From NCBI RefSeq assembly GCF_025574485.1, contig NZ_JAOBPO010000001.1, forward strand, positions 441,501 through 505,500: a DNA stretch of 64,000 bases, written 5' to 3'. Both the position numbers and the translations under genes were made by a program. Shown in pieces: positions 1 through 64,000 of the stretch. This DNA is from Kordiimonas aquimaris (GTDB taxonomy: Bacteria; Pseudomonadota; Alphaproteobacteria; Sphingomonadales; Kordiimonadaceae). The notes under the pieces are model-generated. The model did not search any database and was not told the DNA's origin. It was given only the letters and a program-made list of their open reading frames with translations. Every line of letters starts with the position of its first letter. Position 1 is the first letter of the stretch.

Positions 1-670
1 CAACGGCCTCACCATCAATCAGAATAATGCGCTTATCACCGTTTCTTACCTCCGGTAAAAACTTTTGCACCATCACAGGCTCTCTCGAGCTTTCAAGAAA
101 CATTTCCATTAAGCTTCCTAGGTTGGAATCATCAGCCCTAAGGTGAAACACTCCGGCGCCGCCATTGCCGTATAATGGTTTTACGATGATTTCCCCGTGT
201 TCTTCCCTGAAGCTGTCCACTTCGTCTTCGCGCCGTGTAATCAGTGTGGGCGGCATGAGCCCTTCGAAGTGTGTAACAAATAGCTTTTCTGGCGCATTGC
301 GTACCTCGGCCGGGTTGTTGACAACCAGTGTTTGAGGATGAACCAGCTCCAGCAGGTGTGTGGCGGTAATATAGGACATATCAAACGGTGGGTCCTGCCG
401 CATCCAGACAACATCCAGATCGGCCAGATCAATCGTCTCTGGCGCGCCAAGGTATGCAAAGTGGTTCCCGCGTTCGCGCTTTACGGACACCTTTCGTGCA
501 GACGTAAACACTGTACCATCTTTGTATGAAAGGTCTTCAGCTAGATAATGCCATAAAACATGCCCGCGCGCTTGAGCTTCGAGCATCAAAACGAATGTGC
601 TGTCGCCGTCTATATTAACATCTTCAAGTGGGTCCATTTGAAAGGCGACTTGAAGGCTGCGGTCTATCAT
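1..670 (-). CDS. gshB: Glutathione synthetase, 3' end cut by window edge
   Basis: ATP-dependent ligase that adds glycine to gamma-glutamylcysteine, the last step of glutathione synthesis in the cytosol. The first 223 codons are visible and the C-terminus lies beyond the left edge. Seen: the N-terminal QMDP segment (residues 11-14) typical of prokaryotic GshB, the [10 protein letters not shown] stretch (88-97), and the ATP-grasp segment [13 protein letters not shown] (163-175). The ATG at 670 is preceded by AGGA at a good distance. It lies about 54 bases downstream of yraN on the same strand, so it is probably the last gene of an rsmI-yraN-gshB run. The frame stays open to base 1 with no stop. 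Confidence 0.93.
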
Positions 671-724
671 ATTGTTTATCCTGTATTATCTTCTGGCTTG
701 TTGATTACATTGGATCTGACGAGT

Positions 725-1093
725 TTACCACCCAGGTCGCCATGCATCCAACATATGGGACGGCAATTGTCCGGGTGCAACCGTTATTACATCAAAGCGA
801 ACCGCAAAATTTTGTGATGTTTGTTGCTGTAGCCACAAACACGCTGCGTTTTCAATTCGCTGTTGTTGCTTGCTTGTAATACTTTCGAGGGCAAGCTCAG
901 TTGTTTTGCGAGCCTTTACTTCAACAAAAACAATATAATTGCCTTTCTGGGCAATGATGTCGATTTCACCTGCTGTTGAGCGAAAGCGTTGCTCACGAAT
1001 TTTGTAACCTTTTGCTCGCAACAGCATGGCGGCGAGCATCTCTGCCTTTCTGCCGCGTTTTTCAGCATCTTTATGTTTGGTCCTTGATGCCAT
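725..1093 (-). CDS. yraN: YraN family (UPF0102) nuclease-like protein
   Basis: A 122-residue protein of the YraN/UPF0102 family, which has a restriction-endonuclease-like fold and no firmly established role. The core is visible as AGEIDIIAQ followed by FVEVKAR, giving the D...ExK pattern of that fold. I chose the ATG at 1093, four bases past the rsmI stop, because the product then begins MASRTKHKDAEKRGRKAE like typical family members. A TTG at 1126 would add 11 residues and overlap rsmI. Tight spacing to rsmI indicates translational coupling. This neighbour pair is common in proteobacteria. Confidence 0.88.
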   Translation of the reverse strand: MASRTKHKDAEKRGRKAEMLAAMLLRAKGYKIREQRFRSTAGEIDIIAQKGNYIVFVEVKARKTTELALESITSKQQQRIENAACLWLQQQTSQNFAVRFDVITVAPGQLPSHMLDAWRPGW

Positions 1094-1097
1094 TGTT

Positions 1098-2027
1098 TTA
1101 GCGAGATGTTTCCGCAGAAAGCTCAAGGGCTTTTTTGTATAATGGATTCTTCTTTTCTCCGCTTACTTCTGCAACAAAGGCAGCAGCTGTTTTAACGGAC
1201 ATATACTTTAGGGCTGTTGATAGCAGTTTATCTGTTTCGATGTTTGTGTTTTGCTTCTGGCTGTTTTGTTTGCTTGGCGGTGCTATTACGACAACAACTT
1301 CGCCCTTAGGCTCTCCGTTGGTTTCATAATAATCTACCAGTTCGTCCAGATTACCACGAACTACTTCTTCAAACTTTTTACTGATTTCGCGGCATACAAC
1401 AACACTGCGCTCCTTTAGTGCATAACGGGCATCTTTAAGGCTATTGAGTAGCCGCCGTGCGCTCTCATAATACACGAGAGTTGCCGAATTATCTTTCTCG
1501 GCTTCGAACCAGTTTCTGCGTGCGTTGGTCTTGTTGGGTGAAAAACCCATAAAGATAAACCTATCAGTAGGTAGCCCTGCCAGCGTGAGTGCGGAAACCA
1601 CTGCTGATGGCCCTGGAAGGGTGGTTACTTTTAGGCCTGAGGCAGCTACATCAGCGACAAGTTTATACCCTGGGTCTGATATAAGCGGTGTGCCCGCATC
1701 AGAAACGAGAGCAATGCTTTTACCATCTTTAATCTTGCTTATAAGCTTTGGGCGCTGCGTTTGACCATTGTGTTCGTGGTATGGAATTAGTGGTTTTTTT
1801 ATCAAAAAAGCATTCATGAGTTTTGCTGTAACTCTAGTGTCTTCGCAGGCAACAATGTCAACACGCCGCAGCGTATCAAGCGCGCGGGATGTAATATCAC
1901 CGAGATTACCAATAGGGGTCGCTACAACGTATAGCCCGGCAGAAAGGGAGGCTTCTTTGTCGTTGTGTGGTGTCTCTGTGGTGGGTTTTGTTTTCATTGA
2001 ACTAGCTGATGATCGGATTTTTGCCAT
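1098..2027 (-). CDS. rsmI: 16S rRNA (cytidine(1402)-2'-O)-methyltransferase RsmI
   Basis: Methylates the 2'-O of C1402 in the 16S rRNA decoding centre using SAM. The 309-residue product shows the tetrapyrrole-methylase fold signatures: ATPIGNLGDI (36-45), the CEDTR segment (61-65), DAGTPLISDPG (110-120) and LPGPSAVVSAL. About 30 N-terminal residues precede the conserved core, so the true start could be an internal codon, but no better-placed ATG with a ribosome binding site is evident. It is divergent from the LppC-like lipoprotein gene, the usual alphaproteobacterial arrangement, and is followed directly by yraN. Confidence 0.94.
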   Translation of the reverse strand: MAKIRSSASSMKTKPTTETPHNDKEASLSAGLYVVATPIGNLGDITSRALDTLRRVDIVACEDTRVTAKLMNAFLIKKPLIPYHEHNGQTQRPKLISKIKDGKSIALVSDAGTPLISDPGYKLVADVAASGLKVTTLPGPSAVVSALTLAGLPTDRFIFMGFSPNKTNARRNWFEAEKDNSATLVYYESARRLLNSLKDARYALKERSVVVCREISKKFEEVVRGNLDELVDYYETNGEPKGEVVVVIAPPSKQNSQKQNTNIETDKLLSTALKYMSVKTAAAFVAEVSGEKKNPLYKKALELSAETSR

Positions 2028-2164
2028 TATCTTTGCCTAAACTTAATGAAAACCAGCCCATTGCATTATAGACAGGATAATTTACACAAGCACTTTAAAA
2101 TCATAATGTGCATTGTGATGTGCACGTTTAATATTGCAGGCTTTCAGCAAACACCAAGGGTTCC

Positions 2165-3640
2165 ATGTTCGCAAGCATCTTTATCAAAGACTATAGCCAA
2201 ATAAGCCACAGCATTAAAACGTTGCTTTGTTTTGCTTTTGCCGTTGTTTTAGTTGGTTGTGGTGGTTCACCCCAGCAAGCACCAACTACAAGAGCGGCTG
2301 TTCCTGAGGTCAATCAAACGGTTCCTGATGTGCCGGGCGAAAATATTTCTCCTGAACAGACGCAGCCTGCTGATGGAACTGGCGAACAAGTAACGCAAGA
2401 TATTGATACCCAAATTATTGTTGGGGTTATGTTACCGCTATCGGGCCCTGAAGCTGGAGCTGGCGAGGCATTGCTGCGTGCGGTTACGATGGCTCTGTTT
2501 GACGCTTATGATCCTCGCTTAAAGCTTATCCCGCTGGATACACAAGCGGATGCCCTGGTTGCGGCAGAAAGAGCACAAGACGCAGTTGATGTTGGGGCTT
2601 CGATTGTTTTAGGTCCGCTACTTGCTGACAGTGTTATTGCTGCTGGCCCCATACTTCAGGCAGCGAATGTAACAATGATTGGGTTTTCAAATGATATAAC
2701 CGCCGCTGCGCCCGGGCGTTTTATTATGGGCTTTTTACCACAAACAGAAGTAAAGCGTGTTGTGGATTATGCGGTCGCTGAGGGGTTAGGAAATTTTGCC
2801 GCGCTTATCCCGGAAGGTTTATACGGCCAGCGTGTGCAATCAGCCTTTGGTGATGCTGTTGTTGATGCGGGTGTAAATTTAGCAGCAATTGAAAACTATC
2901 CACCAGGTATTATTGAAGCGCTTGATGAACCGGTTAAGCGCTTGGCGCGTTACGATGAACGCCGCCGTGACGCACGACGGGAAGCCCAGTTTTTACGCGG
3001 CCTTCGCGATTCTATGATGAATGAAATTGCTGAAAAAATTGAAGCCGCAGAAGTCATGGAAGGGGTTGATTTTGACGCTGTTCTGGTGCCTGAAGGTGGT
3101 GCGACTATGCGGTCGTTGGCACCTTTGTTGCCATTTTATGAGGTGGACCCAAACAGGGTTAAATTCATAGGGACAGGGTTGTGGAATGATGTTGGCTTGC
3201 TTGGGGAGCCGCCAATGCAAGGCGCATGGTTTGCAGCACCTGAGCCAGAGAAATCTGATGCATTCCTCGCCAGATATGAGCAGACGTATAGCACTGCTGC
3301 ACCGCGTATTGCGACGCTAGCTTATGATGCCATGAGTTTGGTTGCGCAGCTTGTGCGCACACCCACACAGCAGCTGGATCAGGATCCTGCACAATCGTCG
3401 TTAGCGGGCTTGGGTGGTGATGATGAAAAAAAGGACACGCTGTCGCTTAACCGTGCGATTTTTTCTGCAGAGCGTCTCACCATCAATGAGGGCTTTTCGG
3501 GTGTTGACGGTTTGTTTCGTTTTTTACCCAATGGGACTATTGAGCGAGCGCTTGCTGTCCTTGAGGTGAACCGCAGTGGATTCATTGTGGTTGATCCTGC
3601 GCCAAAAAGCTTTCCAGCGTTTGGCTATTTATTGAATTGA
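2165..3640 (+). CDS. LppC/LpoA-like penicillin-binding protein activator lipoprotein
   Basis: A 491-residue predicted outer-membrane lipoprotein of the LppC/LpoA group, whose gammaproteobacterial members activate a class A penicillin-binding protein. The N-terminus has a hydrophobic stretch ending in the lipobox LVGC, with the acylated Cys at residue 32. A Pro/Thr/Gln-rich linker follows to about residue 75, then a periplasmic-binding-protein-like domain starting VGVMLPLSGPEAGAGEALLRA. The gene is divergent from rsmI, a neighbour relationship conserved in many proteobacteria. The activator role is family knowledge and is not shown here. It could instead be an amino-acid-type substrate-binding lipoprotein, but context argues against that. 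Confidence 0.82.
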   Translation: MFASIFIKDYSQISHSIKTLLCFAFAVVLVGCGGSPQQAPTTRAAVPEVNQTVPDVPGENISPEQTQPADGTGEQVTQDIDTQIIVGVMLPLSGPEAGAGEALLRAVTMALFDAYDPRLKLIPLDTQADALVAAERAQDAVDVGASIVLGPLLADSVIAAGPILQAANVTMIGFSNDITAAAPGRFIMGFLPQTEVKRVVDYAVAEGLGNFAALIPEGLYGQRVQSAFGDAVVDAGVNLAAIENYPPGIIEALDEPVKRLARYDERRRDARREAQFLRGLRDSMMNEIAEKIEAAEVMEGVDFDAVLVPEGGATMRSLAPLLPFYEVDPNRVKFIGTGLWNDVGLLGEPPMQGAWFAAPEPEKSDAFLARYEQTYSTAAPRIATLAYDAMSLVAQLVRTPTQQLDQDPAQSSLAGLGGDDEKKDTLSLNRAIFSAERLTINEGFSGVDGLFRFLPNGTIERALAVLEVNRSGFIVVDPAPKSFPAFGYLLN

Positions 3641-3650
3641 ATATAACTCT

Positions 3651-4865
3651 TCACGCAACAAGCTTTTGTAGCAAGAAATTAAGAAGAGGCCGACCTTTTG
3701 CTGTGGTGCGCAAGTGGTCTTTTGTTTCTTCCATATGACCTGAATTGATAAGCTCTGTAAGCGCTTCATGGTCTATATATGTTGTGAGTGGTTTGTTGAA
3801 TTTAGCTGCAAAGCTTTGCGTATCAATGCCTGCCTTTAGGCGTAGGCTCATCATGATTGTTTCAACCGCGCGCTCGTCGGCATCAACTTGGTCAAGTGTT
3901 TCAATGCCGACACCGTTTGCTTTTACAGTATTTAACCAGTCTTCTGGGCGTTTGGTTTGCATGTGAGCGACTGCGCCACTACCTGCGGCGCTGGGCAAAC
4001 GGCCATGTGCACCGGGTCCAATGCCAACATATGGATCGCCTTGCCAGTAAGCGAGGTTGTGCTGACTTTCCTCGCCGCATTTAGCATGGTTTGATATCTC
4101 GTATGCAGGCAGGCCAGCAGCCTTTGTTATATCCTGTGTTATGTCGAACATAGCCGCAGCTAATTCTTCATCAGGTAGTGTAAACTTACCGCGTTTGTAT
4201 TGGTGGTAAAACGCCGTACCTTCTTCAATAGTTAGTTGATAAAGCGATAGGTGAGACGGGGAAAAGCTGAGCGCTTGTTGTAGTTCTGTTTGCCATTCTT
4301 CAAGTGATTGATCAGGCAGTGCGTATATCATGTCGAAGCTAACGCGGTCAAAGTTGTCCCGCGCAATATCAAGCGCAGCTAACGCCTCACTCGCGGAATG
4401 TAATCTACCAAGAAACTTTAAAGAACTATCCTTAAGGCTTTGAACACCAACGGAAACACGGTTAACACCAGCTTGTGCGTAATCTCTAAATCTTGCTGCT
4501 TCAATGCTGGAGGGGTTTGCCTCTAAGGTAACCTCAATATTATAATCAGGATGCCAGTGTTTTTTTATCTGTTCGATGATGGCGGCAGTGGTTTCGGGCG
4601 GCATCAAGCTGGGTGTACCGCCACCAAAGAAAATTGATTTTGCTCTTAGGTTTGGAAATTTGGCGGCAAAGGTATCAATTTCCATCAACATGGCTGTGCG
4701 CCATGCCTTTTGATCAACCTGTTCACGTACGTGGCTATTAAAGTCACAGTAAGGGCATTTACGCTCACAAAATGGCCAGTGAACGTAAATAGCGGCTTTT
4801 GTCTGCAGGTCTGAGCCTGATAGTTGCGGTGGTTTTTTGAGCAAATCAGCTGTTGAAGCAGGCAT
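3651..4865 (-). CDS. hemW: Radical SAM heme chaperone HemW
   Basis: A 404-residue radical SAM protein of the HemW group (formerly annotated as coproporphyrinogen III oxidase HemN). HemW binds heme and is thought to deliver it to target enzymes. The cluster motif [10 protein letters not shown] (Cys 33, 37, 40) has Asp where HemN carries a fourth Cys, which separates HemW from true Hem[10 protein letters not shown] and GVQSL motifs follow, and a C-terminal HemN-type domain is present. The start overlaps the end of rdgB by about 20 bases, so the two are probably co-translated. Confidence 0.92.
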
Positions 4866-5445
4866 TGATCAACTGCTTAAAGGCGTCAGCGCGGTGGCTC
4901 ATTGTGTGCTTGTCTGCGGGGTCCATTTCAGCAAATGTTTTTGTATACCCGTTTGGTATAAAAACAGGATCATATCCAAACCCTTTTTCACCGCGCATAG
5001 GCCAGGTTATTTCACCAAAAACCTTACCTTCGAAACTCTCCATGTGGCCGTCAGGCCAGGCGAGCGTCAGAGCGCAGGTAAAGTTTGCTGTTTTGTCGGC
5101 GAGGTCCGCAATTTTTTCATTTATTGCCTTCATTGCAACATTGAAGTCTTTGGTTGGCCCGGCCCAGCGCGCACTATATATGCCCGGCGCGCCGTCAAGG
5201 GCCGCAACCTCAAGGCCGCTATCATCAGATAATGCCGGAATACCCGCAGCAGTAGCTGCTGCAAGCGCTTTAATCTCTGCATTTGCAATAAAGCTATCAC
5301 CGTCTTCAACTGGTTCTGGCAAATCAAGGTCGCCCGCAGAAATAGTTTGCACGCCAAAGGGCGCTAACAATTCACCAATTTCACGAACCTTGCCCTTGTT
5401 GTGGCTCGCAATGATCAACTTATCGCCGTTAAAGTGACGTGCCAT
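4846..5445 (-). CDS. rdgB: Non-canonical purine NTP pyrophosphatase RdgB
   Basis: Hydrolyses ITP, dITP and XTP to monophosphates, keeping deaminated purines out of nucleic acids. The 199-residue product has the Ham1/RdgB signatures [11 protein letters not shown] near the N-terminus, [16 protein letters not shown] in the centre, and [12 protein letters not shown] towards the end. It sits between rph and hemW on the minus strand, 27 bases after the rph stop, in the usual alphaproteobacterial order rph-rdgB-hemW. Confidence 0.95.
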
Positions 5446-5472
5446 GTTTATGATACCTTACCGGCGCTAGTT

Positions 5473-6186
5473 TCAGGCAAGCGCCGCTTCTTGCGCTTTT
5501 TTAATGTCATCACAGCCTATGCGTGCCAAGCGGAGCAATCTGAGAAACTCCTCTTCCGAGAAGGGCTCTTCTTCTGCTGTGGATTGAATTTCAACTATGC
5601 CGCCATTGCCTGTGATGACAAAATTAGCGTCTGTTGCTGCGTTACTGTCTTCCGGGTAGTCAAGATCTAAAACGGGCGTACCATTATAGATGCCGCAGGA
5701 AATAGCCGCAACGCTGTCTGTCATCGGGGATACAGCCAAGTCACCGCGCTCTATGAGCCAATTGAAACATTGTTGCAATGCTACATAGGCACCGGAAATT
5801 GAGGCTGTGCGCGTACCGCCGTCAGCTTGAATAACATCACAGTCGAGGCGTATTTGCTTTTCACCCATTAATTCCAGATCAACTACTGCACGCATGGCGC
5901 GGCCGATAAGGCGTTGAATTTCCTGTGTGCGGCCAGATTGCTTGCCTTTTGCGGCTTCACGGTTCATACGGCCATGGGTGGAGCGCGGCAGCATACCATA
6001 TTCAGCGGTGATCCAGCCTTTTCCAGTGTCACGAAGCCAGGGCGGTGTCCGTTCTTCATATGTTGCCGTCACTAGTACGTGGGTATCACCAAACTTAACC
6101 AAGCAGCTGCCTTCAGCGTGTTTGGCAAAGCCCGGGATCATTTCAATTGTACGCATTTCATCGTTGGCGCGTCCACTGGGTCGCAT
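5473..6186 (-). CDS. rph: Ribonuclease PH
   Basis: Phosphorolytic 3'-5' exoribonuclease that trims tRNA 3' ends. The product is 237 residues, the usual length, beginning [12 protein letters not shown]. It contains [32 protein letters not shown] and [19 protein letters not shown], which form the phosphate and RNA binding surfaces of the family. It is divergent from hrcA and heads the rph-rdgB-hemW run. The shared 5' region (6187-6409) should hold both promoters. Confidence 0.96.
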
Positions 6187-6330
6187 ATCTTTGTCCTTTA
6201 TCGTTCGCCTATATAGAGGCGTCTTTTTGTATGCTGAATAATCTTAGCTTACTTAATCTGCAGAACCTTCTACTCTGGGCTGTCGTTCAGGTCAAACAGG
6301 TATGGTGCATGCATCTCTATGTTTATCAGA

Positions 6331-6366
6331 TTGACCATACGGCTACCTCTTTATTAATCTGCCGTA
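6331..6366 (+). promoter_or_regulatory. Candidate hrcA promoter with flanking inverted repeat
   Basis: A TTGACC box at 6331-6336 is followed by a TTTATTAAT stretch at 6350-6358, giving a weak -35/-10 pair with 15-17 base spacing. A 6-base inverted repeat, TACGGC (6338-6343) and GCCGTA (6361-6366), brackets the -10-like stretch. No CIRCE element is visible between rph and hrcA. The promoter and operator reading is inference from position and pattern only. Confidence 0.3.
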
Positions 6367-6409
6367 AGCATTACATAGATGTCTGCGTATTATAGGGATA
6401 AGCGTGCAT

Positions 6410-7447
6410 ATGTCGGTTCTTGGTCTAAGCGAACGATCGCGGGATATCTTCCGCCAAATCGTCCAGACATACCTGGATACAGGTGATCCTGTTGGTTCGC
6501 GCACAATAAGCCGCGCTGACAGCATCGGTGTATCACCTGCAACTGTGCGCAATGTTATGGCTGATCTTGAGGAGGCTGGCTTGTTGCTAGCGCCTCATAC
6601 ATCTGCTGGGCGTGTGCCAACGGACCTTGGGCTGCGTCTGTTTGTTGACGGCATGATGGAAGTTGGCAATCTGACACAAGCCGAGCGCGAGGCAATAAAA
6701 GGCAAGTGCCTAACGTCGGGTAGACAGATGGAAGATGTGCTGTCTGACGCAACGCGCGCGCTGTCCGGGCTTTCTCGCTGTGCATCGCTTGTGATGGTGC
6801 CACGGCAGGAAATGGCTGTGCGCCATATCGAGTTTGTGCCCGTGTCAGATGCGCGGGCGCTGGTTGTGATGGTTGCCGAGGACGGCAGCGTTGAAAATCG
6901 CTTGATTGAAGTACCAGCAGGGCTTCCGCCTTCTGCGTTGGTGCAGGCAACAAACTTCCTTAACACGCGCCTCGCGGGTCGGCCACTTGAAGAAGCGATG
7001 AGTAACGTTCAGCAAGAATTAAAACTCCGCGAGAGTGAACTGGATGCGCTTTCTTCCAAGGTTGTCGAGAGCGGGCTTGCTGTTTGGGGCGGCGGGGATA
7101 ATGCGGCGGGTACCTTGATTGTCTCAGGTCACAGCAATTTACTGGAAAATGTGCAGGCAACGGAAGATCTGGAACGATTGAAGCAACTATTTGATGAGTT
7201 GGAACGCAAAAAAGACTTGATCAAATTGATGGAACTCGCCAAAGACGGGCGCGGTGTGCGTTTGTTCATCGGGGCAGAGAATAATTTATTTTCATTGTCG
7301 GGTTCATCTCTCGTCGTTTCTCCCTATATGAACGGTGCAAACAAAATAGTTGGCGTAATCGGTGTAATTGGCCCTACACGGATTAATTATGCCCGTATTG
7401 TGCCAATGGTGGATTATACCGCGCAAGTGGTAAGCCGTATTTTATAG
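6410..7447 (+). CDS. hrcA: Heat-inducible transcription repressor HrcA
   Basis: Repressor of class I heat-shock genes that binds CIRCE operators and is kept active by GroEL. The 345-residue product begins [18 protein letters not shown], then [11 protein letters not shown], the winged-helix segment of HrcA, followed by the GAF-like regulatory region. I preferred the ATG at 6410 over the GTG at 6404: AGGGA lies about 11 bases upstream and the N-terminus matches the family. The next gene is grpE, 23 bases downstream, so the two form a heat-shock operon. No CIRCE copy was found upstream. Confidence 0.94.
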
Positions 7448-7470
7448 AGTTGATAAGGGACGAGCGCGAA

Positions 7471-8082
7471 ATGAGCGACGAAGAAAACAAACAAAACCTA
7501 GAAGATTTGAACCCTGAAGACGAAAACCGGTTTGGTGAAAATGTTGACGATCAGGAAGGCGCAGAAAATGTGTCTGATGATGAACCATCGCCAGAAGAAG
7601 TAATAACTAACCAGCAATCTGAAATTGCAGCACTAAAAGACCAGATTTTACGTGCACGTGCTGAAACGGAGAATGTGCGTCGTCGCGCTGATCGTGATCG
7701 TCAGGATGCCAGTGCGTATGCGGTTACAGGCTTTGCGCGCGATATGCTGACAGTTAGTGATAACTTGCAGCGCGCCCTCGATTCTATTCCTGAAGACGTA
7801 GCTGATGATACAAAAACCTTCGTTGAAGGCGTAGAGATGACAGGTCGTGAGCTTCTGAATACTATGGAGCGCTATGGCATTAAAAAGGTTGAGCCTGAAG
7901 TTGGTGAGAAATTTGACCATAAATTCCATCAGGCCATGTTTGAGGTACCAACTGAAGAACAGGCCCCTGGTACTGTCATGCAAGTTGTTGCGCCGGGTTA
8001 TGTGATTAAGGACCGCTTGTTGCGACCAGCAATGGTTGGTGTGGCAAAAGGTGAAAAAAAAGCGGTTGATACCGAAGCATAA
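7471..8082 (+). CDS. grpE: Nucleotide exchange factor GrpE
   Basis: Co-chaperone that releases ADP from DnaK. The 203-residue product has an acidic N-terminal arm, a long coiled-coil region ([25 protein letters not shown]), and a C-terminal beta domain with [22 protein letters not shown]. The ATG at 7471 is preceded by AAGGGA at 7455-7460. An upstream TTG at 7450 is less likely. Downstream is the 8144-8179 hairpin rather than a classical T-tailed terminator. Confidence 0.95.
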
Positions 8083-8143
8083 TATCTCGGTTTCCAACCA
8101 GCCTACCGCAGCACAATATGTTTTGTTGATTGTTAGACTTATT

Positions 8144-8188
8144 CTCCTCCAGCGGTGATTTTGCCGCTTGATGGAGGAGGGTATTTTG
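8144..8188 (+). promoter_or_regulatory. Hairpin covering the Shine-Dalgarno of the next gene
   Basis: CTCCTCCA at 8144-8151 is the perfect reverse complement of TGGAGGAG at 8172-8179. An inner 4-base stem, GCGG (8152-8155) with CCGC (8164-8167), closes an 8-base loop, leaving a 4-base bulge at 8168-8171. The right arm is itself a near-perfect Shine-Dalgarno (GGAGGAGG, 8173-8180) placed five bases before the TTG at 8186. In RNA the site would be masked unless the hairpin opens. Only TTTT follows, so a weak terminator of the hrcA-grpE transcript is the alternative reading. Confidence 0.5.
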
Positions 8189-8527
8189 ACGATCAATCAA
8201 TATATCGGTGCTGCTCTAATACCAATTCTGGCTCATACTGGCTTTGTTTATATGAACACCGGCGGATTTTTGCCTGGCTTTGCTGCTGAATATGCGGTGC
8301 GGTGGATTATCTTTGCGATTTTAATGGGCTTGCTCGCAAAGCCTCAAAGCATGATGTTGCGCGGTACATTGCTTGGGGCGGTTTTGGGCGCCAACACGGC
8401 GATGACACTTGCAACACTCGGGCAACCAATTGCAACACTGCCGTTTGCTGTTGCTGTGCACACAGTTTTTGGTTTCCTTGGTGGAACCGCGGTTCATTTA
8501 ATACAAAAAAGGCAGCAAGAAGTGTAA
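8186..8527 (+). CDS. Small membrane protein of unknown function
   Basis: I do not recognise this 113-residue protein. It shows three hydrophobic stretches: IGAALIPILAHTGFVYM, the AVRWIIFAILMGLLA region, and a longer one from TLLGAVLGANTAMTLATLG to VHTVFGFLGGTAVHLI, ending in a basic tail. I chose the TTG at 8186 because GGAGGAGG sits five bases upstream. The ATG at 8171 lies inside that Shine-Dalgarno and has none of its own. It follows grpE at about 100 bases and may share its transcript. Confidence 0.6.
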   Translation: MTINQYIGAALIPILAHTGFVYMNTGGFLPGFAAEYAVRWIIFAILMGLLAKPQSMMLRGTLLGAVLGANTAMTLATLGQPIATLPFAVAVHTVFGFLGGTAVHLIQKRQQEV

Positions 8528-8626
8528 GCAACTGAATAACAACAGTTAAAAATATACCTATTGATAGATACTTAACAGCATTAATTGATACCATAACTGG
8601 CCAGCAAGTTAAAATGTAAAGCTTAC

Positions 8627-8655
8627 TTGACACATGGGCAACAAAGCAATATGTA
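8627..8655 (+). promoter_or_regulatory. Sigma-70-type promoter for the membrane protein/Xre pair
   Basis: TTGACA (8627-8632) and TATGTA (8650-8655) are separated by exactly 17 bases. The inverted repeat GTAA-AGC-TTAC overlaps the bases just before the -35 box, and an imperfect direct repeat (ATGTAAAG...CTTGACA) recurs about 37 bases further on at 8651-8669. Such symmetry is what an autoregulating Xre protein would bind, which would fit the downstream regulator. That is inference. Confidence 0.55.
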
Positions 8656-8693
8656 AAGGAAGCTTGACAAACGGAATTGATAAAGGAGCTGTT

Positions 8694-9077
8694 ATGAAGC
8701 TGAGTGCAAAACGATATATGCGTGATACTATTGTCTCATTCTCGTTATATGGATTGATACTGTTTGCCGTTAACACCTACCTTTATGCATATGATGCAGA
8801 TGGGTGGTTGCCTGTTGCTTTGGCATTCCTTCCGATGCTGCCAATCCTGTATTTTGCGCGCGCTATTATTATCTTCAGCCGAACGTGGGACGAATTGCAG
8901 AAACAAATTGCATTTGAAGCAACGGTCGTTGCACTGTTTGTTGTTGGGCTTGGTACATTTTCATATGGTTTTCTCGAAGGGGTTGGTTTTCCTGTGCTGC
9001 AAACAATATGGATTATGCCACTGCTCATTGCTGTTCAAGGGTTGGCACAATTTATAATCGCTAGGCGCTACGCATGA
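8694..9077 (+). CDS. Four-helix membrane protein paired with an Xre regulator
   Basis: A 127-residue integral membrane protein of unknown function with about four hydrophobic segments: SLYGLILFAVNTYLYAY, ALAFLPMLPILYFARAIIIF, ATVVALFVVGLGTFSYGF and IMPLLIAVQGLAQFII. The ATG at 8694 has AAGGAG at 8683-8688. Its stop overlaps the start of the Xre-type gene by four bases (ATGA). Small membrane proteins fused or coupled to short Cro/CI-type regulators are a recurrent arrangement; what they sense is not known to me. Confidence 0.75.
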   Translation: MKLSAKRYMRDTIVSFSLYGLILFAVNTYLYAYDADGWLPVALAFLPMLPILYFARAIIIFSRTWDELQKQIAFEATVVALFVVGLGTFSYGFLEGVGFPVLQTIWIMPLLIAVQGLAQFIIARRYA

Positions 9078-9262
9078 ATAACCACCTTAAAGCCCTGAGG
9101 GCAGAGCGCGGTTGGAGCCAACAACAGCTTGGCGACAGGTTGGATGTTTCACGTCAAACCGTTAATGCGATTGAACGTGAAAAATATGACCCAAGTTTGC
9201 CGCTAGCGTTTGATATTGCGAAGGTTTTTGGCCTACAGATTGAAGATATTTTCAAGCCATAA
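9074..9262 (+). CDS. Short Cro/CI-type (Xre) transcriptional regulator
   Basis: A 62-residue single-domain helix-turn-helix protein of the YozG-like type. The recognition region reads SQQQLGDRLDVSRQTVNAIE, and the C-terminus IEDIFKP is typical of these stand-alone regulators. It overlaps the upstream membrane gene by four bases, so the two are translationally coupled. A repeated motif around the shared promoter (8614-8669) could be its operator. Confidence 0.88.
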   Translation: MNNHLKALRAERGWSQQQLGDRLDVSRQTVNAIEREKYDPSLPLAFDIAKVFGLQIEDIFKP

Positions 9263-9272
9263 ACACACATAA

Positions 9273-9299
9273 AGACCAGCCCATAAAAGGGACTGGTCT
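9273..9299. terminator. Hairpin between convergent genes
   Basis: AGACCAG-CCC and GGG-ACTGGTCT form a stem of about 10 pairs with a one-base bulge around an ATAAAA loop. It lies between the Xre gene and the convergent fasciclin gene. T-rich sequence on either side is weak, so a bidirectional terminator is likely but not certain. Confidence 0.55.
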
Positions 9300-9326
9300 A
9301 ATGTTTTGCTGATCTGGGAAGCGTTT

Positions 9327-9833
9327 TTACTCTTTTGGTAGTATAACGTTGTCGATCACATGGATTACGCCGTTGCTTGTTTTAATATCGGCCGAGACAA
9401 CATTTGCACCATCAACTGTTACGCCACCGCCAGTTGCATCAATTGATATTTTCTGACCCTGTACGGTTGCAGCTTCCAGCTTTTTACCAGCTAAATCTGC
9501 TGACATTACTTTGCCTAGCACAACGTGATACGTCAGCACAGCCGTAAGCTTCGCCTTGTTTTCAGGCTTAAGCAGTGTTTCCACGGTACCAGCTGGCAGT
9601 TTTGCAAATGCTGCATCTGTCGGGGCGAACACGGTAAAGGGCCCATCTCCTTTAAGGACGCTTACCAGCCCTGCAGCTTTCACAGCTGCCACAAGTGTAT
9701 TAAAGCTGCCAGCGTTTACCGCGGTATCAACGATATCAGCTTTGTTGCCGTGATGATCTGCCAGTGTCGGCGTCGAAAATATGAAAGTGGCTGCTGTAAG
9801 GGCGATACCGATATTACGTGTAATTGAATTCAT
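9327..9833 (-). CDS. Secreted fasciclin (FAS1) domain protein
   Basis: A 168-residue secreted protein with a signal peptide (residues 1-25, ending TPTLA-DHHG) and one fasciclin domain. The two conserved FAS1 boxes are visible: [17 protein letters not shown] and [13 protein letters not shown]. Bacterial FAS1 proteins are usually periplasmic or surface proteins linked to adhesion, and the exact partner here is unknown. It lies downstream of lysK on the same strand but has 129 bases of its own leader containing an inverted repeat at 9886-9916. Confidence 0.9.
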
Positions 9834-9885
9834 TGTTCTATCCTCGTGATTGATTGATAGAACCCATTACGGCGGCAATTTGCGG

Positions 9886-9916
9886 CCAGATTATCACTTG
9901 TTTTTGAGTGATCTGG
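9886..9916. repeat. Inverted repeat upstream of the fasciclin gene
   Basis: CCAGAT and ATCTGG form the outer arms and CACT/AGTG the inner arms around a short T-rich centre. The symmetry is imperfect (a three-base bulge on one side). It lies between the lysK stop and the fasciclin start and could be an operator or part of an attenuator. There is no T-tract on the minus strand after it. Confidence 0.4.
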
Positions 9917-9962
9917 TTACAAAAAACCGCCGTTTACGCTGTATATACCTGATTAGATCAGG

Positions 9963-11561
9963 TTAGATTACGAGTTTACCTGCAAGGGCTTCATCAATTA
10001 GTGCCAAGGTTTCATTGATGCCATATAACGCAATGAAACCGCCCATACGCGGACCTTGGCTTTGACCTAGCAACACTTCGTAGCAAGCCCTAAACCAATC
10101 ACGAAGGTTTTCAAATTCAGCATCTTTACCGGCAGAATAAACCTCGGTCATAATCAACTCGGCATCTGTCTCGTTTGCATCCAGTGCCTTCAGGCGTGTT
10201 TTCAGGCTTTCAAAAGCCGTTAGCTCCTGCGCCGACGGTACCCGGAAAGACTTGGTCGGTTTTACGAAATCCGCATAATAACGAATTGCGTATCCCATCA
10301 GACGATCAAGGTCTGGGTATGTTTCTGCGCTTGCGCCGTCAACATAGCGGGCAACAAAGCCCCACAGGGTTTCTTTGTCTTCCGTGTTTGCTACAGAAAC
10401 CAAATTCAGCAGCAGGGCGAACGAAACCGGTATGCTCGCTGCAGGTACAGTGCCGCCGTGGATATGCCATGCTGGATTTTTGTACTGATCCGCAAGCTCT
10501 TGATCGTGGAATTTGGTGACGAAAGTATAATACTCGTCAACCGCCTTTGGAATCACATCAAAATACAGGCGTTTTGCCTTGCGGGGGCTTTGGAACATAT
10601 ACAATGAAAGACTTTCCGGGCTTGCATAGGCGAGCCACTCTTCAATCGAAATACCATTGCCTTTTGACTTGGATATTTTTTGGCCTTGTTGGTCCAAAAA
10701 CATTTCATAGCTTAAGGCTTCCGGCGGCTGTCCGCCCAGAATGCGGCGGATGATTGAGGAGAGCTTAACGCTTTCATCCAGATCTTTACCGGCCATCTCA
10801 TAATCAACGTCCAGCGCATCCCAGCGCATGGCCCAGTCTACTTTCCACTGACATTTCACATTGCCACCAGTAACTGAAACAGTGTGGCGTGTGCCGGATG
10901 CGCTTTCAAACGAGATGATGCCTTTGTCTGCATCCTCAATCGTAATCGGTACCTGCAGAACTTCATCCGTTTCAGGGCAAAGCGGCAAAAACGGGCTATA
11001 TGTCTGGCGGCGCTCTTCACCGAGGGTTGGCAAGATCACATTGATGATTTTCTCGTAACGCTGACAAATTTTAATCAGTGTCGCATCAAACATGCCTGCT
11101 TTGTAGCATTCGGTCGAAGAATAAAACTCATAATCAAACCCATATTGGTCCAAGAACGCCTGCAGGCGTGCATTGTTATGCGCGCCGAAACTATCGTGCG
11201 TTCCAAACGGGTCTGGTACTTGCGTTAATGGTTTACCAAGCGCGCCAGTTAAAAGGTCCTGATTGGGTACATTTGTTGGTACTTTGCGCAGGCCGTCCAT
11301 ATCATCTGAAAAACAGATAAGCTTGGTTGGCAGATCTGAAATTTCCTGAAAAGCCCGCATTACCATGGTTGTGCGAGCAACCTCACCGAATGTGCCAAGA
11401 TGCGGCAACCCAGAAGGGCCGTAACCCGTTTCAAATAGAACATAGCCTTTTTCCGGTACGCCGTTTTTCTTAAAACGTTTGACCAGCTTTTCGGCTTCTT
11501 GAAAAGGCCATGCTTTGGATGCAAGTGCTAGATCAACGTTTCCTGTCATCGGTGTCACCAT
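9963..11561 (-). CDS. lysK: Lysyl-tRNA synthetase, class I
   Basis: Charges tRNA-Lys with lysine. This is the class I enzyme found in many alphaproteobacteria in place of class II LysS. The HIGH-type signature is seen as GPSGLPHLGTFGE and the KMSKS signature as KISKSKGNG. The open frame runs back to 11666, but the enzyme starts near the ATG at 11561 or the one at 11549 (MTGNVDLALASKAWPF). I took 11561, giving 532 residues. No strong Shine-Dalgarno is visible at either. The gene is divergent from the DinG-type helicase. Confidence 0.92.
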   Translation of the reverse strand: MVTPMTGNVDLALASKAWPFQEAEKLVKRFKKNGVPEKGYVLFETGYGPSGLPHLGTFGEVARTTMVMRAFQEISDLPTKLICFSDDMDGLRKVPTNVPNQDLLTGALGKPLTQVPDPFGTHDSFGAHNNARLQAFLDQYGFDYEFYSSTECYKAGMFDATLIKICQRYEKIINVILPTLGEERRQTYSPFLPLCPETDEVLQVPITIEDADKGIISFESASGTRHTVSVTGGNVKCQWKVDWAMRWDALDVDYEMAGKDLDESVKLSSIIRRILGGQPPEALSYEMFLDQQGQKISKSKGNGISIEEWLAYASPESLSLYMFQSPRKAKRLYFDVIPKAVDEYYTFVTKFHDQELADQYKNPAWHIHGGTVPAASIPVSFALLLNLVSVANTEDKETLWGFVARYVDGASAETYPDLDRLMGYAIRYYADFVKPTKSFRVPSAQELTAFESLKTRLKALDANETDAELIMTEVYSAGKDAEFENLRDWFRACYEVLLGQSQGPRMGGFIALYGINETLALIDEALAGKLVI

Positions 11562-11714
11562 ATCATAAAGGTTTAAAGGGTGTTCGAGGCGGCGGACACT
11601 ATGCAAGCCGCGGGCTTCCGTCAAGGAAAACACGCGTGATCGCAAAACAGAAACACTGTGCGACAAACTTGAGAAACGCAGTTTTTCTATCTGTCTTTTT
11701 AGAGCAGTCTCGTT

Positions 11715-14528
11715 ATGCTCCGCACTATGGAAGATATGCGCACCGAAGACATGATTATAGCGGCTGAAAAAGTGGCCGCGCGCCTTGATGCGGTGCCTGT
11801 GGCTGTCGTTGGTGTGCGCGGTGTTACGGTTTTAACACCGGATGGTGCCTTTGAAAATTTGTCGCTGGATGAAGGTGCCGAAGCACTAAGTCAGGTACCG
11901 CACCTGCTTGTGAATCGTGTGCTTTCTGCGCGGCGATTAGGTCTTGGTTTTTTGCTGGCGTATGACCTTCTTGAGCTTTTTGCATTTATCAGGCCTGCAC
12001 GTTACTGCCTGCCAACGGTGCGCGGCCTGAAAGATGTATTGACGCTTGGCTGCGCGGTAGGCAACCCTGAAGATGACTGCCTTGCCTTGCAGGAAATTGG
12101 CGAACGCTTGCTTGGTGATCCAGCGGCCCAAACCTATCGCTACCGGGCAGGTGCCGCAAAAGTGGCAACGATGATGGCGCGGGCGGGCTGGCCTTGGGGT
12201 CCACTTGTAATGGCTGCAACCGAAACATATGCAGACCACAGCCGTGAAGATGGTTTATCTGTTTGGTCTGCACTTACAGATTGGGAAGACGGTGCGCCGC
12301 CGCCGCCGCCCGGAGATGAAGCTATTGATCCGGATGATAGCGAGCAACGACTTAAGGCTTTACTCGGCGAAGGTGCAGAAGAGCGGGCTGGCCAAAGACG
12401 CTACGCAGCAGCAGCAACGCACGCGTTTCGCCCGCGCGAGATGGTTGATGCGCCTAACCTTCAATTGCTGGAAGCTGGTACAGGTACGGGAAAAACATTG
12501 GGTTATATTGCGCCTGCGAGCCTGTGGGCCGAGAAGAATGACGGGCCTGTATGGCTATCAACTTACACAAAAAACTTACAGCGGCAGCTGGATCAGGAAT
12601 TAAGCAAACTATATCCGGACCCCAAAATTAAAGCCAAACGCGCGGTTATTCGTAAAGGCCGCGAAAATTATGCATGTTTGCTCAATATTGAAGAGACATT
12701 GCGCGCGGTTATGATGCGGGCCGGCATGAACAAAGCGGCAAGCGGCATGCCCGCTGGCGGTGGGGTAGACAGAGATCGTGTGCTTATTGGTCTTGTTGTG
12801 CGCTGGGCACGGTTTACTCGTGATGGTGATATGATTGGTGGCGATTTTCCTAGCTGGCTTGGTGCGCATTTTGGCGCTGGTCGTATTGCAGGCCTAACGG
12901 ATCGTCGCGGCGAGTGTCTTTATTCGGCGTGCGCCCATTTCCGGAAATGTTTTATTGAGAAAACGGCGCGCAAGGCCAAGCATGCAGACCTTGTGGTGGC
13001 TAATCATGCACTTGTTGTTACGCAGGCAGCAACGCGCGGGGATGACCCTGACTTGCCAAGGCGCTTGGTGTTTGATGAGGGCCATCATGTTTTCGAAGCA
13101 GCAGATAGTGCTTTCTCGATAAGGCTTTCCGGGCTTGAAGGGGCTGAACTGAGGCGCTGGATCAGAGGCAAGGAAAGTGGTGGTAGCACACGTGCACGCG
13201 GCTTGAAGTCACGGCTTGATGAGCTGGTTGCAGACGATGCTGACGCACGCCGGCTTCTCGAAGATGTTTTGGAAGCGGCACGTATTTTACCGGCTGATAA
13301 TTGGCTTGGCCGTGTAACGGGTGCCGCGGCCATGACACGGTTTGAAACCTTTTTAATGTTAGTGCGCGCGCAGGTTCTGGCGCGTTCCGATGCGTCTGGA
13401 CCGCATGGCTTAGAGGCAAGCGTTAATGACCCAATTGACGGTTTGCCAGATGCAGCACATGCACTATCCGAGGCATTTTTTGCCCTTGCTAAACCAATGA
13501 AGGCGCTAGCGCTGGCCTTGGCACGCAAGCTGGATGAAGAAGCTGATACGCTTGATAGCACTTCTCGCGGCAGGCTTGAGGCATCGGCGCGATCACTAAA
13601 GCTGCGCGCTGACACGGTTGGTGTGTGGGCTGGAATGGCTGAAGCATTTGGTGGCCCCGCACCAGAAACATTTGTTGATTGGCTTGAGCTAGAACGTTTT
13701 GACGCCCGCGAGAGAGGTGTCGCCTATTGCCGCCACTTTATTGACCCCACCAAGCCATTTGCGGATATCGTTCTTGCAAACACACACGGTGCGATCATTA
13801 CGTCTGCAACATTGCGGGATAAATCAGGTGATGCTGATAACTGGCAAAGTGCGGATATGCGAACAGGAGCACAGCATTTGACGGTGCCTGCGCGCCGTCT
13901 CAGTGTTTCATCGCCGTTTGATTATCCCGCGCACACAAAGGTGCTTATAGTCGGCGATGTAAACAAGGCTGACCAACAGCAGGTAGCCGCAGCGTACCGC
14001 GCTTTATTTATGGCATCGGATGGTGGGGCGCTTGGTCTTTTTACGGCAATTAGCCGCCTGCGGGCGACATATCATCATATAGCGGCGCATCTGGAGGCGG
14101 AGAGCATGCCGCTATATGCGCAGCATGTTGACCCCGTTGATACCGCAACGCTTGTTGATATCTTCCGTGACGAGGCAAACGCGTGCCTTCTTGGTACAGA
14201 TGCCGTGCGTGACGGTGTTGATGTGCCTGGTGATAGTTTGCGCATGATTGTGTTTGACCGTGTTCCCTGGCCGCGGCCAACATTGTTGCACCGCGCGCGC
14301 CGTGCTGCGTTTGGCGGGCGTGTTTATGATGAGATGCTAACGCGCCTTAAGCTTGCACAGGCTTTTGGCCGCCTGGTGCGCCGAGCTGATGATCGGGGTA
14401 TATTTGTAATGCTGGATGGTCAAACGCCTACGCGCTTGCTCGATGCTTTTCCGGAAGGTGTTGACGTGCAGCGCATTGGCCTTGCTGATGCAGTTGATCA
14501 AGTGGGGGCCTTTTTTGCAAATAAGTGA
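11715..14528 (+). CDS. DinG-type superfamily 2 (XPD-like) DNA helicase
   Basis: A 937-residue ATP-dependent helicase of the DinG/YoaA/XPD group, involved in unwinding DNA structures during repair. Walker A is EAGTGTGKTL (about residues 252-261), and the DEAH box reads DEGHH near 453. Between them lie an ENYACL Cys and the cluster ECLYSACAHFRKC, consistent with four iron-sulfur ligands. The first 240 residues form an extension seen in alphaproteobacterial members. The conserved C-terminal helicase motif LAQAFGRLVRRADDRG is intact. Confidence 0.9.
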   Translation: MLRTMEDMRTEDMIIAAEKVAARLDAVPVAVVGVRGVTVLTPDGAFENLSLDEGAEALSQVPHLLVNRVLSARRLGLGFLLAYDLLELFAFIRPARYCLPTVRGLKDVLTLGCAVGNPEDDCLALQEIGERLLGDPAAQTYRYRAGAAKVATMMARAGWPWGPLVMAATETYADHSREDGLSVWSALTDWEDGAPPPPPGDEAIDPDDSEQRLKALLGEGAEERAGQRRYAAAATHAFRPREMVDAPNLQLLEAGTGTGKTLGYIAPASLWAEKNDGPVWLSTYTKNLQRQLDQELSKLYPDPKIKAKRAVIRKGRENYACLLNIEETLRAVMMRAGMNKAASGMPAGGGVDRDRVLIGLVVRWARFTRDGDMIGGDFPSWLGAHFGAGRIAGLTDRRGECLYSACAHFRKCFIEKTARKAKHADLVVANHALVVTQAATRGDDPDLPRRLVFDEGHHVFEAADSAFSIRLSGLEGAELRRWIRGKESGGSTRARGLKSRLDELVADDADARRLLEDVLEAARILPADNWLGRVTGAAAMTRFETFLMLVRAQVLARSDASGPHGLEASVNDPIDGLPDAAHALSEAFFALAKPMKALALALARKLDEEADTLDSTSRGRLEASARSLKLRADTVGVWAGMAEAFGGPAPETFVDWLELERFDARERGVAYCRHFIDPTKPFADIVLANTHGAIITSATLRDKSGDADNWQSADMRTGAQHLTVPARRLSVSSPFDYPAHTKVLIVGDVNKADQQQVAAAYRALFMASDGGALGLFTAISRLRATYHHIAAHLEAESMPLYAQHVDPVDTATLVDIFRDEANACLLGTDAVRDGVDVPGDSLRMIVFDRVPWPRPTLLHRARRAAFGGRVYDEMLTRLKLAQAFGRLVRRADDRGIFVMLDGQTPTRLLDAFPEGVDVQRIGLADAVDQVGAFFANK

Positions 14529-14547
14529 AACGGATATAACAAGCCCC

Positions 14548-15477
14548 ATGATTGATTTGGTTGTTGTTGGTTTCACGGGAGAACTGCGCGCTCTGAAGCT
14601 ACAGGCTCGCTCTATAAGGCTTTATGCCAAGCCCGGTACATTCAATCGTATCTTCTATGTATGTAATGACCAGTCTTTCGGTGTTTTCAAGCGTTACATA
14701 AAATATGAAGTGCTACCCGAACTTGGCTGCTTTAAAGAACAGGTCAAGGTTGTTGATTATAAAAAATTAGCCGGAAAGCGCATCCGTAAAACGGGCTGGC
14801 GAAGTCAACAGGCATTAAAGCTTTTGGCAGTGAATATTGTCAGTACGCCTCAATTTCTGATTTTGGATAGCAAGAACCACTTTATTCGACCAATAGATAA
14901 AGCCACATTTATAACGCCGTCAGGGAAGCTACGCGTGCACTCTGTCCCGATAAATGAATTGTTTCGTAAACATTGTATTGCGACCTGCCATTACTTTGGT
15001 GTTGAGCACGGCGACAAGATAGAAGAAGCACACCCAACAACCACACCGTTTATGATGGCAACGGCGATAACAAAAGGTTTGTTGACAAATGTTGAAGAGC
15101 GCGAGGAAAAATCATTTTTTGATGTCTTTATTGAAAATACAGAATGGAATGAGTTTTATTTTTACTATGCATACATGTTGTCGCGGCAAGGATTGATTGA
15201 AACGACATATGACGAATGTGAGCGCTACACAGTTGCTCTTTTTGGGCAAGCCGCAGAGTCAAATGAACGCGTCAGGATGCTGATCGATGCTCTTGGAGAC
15301 ACAAACATCTGCTGTACAGGTGTGCATCGTCGCATTTATGAAGTTGGCTTGAGCAACAACATGAGCGATATTGCTGATATGTGGTTGCGATTTGGTTTGA
15401 TTAAAACTCGCGCTGAAGCCGCATACTTTCAAACTATTGAAAAGCCATCAAAACGAAAGCGCTTCATTTTGTTTTAA
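14548..15477 (+). CDS. DUF6492-like, glycosyltransferase-related protein
   Basis: A 309-residue cytosolic protein that resembles the DUF6492 group, itself related to glycosyltransferases. Supporting segments are WRSQQALKLLAVNI, followed by FLILDSKNHFIRP, which looks like the D-x-D metal and sugar-nucleotide site. No signal peptide or membrane segment is seen. I used the ATG at 14548, 19 bases after the helicase stop; an upstream ATG would overlap the helicase gene. Base composition is more AT-rich than the helicase gene, hinting at separate history. The assignment is from motif resemblance only. Confidence 0.6.
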   Translation: MIDLVVVGFTGELRALKLQARSIRLYAKPGTFNRIFYVCNDQSFGVFKRYIKYEVLPELGCFKEQVKVVDYKKLAGKRIRKTGWRSQQALKLLAVNIVSTPQFLILDSKNHFIRPIDKATFITPSGKLRVHSVPINELFRKHCIATCHYFGVEHGDKIEEAHPTTTPFMMATAITKGLLTNVEEREEKSFFDVFIENTEWNEFYFYYAYMLSRQGLIETTYDECERYTVALFGQAAESNERVRMLIDALGDTNICCTGVHRRIYEVGLSNNMSDIADMWLRFGLIKTRAEAAYFQTIEKPSKRKRFILF

Positions 15478-15544
15478 GGTGCGGCAGTATTTCACTTGAG
15501 GTTGTCACCTTGACCAATTAGCGTGCCTGAAAAGGAGAAAACTT

Positions 15545-15958
15545 ATGTCAACAATTAGCCCTGAAACGGCGCTTGTTTATACGATGGTGACGGTTTCTGC
15601 ATCTGATGATGAAATGTCAGATAGCGAGTTGACTCGGATGACAGGTATCGTCGGATACTTGCCAGCGTTCCGTAACTATAACGTGGAGCGTTTGCGTACG
15701 GATACAGATACATGTATTGCACTTTTGCAAAGTGAAGAGGGCTTGGACGCTGTGCTGGGTCTTGTTGATGAAGCCGTTCCTGACACGCATCATGACCTTG
15801 TTTATGCGCTGGCCTGTGAAGTGGCGGCATCCGATGGTAATTTGACGCAGGAAGAGTTGCGTCTTCTTGAGATGATTAGACACTTCCTGAATGTGGATAG
15901 ATTAACGGCAGCTGCGATTGAGCGCGGTATTGCTGCGCGTCAAAAATCTGTTGCTTAA
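15545..15958 (+). CDS. TerB-family protein
   Basis: A 137-residue all-helical protein of the tellurite-resistance TerB-like family. TerB-like domains usually show two acidic repeats; here they are SASDDEMSDSELTRM and VAASDGNLTQEELRLLEMI, which look like metal-binding loops. The ATG has AAGGAG seven bases upstream. No other ter genes lie nearby, so a tellurite role should not be assumed. Stand-alone copies are common in alphaproteobacteria. Confidence 0.8.
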   Translation: MSTISPETALVYTMVTVSASDDEMSDSELTRMTGIVGYLPAFRNYNVERLRTDTDTCIALLQSEEGLDAVLGLVDEAVPDTHHDLVYALACEVAASDGNLTQEELRLLEMIRHFLNVDRLTAAAIERGIAARQKSVA

Positions 15959-15978
15959 AATGGTGATACTACCGCGGC

Positions 15979-16779
15979 TCAGGGCTCAATAGAATCCAGG
16001 TTAAGCGGGGCTATATCGCGCCAAGCTTCAATTCCATTGAAAGCAGTTGCTGCGGCAATTGCTTTTTTTATGGCCTTTTTATCCTTTGATTTTAACGCCT
16101 TAATGATAGGCTTTGTTTTATCCTGAATTAGGCGGTTAATAGCAGTTATTGCGGGTTTCCGCATATGTTGCTCGACCAGAGCAGCCCCTTGCTGGCGGTC
16201 TTTGGTGCCGCCGCGAGCTAGTAGCTTCAGGTATTCCAACATAAAGGGCAGACCTGTTTCTCCCATCATAACAGCTTCTGCAAAATATTGTTTTGCCTTT
16301 GATCGGCTAGCACCCAGATATACACGCGCGAGAAAACCCGCGGCAGATACTTCAGAGTGCCACCCTCCTATTGCTGCGTGTGCGGCAGGCTGATTCGGAA
16401 AGTCCTTGTATATTTGTTCCAATAATTTGCGGGACTTTTTAGCCAAGCTTGGTTTTTTGAAACGTTTGCCTTCGAAGCCAACGCCAATGGCAAGCGTAAT
16501 GCGGGCATCTATATTTTGTGGATCAAGGGTAACGGCATGCCGGCAATCACTTATGGCATCATGTAGACTGCGGACAGCCGCACTGCCACTTTCCTGATAT
16601 CCGCCAATTAACATGCCGGCACGACAAGCAACTGTGAAGCCATGTGCGGTTTCTGCGGCGCGGCCCAATGCGCGCGCGCGCTCAAAATCACCAATATTCA
16701 ATGCATGTGCAGCGGAGTCTTCAGATGCGTTTACATGTGAAGAAGCAGCATAAAGAAAAATAACGATCCATAATTTCAT
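15979..16779 (-). CDS. Secreted tetratricopeptide-like protein
   Basis: A 266-residue protein with a signal peptide (IVIFLYAASSHVNA) followed by helical repeats of TPR type, for example the stretch DAISDCRHAVTLDPQNIDARITLAIGVG. The C-terminal part is Lys-rich (KALKSKDKKAIKKAIAA). I do not recognise a specific family; a periplasmic scaffold is plausible. It is convergent with the TerB gene and downstream of trkH on the same strand. Confidence 0.65.
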   Translation of the reverse strand: MKLWIVIFLYAASSHVNASEDSAAHALNIGDFERARALGRAAETAHGFTVACRAGMLIGGYQESGSAAVRSLHDAISDCRHAVTLDPQNIDARITLAIGVGFEGKRFKKPSLAKKSRKLLEQIYKDFPNQPAAHAAIGGWHSEVSAAGFLARVYLGASRSKAKQYFAEAVMMGETGLPFMLEYLKLLARGGTKDRQQGAALVEQHMRKPAITAINRLIQDKTKPIIKALKSKDKKAIKKAIAAATAFNGIEAWRDIAPLNLDSIEP

Positions 16780-16839
16780 TTTGGCTTTTTACACACCGCA
16801 ACATGAACGTCAGCATAACAGACGCAAAGAAGATAATAT

Positions 16840-18288
16840 TCAGGCACGCCAAAACCGTGGTGACAAAAGCACCAAGACAGAAAACAGCTCGAGGCGTCCG
16901 ACCAGCATACCAACTGACATTAGCCATTTGGCGGTGTCCGTAAGCCCCCCAAAGGAACCGGCTGGTCCAACGTCTTCACCGAGGCCGGGCCCGACATTGG
17001 CAAGCGCTGTTCCTGCACTGGACAGCGCCGTGATCCAGTCTGTGCCTGTGCTTGAGATGGCAAGGGTCAGCACGAGAAAGGTTGCCAAAAATAAAGTCAT
17101 AAAACTCATAACGGAGTTGCGCACATCCAGAGGAATAGGCCGACCATTATACCGGGCAACAAAAACACCGTTTGGTTGAAGGATATGGTCGATCCAACTT
17201 TTCATCGACTTAAGCAGAACCTGAAAGCGGAATATCTTGATCCCGCAGCTTGTAGACCCTGCACACCCGCCAATAAACATGACCATAAAGAACAGTGTTG
17301 CTGAAAAGCTACCCCACTGACTGTAGTCGGTGGTGGCATAACCTGTGCCGGTTAATATGGAGATGATATTAAAAAGGCCATATCGTACTGCCTCGTAGAG
17401 CGAAAAACCCTTCCAGATAATAAGCCAGCTAACAACAGAGAAGCATAAGAAAAATATTAGTTTTAAGAAGCCGCGTACTTGTTCATCGCGCCACAAAGCC
17501 ATGGGCCGGCCCCGTAATACTTGTAAATAAAGGATAAAGGGTATGGATCCAACGATCATAAAGAATGTCGCGAGCATATCGATTGAAAAGCTGTCGAATT
17601 TACCAATTGATGCATCAGATGTTGAAAACCCGCCTGTTGCAATGGTTGTCATTGCATGCGCAAGGGCATCAAATGCCCCCATACCTGCCAGAAGGTAGGC
17701 TAGCATGCATATGGCGGTTAATGAGACGTAAGCCCCGCTAATAACAGCAGAAATTTGGCCAGCACGTGGCAATATTTTCTCAACAGTATCAAAACTTTCA
17801 GCTTTAAAAACCTGCATACCACCAACTTGCAACATAGGCAGAACGGCGACAGCCATTACAACAATTCCAATGCCGCCAAACCATTGCAATAGCGCGCGCC
17901 AGATAAGAATGCCGGGTGGTGCATTATCCAGACCTGAAATGACAGTGGACCCTGTTGTGGTGAGGCCGCTCATGGCTTCAAAGTAAGCATCTGTATAGCT
18001 GAGGCTAAGTTCAGAAAACGCAAGCGGTAATGCTGCAAATGCAGGCAACACAGCCCATGCAAGGAATGTTAACAGAAAGGCTTGCCTCAGATTAAGGGCA
18101 TCACCGGTTCCGCGGTTGGCCAGCATAAACATGCCGCCAACAGTTATGGTCAGAAACCCTGATAAAACAAAGATTTCCCAATCATGATTGCCGGCTAATA
18201 CATCAAACAAGACAGGTACAGCCATGCCGCCTGCCAACATGCAAACAAGCGAACCAAGAGCAAACAGTACGGGGCGCAGATCAAGCAT
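16840..18288 (-). CDS. trkH: TrkH-family potassium uptake protein
   Basis: The potassium-translocating membrane subunit of the Trk system, 482 residues, with four repeated pore regions. Filter segments are visible as GLTTTGSTV, TGGFSTSDAS, LTGTGYATTDYS and the last one around NVGPG, separated by many hydrophobic helices. No trkA or ktrA lies alongside, so its regulatory partner must be encoded elsewhere. It precedes the TPR-like gene by 60 bases and follows apaG by 24, so these may be co-transcribed. Confidence 0.9.
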   Translation of the reverse strand: MLDLRPVLFALGSLVCMLAGGMAVPVLFDVLAGNHDWEIFVLSGFLTITVGGMFMLANRGTGDALNLRQAFLLTFLAWAVLPAFAALPLAFSELSLSYTDAYFEAMSGLTTTGSTVISGLDNAPPGILIWRALLQWFGGIGIVVMAVAVLPMLQVGGMQVFKAESFDTVEKILPRAGQISAVISGAYVSLTAICMLAYLLAGMGAFDALAHAMTTIATGGFSTSDASIGKFDSFSIDMLATFFMIVGSIPFILYLQVLRGRPMALWRDEQVRGFLKLIFFLCFSVVSWLIIWKGFSLYEAVRYGLFNIISILTGTGYATTDYSQWGSFSATLFFMVMFIGGCAGSTSCGIKIFRFQVLLKSMKSWIDHILQPNGVFVARYNGRPIPLDVRNSVMSFMTLFLATFLVLTLAISSTGTDWITALSSAGTALANVGPGLGEDVGPAGSFGGLTDTAKWLMSVGMLVGRLELFSVLVLLSPRFWRA

Positions 18289-18312
18289 CCATGTGCCTCA
18301 TGTTTAAAAGCG

Positions 18313-18708
18313 TCAGTTGACGTTTAGCGCATAGTATGGACTATCTAGTGAGAAGTTTGGTATCTCAATAAAAAAATGATCGCCGTTTTCATCTTGCATC
18401 TCATATTGGCCGCGCATAAAGCCAGTAGCTGTAGTGAGAGGTGTACCACTTGTATATACGTAATGTTGTCCGGGAAGAATAATAGGCTGTTCACCAATAA
18501 CACCTTCACCGCTTACCTCTTTCGTTAACCCTTCACCATTAATAATCACCCATTGCCGCGCCATTAGCTGAACAGACTTTTCGCTTTCGTTCATAATTTT
18601 GATCCGATAAGCCCACACATATTGGTTTTCTGACGGTTCAGACTGGTCATCTAAAAAGTAGGATTGAACGGCAACACGAATGCCATCGGTTACAGCCTCA
18701 AAGGTCAT
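18313..18708 (-). CDS. apaG: ApaG domain protein
   Basis: A 131-residue protein of the ApaG family, an immunoglobulin-like fold often linked to cobalt/magnesium homeostasis, with unresolved biochemical role. The signature segments are WAYRIKIMNES, QLMARQWVIINGEG and GFMRGQYEMQDENGDHF. The longest frame starts at a TTG inside metZ (18753). I chose the ATG at 18708, giving MTFEAVTDGIRV, which matches family N-termini. It follows metZ with 25 bases between coding regions. Confidence 0.9.
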   Translation of the reverse strand: MTFEAVTDGIRVAVQSYFLDDQSEPSENQYVWAYRIKIMNESEKSVQLMARQWVIINGEGLTKEVSGEGVIGEQPIILPGQHYVYTSGTPLTTATGFMRGQYEMQDENGDHFFIEIPNFSLDSPYYALNVN

Positions 18709-18733
18709 GACATCTGATAACAGGTCTTCCACT

Positions 18734-19942
18734 TTATAACCCCGCAATATCAAGGGCGTTTGATATATCGTCTACAAGATCCGCAGGGTCTTCCAGGCCA
18801 ATGGAAATGCGCAGCAAGCCAGGTGTAATGCCAAGCTCCAGACGTTTTTCTTCAGCAAGTGCCTTGTGTGTTGTGCTCCAGGGGTGTGTCGCAATTGAAC
18901 GCGAGTCCCCTAAATTGTTTGATATATCAATAAGTTCGAGTGCGTTCAGGAACGCAAAGGCTTGTTCCCGTCCACCAGACAGCTCACAAACAACCATTGT
19001 ACCGCCGCGGTCCATTTGCGACATGGCAAGGTCTCGCTGTTTAAACGTAGCAAGCTCAGGGTGGCGCACATCTTTCACTCGCTTTGCCATTGCAGCAGCA
19101 ACAATCTCTGCACCATCACACATGGCATGAACGCGCAAACCCAGTGTTTCCATGCCTTTTAGCATCACCCATGCATTGAAGGGGGACATCGCACATCCCG
19201 TATGGCGGTAGAATGGATAAAGATAATCTTCATCAAATTTTTTATCGCACAGAACAATACCACCTAAGCATCGCCCTTGCCCGTCGATATGCTTGGTTGT
19301 TGAATAGCAAACAACATCTGCCCCTAACTCGAGCGGGCGCTGCAAAACGGGAGTTGCAAAAACATTGTCCACAACAAGTTTGGCGTCGTTTTCATGCGCA
19401 ATGTCTGCGACAGCACGTAAATCAACTATTTCCAGTGTCGGGTTTGCCGGTGTCTCTAAAAAAAATACTTTTGTATTTGGCCTTACGGCTGATCGCCATG
19501 CATCGAGGCTACGGCCATCAATAACTGTGGTTTCTATCCCATAGCGAGGAAGTAGCTCATCCATCAACCAGCGGCATGACCCAAATAATGCCCGCGCACC
19601 CACAACATGATCACCCGCGCGCAAGCATGAAAGCAGCGAAGCCGTCATCGCGGCCATACCGGTTGCTGTGGCGCGGCCAACTTCCGCTCCTTCCAGCAGC
19701 GCCATACGCTCTTCAAACATGGCAACGGTTGGGTTTGTTTGGCGAGAATAAGTAAACCCTTCGGCCCTGCCATCAAAGCGGGCTTCTGCCTCTTCAGCGG
19801 TTTCGTATGCAAACCCAGATGTTAAAAACAGTGCTTCCGACATTTCGTCAAAGTTGGATCGCATAGAGCCTGCGCGCACCATTTGGGTTTGCTTTGCCCA
19901 ATTGCTGGTTATGTTGCGGTCTTTGCCTGTGCGGTCTTTCAT
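18734..19942 (-). CDS. metZ: O-succinylhomoserine sulfhydrylase
   Basis: PLP enzyme that makes homocysteine directly from O-succinylhomoserine and sulfide in methionine biosynthesis. The 402-residue product starts with a short leader and then LFLTSGFAYETAEEAEARF, typical of MetZ. The PLP-lysine segment reads YSTTKHIDGQG. The apaG partner downstream and the transsulfuration-fold sequence support MetZ rather than MetB. The leader holds a hairpin at 19962-19979 and an inverted repeat at 19998-20025. No SAM-II riboswitch motif was recognised. Confidence 0.93.
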   Translation of the reverse strand: MKDRTGKDRNITSNWAKQTQMVRAGSMRSNFDEMSEALFLTSGFAYETAEEAEARFDGRAEGFTYSRQTNPTVAMFEERMALLEGAEVGRATATGMAAMTASLLSCLRAGDHVVGARALFGSCRWLMDELLPRYGIETTVIDGRSLDAWRSAVRPNTKVFFLETPANPTLEIVDLRAVADIAHENDAKLVVDNVFATPVLQRPLELGADVVCYSTTKHIDGQGRCLGGIVLCDKKFDEDYLYPFYRHTGCAMSPFNAWVMLKGMETLGLRVHAMCDGAEIVAAAMAKRVKDVRHPELATFKQRDLAMSQMDRGGTMVVCELSGGREQAFAFLNALELIDISNNLGDSRSIATHPWSTTHKALAEEKRLELGITPGLLRISIGLEDPADLVDDISNALDIAGL

Positions 19943-19961
19943 GGTTACGTCTCCAACTTAG

Positions 19962-20025
19962 GGCGCAAAACACCGCGCCTGACTTTATCTGCGCCACGTT
20001 GACCATAGAGGGAAGCCGCGTCAAC
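19962..20025 (-). promoter_or_regulatory. Leader elements upstream of metZ
   Basis: Two elements lie between the metZ start and the tRNA. A 5-pair hairpin, GGCGC/GCGCC with an 8-base loop (19962-19979), sits about 20 bases before the start codon. An inverted repeat, GTTGAC-N16-GTCAAC, spans 19998-20025; on the minus strand its first arm reads TTGAC, resembling a -35 box. It could be a repressor site or promoter for metZ. Function is inferred from position. Confidence 0.35.
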
Positions 20026-20139
20026 CCCTGCCTTGTGTTTAGGTTGTGATTTATTAGAGCAATCATCGCTTATGTAAGCCCGAGTTTTAATAGCTAAAGC
20101 ATGGCCATGTAGCAATTGATGAGCATTTAAATTATCCTT

Positions 20140-20168
20140 TTGCCAGAACCGTGTATCGCCTGTAAAAC
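20140..20168 (+). promoter_or_regulatory. Candidate tRNA-Gly promoter
   Basis: TTGCCA (20140-20145) and TAAAAC (20163-20168) are separated by 17 bases, and the -10-like hexamer ends 10 bases before the mature tRNA. The match to consensus is partial. Confidence 0.35.
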
Positions 20169-20178
20169 AAAGACAAAT

Positions 20179-20253
20179 GCGGGTGTAGCTCAGTGGTAGA
20201 GCACGAGCTTCCCAAGCTCGGTGTCGAGGGTTCAATTCCCTTCACCCGCTCCA
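20179..20253 (+). tRNA. tRNA-Gly (anticodon CCC)
   Basis: A 75-base cloverleaf with encoded CCA. The acceptor arms are GCGGGTG and CACCCGC. The D arm is GCTC-AGTGGTA-GAGC, the anticodon arm is CGAGC-TTCCCAA-GCTCG, and the T arm is GAGGG-TTCAATT-CCCTT with one G-T pair. The anticodon at loop positions 3-5 is CCC, reading GGG codons. It lies 32 bases before arsC on the same strand. Confidence 0.97.
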
Positions 20254-20285
20254 TTTGTCGTATCGTAAACATCAAGAGGTCTCCG

Positions 20286-20630
20286 ATGTCTTTAGTTATT
20301 TGGCACAACCCACGTTGCAGTAAATCACGTCAAACACTGGCACTTATAGAAGAAAAAGGATTGTCGCCGGATATCCGCCTTTACCAGGAAAACGCACCAA
20401 CGGCTGATGAGATTAAAGCGGCGCTGATGATGCTAGGTCTTGATGACCCCCGTGCATTAATGCGCAAAGGTGAGGCTGAATACAAAGAGCAAGGTTTGGC
20501 AGAAAAGTCAGGCCATGCCCTAATCGAAGCAATGGCTAATACGCCGAAGTTGATTGAGCGCCCCGTTGTTATCAACGGCGAGAAGGCGGCTCTGGGTCGT
20601 CCGCCGGAAAGCGTTCTTGAAATTCTTTAA
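20286..20630 (+). CDS. arsC: ArsC-family reductase
   Basis: A 114-residue thioredoxin-fold protein of the glutaredoxin-dependent arsenate reductase family. The N-terminal site reads NPRCSKSRQTL with the catalytic Cys, and the conserved late Arg lies in LIERPVV. The ATG at 20286 follows AGAGG; the longer frame reads back through the tRNA and is not used. There is no arsR or arsB nearby, so it may be one of the YfgD-like chromosomal copies rather than part of an arsenic-resistance operon. Confidence 0.85.
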   Translation: MSLVIWHNPRCSKSRQTLALIEEKGLSPDIRLYQENAPTADEIKAALMMLGLDDPRALMRKGEAEYKEQGLAEKSGHALIEAMANTPKLIERPVVINGEKAALGRPPESVLEIL

Positions 20631-21979
20631 GCCTTGGGGTTTAGTTTGCGCAGAATGTAAGGATAATAAATGATCTGTGTTATTCCGCGGCAAGCACTAA
20701 AGATAACCACAGCAGTCCACAAACCTTTCAGTCCCCAGTTGACTGAAAGGACACCTGCTATGCTTATGAAGACAATGAAAGATATTGCCATGGTCATCAT
20801 CATGGCGCGCGTTGCTGTGGCACCAATGAAGATGCCGTCCAGCTGATAGCACCACACAGATGCGAAAGGTAGCCAGATAATAGCGATTAATGCGCTTTCT
20901 GCTGCGGCGCGGACATCTGCGTTGTTAGTCAATAATGCTATAATGGTGTCGCCCATAACATAGAATATGATGGTGTATAAAAGTGCGGCAAACAGGGCCC
21001 ATTTGCTGGTTGCGCTAACCCAGAAAGCAAACTCTCGCTTTGCACCCTTGCCGTAAGCGGCGCCCGCTAATGCTTCAACGGCATATGCAAAACCGTCGAG
21101 GCCCAAACTTATCAAAAGCATAAAAATGTTCAGGACGTGGCTGGCGGCTAGTGCCTGTTCGCTGATTAAGCCTGCTTCGCGCGTAACAAGTGATAAGGCG
21201 GTCATCAATAATAATGTGCGCACAAAAATATAGCCATTGGTTTGGGCGAGCTCAAAAAATCCTCGTAGTCGCCAAAATGCAGATGTACAAAACTCTGTGG
21301 CAAGTCGTCGAGCGCCGAAATGACGGGCAATGATTGTCAGGCCAGAGATAGCGGCAAGCCATTCAGCCAGCAAAGACCCAAGGGCGATGCCTTCAACACC
21401 CATATTAAGGCCGAGCACAAACAGTAAGTTAAGCCCGACGTTCGCCGTGTTGAGAATAAGTTGTAAAACAAGGGCTGCTTTTGCGCGCGCAACGCCGATC
21501 AGGTATCCGGTAATACCGTATATGATCAAGATTGCCGGAGCGGACCATATGCGAATATCAAAGTAAGTTGCATATAATGTGACGGTTGTGTCAGGTGGCG
21601 CAAGGGCTGCGATACTTGCGCGGAACAATAAAGCCTGAAGCGCAATAAGGCATACCGCCACGAAACTGCCAAAAACAAGCGACCGCGCCACTATGCGAAT
21701 AATGCTGTCTATGTCTTTACGGCCATTTGCTTGCGCAACCAACCCGGTTGTTCCCATACGTAGAAAGCCAAAAGCCCAAAAAACATACGAAAAAACAGTT
21801 GCTCCCACTCCAACCGCAGCTAAGTGAACCGCGCCAGGCAAGTGGCCAATTGCCCATGTGTCAACCAGCCCGACTATAGGTGTTGAAGAGTTGGCAATGA
21901 TAGCCGGCCCTGCAATCGCCCATATTTGGCGATTAGGCTGATGAATGGATGCTTTGCCAGCGCCCCCGCTTATGTGCAA
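20627..21979 (-). CDS. MATE-family multidrug/toxin efflux transporter
   Basis: A 450-residue, roughly 12-helix antiporter of the MATE superfamily, closest in flavour to the DinF branch. The N-terminal repeat begins IWAIAGPAIIANSSTPIVGLVDTW, where the Asp in the first helix is conserved. Substrate cannot be told from sequence. The only in-frame starter before the first helix is a TTG at 21979, which overlaps the ugd stop by 10 bases, so translation is probably coupled. The gene is convergent with arsC, overlapping it by four bases. Confidence 0.85.
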   Translation of the reverse strand: MHISGGAGKASIHQPNRQIWAIAGPAIIANSSTPIVGLVDTWAIGHLPGAVHLAAVGVGATVFSYVFWAFGFLRMGTTGLVAQANGRKDIDSIIRIVARSLVFGSFVAVCLIALQALLFRASIAALAPPDTTVTLYATYFDIRIWSAPAILIIYGITGYLIGVARAKAALVLQLILNTANVGLNLLFVLGLNMGVEGIALGSLLAEWLAAISGLTIIARHFGARRLATEFCTSAFWRLRGFFELAQTNGYIFVRTLLLMTALSLVTREAGLISEQALAASHVLNIFMLLISLGLDGFAYAVEALAGAAYGKGAKREFAFWVSATSKWALFAALLYTIIFYVMGDTIIALLTNNADVRAAAESALIAIIWLPFASVWCYQLDGIFIGATATRAMMMTMAISFIVFISIAGVLSVNWGLKGLWTAVVIFSACRGITQIIYYPYILRKLNPKA

Positions 21980-23277
21980 AGTCCAATTCCAACGTAAGTA
22001 AAGCCGTTGCTGCCCAGATTCGCTTTGGCGTATATGTTGCGCAAGTCAACAATTGTGGGTGTTTTAAGGAGTGACTTAACCTTCGCCATATCAAGGGCAC
22101 GAAACTGGTTCCATTCTGTCACAATAACTAAAGCGTCGGCCTCCTCCATAGGAGCATATACTTCCTCGTGAAATGATACGCACTCTAGCATGTGCTTTGC
22201 TTCTGCCATGCCTTTTGGATCATAGGCATGAATATCTGCCCCTGCTTTTTGCAGCGCGGGAATAATGTCAAGTGAAGGGCTTTCGCGCATGTCGTCAGTG
22301 TTTGGCTTAAATGTGAGGCCCAGCACCGCAATGCGTTTGCCGCTAACATTACCACCACATGCTTTTACCACTTTGTCGGCCATGGCAGGTTTGCGGCGTT
22401 CATTCACATCAACGACCGAGCGCACGATTTGTAACTCAACACCATGACTGTCGGCGGAATGAACGAGCGCCCGTGTGTCTTTGGGAAAACAGCTGCCGCC
22501 AAAACCGGGCCCGGCATGCAGGAACTTGGAGCCAATGCGTTTATCGAGGCCGATGCCTTTTGATACTTCCTGTACGTCAGCACCTACTACCTCACAAAGG
22601 TCGGCCATTTCATTGATGAAGCTGATTTTGGTAGCGAGGAAAGCATTGGCAGCATATTTGATAACTTCTGCTGTTTCACGTTTGGTGAATAAAATTGGTG
22701 TTTCATTGATATATAGTGGCCGGTAAAGCTCATGCATCACGGCCTTTGCCTCTTCGTTTTCGACACCAACAACTACGCGGTCCGGTCGCATAAAGTCTTC
22801 AATGGCCGCACCTTCACGCAAAAATTCTGGATTGGACGCAACGCTGAACAAGCTATTGTCCAGCTTTGCCGTCAAGCGTTTTTTTATCTCTGCACCAGTA
22901 CCAACTGGCACAGTAGATTTGGTGACGACCACTGTGAAAGATTTGATGTAGTTGGCTAGTTCATCAACTGCGGCATAAACATATTGTAGGTCTGCGTGAC
23001 CATCGCCACGACGACTAGGTGTGCCAACAGCGATAAAGACCGCTTCGGCACCATCAACCGCTGTTTTAAGATCGGTCGTGAAATCTAGTTGGCCGCCTGC
23101 GTGGTTGCGCGCCACCATTTGTTCAAGGCCTGGCTCATAAATAGGAATAATTCCGTTTTTTAATGCTTCAATCTTAGCTGCATCTTTGTCGACGCATACA
23201 ACCTGATGGCCAAACTCAGAAAAACATGTTCCTGAAACAAGACCTACATAGCCTGTACCAATAACTGCGATTTTCAT
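21970..23277 (-). CDS. ugd: UDP-glucose 6-dehydrogenase
   Basis: Oxidises UDP-glucose to UDP-glucuronate with NAD, feeding polysaccharide and lipid A modification pathways. The 435-residue product has the Rossmann motif IGTGYVGLVSGTCF at the N-terminus, the catalytic Cys in GFGGSCFPKDTRAL, and GLTFKPNTDDMRESPS in the C-terminal UDP-binding domain. The neighbouring MATE gene overlaps its stop. The 227-base leader is shared with the divergent ECF sigma factor gene. Confidence 0.94.
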   Translation of the reverse strand: MKIAVIGTGYVGLVSGTCFSEFGHQVVCVDKDAAKIEALKNGIIPIYEPGLEQMVARNHAGGQLDFTTDLKTAVDGAEAVFIAVGTPSRRGDGHADLQYVYAAVDELANYIKSFTVVVTKSTVPVGTGAEIKKRLTAKLDNSLFSVASNPEFLREGAAIEDFMRPDRVVVGVENEEAKAVMHELYRPLYINETPILFTKRETAEVIKYAANAFLATKISFINEMADLCEVVGADVQEVSKGIGLDKRIGSKFLHAGPGFGGSCFPKDTRALVHSADSHGVELQIVRSVVDVNERRKPAMADKVVKACGGNVSGKRIAVLGLTFKPNTDDMRESPSLDIIPALQKAGADIHAYDPKGMAEAKHMLECVSFHEEVYAPMEEADALVIVTEWNQFRALDMAKVKSLLKTPTIVDLRNIYAKANLGSNGFTYVGIGLCT

Positions 23278-23387
23278 ACCGTACTATTCCTAATCGGTTT
23301 AACTAATTGTCTGTTCTGCGACATAGTCTATTTCTGTTACCAAGATGTGATACCGCAGATAGTAAGCCAACTGAACTATAATTTTAG

Positions 23388-23402
23388 AGCAAATAGTTTG
23401 CT
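23388..23402. repeat. Small palindrome in the ugd/sigma-factor intergenic region
   Basis: AGCAAA-TAG-TTTGCT is a perfect 6-base inverted repeat with a 3-base centre, in AT-rich sequence between the divergent ugd and sigma-factor genes. It may be a regulator site or simply part of an AT-rich promoter zone. I could not identify an ECF-type GGAAC/TCT promoter here. Confidence 0.3.
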
Positions 23403-23504
23403 TTATATTAGAATAAACCGAAGGGCGTCTGTTAGTTGACTCGTAAAACAGATAATTGCCCATCACTTGTGGCTGAATAGAGGCACAAAGATAAGGTGTG
23501 TCAC

Positions 23505-24104
23505 GTGGCACAAACACAGACGCAAACATCGCCGGAGACAGAAGGCGGCATTGCCGATGAAGCGCTGGTTGTGCGTGTACAGTCTGGCGATCGTCAGGCG
23601 TTTTCTATTTTAGTCACACGGCATGCGCTGCGGTTTCGTAGTATTGCAAATCGGGTGCTGGGGGATGTTACGCAATCTGAAGAAGTTGTCCAGGACGCTT
23701 TTGTTAAGCTTTGGGTGAAGGCAGACGCATACGACGCGGGACGCGCAAAGTTTACCACATGGTTTCACCGCGTTGTGGTGAACCGTGCTCTTGATGTAAA
23801 GCGCCAGAAAAAGCCAGTGTCGTTGCCTGAAGGTTATGAGGCGGCAGATACGCGGCCGCAAGCAGACCGCACGGTTGAACAAAGTGAACATATGGCAAGG
23901 CTTGCGGCTGCTATGGAAAATTTGTCGGATCGACAGAAAACAGCACTAACACTGAGTTACCTTGATGGTTACTCAAACAATGATGCTGCTGATATCATGG
24001 CGCTAAATGTGAAAGCATTTGAAAGCCTGTTGGTGAGAGCGCGTGCCAAAATGAGAGATATGCTGAAAGCGGAAAAAGATAACCTGCTTTCGGTGTTTGG
24101 ATAG
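23505..24104 (+). CDS. ECF-type RNA polymerase sigma factor
   Basis: A 199-residue sigma-70 family factor with regions 2 and 4. Region 2 contains EEVVQDAFVKLW and a FTTWFHRVVVNRALD segment. Region 4 contains LSDRQKTALTLSYLDGYSNNDAADIM. I chose the GTG at 23505 (AAGG eight bases upstream) over the GTG at 23496. It is followed nine bases later by a membrane protein and then a periplasmic metal-sensor-like protein, an arrangement resembling cnrH/cnrY/cnrX, where the sigma factor is held by a membrane anti-sigma protein. Confidence 0.9.
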   Translation: MAQTQTQTSPETEGGIADEALVVRVQSGDRQAFSILVTRHALRFRSIANRVLGDVTQSEEVVQDAFVKLWVKADAYDAGRAKFTTWFHRVVVNRALDVKRQKKPVSLPEGYEAADTRPQADRTVEQSEHMARLAAAMENLSDRQKTALTLSYLDGYSNNDAADIMALNVKAFESLLVRARAKMRDMLKAEKDNLLSVFG

Positions 24105-24113
24105 GAGACAGGG

Positions 24114-24626
24114 ATGAGTAAGCAACATACGCCTATGACTGAAGCAGATTATGATGCATGCGCCGCAGTGCACGGTGTTGATATTGCATTATGGCCCGCT
24201 GCAGACCGCGCGCGTGCACTTGTGTTCCTGAACACACCAAAGGGACAGAATATTGCGGCTTTTGATCGTATGTTAACCGCCTTGCGGCCTGACGAAGGGG
24301 AAAGTGAAATGATACTACAAACAGATGCCACTAATTTTTTGGCACGTCTGCAGGCAATTCCTGATCAATATCCGCAAGACCTTTCACCTGTACGCGTTGA
24401 GGCACAGACTTTTTTGCAAAAGATCGAGTCCTTTATTGATGATGCATTCGATCCTGCTCGTTTATGGTCTCCGGCCGGGCTTGCTACACAGGGACTGGCC
24501 GTGGCACTGCTTATGGGCATCGGCGTACTTGTTGGTGCCGGGCAAGGTCCCGACACGTTTAATGATTACGACATCAGCGCTGGTCTCTTTGAGGTAAGCA
24601 GTACGGAGTTTTCAATCGATGGTTAG
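24114..24626 (+). CDS. Single-pass membrane protein, probable anti-sigma factor
   Basis: A 170-residue protein with a long cytoplasmic N-terminal part, one transmembrane helix near the C-terminus (GLAVALLMGIGVLVGA, about residues 130-146), and a short periplasmic tail. No zinc-finger anti-sigma motif is visible. Position right after the ECF sigma factor and before a ZraP/CnrX-like protein makes an anti-sigma role likely by analogy with CnrY, but sequence similarity to known anti-sigma factors is not evident to me. GGAG lies just before the ATG. Confidence 0.6.
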   Translation: MSKQHTPMTEADYDACAAVHGVDIALWPAADRARALVFLNTPKGQNIAAFDRMLTALRPDEGESEMILQTDATNFLARLQAIPDQYPQDLSPVRVEAQTFLQKIESFIDDAFDPARLWSPAGLATQGLAVALLMGIGVLVGAGQGPDTFNDYDISAGLFEVSSTEFSIDG

Positions 24627-24674
24627 CTTTTTGATTATATTTTATCATGTCGCCTTAGTAGGAGGTGGAGTGTA

Positions 24675-25196
24675 ATGAGTAAGCAGACGAAATGGGTTGC
24701 CATTGCGCTAGCTCTGTCTATTGCGGTCAATATATTCATGGTGGGCCTGTCGCTCGGCAAAAACCTCATTGGAGGGAAGCAAAATGGACGCCCGCCGCAT
24801 GCTGAAGGGCTAAATGCGCGCGCACTTGGGCGATACCTCAGTGATGACGAGCGCACAGCGATGCGTGACCTCCTTGACGGCGAACGCCGTGAAATAGGAC
24901 GCAGTATGAGGCGTTTGCGTCAAAATGAGGAAGAAATACGCGCTGTATTTCGTGCAGAAGAAATAAACCAGAAAAAGTTACAAGACCTCATTGCCGAACA
25001 TGAAACGCTTGTAACGGAAAGTCGTGCTAAGCTTCAGCGTAAGTTATTTGATTTTATGGCAACGCTTGACCCTGAAACACGCCGTGCCCTCGCTGATGAT
25101 TTGTTTAAGCCGCCGCATCGCAGAGGTCGCGGTGCAGACGGGCGGCGACCGCCACCACCGCACGAGGGTGATGGGTTTGGTCCGCGCCGCCGATAG
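24675..25196 (+). CDS. Periplasmic heavy-metal sensor-like (CnrX/ZraP/CpxP) protein
   Basis: A 173-residue protein with an N-terminal membrane anchor or signal (WVAIALALSIAVNIFMVGLSLG) and a helical hairpin domain of the Metal_resist/Spy-like type. DDERTAMRDLLDGERREIGRSM begins the first long helix. The C-terminus is rich in His, Arg and Pro (PPHRRGRG, RRPPPPHEG), which could bind metals. Proteins of this group sit at the periplasmic end of metal or envelope-stress signalling. It follows the sigma factor and putative anti-sigma gene. Confidence 0.75.
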   Translation: MSKQTKWVAIALALSIAVNIFMVGLSLGKNLIGGKQNGRPPHAEGLNARALGRYLSDDERTAMRDLLDGERREIGRSMRRLRQNEEEIRAVFRAEEINQKKLQDLIAEHETLVTESRAKLQRKLFDFMATLDPETRRALADDLFKPPHRRGRGADGRRPPPPHEGDGFGPRRR

Positions 25197-25219
25197 CCGC
25201 CTGATTGAGATATTAAGGC

Positions 25220-25242
25220 ATCACGAGCGCTAAAGGCGTGAT
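25220..25242. terminator. Weak hairpin between convergent genes
   Basis: ATCACG and CGTGAT form a 6-pair stem with an 11-base loop, followed by ATATTTGC on the plus strand. It lies between the heavy-metal-sensor-like gene and convergent pyrD. The stem is short and the T-tract poor, so this is only a possible terminator. Confidence 0.35.
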
Positions 25243-25252
25243 ATTTGCTGAC

Positions 25253-26323
25253 TTAACAGTCTTTTCCAACAGCGTCACTGATGTTTGAGAAACCGTCTTC
25301 ACGCAGCAAGCGATTGAGATCTGACTTTATCTTTTCAACCAAACCCGGCCCTTCGTAAACAAGTGCGGAATATAGTTGAACCAGTGATGCACCCGCTTTT
25401 ATCTTACAGTATGCATCTAGCCCGCTTGCGATGCCGCCAACACCTATTAAAGGTTTAGCGCCAGAGATTGCCTGATAAACACGCCGAAGCATAGTTGTTG
25501 ATGGTTCCATTAGCGGCGCACCGGACAAGCCGCCACCTTCTTCTTTCGAGGTGGATTTGAGGCTTTGCGGTCTTTCGATTGTCGTGTTGCTGACTATCAG
25601 TCCATCAATTTCTGTTGATAGCGTGATGTCCGCAATATCGCGGATATCGTCGTCGGTCAGGTCTGGCGCAATTTTAACTAAAATGGGTATTCGAGCCAAC
25701 CCTTCAGCCACTTTTTCTGACCGTACATCCAATACGCGGTTGATTAAGTCTTCCAGTGCCGCTTTGGACTGTAGTGCCCTGAGGCCTGGTGTGTTTGGGC
25801 TTGAAATATTGACCGTGAAATAATCACTTAAACCATATAAACGGCGCACGCCGGTTTCATAGTCTGCGGTGCGGTCGGTTGCGTCTTTATTTGCCCCCAC
25901 ATTTGCGCCGACAATACCACCATTGGGGCATTTGTGTGCTGAAAGTTTTCCTGCAAAATATTCAAGACCGTTATTGTTGAATCCAAAACGGTTAATCACC
26001 GCTTTGTCTTTGGTAAGCCTGAACAGGCGGGGCTTGTCATTACCTGATTGTGGCTTGGGTGTAACGGTGCCAGCTTCTACAAATCCAAAACCAAGAGCAA
26101 GAGAGCCACACAGTGTATCGGCATTTTTGTCAAACCCGGCAGCAAGTCCGACTGGGTTGCTGAGAGTTAAGCCAAAAACATTTGTTTTCAGACGATCAAA
26201 ACGTTGAGGACGACCAATTTTCCCAGTGAGCCCACGCGACAACATTTTAATTGTCAGGTTGTGCGCTGTTTCTGGATCAAGGGAATGAAAAACAGGTTTT
26301 GCCAGAGGGTAGAAATCAAGCAT
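25253..26323 (-). CDS. pyrD: Dihydroorotate dehydrogenase (quinone)
   Basis: Membrane-associated FMN enzyme that oxidises dihydroorotate to orotate using quinone, the fourth step of pyrimidine synthesis. The 356-residue class 2 enzyme begins MLDFYPLAKPVFHSLDPE. It has NPVGLAAGFDKNAD, EAGTVTPKPQSGNDKPRLFR, the NISSPNTPGLRALQ motif with the class 2 catalytic Ser, and the phosphate-binding LIGVGGIASG. It overlaps the DUF952 stop by eight bases. Confidence 0.95.
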   Translation of the reverse strand: MLDFYPLAKPVFHSLDPETAHNLTIKMLSRGLTGKIGRPQRFDRLKTNVFGLTLSNPVGLAAGFDKNADTLCGSLALGFGFVEAGTVTPKPQSGNDKPRLFRLTKDKAVINRFGFNNNGLEYFAGKLSAHKCPNGGIVGANVGANKDATDRTADYETGVRRLYGLSDYFTVNISSPNTPGLRALQSKAALEDLINRVLDVRSEKVAEGLARIPILVKIAPDLTDDDIRDIADITLSTEIDGLIVSNTTIERPQSLKSTSKEEGGGLSGAPLMEPSTTMLRRVYQAISGAKPLIGVGGIASGLDAYCKIKAGASLVQLYSALVYEGPGLVEKIKSDLNRLLREDGFSNISDAVGKDC

Positions 26324-26684
26324 GTTCGGCTGTCCATTCGTGAATGATGTTTATATCGAGGTGACCGGCCTGGGTTTTGTTCAATTCCCAAACCTTATCA
26401 CGGAGGCTTGCGTCAAGCGTGCTATATAGATGGGGGAACAAGTCTCCACCGCGTGATGGTTCCCACTTTAAATCTGTAGCACGCCAGGTTTTAGTATTGA
26501 ATGCCAGAATATAGACTTTTTCGACATCAGCAAAATGCCTGTTAGCGGTTTCCTGCAGCTGATCAATCGTTGAAAAATGAATATATCCATCCACTACATC
26601 AATGGGTGCGCCTGCAAACGTTTTGCTGGACTTTGCCGCCGCCCATTCGGCAGGGCGTAAAATTTTAAAAATCCAATTTTCCAT
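26316..26684 (-). CDS. DUF952 family protein
   Basis: A 122-residue cytosolic protein of the DUF952 family, small alpha/beta proteins of unknown function that often lie beside pyrD in alphaproteobacteria. Family traits seen: DGYIHFST near residue 32, a central VYILAFNT strand and the GGDLFPHLYSTL segment. The eight-base overlap with pyrD suggests coupled translation. Confidence 0.87.
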   Translation of the reverse strand: MENWIFKILRPAEWAAAKSSKTFAGAPIDVVDGYIHFSTIDQLQETANRHFADVEKVYILAFNTKTWRATDLKWEPSRGGDLFPHLYSTLDASLRDKVWELNKTQAGHLDINIIHEWTAEHA

Positions 26685-26861
26685 GCGTGATCAATAAGCG
26701 TCGATTGTTGTGGAGGCAAGGGCGAAGCATACTTGATATAGTGCTACTGCACCAAAATAACGTCATATTCATGGCCCAAACCTTGTTTTACAATGTATGA
26801 GACACGACATTAAGGACTAAATATTCGTTATAGAGTATGATGCACTCTAGGGAGATACTGT

Positions 26862-27884
26862 ATGGCGCGCGAAATATGGTTGTGGATCAAGGAGCGATTT
26901 TTTGCCTTGATGACTCGTATAGCTACTGGCTTAAGAGTGGTTTGGCGCTGGTTTGGCGGTTGGCTACAAACGGTTTCAGCTTCAACGTGGCGCAGGGTAA
27001 CTGTTGCATTGCCGTTGTTGTTCATCGTCTACTTACTGATAGGTATGATGCTTGTTCATCGTATTGATGATGACCTCCTTGTATCAAGCGCTGCACCCGC
27101 CGGTGGTTCAGAGACAGTAGCTGTGGTGTCAAAACTTGTGCGCCGCGAAGCTGATCAGCATAACTGGACTCCTAACGATCCTGTATTTCTGCCCGGCTGG
27201 TGGCTCGATAATACACCTAACTTCCAAAAGGGCATTATGGGCGCTTTGTCACGTTTCTCTTTTGAATTGCGTGATCAATTGGGGCGTAGGCGTGGTTCCA
27301 GCTCAATAGACACCAATCTGGAGAAAGCTGCTAGTAATCTCTCTATTGAGCCAGAGCGCTGGATAATGGACTTTGGCACAAGTTGGCTGCCAACCCGGCC
27401 ATCTGATGCTTATTTTCGTGAAGCACTTACACAGCTTGATGCTTATAATGCAGAACTAGCTGCTGGCCAGTCTGTTTTTGATGTTCGCTCAGACAACTTA
27501 TTGGCAACGCTAGAGCGTATTGCTCTTGACCTCGGTGCTTCGTCAGCCGCTTTAGATCGTTACATTACAGACAATGCTGGCGGTGTATTACCTGATTTTG
27601 GGGCGGATGACCTGTTCTATCAGATTAAAGGGCAGGTATATGCTTACACAGTTTTGCTGACAGCGATTCGTAAGGATTTTTCCAAGGTAATTGAAAACCG
27701 GGAAATCGCCGCTTTATATGATGAACTGCTGCGCTCTATGTCTGCAGCTGCCACACTTGACCCGCTGCTTGTTTCCAACGGAGCTGTTGATGGCGTGATC
27801 GCCAACCATTTGTCTATGCAGGGTTTTTATCTGTTGCGCGCGCGTACCCAGTTGAAAGAAGTCAGCAACATTCTGCTAAAATAA
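26862..27884 (+). CDS. DUF2333 family membrane-anchored protein
   Basis: A 340-residue protein of the DUF2333 family. It has a Trp/Arg-rich cytoplasmic N-terminus, a single transmembrane helix (ALPLLFIVYLLIGMMLV, about residues 50-66), and a large outer helical domain including HNWTPNDPVFLPGWWLDNTPNFQKG. The ATG follows AGGGAG. Function is unknown. It precedes a universal-stress-protein gene by 64 bases, with an inverted repeat between them at 27890-27915. Confidence 0.85.
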   Translation: MAREIWLWIKERFFALMTRIATGLRVVWRWFGGWLQTVSASTWRRVTVALPLLFIVYLLIGMMLVHRIDDDLLVSSAAPAGGSETVAVVSKLVRREADQHNWTPNDPVFLPGWWLDNTPNFQKGIMGALSRFSFELRDQLGRRRGSSSIDTNLEKAASNLSIEPERWIMDFGTSWLPTRPSDAYFREALTQLDAYNAELAAGQSVFDVRSDNLLATLERIALDLGASSAALDRYITDNAGGVLPDFGADDLFYQIKGQVYAYTVLLTAIRKDFSKVIENREIAALYDELLRSMSAAATLDPLLVSNGAVDGVIANHLSMQGFYLLRARTQLKEVSNILLK

Positions 27885-27889
27885 GGTAT

Positions 27890-27915
27890 GATCAGGCCTT
27901 GCATGCAACCTGATC
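27890..27915. repeat. Near-perfect inverted repeat between DUF2333 and usp
   Basis: GATCAGG (27890-27896) pairs with CCTGATC (27909-27915). Inside it the decamer TTGCATGCAA is itself a perfect palindrome, offset by a two-base CC bulge. No T-tract follows, so it looks more like a protein-binding dyad or a processing hairpin than a terminator. Confidence 0.5.
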
Positions 27916-27948
27916 TGCTGCCAATCTATTGGCACAAAGGGGTAAAGG

Positions 27949-28452
27949 GTGGTTGAAGATATTCATGGGCCAATAAGGCCGGTTCAAAAAAGACACCGCA
28001 AATTACTTGTGGTGGTGGATGGTTCACCGGAATGCAACGTGGCGATCCGGTTCGCGGCGGCACGCGCAGTACATATCACTGGCGGCGGCCTTATTCTGTT
28101 TCATTGTATTCGACCCGGTGAATTCCAACACTGGATGGCGGTGGCTGACCGTATGCGGGAAGAAGCATATGAAGAAGCTGAACAAATGCTGGCTGATGTT
28201 GCTATGCAATTACATGAATACTGCGGTGTTACACCAGAAACAGTTGTAGTGGACGGTGAGCCACCAGAAGAGCTAACCAAATATATGCAGTCGCGCGATG
28301 ACTTGTTTGGTCTTGTTCTGGGTGCGGGCAGTGATGGTGGCCCCGGCCCACTTGTGGACTATTTTACAGGTACGGCAATTCATGACATGAAATGTCCGGT
28401 TATGCTGGTTCCAGGTAGCATGACGTATGATCAAGTGGATGCAATCGCTTAA
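27949..28452 (+). CDS. Universal stress protein (UspA family)
   Basis: A 167-residue single-domain UspA-fold protein. Seen: the first-strand motif LLVVVDGSPECNVAIRFAAARA, a middle segment VTPETVVVDGEPPEEL, and a C-terminal LVLGAGSDGGPGPLVDYFTGTAIHDMKCPVMLVPG, which matches the ATP-binding G-2x-G-9x-G-(S/T) region in outline. The start is a GTG after AAAGG. It is convergent with the SDR gene with only four bases between stops. Confidence 0.88.
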   Translation: MVEDIHGPIRPVQKRHRKLLVVVDGSPECNVAIRFAAARAVHITGGGLILFHCIRPGEFQHWMAVADRMREEAYEEAEQMLADVAMQLHEYCGVTPETVVVDGEPPEELTKYMQSRDDLFGLVLGAGSDGGPGPLVDYFTGTAIHDMKCPVMLVPGSMTYDQVDAIA

Positions 28453-28456
28453 AAAC

Positions 28457-29350
28457 CTAGATACGACAGATTTCGTCCACCAATAACTTGGGTAATGCTT
28501 GATGATAGTCTGGATATTCAAGTCGCCAACCTAATGCTTGCTTGGCTTTTATATTTCTGACGCGTTTATTTTCTGCATAAAAACTGCGCCCCATAGCGCT
28601 GAGGTTTGCGTCCTCAAAAGCAACTATCGGTGGCGGGGCAACGCCGAGGAGCTGCGATGCAGCTGTTATTACGTCTTGCGGTGGTGCAGGCAAGTCATCG
28701 GTTAAGTTAAATACAGTGCTTATTATGTCTGAATTGGCCGCAAGCCATAACGCTGAGGCAATATCGTCTCTATGTATGCGCCCAAAAACCTGTCCTTGTT
28801 TTATTGTACGTTTCGCTTTGCCGTCCATTACTGAGCGAATGGCATTCTTGCCGGGCCCGTATATACCTGCCAATCTAAAAATATGAACAACTGCATTAAT
28901 TCGCGTACCGAGCGCCGTCCAGTTTTCTTCTGCTTCTAATCGCCGCTTACCGCGGTCGAGACTCGGTTTCGTTGTTGATGTTTCGTCAACCCAAGCCCCA
29001 CCATGATCGCCGTAAACATTTGTGCTGGACAGGTAACCAATCCATTTAATCAGTGGTAATTTTTCAAGTTGGTCTGATAAAGCTGTAAGTACAGGGTCAC
29101 CGTCTTTGTTCGGCGCAATAGAAACAAGAACATGGGTTACGGATGAGAGAGGTCCGTCTTTGGCAAAAGCTTCTTTGGTGAGAGCAACAGGCTTAATGCC
29201 ACTGTCCTCTAGTTCTGCGGCCCGTTCTTGCCGTCGCCATGTGGCACTGACACGCCAACCAGCTCGCTGGGTGCGGTCCATAAGAGGAGCAGCACTGTAG
29301 CCGGGGCCCAAAACCAATAAGTGTGGTGCTTCGCCTGTTTGCGTCTCCAT
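28457..29350 (-). CDS. NAD(P)-dependent epimerase/SDR-family protein
   Basis: A 297-residue atypical SDR of the YeeZ-like group. The nucleotide-binding start reads LLVLGPGYSAAPLMDR, a variant Rossmann glycine motif. SSTNVYGDHGG carries the tyrosine of the active site, and GRIHRDDIASALWLA is typical of nucleoside-diphosphate-sugar epimerase-like proteins. Substrate unknown. I used the ATG at 29350 rather than the earlier in-frame codon at 29401, which would overlap the divergent TPR gene. Confidence 0.82.
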   Translation of the reverse strand: METQTGEAPHLLVLGPGYSAAPLMDRTQRAGWRVSATWRRQERAAELEDSGIKPVALTKEAFAKDGPLSSVTHVLVSIAPNKDGDPVLTALSDQLEKLPLIKWIGYLSSTNVYGDHGGAWVDETSTTKPSLDRGKRRLEAEENWTALGTRINAVVHIFRLAGIYGPGKNAIRSVMDGKAKRTIKQGQVFGRIHRDDIASALWLAANSDIISTVFNLTDDLPAPPQDVITAASQLLGVAPPPIVAFEDANLSAMGRSFYAENKRVRNIKAKQALGWRLEYPDYHQALPKLLVDEICRI

Positions 29351-29399
29351 CTTCTTTTTCGCCTTGAAATTGCCATGCCTTTTGCGCAGTGTCCGCTGC

Positions 29400-30254
29400 A
29401 TGAAACCTATGTACTATAAAAAACATCAAAAACAACAGTGGCACTGTATCGTTGCTAGTGTTGCGCTTGTCAGCATACATGCTTTTTATTCTCTGTCAGC
29501 CTTTGCGCAAGATAGTGGAGCTACAATTGATGGGGCAAAATATGAAAAGTGCCTCATGCTAGCTGAAGCCGCGCCTGACAGGGGTATCAACATGGCGCTT
29601 GAATGGCAATTGGTGAACGGCGGTGTACCAGCAAAACACTGCGAAGCAGTAGGGTTGTTTTTTGCGAGGGAATATAGCGAAGCAGCAGCCCGCCTGGAAG
29701 GTATAGCAGAAGATATGCGTATTGGCCGCGGGATGCCTGTGCGTGGTGATGAACGCGCTACAGCAAGCGCAGCCATGCTGGCGGACACATACGGGCAAGC
29801 AGCGAACGCATGGCTTTTGGGCGGCGAATTAGTGCGAGCGGAATCAGCTATTATCCAAGCGCTGTCTATCGTTCCTGAACATAGTACACTGGAGCGGGAG
29901 CTGCGTATCGACCGTGCACGTATAGCTGCTGCCGATGAGGACTTCACACTTGCGCTGTCCGAGCTTGAGGCTGTGTGGGCTGTAGACCGTAACCGTCTTG
30001 ATATTCTTATACTGCTTGCGTCTGCTGCACGAGGTATTGAAAATTACGAGCGGGCCGCTTCAGCATTGAAAACATATATGGCAACCTATCCGGATGATCC
30101 GGCAGGGTTTCTTGAGTTAGGCAACTTGAAGGACGCCGAAGGCGACAAGCCCGCGGCACGGCAGGCATGGCTAAAAGTACTGGCACTGAGCGAAACAGGG
30201 TCTGATGCTGATGCTGCGCGCGCTAATCTTGAACGTATTGATGTAGCGAAATAA
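29400..30254 (+). CDS. Secreted tetratricopeptide repeat protein
   Basis: A 284-residue protein with a signal peptide (cleavage after SAFA, before QDSG) and TPR-type helical repeats. Repeat-like stretches are NAWLLGGELVRAESAIIQALSI and YERAASALKTYMATYPDDPAGFLELGNLKDAEGD. It probably acts as a periplasmic scaffold; no catalytic motif is seen. The ATG at 29400 is 49 bases from the divergent SDR start. Confidence 0.75.
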   Translation: MKPMYYKKHQKQQWHCIVASVALVSIHAFYSLSAFAQDSGATIDGAKYEKCLMLAEAAPDRGINMALEWQLVNGGVPAKHCEAVGLFFAREYSEAAARLEGIAEDMRIGRGMPVRGDERATASAAMLADTYGQAANAWLLGGELVRAESAIIQALSIVPEHSTLERELRIDRARIAAADEDFTLALSELEAVWAVDRNRLDILILLASAARGIENYERAASALKTYMATYPDDPAGFLELGNLKDAEGDKPAARQAWLKVLALSETGSDADAARANLERIDVAK

Positions 30255-30284
30255 GCAAAGCTAGAGTGGAAAAGGCTCAGCGGC

Positions 30285-32042
30285 TTAAAACTTTACGGTT
30301 GCTTCGTATAAGTCAGGCAGGTTGTTTTCAAAAAGAACAGCATCACCAGCACGCCAATTGTTTTTAACCCACGTTTCAGCGTCTTCCTGCGTCGCGAATT
30401 GCATAACCGTAGTTTGCCCGTTATTTGCACCTTCCAGGCCTTTGACAAAGGTTGGAATACGGTCTGGTGTAACAACACATACAATGTCTGCATGTTTTGC
30501 AGCTAAAGCGCCGAGGCGAGCATGTTCGCTATCATGCAATGCGCCGAGCTCTACCATGCCCGGTGTAACCAGAATGCGCCGCCCTTCTTGTTCAACCAAA
30601 ACGTCAAGGCATTCAAGCGCACCCGCGAACCCAATAGGGTTTGAATTGTAAGCGTCATTGATGATGGTCGGTGATCCTGCTGACTGTGAAACTTCAAGTC
30701 GAAAGCGGATTTGCGGCAAGGATGCAAGCGCTCCTTTAATTGCAGACCATGGCAGGCCTACTGCGCGCGCAGTAACGGCAGCCATCAAGATGTTTTCTGC
30801 CTGATGCTGGCCGAAGATGGGTGCCTTGAGCGTATGCTCGCCGTCTTTGTCTGCTACACTAATAACAAGGCCTTGTTTGGTCATATTATAATCGATCAAA
30901 CGTACATCGCCTTCCTTGCCGACAACGGTATAGTCACCGGGCACAGCTTGCATACGCTCTAATCGCAGTTTTTCCTCTATACCGTCAGCATTAATGACAG
31001 CCTGCCCTCCTTGCGCAAAGGCCGCTTCTGCTATTTCAAATTTGGCTTTGGCAACAGTTTCCAGTGTCTTAAAGCGCTCATAGTGGGCTGCACCCACGGC
31101 TGTTACAAGTGCTACATTAGGAGGCGTTAAGCGGCATAGGCGAGCGATGGAGCCGGGCCCGTATGCGCCCATTTCAACAATGAAATACTGGTGTTGTTCA
31201 GTTAGTTTTTCACGGATAATGCGCGTTATACCCATCTCGGTGTTGACGCTGCCTGGTGTGGCGATTGTTGGTGCTGCAGCGTCCATAATGTGAGCAAGAA
31301 TATGTTTTGTGGAGGTTTTTCCAAATGAACCCGTGATGGCAATTACGGTGGGCTTCAGACGGTTAAACTTTTCAGCGGCCTCTGCCCGAAACTTTGCTTT
31401 GACCCGTTCTTCAGCGGGCTCAAGAATTTTGTTTGCGGCAATAATCAGGAAAGGTAGTAGCTGGACAAGCACAATTGTTAGCGCAAGCAACGCTGTTAAA
31501 CGCCAATCGTAACTGGCGTTTAAAAAGCGGAAAGTATCGAACCAGCCTGATGGGTCGTCTTCTATTGTCAGGCTATAATGTGCACCGAATGGCGCTAATG
31601 TGGCGACATATAGAAAAGCGACTAACAAGCCAAGCAATAGGAGCAAATAAATATAGCGAATGCGTTTTACACGGTCAGTGACCACGAGCGGTTTTTTGTT
31701 GTTTCTACTGGTGCTGTATGAGCGTAATACACCAGCTATCATTGCGGTGGTTGCAATAGCGAAAGGTATCAATGTGCGCGCTGCAGTGTTTAAGCTTTCC
31801 GATGCTGTATCTGACTGTGTCATTGCCGACGCGATAATTGCAGCAATTAACACGATGGTGGCAGTAATATCGTAAGCGCGTTTTTCTTTCAGCCACACAA
31901 CAAAACGCGGATTATCGTATTCCTCTTGCTGGAAGAACATCAGGAAAGCATTGCCGCGCACGAAAGCGAACCAAAGGCATAAAATAGCGAATACGCCAAA
32001 AAGCAGGGCTGTTGTGTTGTCCAGTCCAACACTTTCAATCAT
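30285..32042 (-). CDS. Membrane-anchored MurF-like Mur ligase
   Basis: A 585-residue protein with two halves. Residues 1-205 hold about five transmembrane segments (12-28, 60-77, 89-107, 130-150, 180-205). Residues 230-585 form a Mur ligase: P-loop TGSFGKTSTK (237-246), TPGSVNTEMGI, VEMGAYG, AVGAAHYERF, and NDAYNSNP (462-469), the MurF-type C-terminal motif. The normal MurF N-terminal UDP-substrate domain is absent, replaced by the membrane part. It overlaps the hydrolase gene by four bases and closes the Ddl-like/hydrolase/ligase operon. It probably joins a dipeptide to a membrane-held acceptor; the acceptor is unknown. Confidence 0.82.
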   Translation of the reverse strand: MIESVGLDNTTALLFGVFAILCLWFAFVRGNAFLMFFQQEEYDNPRFVVWLKEKRAYDITATIVLIAAIIASAMTQSDTASESLNTAARTLIPFAIATTAMIAGVLRSYSTSRNNKKPLVVTDRVKRIRYIYLLLLLGLLVAFLYVATLAPFGAHYSLTIEDDPSGWFDTFRFLNASYDWRLTALLALTIVLVQLLPFLIIAANKILEPAEERVKAKFRAEAAEKFNRLKPTVIAITGSFGKTSTKHILAHIMDAAAPTIATPGSVNTEMGITRIIREKLTEQHQYFIVEMGAYGPGSIARLCRLTPPNVALVTAVGAAHYERFKTLETVAKAKFEIAEAAFAQGGQAVINADGIEEKLRLERMQAVPGDYTVVGKEGDVRLIDYNMTKQGLVISVADKDGEHTLKAPIFGQHQAENILMAAVTARAVGLPWSAIKGALASLPQIRFRLEVSQSAGSPTIINDAYNSNPIGFAGALECLDVLVEQEGRRILVTPGMVELGALHDSEHARLGALAAKHADIVCVVTPDRIPTFVKGLEGANNGQTTVMQFATQEDAETWVKNNWRAGDAVLFENNLPDLYEATVKF

Positions 32043-32806
32043 GGTGTTGCTACCTTCTCTAGGAATCGCTTCATCACAGCTTCACACTGGTATGCGCCGC
32101 GCGTCATGATATCCCAATGATCGAAACCGGGTAGTTCGTGAAACTCGGCGTTTTGTATCATTTCAGCATAGCGCTGGCCAAATTCAGGCGGCGTCTCTGT
32201 ATCATTGCTGCCATATATCAAACATGTAGGGCATTTCAATGTTTGCGCCTGCGATGTCAGGTCTTCGTTCACAACTTTAACAAATGTGCCGCGCAGTATG
32301 CCTGCATTTTTATAATCTGCACTACCAAACTTTTCCTGAAAACGTGTTCGCATCTTGGTGCCGAGAATTTGATCACTAAGGTGGGCTAGCTTACCAAGCG
32401 TCCGGAGATAAAAAGCGCGTAGTTTGAATGCAGTTGAGCGTTTGCGCTTTAATCCGGCACCGGCAATACCAATGATGCCTTGAACAAGCTCAGGGTGCCG
32501 GGCCGCCATTTGAATGGAGACCCGCACGCCAAAACTGTGACCAATGAATATATGGGGACCGCTTCCTTTCAGGATATCTGCAAGCGTATCTGCATATTCT
32601 GCTGTGCCTGGGTTGTTTTCCATTGGCGGTGTCTTGCCAAAGCCAGGCTGGTCAAAGCGTTGATGTTTTCCACTGCCATTTAGCAAGGGTTGAAGCCTGT
32701 CAAAAGCGCGGCTGTCCTGACCCCATCCATGTAGCCAAACATATGACGGTGAGTCATCACCGCTTGTTGTGCTGTGCCACGCTGTTGCTTTTGTGGTTTT
32801 TGTCAC
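32039..32806 (-). CDS. Alpha/beta hydrolase in the Ddl-like/MurF-like operon
   Basis: A 255-residue cytosolic alpha/beta-hydrolase-fold protein. It has the oxyanion-side WLHGWGQDSRAFD, nucleophile elbow GHSFG, an acidic residue after YGSND, and the catalytic His in GFDHWD. It starts at a GTG with AAGG in the last codons of the Ddl-like gene, three bases after its stop, and its own stop overlaps the next start by four bases. Such tight packing says it works with the two ligases, perhaps as an esterase or peptidase on their product. Confidence 0.82.
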   Translation of the reverse strand: MTKTTKATAWHSTTSGDDSPSYVWLHGWGQDSRAFDRLQPLLNGSGKHQRFDQPGFGKTPPMENNPGTAEYADTLADILKGSGPHIFIGHSFGVRVSIQMAARHPELVQGIIGIAGAGLKRKRSTAFKLRAFYLRTLGKLAHLSDQILGTKMRTRFQEKFGSADYKNAGILRGTFVKVVNEDLTSQAQTLKCPTCLIYGSNDTETPPEFGQRYAEMIQNAEFHELPGFDHWDIMTRGAYQCEAVMKRFLEKVATP

Positions 32807-32809
32807 AAG

Positions 32810-34033
32810 TTAACCTTGATTAAAAATAGTGGCGCCGCTGCTGGCCGCATCTGTTGTGCCGAGACGTGCTGCGGATAGACGAAAGCCTTCATCGACCATA
32901 GCGCTTGCAAGCGCGAGAAAGCTAACAGGGCTAGTTGCGGCTTCCCAAAGAAAATAAGCAAATGAGCCAGGGATTGTGTTTGCTTCATTGAACCATAGTT
33001 CGCCTGTTTTGCTGTCGCATAAAAAGTCGATACGGACAGAGCCGGCGAGATCAAGCACCTCAAAAACTTTAATCGCGGTATCGCGGATAACGGTTTCCTG
33101 CGCGGCTGTCAGCTCTTCAGGGTTTAACACGCGGTTTAATGAAGCCATGCCTTCACTGGGCCCACTGTCCAGTTTAGGTCCTCCGGGTGTGCCGCCTGCA
33201 AGGTACTTGTTTTTGAAATCAAGAACATCGCTTTCACTGAGCGGCCGCTCGATTGCAGAGGTTTCAACTGAGCCGGATGGTGCACGGCGCACCGCAATAT
33301 TATATTCTACGAGGTTGTCGACAAACGGCTCAACAATAGCTGACTTGTCTAGCCGAAATACCGTCATTAAAGAAGCGATGAGCGCGTCCATGTCTGTTGC
33401 TTTTGATACACCGACGCTGGAGCCCAGGTTGCTTGGCTTTACAATAAGTGGAAACGGATCTTTACCCAGGTTTTCTGACAGCGCGACTGTTAGTGTTTCT
33501 GGCTCAAGAAACATGCCTTTTTTCGGGCGTTGAATAGTTACTTCAGGTAGCACATTAAGCATGTGCTGACGCGCTACAGCTTTGGCAAATTCTTTGTTCA
33601 TGGTTGCGGCCGCTCCAAGCGTGCGGCATCCGGCAAATGGAATGTCGGCGAACTCAAGCAGGCCTTGCAGCGTGCCATCTTCACCGTTGGAGCCATGGAT
33701 AGCGGGCACGATAAGGTCAAACTCAATAGAGATTGCCTTTTCGCCCATCAGGTTCTTTTTGCGCCCAATTAAGCGTGGCCGCCCGTGTGCAGGTGTTGCA
33801 AGGTCAAGCCTGACAGGCTCAAGACTTGCCGCATGATCACGCACAGGGTAGTTTTTGCGACTTTTCAGCGCATCGCCAGTCCACCATGCACCAAGCCCAT
33901 CCACATAAATAGGTAGCCCTTCATACAGTGTTGGGTCGAGCGCTTCCAGAAATTGAAGGCCTGTCAGGATGCTGACATCGTGTTCGACACTACGTCCACC
34001 AAAAATAACCGCGATAACTTTTTTGGGCGCCAT
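32810..34033 (-). CDS. D-alanine--D-alanine ligase-like ATP-grasp enzyme
   Basis: A 407-residue ATP-grasp ligase of the Ddl family. Conserved pieces are FGGRSVEHDVS (11-21, with the catalytic Glu), HGSNGEDGTLQGLLE (113-127), GSSVGVS (204-210), and NEANTIPGS (349-357). The omega-loop KY pair is kept (276-277), but the usual FYDY just before it reads VLDF, and a longer Gly/Pro-rich linker follows (about 279-305). The ATG at 34033 was chosen, since the longer frame has no family match. It is first in the operon with the hydrolase and MurF-like ligase. It probably makes a D-Ala-D-X dipeptide. Confidence 0.85.
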   Translation of the reverse strand: MAPKKVIAVIFGGRSVEHDVSILTGLQFLEALDPTLYEGLPIYVDGLGAWWTGDALKSRKNYPVRDHAASLEPVRLDLATPAHGRPRLIGRKKNLMGEKAISIEFDLIVPAIHGSNGEDGTLQGLLEFADIPFAGCRTLGAAATMNKEFAKAVARQHMLNVLPEVTIQRPKKGMFLEPETLTVALSENLGKDPFPLIVKPSNLGSSVGVSKATDMDALIASLMTVFRLDKSAIVEPFVDNLVEYNIAVRRAPSGSVETSAIERPLSESDVLDFKNKYLAGGTPGGPKLDSGPSEGMASLNRVLNPEELTAAQETVIRDTAIKVFEVLDLAGSVRIDFLCDSKTGELWFNEANTIPGSFAYFLWEAATSPVSFLALASAMVDEGFRLSAARLGTTDAASSGATIFNQG

Positions 34034-34190
34034 AAAAAGAATCTCTTCTGCATATTCAAAGTGGTTAGTTGTGTAGCTGTTCCGGTTTAGCCAAAAGCGC
34101 GCGCAGCGCAAAGCGAAAACATAAAAAAGCACAACCGTGACATTATGATGGCATGGGTTTGCACCGGATATCAATACACTGTGAGCAGGA

Positions 34191-34218
34191 TTGACCCTTG
34201 CTATCCAAACACTAGAAT
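34191..34218 (+). promoter_or_regulatory. Sigma-70-type promoter for the MBL-fold gene
   Basis: TTGACC (34191-34196) and TAGAAT (34213-34218) are separated by 16 bases, 36 bases before the ATG at 34255. AAGGAG at 34243-34248 is the ribosome binding site. The match is good on both hexamers. Confidence 0.6.
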
Positions 34219-34254
34219 GCACGCGCGGGTTATAAAAGGGTCAAGGAGAACCAC

Positions 34255-35160
34255 ATGACATTCAAGACATGGGCTATACGCATGGGCGTGGCCGCTAGCA
34301 TGACGGCATTATCCGTTAGTGCGCTGGCACAAAACAACTTTGATGACGTTAAAATTACGACACAAAAACTAACAGACACAGTTTATGTTCTATTTGGTGC
34401 AGGCGGCAATATTGGTGTTTCTGTTGGTGAAGACGGTGTTTTTATCATCGATGATCAGTTTGCACCACTTACCGAGCGTATTAAAGCAGCGATTGCGGAA
34501 TTGTCTGACCAACCAATACGGTTTGCGATCAACACCCATTTTCACGGTGACCACACAGGCGGCAATGAAAACCTGGGCAAAGAAGGTACCGTGATCGTTG
34601 CGCATGATAATGTGCGTGTGCGGATGAGCCAAAGTGCATTTAATCGGACGTTTAATCGGCGGTCTGAGGCAAAGCCAAAAGCGGCATTGCCTGTTGTAAC
34701 ATTTAATGACCGGGCGAGCTTGCACCTGAACGGAGATACAGCACGCATGCATCATGTGCGCCGTGCTCATACGGACGGTGATTCAATTGTTGAATTTGAA
34801 AAAGACAATGTCTTGCATATGGGTGATACGTTTTTTGTCGGCCGCTTTCCTTTCATTGATGTTGACAGTGGTGGCACCATTGATGGTGTGATTGGCTCGA
34901 CAAAAACGGCAATTGCGATTGCGGATGATAATACGCAGGTAATCCCCGGCCACGGCCCTGTTACAGACCGTGAAGGGTTGCGCGCATATCTTAAAATGCT
35001 GGAAGATAGCCGTGACCGTGTGGCCAAGCTGAAAGCAGACGGTAAAACGCTGGATGAAATAAGAGCAGCAAAACCGCTTGCCGACTATGAAGAAACCATT
35101 ACAGGCGGCGGCGCTGACTGGACCAATGCCTACATTGGGTTTGTGTTTAACAGCTTATAG
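34255..35160 (+). CDS. Secreted MBL-fold metallo-hydrolase
   Basis: A 301-residue periplasmic metallo-beta-lactamase-fold protein. The signal peptide ends SALAQ-NNFDD. The zinc motif THFHGDHTGG is intact, later ligands are likely in RAHTDGDS and IPGHGPV, and a metal Asp lies in HMGDTFF. Homologues include many non-lactamase hydrolases, so resistance should not be assumed. It is divergent from the Ddl-like operon; whether the two are linked is unknown. It has its own promoter and a strong terminator at 35182-35205. Confidence 0.88.
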   Translation: MTFKTWAIRMGVAASMTALSVSALAQNNFDDVKITTQKLTDTVYVLFGAGGNIGVSVGEDGVFIIDDQFAPLTERIKAAIAELSDQPIRFAINTHFHGDHTGGNENLGKEGTVIVAHDNVRVRMSQSAFNRTFNRRSEAKPKAALPVVTFNDRASLHLNGDTARMHHVRRAHTDGDSIVEFEKDNVLHMGDTFFVGRFPFIDVDSGGTIDGVIGSTKTAIAIADDNTQVIPGHGPVTDREGLRAYLKMLEDSRDRVAKLKADGKTLDEIRAAKPLADYEETITGGGADWTNAYIGFVFNSL

Positions 35161-35181
35161 AAAAGCCAAACACTGGAAATT

Positions 35182-35205
35182 AAGGGGCCTTTTGGCCCCT
35201 TTTTT
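35182..35205 (+). terminator. Intrinsic terminator after the MBL-fold gene
   Basis: AAGGGGCC and GGCCCCTT form a perfect 8-pair GC-rich stem with a TTTT loop, followed by a run of T. It lies 21 bases after the stop codon. Confidence 0.92.
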
Positions 35206-35373
35206 AATGGTATGAGGTTCGAAGTAATATTGCTGCCGATTGTGATTGTTAAGTGTTGTTTAAAATAGAATGGTTACAAATCTGGAAGGCTCTTAATGGT
35301 AGTTATCCATGATATGAGTTATGAATGAGTGAGGGCACCCTTCAGACACCAGCAAAAAGCAATTTGACGTATT

Positions 35374-36993
35374 ATGGAACCAAATTTATTACGAGCCATT
35401 AAGCGCGCTCATGGCCAGTTTCAAAACGACCGACCAGATGAAGCTGTTGAGAGTATTCGCGGCGTCGTTAAAGCCGCGCCGCTGGACAGTAAGCTTGTAA
35501 CAGCAGCAACAACGCTGCTCGTTGATAATAACCAACTAAATGCAGCCTATGATATTCTCTCAGGTTATTTCTCGGCAGGAGGGATGGATGTTGATGTTTT
35601 GGAATCCATGCTCATGCTGTCGATGCGCATGGAACAATATGGTGTATCAAAGAAAATTGGTGCCATTTTAATATCGCACAATTCAAATAATGAAAATTAC
35701 TATGTCAATTACTGCGCCAGCTTAATGCAGCTGGATGAACTGGACGAGGCAACAGCTCTCCTGCAATCGATATTGCCCCAGTTTCCCAAAAGTGTGCGCC
35801 TCTGGAATATACTTGGCACCATAATGATGATGCAGGGCAACCATGATCTGGCACGCCAATTCTGGTCTGAAGCTCACAAGCTGGACCCTAAAGACTTTCA
35901 GGTTGTCAGTAATCTGGCAAGTTTTTCTGTTGAAGGTGAAGAACAGAAGCATTGGTACAAGAAAGCAATGGCACTGGACCCTGAACACCCTCAACCTCAT
36001 TTGGGGTATGCACTTTGTCTGTTTAGAGATGGGAAGCTAAGCGAGGGCTACGAACACTATGAATATAGGCATCTCTTGCAGCAGGATAAAATCTCTGTCC
36101 AGACAATGAGTCCGGCCTGGAAAAATGAAGACCTGTCCGACAAGAGCATATTGGTGCAAGCTGAGCAGGGAATAGGCGATGAGATACTCTTTTCATTGTT
36201 GTTCAAAGAGCTGTGTAGGCGGGCACACACGGTATATATATCTTGTGATCCGCGGTTGGTGTCACTCTTTGAGCGGAGCTTTCCAGAAGCCTGCGTGGGC
36301 GCCTATCAAGATGCGGTGGACGGTATCTCACGTGTGCGTAATTTCCCTGCTGTTGAAGCCTCTGTAATTGATTACACGGTTCAAGCTGGCTCGCTCATGC
36401 GGTACCTATGGCCCGAAAGCGCGGCAATACCTGAACTCACGGCGCCTTACTTTGAGCCTGATCCGGTGTTGCGGGACACTTTTTTCAAGAAAACAGAACG
36501 AAAGGGAGCACGGCTTAAGGTCGGGGTTTCATGGCGAAGTGGTAAAGTTGGCCAAGGCAGAAGCAATGAATATGTAGATGTGGCTTTTTTTGAGCAGCTT
36601 ATCCAAATGGAAGGTGTTGACTTTTACGCCCTTCAGTATGGCATGACCAAAGAAGAACGCAGTTTTATTGACGCAAATATGCCTGACCTGCATGTGTTTG
36701 ATGATGTTGATTTAAAGCAGGATATTGAAGCTAACTTTGCGCTTATCGATGTGCTGGATGTCGTGATTGGGCCAGGTACAAGTACGCAAATGTTTGCAAT
36801 TACATCCAACAAACCAACGATTTATATAGCAGCGGAAAAGCCTTGGTGGTCTTTTTCTGGTGGTGGTGGTTTTTCAGCTGTTACTTGGGCACCTAATTGT
36901 ACGATTATATCGTCAGAAGACCCTGATGCAAAACAGCAGATTAAAGAGTATCTAACAACTTTTGACGCTGAGGCTCAAAACAAAAGCGGCTAA
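35374..36993 (+). CDS. TPR protein with glycosyltransferase-like C-terminal domain
   Basis: A 539-residue protein. Residues 1-230 are tetratricopeptide repeats (for example LWNILGTIMMMQGNHDLARQFWSEAHKLDP). The rest resembles the GT9/GT41-like domain that commonly follows TPRs: ILVQAEQGIGDEILFSLLF, LKVGVSWRSG, and the late segment DVVIGPGTSTQMFAI, where such enzymes bind the donor. No signal peptide. Such proteins often modify flagellins or other proteins; target unknown. A 213-base leader precedes it with no clear promoter. Confidence 0.75.
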   Translation: MEPNLLRAIKRAHGQFQNDRPDEAVESIRGVVKAAPLDSKLVTAATTLLVDNNQLNAAYDILSGYFSAGGMDVDVLESMLMLSMRMEQYGVSKKIGAILISHNSNNENYYVNYCASLMQLDELDEATALLQSILPQFPKSVRLWNILGTIMMMQGNHDLARQFWSEAHKLDPKDFQVVSNLASFSVEGEEQKHWYKKAMALDPEHPQPHLGYALCLFRDGKLSEGYEHYEYRHLLQQDKISVQTMSPAWKNEDLSDKSILVQAEQGIGDEILFSLLFKELCRRAHTVYISCDPRLVSLFERSFPEACVGAYQDAVDGISRVRNFPAVEASVIDYTVQAGSLMRYLWPESAAIPELTAPYFEPDPVLRDTFFKKTERKGARLKVGVSWRSGKVGQGRSNEYVDVAFFEQLIQMEGVDFYALQYGMTKEERSFIDANMPDLHVFDDVDLKQDIEANFALIDVLDVVIGPGTSTQMFAITSNKPTIYIAAEKPWWSFSGGGGFSAVTWAPNCTIISSEDPDAKQQIKEYLTTFDAEAQNKSG

Positions 36994-37020
36994 ACATTAT
37001 GTTCAGCCGCTTTTGTTTAT
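36982..37020 (+). terminator. Intrinsic terminator overlapping the TPR-glycosyltransferase stop
   Basis: AAAAGCGGCT pairs with AGCCGCTTTT around a 13-base centre that adds further partial pairing, followed by GTTT. The stem includes the last codons and stop of the gene. Confidence 0.8.
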
Positions 37021-37053
37021 GCTTATCAAGCAAATGGGTTATTGGCTTTCACC

Positions 37054-37680
37054 TTATTGTGCTGAAAGGTCCAGCTTAATTCGGCGTGTCCGGCCATGTT
37101 CTCCGGGAAACTCTTCAAAAATAGCTGCAGCCAGTAATGGCACCAATTCTGGCAAGCTGCGCTTGCGTGTGTCTGTTTCCGCTGTTGATTCAAACACCAT
37201 AGTGCCGTCCTGTTTACGAATTTCTATATGCAACTCGGCGCGGTAAATTGTGCGGGATGAGACGTTGCCACCCCCGAATCCACCAAAACCACCGTATCCG
37301 CCCCAGCCAAAGCCTGGGTGCCAAAATGGTCCACCAAACCCGCCGCCGAAGCCACCAAACCCGCCGCCAGCAAAATTACTGCGAATTTTTTCACGCCCAT
37401 CGTTAACCGCAACATCGAAGCTAACAATATAATCTGCTTCTCCGCCGTTTGCGCCAACAAAGCCTGAACGCTGCGCCGCGCGCACAATGTCATTTGCATA
37501 CTGCTTGAACGCTAGGCTGTCGCTGCGTTTTTCATCCAGCGGTGTCAGTGCTATTCTTGCGCCAGCAGGCGGCGTTTCACTGTGAAAACTTGTTACGTTG
37601 CTTTTGAAGCTGCTTGCGCATGCGCTCAAAACCAATGCCGCTACAACTATTGTGGCGGTTCTGAATATTTGTTGACTCAT
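37054..37680 (-). CDS. DUF4136 lipoprotein with a Gly/Phe-rich insert
   Basis: A 208-residue outer-envelope lipoprotein of the DUF4136 family. The lipobox reads LSAC with Cys at about residue 21, followed by the domain start. Residues about 103-140 form a Gly/Phe/Trp-rich low-complexity stretch (GGFGGFGGGFGGPFWHPGFG), between the two halves of the domain. The C-terminal part reads YRAELHIEIRKQDGTMVFESTAET. Function unknown. It lies downstream of trpS with 139 bases between. Confidence 0.85.
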   Translation of the reverse strand: MSQQIFRTATIVVAALVLSACASSFKSNVTSFHSETPPAGARIALTPLDEKRSDSLAFKQYANDIVRAAQRSGFVGANGGEADYIVSFDVAVNDGREKIRSNFAGGGFGGFGGGFGGPFWHPGFGWGGYGGFGGFGGGNVSSRTIYRAELHIEIRKQDGTMVFESTAETDTRKRSLPELVPLLAAAIFEEFPGEHGRTRRIKLDLSAQ

Positions 37681-37819
37681 TATACTACTTCCTATGCTTA
37701 CACATGTGCGCGCAGCAGCCCCAGCCGCGTACTCATCAGGGCACCATCAAGCATTACTGTAGCGATATCTATATGAACCGCAACTTAACAAACAGTCCTG
37801 ACACTATAGAAAATAACTA

Positions 37820-38833
37820 TCAGAGAAAGCCTACTGTGCTTTTTATCTCTGCTAGAATAGGCGCAGCAATTGCGGCTGCTCTTTCACCGCCTGATGCAAG
37901 CACACTATCGATATATCCGGGGTCTTTTTGTAGGCGCGCCATTTCTTCAGTAATAGGAGCAAGCTTGGCAGCGGCAACATCTGTTAGTGCCTTTTTAAAC
38001 TCTGCAAAACCCTGCCCTTCAAACTCTGCGCAAACAGCATCGCGGGATTGATCCATCAACGCGGCATAAATACCAACCAAATTCGCAGCTTCAGGTCTGC
38101 TGTCCAGGCCTTCGGCTGTTGCAGGTAAAGGCTCTGCATCTGTACGGGCTTTGCGGATTTTTTGCGCAATTGTGTCAGCATCATCGTTCAGATTGATACG
38201 GCTAAACTCGGAAGGGTCAGACTTGGACATTTTCTTCGAACCATCACGCAAGCTCATGATCCGGGCACCCTCGCCCATGATGATAGGTTCGGTAAGCGGG
38301 AAAAGCTCTTTGCCAAAGTCTGTATTGAATTTTTGAGCGATATCGCGTGTAAGCTCAAGATGCTGTTTCTGGTCATCGCCAACAGGTACATGAGTTGCTT
38401 TGTAAAGCAGAATATCTGCCGCCATCAGGTTTGGGTAAACATAAAGCCCGACGGAAGATTTCTCTTTGTTTTTACCGGCTTTATCTTTGAACTGCGTCAT
38501 GCGGTTTAACCAACCAAGGCGGGAAACACAGTTAAAAATCCAGGCGAGTTCTGCATGTCCGGCAACTTTGCTTTGATTGAACAAGATGGATTGTTCCGGA
38601 TTGACGCCTGCTGCCATATACGCTGCCGCTGCTTCGCGGGTTTGGCTTTGCAGTTCTGCCGGGTCTTGCCATACGGTAATGGCATGCATATCAACAACGC
38701 AGTATATGCACTCATAGTTGTCTTGAAGGCGAACCCAGTTTTTAAATGCGCCCAAGTAATTGCCAAGATGCATGTTGCCGGAAGGCTGTGCGCCGGAAAA
38801 AACACGGCCAGCAGTTTGTTGTTGGGTCGTCAC
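37820..38833 (-). CDS. trpS: Tryptophanyl-tRNA synthetase
   Basis: Class I enzyme that charges tRNA-Trp. The 337-residue product shows the HIGH-type motif [12 protein letters not shown] near the N-terminus and the KMSKS motif [11 protein letters not shown]. The start is a GTG with GGAG at a proper distance. It is the last gene in the mutS-glnD-murJ-trpS run, a conserved alphaproteobacterial order. It is separated from murJ by 104 bases that may carry its own promoter. Confidence 0.95.
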
Positions 38834-38937
38834 AGGTCGTCTCCATATAGAAATGGTTGCGCAGGCTAGAAAGTAACTCTTGTGTTACGAAATACTCGCG
38901 CCTTATGGCAAGCGTTCTAGTGTTGGTCAAGCGAGGA

Positions 38938-40512
38938 TCAGTTTTTGCGGCTAACAGCTAACCGTATTTGCTTAAGGTTCAGTGCCCCCAATGCGAACGC
39001 ACTTGCAAAATAAAGTGTGCTGCCAAAGGCAACGAACCCTGCAAGTGTTGCGATGCGTTGCCAGTTGTCTGTCTCGAACAGGTGGTGCAGTGTTGTACCT
39101 GCATAAAAGAGCCCGGTCGCCATCACGGCAGAAGCAACGATATATTTGCCGCAATTGATCCATGTTTGTGTCTCAACATGAAAATGGCCACGTTTCAGTA
39201 AGCCACCGTATAGCAATATTATGTTGAGCCATGCCGCGATTGCTGTTGCTGCAGCTATGCCAGCATGAGCCATAAACTGGATGAGGACTAAGTTTAAAAC
39301 TAAATTGACGCTCAGTGATATGGTCGCATAAATCACAGGTGTTTTAGTGTCACCGCGTGCAAAATAGGCTGGTGTGAGCGTTTTCTGAATAACATATGCT
39401 GGCAAACCGATAGCATATGCAATTAAAGCAAAACTGGTCGCTTGTGTATCTGTAGCTGTGAAAGCGCCGCGTTCAAACAATGTAGCGATTAGTGGATAAG
39501 CAATCATACCAAGTGCTGTTGCGGCAGGAAGTGTGATTAGCAGGGAAAATTCAAGCGACCTATTTTGTTGTGCCACTGCGCCTTCATTGTCTCCTGCAGC
39601 CAAAAGCCGAGATATGCTTGGCAGCAAAACAGTACCTACAGCAATACCGATTACCCCGAGCGGAAGCTGTGCTAATCGGTCTGCCCAAAACAACCATGTA
39701 ACTGAACCTTCTGGCAGCAACCTTGCTGCTATGATGATATCAGCAAGCAGGTTGATTTGCATGATACCGGCACCAACAGCAGCAGGTGCCATGACGCGCA
39801 ATAATTGGCGGACATCTTCGCTTAGCTTTGGTTTGAGCAAGGTTACTTTGAGGCCGGCGCGTTTGGCCGCGCCGAACAGCAGCAGGAGTTGCAGCGCGCC
39901 TGAAATAGATACGGCTCCAGCCAGATAGCGGGCTGTTTCAATGTCGCTGCTATTGAAAAACAAAAGCGATAAAATCATGACAATATTTAACAATACGGGT
40001 GCAAATGCGGCAGCCGCGAACCGCTCCACAGCATTAAGCATACCAGCAAAGAATGACACCAACGATATCAGCAATAAGTAAGGAAAAGTGTAACGCCCGA
40101 GCTCGACAACTAGGTTAAACTTTTCTGCGCCTGCGGCGCCTTCATCAGTGAAGCCGCCCGTCAGACCAAACATAACAGGCACCATTGCGACTTCCATAAT
40201 CAACAGCATCACGATCAACACAGGTAGTAGCCAGCCCAATACCCTACTGGCAAATGCCTCTGCAGCCTTTTGGCTTTCGGGTGTAATTTCTTTACCCAAT
40301 GCTTTTGAAAATAATGGCACAAAACCAACAGAGAAAGCGCCTTCAGCGAACAGGCGACGGAAAAAATTAGGTAGCTTGAACGCAATGACGAAAGCATCCG
40401 AGGCCATGCCAACACCCAGATAGCGGGCCATCATCAAATCGCGAACAAGTCCAAATATACGGCTTAGAAGTGTGAAACCACTGACAGTGAGTATCTTTCG
40501 GATCAGGCTCAT
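38938..40512 (-). CDS. murJ: Lipid II flippase MurJ
   Basis: Inner-membrane flippase that moves lipid II to the periplasm for peptidoglycan synthesis. The 524-residue protein has about 14 hydrophobic helices. The N-terminus VSGFTLLSRIFGLVRDLMMARYLG and the following FKLPNFFRRLFAEGAFSVGFVP match MurJ, with its conserved central-cavity arginines. It overlaps glnD by four bases, so translation is coupled. Confidence 0.96.
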   Translation of the reverse strand: MSLIRKILTVSGFTLLSRIFGLVRDLMMARYLGVGMASDAFVIAFKLPNFFRRLFAEGAFSVGFVPLFSKALGKEITPESQKAAEAFASRVLGWLLPVLIVMLLIMEVAMVPVMFGLTGGFTDEGAAGAEKFNLVVELGRYTFPYLLLISLVSFFAGMLNAVERFAAAAFAPVLLNIVMILSLLFFNSSDIETARYLAGAVSISGALQLLLLFGAAKRAGLKVTLLKPKLSEDVRQLLRVMAPAAVGAGIMQINLLADIIIAARLLPEGSVTWLFWADRLAQLPLGVIGIAVGTVLLPSISRLLAAGDNEGAVAQQNRSLEFSLLITLPAATALGMIAYPLIATLFERGAFTATDTQATSFALIAYAIGLPAYVIQKTLTPAYFARGDTKTPVIYATISLSVNLVLNLVLIQFMAHAGIAAATAIAAWLNIILLYGGLLKRGHFHVETQTWINCGKYIVASAVMATGLFYAGTTLHHLFETDNWQRIATLAGFVAFGSTLYFASAFALGALNLKQIRLAVSRKN

Positions 40513-43286
40513 GCGGCACTTCCTGTTTGCTGGGAAGTTGTTTTTTTCTTAGGCTTAGGCGCACCAAAAATTGGTTCACCGCGTACGGCACGAAGAAGTT
40601 TTTCTTCAACGTTGCGCATGCGCACTTTGTTGGTAATTTTTCCTCCAAGCAAATCCTGGACGTAAAACACATCAACGGCGCGCTCACCGTATGTTGCCAC
40701 ATGTGCCGAGATAATAGATATCTTTAGCCCGTATAGGGCATATGTGAGATCATATAAAAGGCCGGGCCTGTCTTTGGCGTTGATCTCAATAACAGTAGAC
40801 CTGCCGGAAGCCTTGTTATCTATTAATACGGCTGGTGCAACCTTGAAAGCACTGTCTTTGTTGCCAAAAATGCGCTTTTTGCCAAGCCGTTGTTTTGGTC
40901 GTGTTTTACCTCTAAGGGTTTCCAGAATAGAATGTTCAAGGGCCGCAATTTGATGGGAGCCATCAAGTGTTTCGCCGTTCATATCCTGAACTATGAAGTT
41001 ATCCATCGCCATACCATCGCGGGATGTGTGAATTTTAGCACTCATGACACTGGCGCTTGCAACACCGAGTGCACCAACAATGCGAGCGATTAAGCCCGGA
41101 TGATCCTGTACATATAGCGCGACGTTGGTCATTGATTGTTGTTCTTCAACGCGAACGGCTATGCCGATAGGCTGTTCAGCCTTGTCGGTGTCTGCCATCA
41201 AGTGTGCGTTTTGCAGTAGTGTGTCATCATCTTCCGCGATCCAGTAAGCATCGCCCATGCGCGCCTGATGTTTTTTTATTGTCGCATGGGACCAGCCGCC
41301 CAGAGACGTTGCCAGCGTTTCTTTCTTGTATTTTACACGTTCATTGCGGCCAATGGTGGCGTGCCCTGCCATTAATACACTCTCTGCTGCATAATAAAGT
41401 TCGCGCAGCAGTTGTCCTTTCCATCCGTTCCAGACGCCAGGGCCAACGGCGCGGATATCAACGACAGTTAGCAGTAACAGTAGCCTTAACCGCTCCGGGC
41501 TTTTAACAATATCGCAGAAATCCTGAATGGTTTTGGGGTCTGACAGATCGCGTTTGAAAGCCGTGTTGCTCATCAGCAGGTGCCAACGTACCAGCCACGC
41601 TACAGTTTCTGTTTCAGGCGCCTTAAGGCCCAAACGCGGGCATATGCGCTCAGCTACTTCTGCACCAAGCAGCGAGTGATCGCCGCCGCGACCTTTGGCA
41701 ATGTCATGCAAGAGCACCGCCACATATAACACGTTGCGGGACAATACTTTTTGAATGACATCTGTAGATAAAGGGTGATCATCTGCCAGCGTGCCCGCTT
41801 CAATTTTTGATATTAAACCAATGGCGCGGATTGTGTGTTCATCTACGGTGTAGTGATGGTACATATCGTACTGCATCTGGGCGACGACGCGCCCAAAATC
41901 TGGCAAAAACCGACCAAAAACACCAGCTTCGTTCATACGGCGCAAGTTGATCTCGCCGTCTTTCGTTGATGTTAATACTTCAAGAAAGTAACGATTGGCT
42001 TCTGGGTCTGTGCGTACGCTGCGTGTTATCTTCGAAAGGTTTTGTTTTATAAGGCGTAATGTCGCTGGGTGAATATCCAGATTTTTGTGATCAGCAACGG
42101 CAAAAATTTTCATCATCAAGCCGGGGTTTTCAGCAAAGTCGCTTTCATTTAGGGCGACCAAGCGCCCGCTTTCTATGCCAAATCCACGCAGCTTCTTTGT
42201 TGGTCGTAGCAATGAGAAAAAGGATTTCTGCTCACGTGCTTCCAGCACAGCACAAAATATTCTTGTCAAATCGCCAACCTGTTTGGCGACAAGAAAATAG
42301 TGTTTCATGAATCGTTCGACGCCGCGTGCAGAAGGCCGGTCTTTGTATTGAAGTGCCTCTGATAGCCGCCGTTGCATGTCAAAGGTTAAGCGTTCATCTG
42401 CACGGTTGGACAGGAAATGGATAGCGACCCTAACGGTCCACAGGAACGACTCAGACTTCTGAAATTGTCGGTTTTCAGCTGGTGTTAATATATTGGGTTG
42501 GTTGGTATTTGCGCGGTTGATGCCGTATAGGTGCCGGGCAATCCACCACAGGGTTTGCAGGTCACGCAAGCCGCCTTTGCCGTCTTTAATGTTAGGCTCC
42601 ACCACATAACGGGTGTTGCCCATCTTTGTATGCCGTAAGTCACGCTCTTCGAGCTTTTGTTCGATAAACTTTTGACTGCTGCCAGAGACAACGCGTTTAT
42701 AGAACCGAGCTGCTGCCTTTTTAAACAACGTAGCATCACCCCATATATAGCGCGATTCAAGCAAAGACGTTTGGATTGTAAGGTCTTCTTTGGCGAGATG
42801 GACACATTCGTTGGGTGTGCGCGTGGCATGACCAACTTTCAAGCCCAAATCCCATAAGGTATAGAGCATATATTCAGCGACATTTTCTGCCCATGGGTTT
42901 GCTTTGTATGGGATGAGAAACAGCAGATCGATGTCTGAGAAGGGTGCCAGTTCACCGCGACCGTATCCGCCGGTTGCTACCAGGCACAACCTTTCGCCTG
43001 AAGTGGGGTTAGCAAGTGGATAGACATGTTCTGTGACAAAGTCATAGAGTGTGCGCATTAACTGATCCATCAGGTAAGATAGCGTGTGGGCACATACGAT
43101 GCCTTTGTCACCATCCTCAAAAAAGCGCCGTTTTACCTCATCCCAACCAGCTTGATGAGCTTGCTTCAATTCCTGTACAAGAAGCCCTTGCCACTTATCG
43201 TGTGCTTCATGCATAGCAATATTGTTAAGCGTTATAGAAAGCGCTTTACGATTAATGACGGCAAGTTTTTTGCGTACAGTATGCAT
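40509..43286 (-). CDS. glnD: Bifunctional uridylyltransferase/uridylyl-removing enzyme GlnD
   Basis: The main nitrogen sensor: it adds or removes UMP on PII proteins in response to glutamine. The 925-residue product has the nucleotidyltransferase motif GGYGRGELAPFSDIDLLFL (106-124, with the two metal Asp at 118 and 120), an HD domain with LLHDIAKGRGGDHS around residue 510, and two C-terminal ACT domains (near VALYVQDHPGLIARI and EINAKDRPGLLYDL) that bind glutamine. It sits between mutS and murJ, the usual alphaproteobacterial place. Confidence 0.96.
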   Translation of the reverse strand: MHTVRKKLAVINRKALSITLNNIAMHEAHDKWQGLLVQELKQAHQAGWDEVKRRFFEDGDKGIVCAHTLSYLMDQLMRTLYDFVTEHVYPLANPTSGERLCLVATGGYGRGELAPFSDIDLLFLIPYKANPWAENVAEYMLYTLWDLGLKVGHATRTPNECVHLAKEDLTIQTSLLESRYIWGDATLFKKAAARFYKRVVSGSSQKFIEQKLEERDLRHTKMGNTRYVVEPNIKDGKGGLRDLQTLWWIARHLYGINRANTNQPNILTPAENRQFQKSESFLWTVRVAIHFLSNRADERLTFDMQRRLSEALQYKDRPSARGVERFMKHYFLVAKQVGDLTRIFCAVLEAREQKSFFSLLRPTKKLRGFGIESGRLVALNESDFAENPGLMMKIFAVADHKNLDIHPATLRLIKQNLSKITRSVRTDPEANRYFLEVLTSTKDGEINLRRMNEAGVFGRFLPDFGRVVAQMQYDMYHHYTVDEHTIRAIGLISKIEAGTLADDHPLSTDVIQKVLSRNVLYVAVLLHDIAKGRGGDHSLLGAEVAERICPRLGLKAPETETVAWLVRWHLLMSNTAFKRDLSDPKTIQDFCDIVKSPERLRLLLLLTVVDIRAVGPGVWNGWKGQLLRELYYAAESVLMAGHATIGRNERVKYKKETLATSLGGWSHATIKKHQARMGDAYWIAEDDDTLLQNAHLMADTDKAEQPIGIAVRVEEQQSMTNVALYVQDHPGLIARIVGALGVASASVMSAKIHTSRDGMAMDNFIVQDMNGETLDGSHQIAALEHSILETLRGKTRPKQRLGKKRIFGNKDSAFKVAPAVLIDNKASGRSTVIEINAKDRPGLLYDLTYALYGLKISIISAHVATYGERAVDVFYVQDLLGGKITNKVRMRNVEEKLLRAVRGEPIFGAPKPKKKTTSQQTGSAA

Positions 43287-43313
43287 GGTTAGTAGGCTCT
43301 CTCGCCTGTTAGG

Positions 43314-46085
43314 TTATTCAGCTTCAAGGTCTTTCAATTCGTAAAGTAGATCAAGCGCCTGCCGCGGCGACAGTTCATCGATGTTAATCTCCGCCAGTCT
43401 GCTCTCAACAGCGCTTTCTTCCACAGCCGCTGGTGCGCTATATGCCGTGGGTGATGATTGAAAAAGGGGAAGGTCATGAACCAGGCGCTCTGGGCCACTG
43501 CTTTTGTCCGAGGTTTCAAGGTGATCAAGCACTTGTCTGGCGCGTCCAACAACTGCTGCGGGTAACCCTGCAAGTTTGGCAACCTGTATGCCGTATGATC
43601 GATCTGCAGCACCTGAAGCAACCTCATGCAAGAACACAACTTCGCCTTTCCATTCACGCACCTTCATTGATCGCAGCGACACACCGTCCAGTGTTTCTTT
43701 AAGGGCTGTGAGTTCATGATAGTGGGTGGCAAAAAGAGCCCGAGACTGATTGATATCATGCAAATGCTCTACAGCAGCCCAGGCAATCGAGAGGCCATCG
43801 TATGTTGCTGTGCCGCGACCAATTTCGTCTAGAATCACAAGTGATTTTGGCCCTGCCTGATTAAGAATGGCCGCGGTTTCAACCATCTCAACCATAAAGG
43901 TGGACCGACCGTGCGCAAGGTCGTCTGAGGCCCCAACACGGCTAAATAGTCGGTCTACAACGCCAACGGTTGCAGACTTGGCTGGCACAAAACAACCCAT
44001 TTGAGCAAGTACAGCAATAAGAGCATTTTGTCGCAAGAATGTACTTTTACCTGCCATGTTAGGGCCAGTGATCAACCAAAGGCGCTCGTCAGTATCCAGA
44101 TTACAATCATTTGCAATGAAATTGGCGCTCGTTGTTTTTGCAAGCGCCTGCTCAACGACCAAATGCCGCCCGCCAACAATATCGAATGCTGTGCTGTCAT
44201 CAACGTCAGGGCGGACCAAGTTACATTCTTCTGCAAGAAGCGAAACTGCGGCTGTAACATCGAGCACAGCGAGCGCATCGGCTGTAACGGATATGGTGCC
44301 AGCAGATGCCATAACCTTATTGTTTAGAGCGCTGAATATTTCTTGTTCAAGCGCAAGTGCACGGTCGCCGGCTTCAGATATTTTGCCGGCAAAGCGTGAT
44401 AGCTCTGACGATGAAAAGCGAACAGCGTTTGCTAGTGTTTGTCTGTGAATGAATGTTTCGTTCAGCGGCGGGGACATAAGTTTTTCGGCATGCTTGGCGC
44501 TGACATCCACATGATAGCCAAGCACGTTATTATGCTTGATCTTTAGGGCATTAATGCCGGTAAGCTTTTGATAGTCTCCCTCAAGGCCCGCGATCAGCCG
44601 TCTGCTTTGATCACGGAGCACTCTAAATTCGTCGAGGGCGGTATTATAGCCTTCTCTGACAAAACCACCATCGCGTGCCAAAAGCGGCGGTTCGTCCACC
44701 AGTGCCTTTTCAAGCTCTGCCACTAATTCAGTATGATCACCCAGGTCGTCGATTGCATCTTCAATGCGCATGGGTGTTTCATCAAGCGTGCCGGCTTTGG
44801 CCGACAGTTGCACTTTGGCACGCTTGGCGGCTTTCAGGCCGTTCATCACCGCTGCAATATCGCGCGGGCCGCCGCGGCCCAGCGACAAGCGCATCATGGC
44901 GCGTTCAATATCGGGCGTTGCCTTTAGGGTGTTACGTAGATCATCGCGTAGACTGCGCAAATCAAGCAAGTATGAAACACTATCAAGTCGCTCACTGATG
45001 CGCACAGGGTCAGTAAGCGGTGCAGAAAGTTGTTTTGCAAGCAACCGCGCTCCCGCTCCTGTGATTGTGCGGTCTATGGTAGACAGAAGGCTGCCTGTTG
45101 TTTCACCGGTTTGTGTTTTGGTTAGTTCAAGGCTGCGCCGTGTCGCGGCATCAATCATCATGGTGCCATCAGCGGACATGCGTTTTGGCGGATACAGCCT
45201 TGGCAGTTTGCCTTTTTGGGTGTCTTCCAGATAATCAACAAGAGCGCCTGCTGCCGCCAGGTCTGCGCGGCTCATGTTGCCAAACCCATCAAGGGTAGAC
45301 ACATCATAAAGCGCTTCAAGTCGTTTGCGACCACTGCTGCTATCAAATAGGTGTGCAGGCATTGTGCTAACGGTTGAACGCCAGTCAAATAATGCGGCGG
45401 TTATCGTTTCGTCGTCCATCGCCGTGTCTGCGACAAGCAGTTCGCCGGGTTGTAGGCGCGCTAAGTCTGCATCCAGTCGCCCGATTTTGGTTGGCAGGAT
45501 GAAAAATTCACCGGTGGAAATATCGGCAACAGCAAGTGAAATATCTCTTTGTGCACGACCCAGCGCCACAAGATAATTATGACTGCGCGGGTTCAGCAGG
45601 TTATCTTCCGTTAGTGTGCCCGGCGTTACCAGACGGACAACTTCGCGGCGAACTACAGATTTGGCGCCGCGGCTCTTTGCTGCAGCTGGGTCTTCTGTCT
45701 GCTCGCAAACGGCAACTTTGAAGCCGCTTTTTATTAGTCGTGATAAATAATTTTCCGATGCATGTACCGGAACACCGGCCATTGGGATGTCTTCACCGCT
45801 TATTTTGCCGCGTTTTGTCAGTGTTATATCAAGCGCTTTTGATGCTTGCTCGGCATCCTCAAAGAACAGCTCGTAAAAATCACCCATACGATAAAACAGC
45901 AAACTATCAGGATGAGCAGCCTTTATTTCCAGATATTGAGCCATCATGGGCGTGACGCCGGGTTCTTTAAGTGCTTTTAGCCACTTGTTAGGCTGCGCAT
46001 TTTCCGCATTGCCGTTTTCATTGGCTAGTTGCACAGTATCACTGGTGTCAGTTGGTGCTTCTTTTTCTAATGCCTCAGCCGCCAA
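43314..46085 (-). CDS. mutS: DNA mismatch repair protein MutS
   Basis: Recognises mismatches and starts repair with MutL. The 923-residue product has the mismatch-binding motif [15 protein letters not shown] near residue 65, the Walker [14 protein letters not shown], and the Walker [20 protein letters not shown]. The start is a TTG with CGGGGA about ten bases upstream; the first 30 residues are low-complexity and acidic before the conserved [11 protein letters not shown]. It heads the minus-strand run to glnD, murJ and trpS. Confidence 0.95.
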
Positions 46086-46258
46086 GGTGTTGGTCCCCGT
46101 TTAAATAGATTAAAGTCGTCTTTAGAAATTCAGTTTAATTTGAGTTTAAATTGTCTTTGGCTTTATGCCATAGTAAACGCCGTATTGCTCGTTGCAGAGA
46201 TAACAGTCTTTTAGAGCATTCCGGCACATGCTGCCAAGTAGAACATCAGGGGATACAT

Positions 46259-48562
46259 ATGTCAGGTAAAACTTCTAAATTTACTGACGAAGAAGCGCTG
46301 CGCTTTCACTCATCTGGCCGTCCAGGCAAGCTGGAGGTTGTTGCGTCAAAGCCAATGGCGACCCAGCGCGACTTATCACTGGCATACAGCCCCGGCGTTG
46401 CTGTTCCGGTTAAGGCCATCGCTGAAAACCCTGATCTGGCATACGATTATACCTCAAAAGGTAATCTCGTCGCGGTTATCTCGAACGGTACAGCTATTTT
46501 AGGACTGGGCAATTTAGGTGCGCAAGCATCCAAGCCTGTGATGGAAGGCAAGGCGGTTCTCTTTAAAAGGTTTGCTGATGTTGATTCGATCGACCTTGAA
46601 GTAGACACAGCCGATATTGATGAGTTCGTTAATGCTGTGCGCTATTTAGGCCCAAGCTTTGGCGGCATTAACCTTGAAGATATTGCGGCACCTGAGTGTT
46701 TTATTATCGAACAGCGCTTGCGCGAACTTATGGACATCCCCGTTTTTCATGATGACCAGCACGGCACAGCAATTATTACAGCTGCCGGGTTTATCAATGC
46801 ACTTGATCTTACTGACCGCGATATCAAAAAAACCAGAGTTGTTGCACTTGGTGCAGGAGCGGCATGTATTGCATGTATCGAACTGATTAAAGCGATGGGT
46901 CTGCCACATGAGAACGTGACTATGGTTGACCGGACGGGTGTAATCTATGCTGGCCGCGAAGAAAGCATGAATCAGTGGAAATCTGCGCATGCTATCAAGA
47001 CAGATGCACGCACTCTTGAAGAAGCCATGAAAGGCGCAGATGTGGTGATTGGTTTGGCTGCTGCCGGCGCGATCTCCAAGGATATGGTTGCCAGCATGGC
47101 AGATAAGCCAATTATTTTTGCTATGGCAAACCCGGATCCGGAAATAACGCCGGAAGATGCGCGCGCCGTGCGCCCAGATGCCATTATTGCGACAGGCCGC
47201 TCTGATTATCCTAATCAAGTCAATAATGTGCTTGGTTTCCCGTATATTTTCCGCGGTGCACTTGATGTGCGCGCACGCACAATTAATGATGAAATGAAGA
47301 TTGCTGCAGCAACGGCACTTGCTGAACTGGCCCGTGAAGATGTGCCTGATGAAGTGGCTGCTGCTTATGGTGGTGAGCAGCCTCACTATGGACCGGATTA
47401 TATTATACCAGCCCCCTTCGATCCGCGTCTCATTCGCAAAATCCCGGTATTGGTGGCCAAGGCTGCTATGGATACGGGCGTGGCACGCAAGCCTATTGAT
47501 GATCTTGAGGCGTATGAGGTGTCCCTGTCTGCGCGGTTGGACCCAACGGTTGATACGCTGTCCACAATCTTTGAAGATTTGAAGCGCCGTCCGCCTCGGC
47601 GTGTGGTGTTTGCCGAAGCTGAGGAAGACAAGGTGTTGCGTGCAGCCGTTGGCTTTAAGGCTGCGGGTTACGGTACGCCCGTGCTTGTTGGTTATGAAGC
47701 ACCTATCCGTGAAAAATTGCGTGAAATGGGTGTGGACGATACTGAGTTTGAAATTTCAAATGCCAGCAATAACCCCCGCCGTAATGATTATGTTGAAGCA
47801 CTTTATGAACGCCTTAACCGACGTGGCTTTCTGCACCGTGATGTTAGTCGTCTCGTGAAAAGAGACCGGAATGTGTTTTCTGCCTGTATGGTGGCAAACG
47901 GTGATGCGGACGCAATGGTAACTGGCGTAACCCGCCATTATTGGCGTGCCCTTAAAAACATTAAACGAGTGATTGATCCTCTACCGCATCAGCGCCCTTT
48001 TGGTTTGTCAATTATGGTGATGCGTGGTCGTACAGTGTTCTTGGCTGACACAACGGTTAATGAGTTGCCATCAGCTAACGAATTGGCGGACATTGCTGAG
48101 GTTGCTGCATCGTTTGTACGCCGGCTTGGACATAATCCACGCGCAGCGTTCCTATCGTTTTCTAACTTTGGCAACCCGCCTTCTGATCGGACGCGCCATA
48201 TACAGGAAGCAGTTTCACTTCTTGAAGAACGCAAAGTTGATTTTGAGTTTGACGGCGAAATGCAGGCCGATGTTGCTTTGAACCGCGACCTGATGGAAAA
48301 ATACCCGTTTATGCGTCTGTCCGGTCCAGCTAATTTGCTGATTATGCCAACGCTTCACTCGGCTAATATTAGTTATAAATTATTGAGTGAATTGGGCGGT
48401 GGGCGCGTTATCGGGCCGATGTTGCTTGGGATGAGTCACTCAATTCAGGTTGCGCGCCTAACATCAACCGCATCTGATTTGGTGAATATGGCCGCACTGG
48501 CAGCCAGTAATGCGGCAGCACTGGAGCAATCCCGCGCGCAACAGGAAGAGCTGGATATCTAG
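46259..48562 (+). CDS. maeB: NADP-dependent malic enzyme with phosphotransacetylase-like tail
   Basis: Decarboxylates malate to pyruvate with reduction of NADP. The 767-residue product is the long MaeB type: an N-terminal malic enzyme part ([33 protein letters not shown]-like [15 protein letters not shown]) and a C-terminal region from about residue 445 that resembles phosphotransacetylase and is thought to be regulatory. I chose the ATG at 46259, preceded by CAGGGGA. The frame to 46151 lacks family match. It is divergent from mutS and convergent with the regulator downstream. Confidence 0.94.
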
Positions 48563-48591
48563 TTTATCTTTTGAAATAATCAGGTTGGCGA

Positions 48592-50019
48592 TTATTCTTT
48601 GCCAGCCTGCCAGCGTTCCAGTTTGCGATAAAGCGTTGATGGGTTAATTTTCAGTGCCTTTGCAGCCTTGCGCACTTTGCCACCACTTAGCGCTATTGCG
48701 GTTTCCATTATACGGCGTTCAACGACAGCGAATGGTTCGATCGTATCTACTGGTATGTGTGCGTGCGTTGGCGGCGGCGTGGTGTTGTGCGTGCTGGTCA
48801 CAAAAGCACTGCTCGTGTTACTGTTTGAGAGAGATTGACCAGGAAGGGTACCAAGGGTTGGGCGCAACATGTCCGCAGTTAGTTCGGGGCCATCGTTGAG
48901 CACAACAGTACTTTGAATAACATTGCCCAGTTCTCGAACATTGCCTGGCCAGTTGTGGCTCATAAGGCGGCTTTCAGCATCATTTGAGAGTGTTTGGAAT
49001 TTCTTGTTTTCTTCAGCTGAAAATGTAGCAAGCATGCTACGGGCAATGGCAAGCACATCTTGTCCCCGGTCTCTCAGTGCCGGCATGTGAATAGGCACAA
49101 CATGTAGGCGGTAAAACAGGTCTTCACGAAAGCGTCCGGCCGTTACTTCATCAGCAGGAATGCGATTCGTTGCGCATACGAAACGAACATTAACATCAAC
49201 AGGTGTGTTGCTACCAACAGGTACGATTTGGCTTGTTTGAATGAAGCGTAATAGTTTGCTTTGCAGATCAAGGGGCATTTCGCATATTTCGTCCAAAAAC
49301 AGAGTGCCGCCATCAGCCATTATTGCGGCACCTTTTCGGTCGGACGTTGCACCTGTGAAGGCGCCCTTTACATGTCCAAATATTTCACTTTCAATTAGGT
49401 TGGTGGGGATGGCTGCACAGTTTAACGCGACAAAACGTTTGTTTTTTCTGGGGCTAAGTTGATGGATTGCCTCTGCGGCTAGTTCTTTACCTGTGCCCGA
49501 CGGACCAACAATGAATACGCTTGCCTTGGATGGTGCGCTGTCTTTTATCATGCGGTAAACAGCTTGCATAACAGAGCTGTCGCCGATGAATTTAAAGAAG
49601 GATTTATGCGCTCCTGAGCCGATGCGTTGAACAAGGGAAGACAAGCGTGATATTTCAAGTGCGTTATTAACGGTTGTTGTTAGGCGCTCAGCGGTGAATG
49701 GTTTTAAGAGAAAGTCGGAAGCGCCTTCGCGCATTGCCTCAACGGCAACGGTTACAGAACCGTGGGCCGTTATCACGATTACGCGTGATTTAACCTGTTC
49801 TGCAGACAGGCGTTTGAGGATATCAATACCGTCCATGTCTGGCAGTTTAAGGTCTAGCAGAATAATGGATGGTTCTTGCTCCATTATGTGAGACAGGGCT
49901 AGTTCGCCTGTTTCTGCAAGGGTAATTTCAAGGCCAAGCGGTGCGAGGTAACTTTGATACGTCAGCGCCAAAGTAGGGCTATCTTCAACAATCAGCACAG
50001 TCTCTTTTGTTGTCGCCAT
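48592..50019 (-). CDS. Sigma-54-dependent response regulator (LuxO/NtrC type)
   Basis: A 475-residue activator of RpoN-dependent promoters. The receiver domain has the phospho-acceptor Asp in [13 protein letters not shown]. The AAA+ domain shows Walker [16 protein letters not shown], the sigma-54 contact loop GAFTGA, and [11 protein letters not shown] Thr/His/Pro-rich linker precedes a Fis-type helix-turn-helix ([23 protein letters not shown]). No histidine kinase lies alongside, so it is an orphan here. LuxO-like overall, but quorum sensing is not implied. The divergent neighbour is a PilZ protein. Confidence 0.9.
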
Positions 50020-50228
50020 TGTTACATTTCCGCTTTTGCACCAGGAGTTTCATGGTGATCTTAGCTTAGTCAGTCTCGCTCAGCCAGTCTTTATGTTGCA
50101 AAATGCAACAGCAACCTGATCAGCCCTAACTTTAGAAAAATTGTATTTAATCAGTGACGAAAGTTTTACCGCTTCCTTTTATAATCAAAGGTCCCAAATA
50201 GATATTGAATGTAAGAGTGAGTAATCTC

Positions 50229-50612
50229 ATGCGTGAAAAAAATACAGCCGAAATGATGAAACCTGAGCAGCACGCAAACACATTTCAGGGTGGGTCGGCT
50301 GACGCGAGAGCTTATCGTCGGCGCTCTGTATTGTGGCCTGCAACACTAAAAGTTGGGCAGCACACGTTTGTTTGCCAGATATGGAATATGTCTTTGGGAG
50401 GTGCGCGCATCAAGATGGACCTGCCTCTTCGAGACGGGGCGTCTGTAATGCTTGTTATTGCTGGACGGGGAGATATTCCTGCATGTGTTTCATGGTGTGA
50501 AGACGGAGAAGCGGGCCTGGAATTTGTGATCCCGGCAGATGAGGTGAGAATTTTGTTTCTTGATAGAGCTCAAAGCCTCGGGTTTGAACGTTTTGATGGA
50601 CCGAAGTCTTAG
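50229..50612 (+). CDS. PilZ domain protein
   Basis: A 127-residue single PilZ domain protein, a family that binds cyclic-di-GMP. The two motif halves are seen: an R-rich RAYRRRSV start and NMSLGGARI (the D/N-x-S-x-x-G box). I took the ATG at 50229, although a GTG at 50217 is possible. It is divergent from the LuxO-like activator and may share its promoter region, suggesting a role in the same response. That link is inference. Confidence 0.82.
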   Translation: MREKNTAEMMKPEQHANTFQGGSADARAYRRRSVLWPATLKVGQHTFVCQIWNMSLGGARIKMDLPLRDGASVMLVIAGRGDIPACVSWCEDGEAGLEFVIPADEVRILFLDRAQSLGFERFDGPKS

Positions 50613-50743
50613 TTTTTTGCGTTGTTACGCAAGGTTAGTATTCTCCGGCTGATAACACAAAGTACCATGTTTATTAGATACTTGCCCTAAAGGTTTGATC
50701 GTGAAGCTTGACGCTTTCATTATTTCATGGCTGATACAACGCT

Positions 50744-51079
50744 ATGGAAAGCCGAATAAAAACATCTCTTTGGATTGAAGCGCATATTCGTATCTGTTTT
50801 GCAGCCGACATGCCCGCTTTTGTTGTTGCGCGCGGAGATAGTGACCGTGGCGGTGTTTTGTTAAAAGTTGATCAATTTGATGCTGGTATCACATTGTATG
50901 AAAAAACAATGGATTTTGATGGCAATGCTGTGTGGCGATGCCTCTATTCTGGTGCAAATACTGCTGAAATTAGTGAAAAAATAGCAAAAAAACGCGACTT
51001 TGACCCTGATTTATGGGTTTTAGAGATTGAAGATATGCGACAAACCTACCAGCCGGATGCAGCTATTTTAGACGGTTAA
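50744..51079 (+). CDS. DUF1491 family protein
   Basis: A 111-residue small protein of the DUF1491 family, largely restricted to alphaproteobacteria and of unknown function. Matching segments are SLWIEAHIRICFAADMPAFVVARGD near the N-terminus and DPDLWVLEIEDM near the C-terminus. It lies 89 bases before def, often its neighbour. Confidence 0.85.
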   Translation: MESRIKTSLWIEAHIRICFAADMPAFVVARGDSDRGGVLLKVDQFDAGITLYEKTMDFDGNAVWRCLYSGANTAEISEKIAKKRDFDPDLWVLEIEDMRQTYQPDAAILDG

Positions 51080-51168
51080 CATCTGAAAAGCTTGACGGCA
51101 GCCTGTGGGCTCCATAGGTAAAGCGCAGATATGTTCTGACCAGCAAGCGTGAAGTAAAGAGTCTTGAG

Positions 51169-51690
51169 ATGACGAAACTTGATATTATCAATGTGCCCCA
51201 CCCTTTGTTAAAAACACTGTCAACGCCGGTTGAACGTGTTGACGATGAAGTACGCAAGCTACTCGACGACATGTTGGAAACCATGTATGCCGCACCCGGG
51301 ATTGGCTTGGCGGCAATTCAGGTTGCTGTGCCGAAGCGTGTTATTGTTTTAGACACGGCGCCAGAAGGTGAAGAAGACCGCAAACCGCTTTTCCTTGTAA
51401 ACCCTGAGGTTACATGGGAATCAGAAGACTTGAATGTGTATAGTGAAGGCTGTCTTTCTGTTCCAGAGCATTATGCTGATGTGGAACGACCTGCGTCAGT
51501 TCGGGTCAAGTATCTGGATTATAAAGGCGACTTGCGTGAAGACCTGATGGAAGGTTTAACTGCCACGTGTGTCCAGCATGAAATTGACCACCTGGACGGC
51601 ATTGTCTTTATTGATTATCTATCAAAACTAAAGCGCAACATGATCATCAAAAAAGTACAAAAAGCGACGAAAGACACCGTTGTTCTATAG
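51169..51690 (+). CDS. def: Peptide deformylase
   Basis: Removes the formyl group from new proteins. The 173-residue product has all three metal-site motifs in order: GIGLAAIQ, EGCLSVPEH (Cys metal ligand) and QHEIDHLDG (HExxH with two His ligands). It is followed by fmt after 29 bases, the classic pairing of the enzymes that add and remove formyl groups. Confidence 0.97.
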   Translation: MTKLDIINVPHPLLKTLSTPVERVDDEVRKLLDDMLETMYAAPGIGLAAIQVAVPKRVIVLDTAPEGEEDRKPLFLVNPEVTWESEDLNVYSEGCLSVPEHYADVERPASVRVKYLDYKGDLREDLMEGLTATCVQHEIDHLDGIVFIDYLSKLKRNMIIKKVQKATKDTVVL

Positions 51691-51719
51691 TGGTAGTTCG
51701 GTAATTCGGGAGAAGTGAC

Positions 51720-52667
51720 GTGAAGCTCATCTTTATGGGAACCCCCGATTTTGCTGTGCCAACCTTGCGCGCATTACATGCTGCGGGCCATGATATCGTT
51801 GCCGTTTACACCCAGCCGCCTCGCCCTGCTGGTCGCGGTAAACGAGAACAGAAAAGTTCTGTGCATAAAGTGGCTGAAGAGCTTGGCTTGCATGTTGAAA
51901 CACCGTTATCCATGAAAACGCCTGACGCTCATGAGCAGTTTGCATCGTTGGATGCAGCCTGTGCCGTAGTGGTTGCTTATGGTCAAATTTTACCACAACA
52001 GATTTTAGATGCGCCCACATTTGGCTGCATCAATGTTCATGCTTCGCTTTTGCCCCGGTGGCGCGGCGCGGCGCCGATTCACAGAGCGATAATGGCAGGT
52101 GATGCTGAAACAGGCGTTTGTATTATGCAAATGGAAGCTGGTCTGGACACTGGCCCGGTTATTGTTAGTGCGGCCACCGATATTTCAGCTGATGACACAA
52201 CCGCTACGCTACACGATCGTCTCGCTGATATGGGGGCAGGCCTCATCAACGGTGCCATTGACCTCATTGCGGATGGTGATTTGGTGGTGGCTGAGCCGCA
52301 ACCAGATGCGGGCGTTACATATGCGCGCAAGATAGACAAGGCTGAAGCAGAAATTAACTGGTCACTATCAGCCGATGAAATTGATCGAATGGTTCGCGGG
52401 CTTTTTCTGTTTCCTGGTGCTTGGTCAATAGTTGAAGGTGAGCGTGTGAAAATTTTGGCAGGTCGGGCAGATATGTCTACAAACCACGATGCGGTTGCGG
52501 GTGCAGTTGTTTCAGACACGCTTACAGTTGCATGTGGTAAAGGTGTTTATCACATTGAGAAAGCACAGCGCGCAGGTAAATCTGTTATGGACAAAGATAC
52601 CTTTCTAAGAGGGTTTCCGGTATCCAAAGGCGCAGTTCTTGGCGGGCAGGTTGATGAAGCGCTTTAA
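51720..52667 (+). CDS. fmt: Methionyl-tRNA formyltransferase
   Basis: Formylates initiator Met-tRNA with 10-formyl-tetrahydrofolate. The 315-residue product begins with GTG and [16 protein letters not shown], and carries the catalytic stretch [21 protein letters not shown] and LDTGPV. It lies between def and truA; its stop overlaps the truA start by 14 bases. Confidence 0.96.
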
Positions 52668-53403
52668 GCTAACAGTCGAATATGACGGCAGACCGTATGT
52701 CGGCTGGCAACGACAGAAAAACGGTGCGTCTGTTCAAGAAGCATTAGAGACCGCAATCAGTAAATTTGTGCCTGAAGAAACGGTGGCATTAACAGGCTCT
52801 GGTCGTACGGATGCAGGTGTTCATGCATACGGGCAGGTGGCGCATTTTGATACGGCACGCGATATATCTTCTGATGAAGTGCAGGGCGCTATCAACTATC
52901 ATATAAAACCAAACCCTATTGCGGTTGTCGCTGTTGAAGAAGTAGACACAGATTTCAATGCTAGGTTTTCTGCTGTGCGCAGGCATTATGTCTATAAGAT
53001 CATCAATCGCCGCGCACGGCTTACGTTTGAAGCTGGGCTGGCGTGGCATATCAAACCTGAACTTGATGTGTCCTCTATGCATACGGCGGCACAGCATCTT
53101 GTTGGTTGCCATGATTTTACAACTTTCCGTCATGTACATTGTCAGGCCCAAAGTCCGGTAAAGACAATGGATTACTTGCGTGTGGAGCGCGAAGGGGACA
53201 GCATTTTTGTTTATGCTGGTGCGCGGTCGTTTTTGCACCATCAAATACGTTCGATAACAGGAACCTTGCATCTTGTAGGAACGGGTAGCTGGTCTACAGA
53301 TGATATGAAAGCAGCGCTTGAGGCCAAGGACCGCAATGAGCTTGGTTTTAATGCGCCGCCGGACGGCCTTTATTTCCTAAAGGTAGATTACCCGGAAGGG
53401 TAA
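52654..53403 (+). CDS. truA: tRNA pseudouridine(38-40) synthase TruA
   Basis: Makes pseudouridine at positions 38-40 in tRNA anticodon arms. The 249-residue product begins [21 protein letters not shown], with the catalytic Asp in [11 protein letters not shown] and the conserved [15 protein letters not shown] near the end. I chose the ATG at 52654, overlapping the fmt stop by 14 bases; the Shine-Dalgarno-like GGCAGG is upstream in fmt. It is convergent with ptsN. Confidence 0.95.
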
Positions 53404-53417
53404 CTCACATAATCACA

Positions 53418-53882
53418 TTATGCTGCATAGCTAGCGGGTTGGTGTACCAGAAGAGCATATGCTGCCGCCGCGTCAGTTGACTGTCTTAGTTTGTCGCAAA
53501 TAGTTGGGTCGCGCAGCAACCTGGAAACACGCGCTAGCGCTTTCAAATGATCTGCTCCGGCATCTTCGGGCGCAAACATCATAAATACAAGGTCAACAGG
53601 CAAGTCATCAACAGAACCAAAATCAGTTGGTGTTGAAAGTCGTGCAAAAATACCGGTGATATTTTCCAAGCCTTCGATGCGCGCGTGCGGAATGGCGATG
53701 CCGCGACCAACGCCTGTACTGCCAAGCCGTTCGCGTTCAAGCAATTTGTCAAAAGCAAGCCGCTCGTCAACACCGTGGAGTTGAGCCCACTTGCGTGACA
53801 AGGTCTGTAGAATCTGTTTTTTGCTGGAGGCTTTGACGTCAGCAAAAACATGCTCAGCCGCTAACAGGTCTTCAATATTCAT
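53418..53882 (-). CDS. ptsN: Nitrogen PTS EIIA component (PtsN)
   Basis: A phosphocarrier of the nitrogen-related PTS that links carbon, nitrogen and potassium control. The 154-residue product begins MNIEDLLAAEHVFADVKASSKKQIL, with the phosphorylated His in GIAIPHARIEGL. The ATG at 53882 follows GAGAG; a TTG at 53897 is less likely. It ends the lptC-lptA-lptB-rpoN-hpf-ptsN series, 122 bases after hpf. Its targets here are not known. Confidence 0.93.
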   Translation of the reverse strand: MNIEDLLAAEHVFADVKASSKKQILQTLSRKWAQLHGVDERLAFDKLLERERLGSTGVGRGIAIPHARIEGLENITGIFARLSTPTDFGSVDDLPVDLVFMMFAPEDAGADHLKALARVSRLLRDPTICDKLRQSTDAAAAYALLVHQPASYAA

Positions 53883-54004
53883 TACTACTCTCGACAAACT
53901 CTTTACTCACACAGGGTGCTGTGCTTGTGCATGACACCCCGTGATAATTTGCGCTATATAGTGTGTGATTATAGCTTCTGCAATGTTTTAGTGCCGTAAA
54001 CCGG

Positions 54005-54586
54005 TTACTTTCCGGGGCTTATCCAGCCAATATTACCGTCGGCACGGCGATATACTACCTCCATTGCATCATTCTTGCTGTTGCGAAACATAAACGCATT
54101 TGCGTCAGCCAGGTCCATCAACATAGCAGCATCACCAACGGAAACGCGCGGAATTTCCCTGTTTCCTTCAGCAATAATTAATGGCTGATCTTCTGCAGTA
54201 CTTTGATCTGAAGATGCATCATCATTTTCTGGTTCTGGCGCTAACACAACATCACGCGCGATTTCAGCAACGGCTTCTCTGCCAGGTGCGTTATTATGGT
54301 TTTTAAGTCGTCGTTTGTAACGCCTCAGCTGTTTCTCTACTTTTTCTGCGGCCAGTTCAAAAGCCGCATACGGATCATCTGCCTCAGCCCGACTGTGCAG
54401 ATTGACGCCTTGATTGGGGTGCAGGGAAATATCGGTTCGGTAACTATGGCCTTCTTTAGCGAAGGTTGTTGATGCATCAATGGTGCGGTTAAAATATTTA
54501 TCTGAAACAAGCTCTAATCGGTCTTGTACGTGCGTTGTAAGAGCTTCACCAACATTCATTTTACGTCCGGTAACATTGATATCCAT
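54005..54586 (-). CDS. hpf: Long-form ribosome hibernation promoting factor
   Basis: Binds and pairs ribosomes in stationary phase. The 193-residue long form has an N-terminal S30AE domain (DINVTGRKMNVGEALTTHV onward), an acidic, Ser/Asp-rich linker (about 110-135), and the dimerising C-terminal domain ending VVYRRADGNIGWISPGK. It sits between rpoN and ptsN, as in many proteobacteria. A 279-base leader with two hairpins (54636-54658, 54727-54743) precedes it. Confidence 0.93.
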   Translation of the reverse strand: MDINVTGRKMNVGEALTTHVQDRLELVSDKYFNRTIDASTTFAKEGHSYRTDISLHPNQGVNLHSRAEADDPYAAFELAAEKVEKQLRRYKRRLKNHNNAPGREAVAEIARDVVLAPEPENDDASSDQSTAEDQPLIIAEGNREIPRVSVGDAAMLMDLADANAFMFRNSKNDAMEVVYRRADGNIGWISPGK

Positions 54587-54635
54587 AAGTACCTGTCTTC
54601 CTTTCTACTTTCAGTCTGGGTGACTGACTATGTAA

Positions 54636-54658
54636 AGCAAACCAACTAGAGGTTTGCT
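54636..54658 (-). repeat. Hairpin in the hpf leader
   Basis: AGCAAACC and GGTTTGCT form a perfect 8-pair stem with a 7-base loop; on the minus strand it is followed by TTA. It lies about 50 bases before the hpf start. It may be an attenuator or an RNA-processing site. Confidence 0.55.
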
Positions 54659-54726
54659 GCAATGAGGATAAATCGGGTAGGTATCCCAATTTCTGTACAA
54701 ACGCAGTGTATATTGCGCTCATAAAT

Positions 54727-54743
54727 CCAGCCTTTGCGGCTGG
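54727..54743 (-). repeat. GC-rich hairpin between rpoN and hpf
   Basis: CCAGCC and GGCTGG form a perfect 6-pair stem with a 5-base loop. It follows the rpoN stop by about 120 bases on the minus strand and is followed by ATTTATG. It could be a weak terminator for rpoN or the 3' hairpin of a small RNA. Confidence 0.5.
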
Positions 54744-54865
54744 TACTTCCTCACGCTTCAAGTCTACTGCAAACATTGGAGCGCGTCTTGATTTTAATCA
54801 ACTTATTGAAGTAAAGAAACTTTTTTATTGAAACAATATTGTGTGCGCGATGATTTAACCGCGAC

Positions 54866-56458
54866 TCATGTTGCCATGTTTTTTTGGCGCCGCCGCTGCA
54901 CGGATGATGGAATTTTCATGGCTTCGCGGTATTTGGCTACTGTTCGCCGTGCTATATCCATACCTTCCGCTTTCATGAGAACCACGAGCTTATCATCAGA
55001 CAGAATTTTTTTCGGGTCTTCTGCATCGATTAGTTCTTTCAGGCGGTATTTAACAGCTTCTGCCGAGTGTGCGTCACCGCCGTCAGCAGCAGAAATGGAT
55101 GAAGTAAAAAAGTATTTTAATTCAAACATCCCGCGAGGGCAGGAAAGAAATTTGTTGTTGGTGACGCGCGAAACAGTTGATTCGTGCATATCAATTTCTT
55201 CGGCAATGTCTTTCAGCGTTAGTGGTTTTAAAAACCTGACCCCGTGTTCGAAGAAAGGTTGTTGGCATTTCACCAATGCACTGGAAACTTTTAAAATTGT
55301 ACGCGCACGCTGATCAAGCGCTTTAACGAGCCAGTTTGCATTGGACATGCAGTCTGAAACAAATGCCTTGGCCTCTTTGTTCTCACCTATTTCAGACAGT
55401 TCGTTCACATACTGCTCGTTCACCAGCACTTTAGGTAAGGTGTCGCTGTTTAATTCAACAGTCCATGTGCCAGCGCGACTTTTCTGGATAAAAATGTCCG
55501 GTACAACCGGCTGCACATCCTGATTGCCATATGCAAGACCTGGTTTGGGGTTTAGCACCCGTATCTCTTTGATCATGTCCGCCATGTCGTCTTGATCAAC
55601 GCCGCACATCCGTTTTAAAGTGCTCAGCTCACGCTTGCCAAGCAGATCAAGATTTTCCACGAGTGTTTGCATGGCTGGATCATATCGGTCCTGTTCGATC
55701 AATTGTATCGCCAAACATTCAGATAAGCTGCGGCAAAACACACCGGATGGTTCCAGTTTTTGCAGTTTGTTTAACGTAGCATCAACTGTTTCGGTTGGTG
55801 CGCCAAGCCGCTCTGCAACATCAGATGTGATGTCAGCTGGTATATAACCAGCCTCGTTAACTGCATCAATCAAGTGTGTTGCAATAAAGCGTTCAATGCC
55901 TTCAGGCAGCATAACAGCCATTTGCCTCAACAAGAAATCATGCAGGTTTTCTTCACCCTCCAGGGTCTGATCCAGGCCGCGGTCATCAAATCGACCGCTG
56001 CCGCCCTTGATTGTGCCGCCGCCCTCATATGTCAAACCAGATGACAAGCCGCCGCTGCCATCAGCGCGGTCAGAAACGGCATCATTATTGTAGACGTTTG
56101 TTTCAAGGTTTGCGTCCAGTGCGCTGTCAGCAGAACTGTTGGTGTCTAGTCCGCTATCCATGCTGCGGTCTGCGGCAATAATGCCGTCGTTCCCGGGGCT
56201 GTCGCCGTAATCGTTTGTTTCGTTACCACCTTCGCGGATGCCTTCATCGGTTTGTGTGCCGCCGCGCTCGCCGCCTTCCGAGGTGCCGCTTTCGCTTGCC
56301 TCACCCACTTCAAGAAACGGGTTGCGCTCAACCTCACCTGATACATAGTCGACAAGCTCGAGGTTTGATAATTGCAACAGCTTGATTGCCTGTTGCAACT
56401 GCGGCGTCATTACCAGTTGTTGACTTTGCCTGAGGTCAAGTCTGGGGGTTAATGCCAT
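54866..56458 (-). CDS. rpoN: RNA polymerase sigma-54 factor
   Basis: The alternative sigma factor for nitrogen and other activator-dependent promoters. The 530-residue product begins with the Gln-rich activator-binding region (RQSQQLVMTPQLQQAIKLLQLSN), then an acidic Gly/Ser/Asp-rich region II to about residue 170. The core-binding region follows, then the helix-turn-helix LKDIAEEIDMHESTVSRVTNNK, and the terminal RpoN box ARRTVAKYREAMKIPSS. It lies 11 bases after lptB, the conserved context. The LuxO-like activator at 48592-50019 would depend on it. Confidence 0.96.
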   Translation of the reverse strand: MALTPRLDLRQSQQLVMTPQLQQAIKLLQLSNLELVDYVSGEVERNPFLEVGEASESGTSEGGERGGTQTDEGIREGGNETNDYGDSPGNDGIIAADRSMDSGLDTNSSADSALDANLETNVYNNDAVSDRADGSGGLSSGLTYEGGGTIKGGSGRFDDRGLDQTLEGEENLHDFLLRQMAVMLPEGIERFIATHLIDAVNEAGYIPADITSDVAERLGAPTETVDATLNKLQKLEPSGVFCRSLSECLAIQLIEQDRYDPAMQTLVENLDLLGKRELSTLKRMCGVDQDDMADMIKEIRVLNPKPGLAYGNQDVQPVVPDIFIQKSRAGTWTVELNSDTLPKVLVNEQYVNELSEIGENKEAKAFVSDCMSNANWLVKALDQRARTILKVSSALVKCQQPFFEHGVRFLKPLTLKDIAEEIDMHESTVSRVTNNKFLSCPRGMFELKYFFTSSISAADGGDAHSAEAVKYRLKELIDAEDPKKILSDDKLVVLMKAEGMDIARRTVAKYREAMKIPSSVQRRRQKNMAT

Positions 56459-56469
56459 ATGCTTGCCCC

Positions 56470-57249
56470 CTACAGACTGAAGCTGTCGCCCAGATACACA
56501 CGGCGGACATCTTCGCTTTTAAGAACGGCTTCAGCGTTACCTTCAAACAGAACATGACCATCATAGATAATGAAAGCCCGATCAATTATGTCCAAGGTTT
56601 CGCGCACATTATGGTCGGTGATTAGAACGCCAATACCGCGGTCTTTCAGGTGTGCTGTCAGGTCGCGAATATCTGCTATTGCAATAGGGTCAATGCCGGC
56701 AAATGGCTCATCAAGCAACACAAAGCTTGGTCTTGCAGCAAGTGCGCGCGCAATTTCGCAGCGTCGGCGTTCGCCGCCAGATAACGCAAGTGCTGGTGTG
56801 TTGCGCAGGTGAGTGATTGAAAACTCTTCAAGAAGTTCGTCCACCATTGCGTTGCGCAAAGCGCGGTCTGGTTGAATAACCTCCAGCACAGCGCGTATGT
56901 TTTCTTCAACAGTCATGCCGCGAAAAATGGATGTTTCTTGTGGCAGATATCCAATCCCAAGGCGTGCACGCCGGTACATCGGCATGTGGGTAATGTCGCG
57001 GCCATCCAGCTCAACACGGCCATGGTCTGGCGCAATAAGGCCAGTGATGCTGTAAAAGCATGTAGTTTTCCCAGCCCCGTTCGGTCCCAACAAACCAACC
57101 ACTTCACCGCGATTAACTTTTAACGATATGTCGCGTAGCACTGGTCGACCATTATAGGATTTGCCGATACCCTGAACACACAAACCTTCACTGTCAGCTG
57201 TGTTAGCTGCGTCATTGATGCTGCTATCTTTACCCATTTTGGATGTCAT
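56470..57249 (-). CDS. lptB: LPS export ABC ATPase LptB
   Basis: The ATPase that powers lipopolysaccharide transport with LptFG. The 259-residue product has Walker A GPNGAGKTTCFY, signature LSGGERRRCEIARAL, Walker B FVLLDEPFAGIDP and the switch His in LITDHNVRETL. A 20-residue N-terminal extension precedes the ABC core. The gap to lptA is 189 bases, larger than usual inside this operon, so lptB-rpoN may have their own promoter. Confidence 0.95.
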   Translation of the reverse strand: MTSKMGKDSSINDAANTADSEGLCVQGIGKSYNGRPVLRDISLKVNRGEVVGLLGPNGAGKTTCFYSITGLIAPDHGRVELDGRDITHMPMYRRARLGIGYLPQETSIFRGMTVEENIRAVLEVIQPDRALRNAMVDELLEEFSITHLRNTPALALSGGERRRCEIARALAARPSFVLLDEPFAGIDPIAIADIRDLTAHLKDRGIGVLITDHNVRETLDIIDRAFIIYDGHVLFEGNAEAVLKSEDVRRVYLGDSFSL

Positions 57250-57438
57250 CTGTACTTTGTCTCATTCCGGTTCGGCGTCATGGTTCGTTATTGGCTTAAT
57301 TTGTGCATACCAAATGTCAATAAATCATGAACAACACGTCTGTGCCAGTGAAAAGGGTACATTTTAAGGCAATTGTGAGCAGATAAATGATTGTTTATAC
57401 TATTTTATCCGATTGGTGAGCTTCAGAGTGAGGTTCGC
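57250..57438 (-). promoter_or_regulatory. Wide gap between lptA and lptB
   Basis: These 189 bases are AT-rich and hold no reading frame of interest. On the minus strand a TTGACA lies about 90 bases before the lptB start, but the sequence 17 bases on (AAGCCA) is a poor -10. A TGGCAC further upstream lacks a proper -12 GC, so a sigma-54 promoter is not supported. A separate lptB promoter is plausible but unproven. Confidence 0.25.
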
Positions 57439-58011
57439 TTACTTGTCTGTGCCATCATCAGGTTTGGCAGGAACAGAGAAGCTGCCGCGGACCCGCCCAT
57501 TTGCACCGCCAGCATCCTGACCATCAAGTTTTGCAAGGCCGCTTACTAAATCAAACTCCAGTCTTGAGCCTTTCAGCTCAGAGCCGCCCTGGTCAAAGCT
57601 TACATCACCGCCAACAGTGATTAGTTGGCGATCAACATCGTAAATACCCCAATCGCCAGTAAGCGTCTCAGTTTCAGAGGTTACGCTGAACTTTCCTTGT
57701 GCGTCCAACCGGGAAATGGCGGGGTTTGTGTCGCCGGAATCAAGTTTGTAGAACACTGTAATGGTGTCTGACCTTAGCAGTAGCTTGCCCTGAGTGACTT
57801 GCACAGCACCACTAAAAATAGCACGCCCTTGTTTTTGCTGCATCTCAAGCCGTTCAGCGGAAATATCAAGCGGTTGACGCGTATCATGGTCTTTCAGAAT
57901 AGACTGTGCCACTGCGGTTGTATTAAAGGCCAAGGCGATAGAGAAGACAGCAAAAATACGCCTCAATGGTTGCGCGCCTATCGTCTGTATTTTTTGCACT
58001 TTCTGTGTCAT
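57439..58011 (-). CDS. lptA: LPS transport periplasmic protein LptA
   Basis: Periplasmic bridge protein that passes lipopolysaccharide from LptC to the outer membrane. The 190-residue product has a signal peptide (ends AVAQ-SILKD) and an OstA/LptA beta domain: LDISAERLEMQQKQGRAIFSGAVQVTQG and LITVGGDVSFDQGGSELKG. It lies 44 bases after lptC. Confidence 0.92.
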   Translation of the reverse strand: MTQKVQKIQTIGAQPLRRIFAVFSIALAFNTTAVAQSILKDHDTRQPLDISAERLEMQQKQGRAIFSGAVQVTQGKLLLRSDTITVFYKLDSGDTNPAISRLDAQGKFSVTSETETLTGDWGIYDVDRQLITVGGDVSFDQGGSELKGSRLEFDLVSGLAKLDGQDAGGANGRVRGSFSVPAKPDDGTDK

Positions 58012-58055
58012 CGCTTGTCCTCTGAGTTGCCGTACATGAGCAATGTTAATTTATA

Positions 58056-58733
58056 CTATGGTCTTTTAGGTACTATATGTACGTTGACGCCGCCGTCAAA
58101 AACGGCTTCTTTCGCTTCAACATTTAATGCCATGCGCGCTGCTGTCAACTCACCTAGTTCAGACTGTCCTTTGACAGCGCCCTGACCTGTTGCTGTGCGT
58201 GTTTTCAGATCAACCTCAGCGCCTGCCATTTCGAGGGAATACCCGTTTCCGGTGGCAAGGTTTACACCGCCAACTAGCGAAAGGCTGTTGTCTTTTGTGC
58301 GGTATATACCAGTGCGGGCTGTCACGGTTGCTGGATTGTTTGGTCCAAGTTCCATTTCGGCGTCAATGTTGGACAGACGCACACGTGGTGCATTGGGGTT
58401 GTCTTGTTCACCTGCGGTGGCGTGAATACGAAACAGGCGGTCCTTGGTGTCAGTGCCGACATAGCGCATATTTGTCATGCGAATGATATCATCTGAACGC
58501 GCCACATCATCCTGAGACAATGTAAAGCTTACTTCTGTGTCATTCAACAAAGGCCAACCTGCTGTCACAAGGCCGAGAATAACAGCCCCAACAGGCAAAA
58601 AAATCTGCATGAAGCGAATGAATGCATCCCACTGTGAAATATGTTGAGACGTGTTTTCCGGCCGCAGGTTTGCAAGCGCAAGTGCGCGGGCTTGCTCCGG
58701 GCTGGTGTAGTGATCTTTAACCGCTTTATTCAC
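58056..58733 (-). CDS. lptC: LPS export protein LptC
   Basis: Inner-membrane anchored component of the lipopolysaccharide bridge. The 225-residue product has one transmembrane helix (FLPVGAVILGLVTAGWPLL, about 49-67) and a periplasmic beta domain of the LptC type (MTNMRYVGTDTKDRLFRIHATAGEQ). It starts at a GTG after AGG and is followed by lptA and lptB. Confidence 0.9.
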   Translation of the reverse strand: MNKAVKDHYTSPEQARALALANLRPENTSQHISQWDAFIRFMQIFLPVGAVILGLVTAGWPLLNDTEVSFTLSQDDVARSDDIIRMTNMRYVGTDTKDRLFRIHATAGEQDNPNAPRVRLSNIDAEMELGPNNPATVTARTGIYRTKDNSLSLVGGVNLATGNGYSLEMAGAEVDLKTRTATGQGAVKGQSELGELTAARMALNVEAKEAVFDGGVNVHIVPKRP

Positions 58734-58760
58734 GTCGCCTGTCTCTCTTCTCGGCTTTCT

Positions 58761-59372
58761 CTAGTGTGAGAAAATATCCATTTCGTAAAAGCCAGCCAAA
58801 TCCATATCGGCACGTGTGGCAAGAAATGCAAATGCGGCTTCTGCGATCATGGTACGGCCTTCACGTTCAAGCATCATATCCAGCTTGTTTTTCAGTTTGT
58901 GCAGATACAATACATCCGATGCAGCATATGACATCTGTGCTTCTGAAATTTCGTCTGCACCCCAATCACTGGATTGCTGTTGTTTATCAAGTGTTACACC
59001 TGCCAGCTCCGCACACAGATCTTTCAGGCCGTGCCTGTCTGTGTATGTGCGTACCAGTTTGGAGGCAATTTTGGTGCAGTAAATCGGTGCGGTTTGCACG
59101 CCTAGATATTGTTTCATCACGGCAACATCGAACCGTGCAAAATGGAATATCTTTACCACATCAGGATTTGTCATCAGGGCTTTCAAGTTGGGTGCGTCGT
59201 ATGCCCCTTTTTTGAAGCGCACCAGATGGGCGTCGCCGTCACCGGCAGAAAGCTGGACAACACAAAGGCGGTCGCGGTGCGGGTTCAAACCCATGGTTTC
59301 GCTGTCTACCGCTACACTACCAGTAAAAGACAGATTATCAGGTAGGTCGCCTTCATGAAAATATATTGCCAT
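58761..59372 (-). CDS. rnd: Ribonuclease D, short form
   Basis: A 203-residue 3'-5' exoribonuclease containing only the DEDD exonuclease domain, as in many alphaproteobacteria (the enterobacterial enzyme has extra HRDC domains). Visible motifs are AVDSETMGLNPHRDRL (D-x-E), HFARFDVAVMKQYL and the final YAASDVLYLHKL (Y-x3-D). It lies 27 bases before lptC on the same strand. Confidence 0.9.
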   Translation of the reverse strand: MAIYFHEGDLPDNLSFTGSVAVDSETMGLNPHRDRLCVVQLSAGDGDAHLVRFKKGAYDAPNLKALMTNPDVVKIFHFARFDVAVMKQYLGVQTAPIYCTKIASKLVRTYTDRHGLKDLCAELAGVTLDKQQQSSDWGADEISEAQMSYAASDVLYLHKLKNKLDMMLEREGRTMIAEAAFAFLATRADMDLAGFYEMDIFSH

Positions 59373-59545
59373 ATGTCTCGCCTCAACTATCGATTTGCAC
59401 CATTATAACAAGCCTTATGGCAGAATAAAGGTGACGTTGAAACAACGATGTATCCTGCCCATGCAATTTTGAAGTCTTGGCAAGCGCTGTAAATACGCTA
59501 GGTAACAATGTGGGAAAAATCACATGGGCGAATGAAGGGCAAACG

Positions 59546-60358
59546 ATGGCTGAAAACGCGGCAAGCAATAATGATATGCTAAAGATTATGCAAAGCCTAC
59601 ATGATGCAGGTGGCAAGTCTGCACAAGTTCCGGCTGGATGGACACAGGGCCGTGCTTTATACGGGGGGCTTGTGGCGGCACTCGCGGCGGACGCCATGGC
59701 CTTGGCTGTAGAAAATCCACGCCCTCTTCGCTCCCTGATGGTGAATTTTGTAGCGCCAGCTTCTGATGGCACACTGAATGTACATGCATCTGTGCTGCGC
59801 GAAGGTCGTTCTGTGGTGCAAACCCGCGCGGATGTTGTGAGCGAAGATGGTGCGGTTTACTGTGCTGCAAGTGCAGCGTTTGGCGGCAGTCGTCCAGGTG
59901 TGGTGGTAAAACCCAATGCACCAAAAGAATTGAAGCCGCGTAACAGTGTGCCTGCTCTCGGTAATAACACGCGGCCATTGCCGAGCTTTCTGGGTAACTT
60001 TGATATCCACTGGACGGGTGGCGCTATCCCGATGACAGGCAGTATGGACCGCACAACATCTATGTGGGTGCGCCACAAATGCGACATGAGCGCATTTCCG
60101 GCCGCCAAAATTATTGCAATTGCGGATATGCCGCCGCCGATCGTGCTCAGCCATTATAGTAAACCGGCCATGGCAAGTTCACTGTCCTGGTCGCTCGAAT
60201 TTCTTGTGCCACCAGAAGAAGTTTTGAGCGAATGGTTCTTTCTTGAGTTTGAGCTGGATGCTGCTGCAAGCGGGTACTCACAGCAAACAGGCAGCATCTT
60301 TGACGAAGACGGTACCCTTGTTGCTGTTTCCCGTCAGTGTATGGTGTATTTCGAGTAG
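59546..60358 (+). CDS. Acyl-CoA thioesterase-like (double hotdog) protein
   Basis: A 270-residue cytosolic protein of the thioesterase-like superfamily (two hotdog domains, TesB-like). WTQGRALYGGLVAALAADAM and LRSLMVNFVAPASDGTLNVHASVLREGRSVVQT are typical of the N-terminal hotdog, and the end DGTLVAVSRQCMVYF of the C-terminal one. I used the ATG at 59546 (GAAGGG upstream). Substrate unknown. It is divergent from rnd and 29 bases before the next membrane gene. Confidence 0.85.
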   Translation: MAENAASNNDMLKIMQSLHDAGGKSAQVPAGWTQGRALYGGLVAALAADAMALAVENPRPLRSLMVNFVAPASDGTLNVHASVLREGRSVVQTRADVVSEDGAVYCAASAAFGGSRPGVVVKPNAPKELKPRNSVPALGNNTRPLPSFLGNFDIHWTGGAIPMTGSMDRTTSMWVRHKCDMSAFPAAKIIAIADMPPPIVLSHYSKPAMASSLSWSLEFLVPPEEVLSEWFFLEFELDAAASGYSQQTGSIFDEDGTLVAVSRQCMVYFE

Positions 60359-60387
60359 CTAGAAAAACAAGCAACAGGGGAATGCAA

Positions 60388-61062
60388 ATGAGCTGGAAAA
60401 TATGTGTGGCCTTTGGCCTTTTGGTCATTGTTTTGTCTGCCGTTATTTTTCCCATTTTTCCTGCTGAAGGTGCAGGTTATGCGCCCGGATACGGCGCGCC
60501 GGTTTATGCCTTCGAGATGGCACAGTCTGTTGAAGACCTGATCGCTGTTTTCGGTACACTGGATGACCCTGCGCGCCCTGCGCGTATTGCAGCGATGGAC
60601 GCGGGGAATTATTGGGATTTCCCGTTTATGGCAGCATACGGCGCCTTTCTTGCTACCTTCTTCTTGGCAGTGCGCACGCAAACGGGCCAGAAAATGTGGT
60701 CTGTTTTTGTTGCCATTGCCGTACTGTCCGCGCTCGCTGATGTGGTGGAAAACAACATCCTGTTGGGGCTGACAGCAAACCTTGAAGCTGCTCAAAACCT
60801 GCATTTGCTAGCATACCCCGTATGGACAAAGTTCTTGTCGCTTATGGTGGTGGGTGCAGCCGCCGGGTTTTACATGTTCAAAAGCCAAACAGGCCTGCTT
60901 TGGAAAGTGCTGGGTACGCTCACAAGTATAGGCGCGCTTAGTGTGCTCGCCGCCTTTTATGCGGCAGATGTTTACGGTGCCATTGCCGGTGCTGGTCTCG
61001 GCGTGTGTTGGCTTGTTATGCTTGTGTTTGCCTTCTCGCAGGCGCGAAAAGCATCGCAATAG
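60388..61062 (+). CDS. Membrane protein of unknown function (parent of the 63-kb fragment)
   Basis: A 224-residue protein with about five to six hydrophobic segments, among them ICVAFGLLVIVLSAVIFP, PFMAAYGAFLATFFLAV, FLSLMVVGAAAGFYMF, and GALSVLAAFYAADVYGAIAGAGLG. I do not recognise the family. The ATG at 60388 has AGGGGA about eight bases upstream. Its 3' end is duplicated at 63070-63165. Confidence 0.75.
   Translation: MSWKICVAFGLLVIVLSAVIFPIFPAEGAGYAPGYGAPVYAFEMAQSVEDLIAVFGTLDDPARPARIAAMDAGNYWDFPFMAAYGAFLATFFLAVRTQTGQKMWSVFVAIAVLSALADVVENNILLGLTANLEAAQNLHLLAYPVWTKFLSLMVVGAAAGFYMFKSQTGLLWKVLGTLTSIGALSVLAAFYAADVYGAIAGAGLGVCWLVMLVFAFSQARKASQ
60935..61050 (+). repeat. Direct repeat, left copy (3' end of the membrane gene)
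   Basis: The segment from CGCTTAGTG to GGCGCGAAAA recurs at 63070-63165 in the same orientation. Over the first 75 bases I see one substitution (60987 C versus 63122 A). The right copy lacks 20 bases, after which the last 20 match. Weaker similarity continues to about 61078. This copy is inside an intact gene and is the likely source. Confidence 0.9.
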
Positions 61063-61083
61063 TGGCAAGAAACATTCATTTCG

Positions 61084-61464
61084 TTATTTTGAATAAGAAG
61101 AATTCTTTTTTCGACCATAGTTAGGTTTTAAATTATTGGCCGTTACTTCAGGTTCAACCGCAGGCTCAATAGTTATAGTTGGTTCTTTTGTTTCGATTTT
61201 AGGTTGGAAGAAAAGCACAGCAGCAAATTTGTATAGAATTGAGGCACCAATAGAGAGAACAATTCCTATTTCTATACTGCTAAAAAGATACTTACCCATA
61301 AAATAAAAGCCCAACAGCACAAAACCTAGTTCAGTCAGGTCAGCTTTGGTATTCATATGCAACGTAGTGAAGCAGTGCGGGCATGTTAGTGTAGCGTTGG
61401 TGTTAATAAGCTTGCTGATTTTAACATCGGTAGAATTTTTGCACTTTGGGCATTTCTTAATCAT
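61084..61464 (-). CDS. Zinc-ribbon membrane protein, AT-rich gene
   Basis: A 126-residue protein beginning with two CxxC pairs 19 residues apart (CPKC...CPHC), a zinc-ribbon layout, then two hydrophobic segments (LGFVLLGFYFMGKYLF and IGIVLSIGASILYKFAAVLFF) and a polar tail. Family not recognised; it recalls CxxC-x20-CxxC proteins. The longer frame to 61590 is unlikely; the ATG at 61464 starts just before the zinc ribbon. It is visibly more AT-rich than its neighbours and lies inside the repeat-bounded segment. Confidence 0.6.
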   Translation of the reverse strand: MIKKCPKCKNSTDVKISKLINTNATLTCPHCFTTLHMNTKADLTELGFVLLGFYFMGKYLFSSIEIGIVLSIGASILYKFAAVLFFQPKIETKEPTITIEPAVEPEVTANNLKPNYGRKKNSSYSK

Positions 61465-61521
61465 ATAAATACAGTATTCAGTGTTTATACACGATGCAAT
61501 CATGAAATTTAGTGAGCACAA

Positions 61522-61884
61522 ATGGTCGAAAATAACACACCAGCACCGCGTGAAATAGCTGACCGTCAACTGGTTGCGTATAACGCACATGATATTGATG
61601 CTTTTATGGCATTGATCGCCGAAGGTGCCGTGCTTGCAGACCTTTCAACCGGTGAAGTGAGCGTGAAAGGCCATAATAATATTCGCGATTTTTACTGTGC
61701 ACGCTTCGGCGATAACCCGGACTTGCACTGTGAGGTGCACAACCGCATGGACCTCGGCGATTTCGCTATTGACTATGAAACTGTAACCGGGTTGCCTGGT
61801 GGCGCGGTGGACATCATTGCTATCTATGAAGTGAAAAACGGGCTGATCCAGTCAATCAAGTTTGCGCGCCAAGCTAAAACATAA
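61522..61884 (+). CDS. NTF2-like (SnoaL) fold protein
   Basis: A 120-residue small protein of the nuclear transport factor 2-like superfamily. EIADRQLVAYNAHDIDAFMALIAEGAVLADL is the first helix and strand of that fold, and VDIIAIYEVKNGLIQSIKFAR the last strands. Such proteins include isomerases, hydrolases and binding domains; a steroid-isomerase type activity cannot be confirmed. It is the divergent neighbour of the zinc-ribbon gene and lies within the repeat-bounded segment. Confidence 0.78.
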   Translation: MVENNTPAPREIADRQLVAYNAHDIDAFMALIAEGAVLADLSTGEVSVKGHNNIRDFYCARFGDNPDLHCEVHNRMDLGDFAIDYETVTGLPGGAVDIIAIYEVKNGLIQSIKFARQAKT

Positions 61885-62154
61885 AGCTAACCAATCCTTC
61901 ATTAGTTCCCTTAATCGGCTGAATAGACAAAAAAGTCGGACGGCTGATCATTGTCATCGTGCACGCTTTTCGTAGGATGCAAGGCATTAATGCCACGTAA
62001 AAATTAATCAAAAGATTGAAGCAACTTATCAAGCCGCCTCTAGGGTTTGGGAACGGTGTTCTACCTGGAGTTTTATAAAAGGTGCACGGGTCGCTGGATA
62101 ATAAGTTGAAACCGCTAGTTGGAGGGTTTGCAAGTTAAGTTGCGAACAAAAAGT
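61885..62154 (+). other. Intergenic region before the cytochrome P460-like gene
   Basis: About 270 bases with no convincing gene. A GGAGGG at 62121-62126 is suitably placed for a start near 62140, but the protein match begins near 62155. I see no clear terminator or promoter. Confidence 0.4.
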
Positions 62155-62760
62155 ATGAACAAAACTGAAGACATGACAACGTTTCAAAAGCTAGCCTTGA
62201 ATGGTTTAATGTTTATCCTCGCTGCAGTTGTTTTTACTGTCACTTTCGGTGACAAAGTGCTGAGTGAAAGCAACAAAAGCTTTGCTGGTGAGGCTGTGTC
62301 TGCTGAAGGGCATATACGCGTACCTGAAAACTTCAGGACAGATTATGTTTTAATGGGCTCCTGGTCGGTTGCGGGTGATGCCGACACGGGCGGTGAAATT
62401 GGTCTTCACATTGTTTATGCACCAAAAAACGCTGTGACCGCATACCGTGAAACTGGTGCGTTCCCGGACGAAACAGTGATTGTTAAAGAGCTATTTACAG
62501 GCGAGACAGAGTTTCTAACAACAGGCGAAGCAACACGTGCAAAAGACCTTGTTGGTTACTTTGTCATGGTGAAGGATGATAAAAACAGGTTTCCGGATAA
62601 CCCATTGTGGGGTGAAGGCTGGGGCTGGTCTTTCTTTGAGGGCAAAACTCCCAATAAGACAATATCAACAGACTATAAATCAGATTGTCTAGCGTGCCAT
62701 GAGCCAGCACGTGAGACCGATTTTATTTATACAAACGCATACCCTGTTTTAAAGAAATAA
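62155..62760 (+). CDS. Cytochrome P460-family heme protein
   Basis: A 201-residue protein with an N-terminal transmembrane anchor (LALNGLMFILAAVVFTVTFG) and a periplasmic P460-like domain: VPENFRTDYVLMGSWSV, HIVYAPKNAVTAYRETGAFPD, then a C-terminal heme motif CLACH preceded by Lys (DYKSDCLACHEPARETDFIYTNAYPVL). P460 proteins oxidise hydroxylamine or related compounds; no nitrification genes are near, so the substrate is open. The start is uncertain (62140 or 62155). Confidence 0.82.
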   Translation: MNKTEDMTTFQKLALNGLMFILAAVVFTVTFGDKVLSESNKSFAGEAVSAEGHIRVPENFRTDYVLMGSWSVAGDADTGGEIGLHIVYAPKNAVTAYRETGAFPDETVIVKELFTGETEFLTTGEATRAKDLVGYFVMVKDDKNRFPDNPLWGEGWGWSFFEGKTPNKTISTDYKSDCLACHEPARETDFIYTNAYPVLKK

Positions 62761-62771
62761 CGAGGTAAGAT

Positions 62772-63011
62772 ATGCCAGAGCCAGTGATTGCCGACACGAA
62801 GCCACTAGCAACAGAGTTAGTTGAAGGTAAAACCTACTTTTTCTGCACATGCGGCAAGTCTAAAACACAACCTTTTTGTGATGGTTCACATAAAGGCAGC
62901 GATTTTATGCCTCATAAATTTACTGCTGAGAAAACAGGCACCGCATACCTTTGTATGTGTAAGAAAACCGGGAATGTACCGTTTTGTGATGGTACGCATA
63001 ACAGCATTTAA
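62772..63011 (+). CDS. CDGSH iron-sulfur domain protein (tandem)
   Basis: A 79-residue protein with two iron-sulfur-binding CDGSH motifs: CTCGKSKTQPFCDGSH and CMCKKTGNVPFCDGTH. Each gives three Cys and one His for a 2Fe-2S cluster. Proteins of this type move electrons or clusters; bacterial partners are mostly unknown. It lies 11 bases after the P460-like gene, so they are probably transcribed together. Confidence 0.92.
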   Translation: MPEPVIADTKPLATELVEGKTYFFCTCGKSKTQPFCDGSHKGSDFMPHKFTAEKTGTAYLCMCKKTGNVPFCDGTHNSI

Positions 63012-63069
63012 TCGGGTGTAATTTAAAATAGTAAAGAACACTATCGCATTGCATGTACCTGAGCCTATA

Positions 63070-63165
63070 CGCTTAGTGTGCTCGCCGCCTTTTATGCGGC
63101 AGATGTTTACGGTGCCATTGCAGGTGCTGGTCTCGGCGTGTGTTGCCTTCTCGCAGGCGCGAAAA
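63070..63165 (+). pseudogene. Truncated copy of the 3' end of the 60388-61062 membrane gene
   Basis: A 96-base copy of 60935-61050 with a 20-base deletion near its end (between the bases matching 61010 and 61030) and one substitution. The parent coding frame is kept for a while (LAAFYAADVYGAIAGAG) but no start or ribosome site exists and the deletion shifts it. It is a non-functional fragment. With the intact copy it brackets about 2.0 kb of unrelated genes. Confidence 0.85.
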
Positions 63166-63203
63166 ACATCAGCAGCGTAAGGGCAACATTTATAAGAATT
63201 TGC

Positions 63204-64000
63204 CTACGGCTCCAGAGTGACCTGGTATGTCATGCTGCCAAAATCTATCGTGAAAGACTGTGTGGCCATCAGCATATCTGAGCCTAGTATGGCAATATCC
63301 GCTGCTGCTTCATCCAGCTTTTCATTTGCAATCACGATGTCTTTAAATGTGACAGGCTTGTTTGCAACCTTCAGGGTTAGTTGGGGCAATCTTGTTGCTT
63401 GTGACTGAATGGCCCCGCCAACGCCTGTTATCGTGCGATCGAACGATTCAAGGTTTGCATGTTCACTGCTGTTCAGATGTTCCATAAAGAGCATGGTGAG
63501 TGAGCTTTTAGACGCGCCAGAGTCCAGAAATGCAGGAAATGCTTTGTCGTTGTATGCCACCTGTATTGCCATGCCGCCTTTGTGCCACAAGGTATTACCC
63601 GTTTGTTCCTCTTGTAATGTAACTTGTGTTCCGAGAAGAAGTTCCTGAGCGCTGTTCCTCCAGCCAATGCGTCCAGCCGCCGTAAACACAGGCAAGCCTA
63701 TAATGCCATCGACAAAATAAGCGCCATCAGCAAACGTAAGTTGCTTATCCGGTAGAACAAGAAACAGCACATTCTTAAAACGCATTGTCCCAATGTTTAT
63801 GGTGCTTGCCAAGGCAAGTTTACCAGATACATCTTCAGTAACAGTGCCAACAGACACAGAGCCATCAAGGAATTTCATTTCTGCTTTAAGTGCCTGACTT
63901 TCTGCTATCACAGATATCTCTGCGCCGGTGTCGACAATCATAGGGATGTCGTTACCGGCAATTTCAATATTTGTTCGCTTTTGATTTGCTATGTCTGTTC
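63204..64000 (-). CDS. Clan AA (retropepsin-like) aspartic protease, 5' end cut by window edge
   Basis: An aspartic-protease-like protein with two pepsin-type halves. The first contains PMIVDTGAEISVI (catalytic DTG) and the second PAFLDSGASKSSLTM (DSG), each followed by hydrophobic strands such as VDGIIGLPVF and IAILGSDMLM, where the G of ILG matches the family. The frame is open to base 64000, so the N-terminus, probably with a signal peptide, is outside. The frame's first internal ATG is at 63941. Role unknown. Confidence 0.85.
   Translation of the reverse strand, partial: TDIANQKRTNIEIAGNDIPMIVDTGAEISVIAESQALKAEMKFLDGSVSVGTVTEDVSGKLALASTINIGTMRFKNVLFLVLPDKQLTFADGAYFVDGIIGLPVFTAAGRIGWRNSAQELLLGTQVTLQEEQTGNTLWHKGGMAIQVAYNDKAFPAFLDSGASKSSLTMLFMEHLNSSEHANLESFDRTITGVGGAIQSQATRLPQLTLKVANKPVTFKDIVIANEKLDEAAADIAILGSDMLMATQSFTIDFGSMTYQVTLEP

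Follow-up and report, generated by a model that had tools for sequence, protein, structure and literature searches.

The gene cluster and its Ddl-like and hydrolase products

Do a Ddl-like ligase, a hydrolase and a MurF-like ligase encoded side by side in Kordiimonas aquimaris constitute a second peptide-ligase pathway, or the route by which this bacterium completes its own peptidoglycan? In bacteria with peptidoglycan, both MurF and Ddl are usually regarded as essential, and as acting in a fixed order. In the window, i.e. the whole 64,000-nucleotide stretch of DNA that was analyzed, three tightly packed minus-strand open reading frames code successively for the Ddl-like protein, an alpha/beta hydrolase and a membrane MurF-like ligase, here termed MURL. 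Their coordinates bear out the originally noted packing, with a 3-base gap between the first two genes and a 4-base overlap between the last two. A GTG at 34222 offers an alternative start for the Ddl-like protein that would add 63 amino acids; the alignment of its relatives begins at the ATG at 34033. The features of the cluster and its flanks are:

34255-35160: flanking gene, metallo-beta-lactamase-fold protein (from Pfam)
32810..34033, minus strand: Ddl-like ATP-grasp ligase, 407 amino acids, ATG start at 34033, with Dala_Dala_lig_N and Dala_Dala_lig_C domains
33203..33208, minus strand: omega-loop Lys276-Tyr277 pair of the Ddl-like protein, invariant in 18 of 18 aligned sequences
32945..32971, minus strand: PGSFAYFLW segment of the Ddl-like protein, shorter by four residues than its counterpart in a solved Ddl, presumably near the second-substrate site
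32039..32806, minus strand: alpha/beta hydrolase, 255 amino acids, GTG start, Abhydrolase_1 domain, with Ser91, Asp202 and His230
30285..32042, minus strand: MURL, membrane MurF-like ligase, 585 amino acids, with Mur_ligase_M and Mur_ligase_C domains
31359..32042, minus strand: MURL residues 1-228, its N-terminal membrane domain, predicted to have five transmembrane helices in the position of the UDP-MurNAc domain
31869..31952, minus strand: loop 1 of MURL (residues 31-58), predicted to be cytoplasmic, FFQQEEYD, with Q38 and Y42 in all 40 sequences
31659..31718, minus strand: loop 2 of MURL (residues 109-128), predicted to be cytoplasmic and basic in composition, KKxLVxTxRxKR, with T122 and R124 in all 40 sequences
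30288..31358, minus strand: Mur middle and C-terminal domains of MURL, catalytic residues intact
29364-30254: flanking gene, TPR protein (from Pfam)

The Ddl-like protein resembles Ddl in possessing both Pfam domains above their cut-offs (98.2 bits for Dala_Dala_lig_N and 100 bits for Dala_Dala_lig_C), in ATP-grasp residues that are invariant in the alignment of its relatives, and in the omega-loop Lys-Tyr pair, which we take to be a mark of peptide-forming ligases. It departs from Ddl in the shorter loop near the presumed second-substrate site, in a longer omega-loop linker, and in falling below the cut-offs of the curated Ddl models (TIGR01205, 209.4 bits against 245.65; NF002528, 223 against 262). 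The reading that the Lys-Tyr pair is kept with VLDF replacing FYDY was confirmed both in the alignment and against the solved Ddl 2i80 (presumably that of S. aureus): the omega loop reads VLDFKNKY where 2i80 has FYDYKSKY. We propose that this enzyme would make D-Ala-D-Ala or a very similar dipeptide.

The hydrolase does possess the intact triad ascribed to it, with Ser91, Asp202 and His230 invariant in 23 of 23 sequences. A fold search recovered generic esterases and lipases, matches that do not discriminate its substrate; as a weak suggestion, it might trim or proofread the dipeptide or the stem product.

MURL and the ligase complement of its genome

MURL scores above the Pfam cut-offs for both the Mur middle and C-terminal domains (PF08245 and PF02875), and K242, T243, N267, E290, H320, K334, N417, R448 and D463 are intact in all 40 sequences of an alignment that includes two pairs of identical rows. 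Its best PDB matches, both by sequence and by fold, are MurFs. Against the MurF model TIGR01143 it obtains 226.3 bits, below the curated cut-off of 288.6, with the match beginning only at position 62 of the 418 model positions. At the C-terminus ENNLPD stands in place of the KGS of MurF, and hence the donor could differ from D-Ala-D-Ala. Cyanophycin synthetase was also considered and set aside (TIGR02068, 29.3 bits against a cut-off of 850).

Upstream of this core, Pfam detects no N-terminal UDP-binding Mur_ligase domain at E 0.01. Residues 10-202 instead contain five hydrophobic segments (the fourth is overlapped by a marginal sixth), and these coincide with helices in an AlphaFold2 model; thus Pfam, hydropathy and the model agree with the prediction that about five transmembrane helices have supplanted the substrate domain. 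In the topology that we assigned from the model and hydropathy, 17 of the 19 invariant residues of positions 1-228 fall in predicted cytoplasmic segments, which make up 72 of the 228 positions (p 7e-8). The missing UDP-binding domain, together with this concentration of invariant residues on the cytoplasmic side, suggests that the acceptor is probably lipid-linked, although, taken by itself, we rate that assignment at roughly even chances. The acceptor would probably be undecaprenyl-diphosphoryl-MurNAc-tripeptide, or perhaps lipid II-tripeptide. The original idea that a dipeptide is joined to a membrane-bound acceptor fits the anatomy of MURL, but with the modification that this acceptor would most likely be the usual peptidoglycan stem, already attached to its carrier lipid.

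The genome from which the window derives (completeness 100, contamination 0.03) codes for no other Ddl N-domain (PF01820) than that of the Ddl-like protein, and its sole MurF-type match is MURL (TIGR01143, 227 bits); the other four matches to this model, at 54-74 bits, belong to murC, murD and murE. An ATP-grasp protein at C1:865129 matches Ddl_C and was rejected as a second Ddl in that it lacks PF01820, Ddl_C matches on contigs C20 and C11 are weak (31-45 bits), and a further candidate at 811 kb on C1 looks FolC-like by eye. The dcw cluster (C11:764-784 kb) is devoid of exactly murF and ddl, with murE adjoining mraY and murB overlapping ftsQ. FtsI retains its STFK, SSN and KTG motifs, from which we infer that stems of the D-Ala-D-Ala type should still be needed. 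The proposal of a second pathway is thus not supported in this organism: the lack of any other murF or Ddl, named at the outset as an outcome that would refute it, makes the two ligases the likely housekeeping pair.

Together these observations suggest, on the strength of sequence comparisons, that MURL is very probably a substitute for MurF, and that the triad is likely to be the housekeeping machinery with which the organism completes its stem peptide, a lipid-linked acceptor being about as likely as not. On the cytoplasmic side of the membrane, MURL would extend the tripeptide stem with the dipeptide, in place of the lost MurF. If the acceptor is lipid-linked, MraY would precede the last ligation. 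Our tentative model, just short of an even chance, is that the stem is completed on the membrane, with MraY loading the tripeptide and MURL adding D-Ala-D-Ala, and with the canonical MurF decayed or gone in several lineages.

The status of MURL as the only MurF-type protein of this genome is also compatible with a membrane-tethered MurF that still acts on UDP-MurNAc-tripeptide, leaving the order of steps unchanged. In this version MURL would be held next to MraY or MurG by its membrane domain, and its basic loops on the cytoplasmic side would bind the diphosphate of UDP; a diphosphate of any kind could be bound by conserved basic residues, for example K117 and R124. The general order also places UDP-MurNAc-pentapeptide before MraY (PMC6113224, PMC3829189). 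However, the uridine-binding N-domain is missing, and the same absence in MurT/GatD accompanies a lipid-linked rather than a UDP-linked substrate (PMC6085368, PMC6113224). We consider this alternative rather unlikely.

Distribution of the triad and fate of the canonical MurF

Among 289 alphaproteobacterial genomes MURL and this Ddl each occur in 20, and 19 genomes have both (Fisher p 2e-27, kinship not corrected); the two misfit genomes are 78% and 84% complete. In a scan of named genomes, which used patterns built from the window protein alone, all 25 MURL loci had matches to all three genes, the Ddl gene being cut by contig ends at loci L013 and L032 (57 residues left). Hence the cluster does recur elsewhere, as had been anticipated, and is no chance association: all three genes are matched at the 25 named loci, and MURL and Ddl occur together in the 19 genomes of the class. 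Across 398 genomes of the phylum there were 18 matches at 1e-50, of which the four full-length ones are all from Alphaproteobacteria and the other 14 cover only the Mur core. None of 96 matching plasmid records covers 80% of MURL.

A full-length canonical MurF occurs in 3 of 20 genomes with MURL vs 14 of 16 sampled genomes without it (p 3e-5, kinship not corrected); a phylogenetic pairs test, with only 4 pairs and hence too few to reach significance, gave a median p of 0.25. In three genomes (G050, G251 and G308) the P-loop of the MurF pieces in the dcw cluster is destroyed, and in four others (G166, G219, G298 and G299) MurF has lost other catalytic residues. One genome without MURL (G008) also has no MurF match at 1e-38. 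The triad was said to lie away from dcw genes; this holds for the genome of the window (contig C1 as against C11), but not for two relatives. At locus L035 the gene order is murB ... MURL, hydrolase, Ddl, ftsQ, ftsA, such that the triad occupies the ddl slot of the dcw cluster, and the same apparently applies to G237, where MURL adjoins murB and Ddl adjoins ftsQ at a contig end.

A canonical MurF match accompanies MURL in 13 of the 24 named genomes, and in 11 of these no motif is clearly lost; Kordiimonas laminariae, K. sediminis and Rhodothalassium salexigens are among the species that have both ligases. In the class draw, G115 and G198 likewise have a canonical MurF besides MURL, indicating that MURL is not merely what remains once MurF is lost. 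In the 13 named relatives MURL is thus an extra ligase, but Ddl is not duplicated: each of the 24 named genomes has one (E 1e-5), which in 22 of them lies on the same contig as MURL. This coexistence, the C-terminal motif unlike that of MurF, and the hydrolase gene that is always close by in the named loci would suit a different role, in which MURL modifies the envelope by placing the dipeptide or another amine on some other membrane acceptor; species without MurF would then have an unrecognised route or a stem lacking D-Ala-D-Ala. We regard such a role as improbable: loss of or damage to MurF is seen mainly where MURL is present, the active-site motifs of FtsI are intact, and at L035 the triad takes the place of ddl within the dcw cluster.

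Comparison with known systems

We return to MURL as a probable substitute for MurF acting on the stem. If completion on the membrane is true, MraY acts before the MurF-type ligation, the reverse of the textbook sequence, and lineages with MurF missing or dead and a membrane ligase would be evidence that the final step in the cytoplasm can be transferred to the membrane. Replacement by MURL would also explain murF gaps in alphaproteobacterial genomes. The discriminating question is whether the pentapeptide arises on a UDP-linked or a lipid-linked precursor. Neither a membrane MurF nor murF loss in these bacteria appeared among the matches listed from the open-access literature. A shortened stem can be loaded by MraY (PMC3829189).

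With MurF, MURL shares the Mur middle and C-terminal domains, the catalytic motifs and the best structural matches, whereas it differs in having five transmembrane helices instead of the UDP-MurNAc domain, in ENNLPD for KGS, and in its score below the TIGR01143 cut-off. MurT offers a second point of reference, and its chain 6gs2_B was matched by the MURL profile. MurT has no N-domain, and MurT/GatD works on lipid I and II rather than on UDP precursors, according to PMC6085368 and PMC6113224. MURL is similarly a Mur core without the N-terminal domain, with a substrate that would lie at the membrane. In contrast to MurT/GatD, no GatD-type glutamine amidotransferase gene adjoins MURL, its neighbors being the hydrolase and Ddl; unlike MurT, MURL carries its own membrane domain, and it is nearer to MurF than to MurT.

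Conservation of a Ddl, hydrolase and membrane MurF-like gene triad

The triad is a genuine, conserved version of the Ddl-MurF step, composed of a sole Ddl, a probable membrane substitute for MurF and a linked hydrolase. In the genomes searched, all examples to date come from Alphaproteobacteria. The window encodes the triad as follows:

34033-30285, minus strand: Ddl-like ligase (407 aa), alpha/beta hydrolase (255 aa) and MURL, the membrane MurF-like ligase (585 aa)

The tight packing originally noticed is present: 3 bases separate the Ddl and hydrolase genes, and the hydrolase and MURL genes overlap by 4. The Ddl-like protein matches both Ddl Pfam domains, the hydrolase Abhydrolase_1, and MURL both Mur_ligase_M and Mur_ligase_C, with the N-terminal Mur_ligase domain absent from its Pfam matches. 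A MurJ lipid II flippase (PF03023, 379 bits) is encoded at 38938-40512 on the minus strand, about 5 kb from the triad, and the murJ and trpS neighborhood is retained in several further loci of the Kordiimonadales, the closest relatives judged by the triad locus.

The original prediction of a second peptide-ligase pathway does not hold for the source genome (3.81 Mb, 26 contigs, completeness 100, contamination 0.03), which has no other Ddl N-domain and no other MurF. A PF01820 search (E 0.001) found a single place, the window Ddl-like protein, and the murF model TIGR01143 recovered MURL at 227 bits along with four weaker rows (54-74 bits) located within murC, murD and murE. The division/cell-wall (dcw) cluster reads mraZ, rsmH, ftsL, ftsI, murE, mraY, murD, ftsW, murG, murC, murB, ftsQ, ftsA, with names assigned by eye from translation; used as queries, these proteins recovered a matching gene order in other genomes. 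Since murE abuts mraY and murB overlaps ftsQ, there is no space here for murF or ddl. FtsI retains its STFK, SSN and KTG motifs; hence, judging from these motifs, a D-Ala-D-Ala-type stem should be required in this organism.

The named-genome scan gave 29 loci, of which 25 contain MURL; the candidates in L037, L038, L039 and L041 are instead MurFs, their N-terminal region being of the usual type on visual inspection. Co-occurrence of the three genes, the check proposed for the prediction, was seen at 25/25 MURL loci, with the Ddl gene cut by a contig end in two (L013 and L032) and on the opposite strand in two others (L033 and L035). In most Kordiimonadales loci this linkage carries little information because the entire neighborhood is syntenic. 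Seven loci (L030-L036) keep the triad with nearly all tested flanking genes absent, though L030 retains two, displaced, and L032 is a short contig. Separately, L044:6755-8588 codes for an ATP-grasp protein with a Ddl_C-like domain and no Ddl N-domain, directly 5' of a nucleotidyltransferase-like frame (by eye).

In a class draw of 289 alphaproteobacterial genomes, MURL occurs in 20, the window-type Ddl in 20 and both in 19; the mismatches are G069 (78% complete; MURL only, with neither a Ddl nor a hydrolase match found) and G032 (84%; Ddl only). Among the 19 MURL-bearing genomes besides the source, the two genes lie on one contig a few kb apart in 12, on separate contigs in four (G050, G117, G219, G222) and at contig ends in G166 and G237. 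The hydrolase match adjoins MURL in 17/19, and in G219 it adjoins Ddl instead.

Some triads lie at the dcw cluster. At L035, ftsA, ftsQ and Ddl share one strand, followed by the hydrolase and MURL on the opposite strand and, beyond about 3 kb of other frames, by murB, murC, murG and ftsW. In G237 the start of contig C19 carries the hydrolase and MURL directly beside murB, and the end of contig C5 carries Ddl directly beside ftsQ and ftsA, as if the L035 arrangement had been split by assembly. This slot is occupied by ddlB in two genomes lacking MURL (G012, G145) and in 8 of 12 further such dcw regions, the other 4 stopping short of ftsQ; the dcw regions read from 28 MURL-bearing genomes, some of them partial, gave no ddlB match. 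Five loci (L128, L129, L139, L142 and L152, from G308, G050, G251, G038 and G166) show no MurD match between mraY and ftsW, its usual place.

The membrane domain of MURL

The top PDB matches of MURL are MurFs, both by sequence and by the fold of its AlphaFold2 model (mean pLDDT 86). Its hydrophobic segments (10-28, 56-74, 88-106, 131-149, 184-202) coincide with helices of this model, and a marginal sixth overlaps the fourth. If the ATP-using core faces the cell interior, the N-terminus would lie on the outer side. The MURL alignment (A1) has 19 invariant residues among the 228 N-terminal ones, 17 of which fall in the three segments (72 positions; p 7e-8) that we ourselves assigned to the cytoplasm, and none in the predicted periplasmic loops. 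Q38, Y42, T122, R124, P197 and P209 are unvarying across 40 sequences, a set including two pairs of identical rows, and nine catalytic residues are identical in 40/40. With this pattern of conservation, the N-terminal domain looks like a binding site on the inner face of the membrane and more than an anchor alone. Three further residues never vary (N573, L575, D577) and lie at about the position where MurF instead has KGS.

Canonical MurF and Ddl in relatives

MurF and Ddl were searched in 36 class-draw genomes, 20 with MURL and 16 without, the latter picked from the listing blind to MurF status and mostly for higher completeness. Full-length canonical MurF occurs in 3/20 MURL-bearing genomes (G115, G198, G219) versus 14/16 of the others (p 3e-5, ignoring kinship). 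Of the two remaining genomes without MURL, G017 gives a divergent partial match and G008 none at 1e-38; the latter, a 93% complete alphaproteobacterial genome of 1.4 Mb, has a Ddl match, with MURL and a MurF match both missing. In the five of these 16 that were read (G005, G009, G012, G145, G017), no motif loss like that of MURL-bearing genomes was seen. Among the MURL-bearing genomes, the motifs look intact in G115 and G198, the latter gene lying outside the dcw cluster (L156; G198:C2:108800-111400). Catalytic motifs have been lost in G219 and in G166, which has a partial match; what remains of MurF in G050 and G251 falls short of the limit used for the search. Reading the dcw cluster of eight more (G000, G038, G058, G117, G222, G235, G237, G275) revealed no MurF between murE and mraY, and six (G013, G021, G031, G069, G137, G153) gave no match by search alone.

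Canonical MurF matches occur in 13 of the 24 named genomes, and the other 11 match MURL only (MURL itself is unmatched in G307 at the limit used, and G311 is the same genome as G251). Catalytic residues are lost in two of the 13 (G298, G299), one conserved Asn is replaced in G304, and the others show no clear motif loss. A single Ddl match (E 1e-5) is present in 24/24, on the MURL contig in 22, and the 20 class-draw genomes with MURL have one PF01820 place in 18, two in G237 and none in G069. Thus, the window-type Ddl is the sole one even where MurF is retained.

Some genomes preserve MurF pieces without a P-loop, keeping an N-domain-like part:

L128:4773-5900: 375-aa frame between murE and mraY (G308), its N-terminal part aligning to MurF; no Pfam match at E 0.01
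L129:14022-16433: shortened piece fused behind MurE (G050, 803 aa)
L139:3968-6280: shortened piece fused behind MurE (G251, 770 aa)

These are perhaps retained as binding or scaffold domains. G166 encodes a 1027-aa MurE-MurF fusion in which a P-loop persists and the Lys, His and DxYNANP-type positions are gone.

A tree built on eight dcw proteins in 41 genomes implies at least seven changes in MurF state and at least six in MURL presence. A Fisher p of 4e-6 from it is biased, because the rows lacking MURL had been retrieved from the surroundings of an already located MurF or mraY, and was set aside; an independent-pairs test (4 pairs, median p 0.25) is not significant. The unrooted MURL tree retains several groups of the dcw tree, consistent with early inheritance plus losses, or with early transfers.

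A possible lipid-level step

The hydrolase retains Ser91, Asp202 and His230 in 23/23 sequences within a generic esterase fold, and our guess is that it trims or proofreads. As for MURL, two papers (PMC6085368, PMC6113224) describe MurT as lacking the roughly 90-residue UDP-binding domain, which would probably clash with the membrane, and MurT/GatD as amidating lipid I and II and never UDP precursors. A further paper (PMC3829189) indicates that S. aureus MraY is able to load a shortened (dipeptide) stem onto lipid. By analogy, MURL would most likely add D-Ala-D-Ala to a lipid-linked tripeptide. Where MurF is retained, MURL may finish stems that reach the lipid as tripeptides, and could have begun as a backup that was later sufficient. 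If borne out, such an ordering of the steps at the lipid level would be a true break with the textbook pathway.
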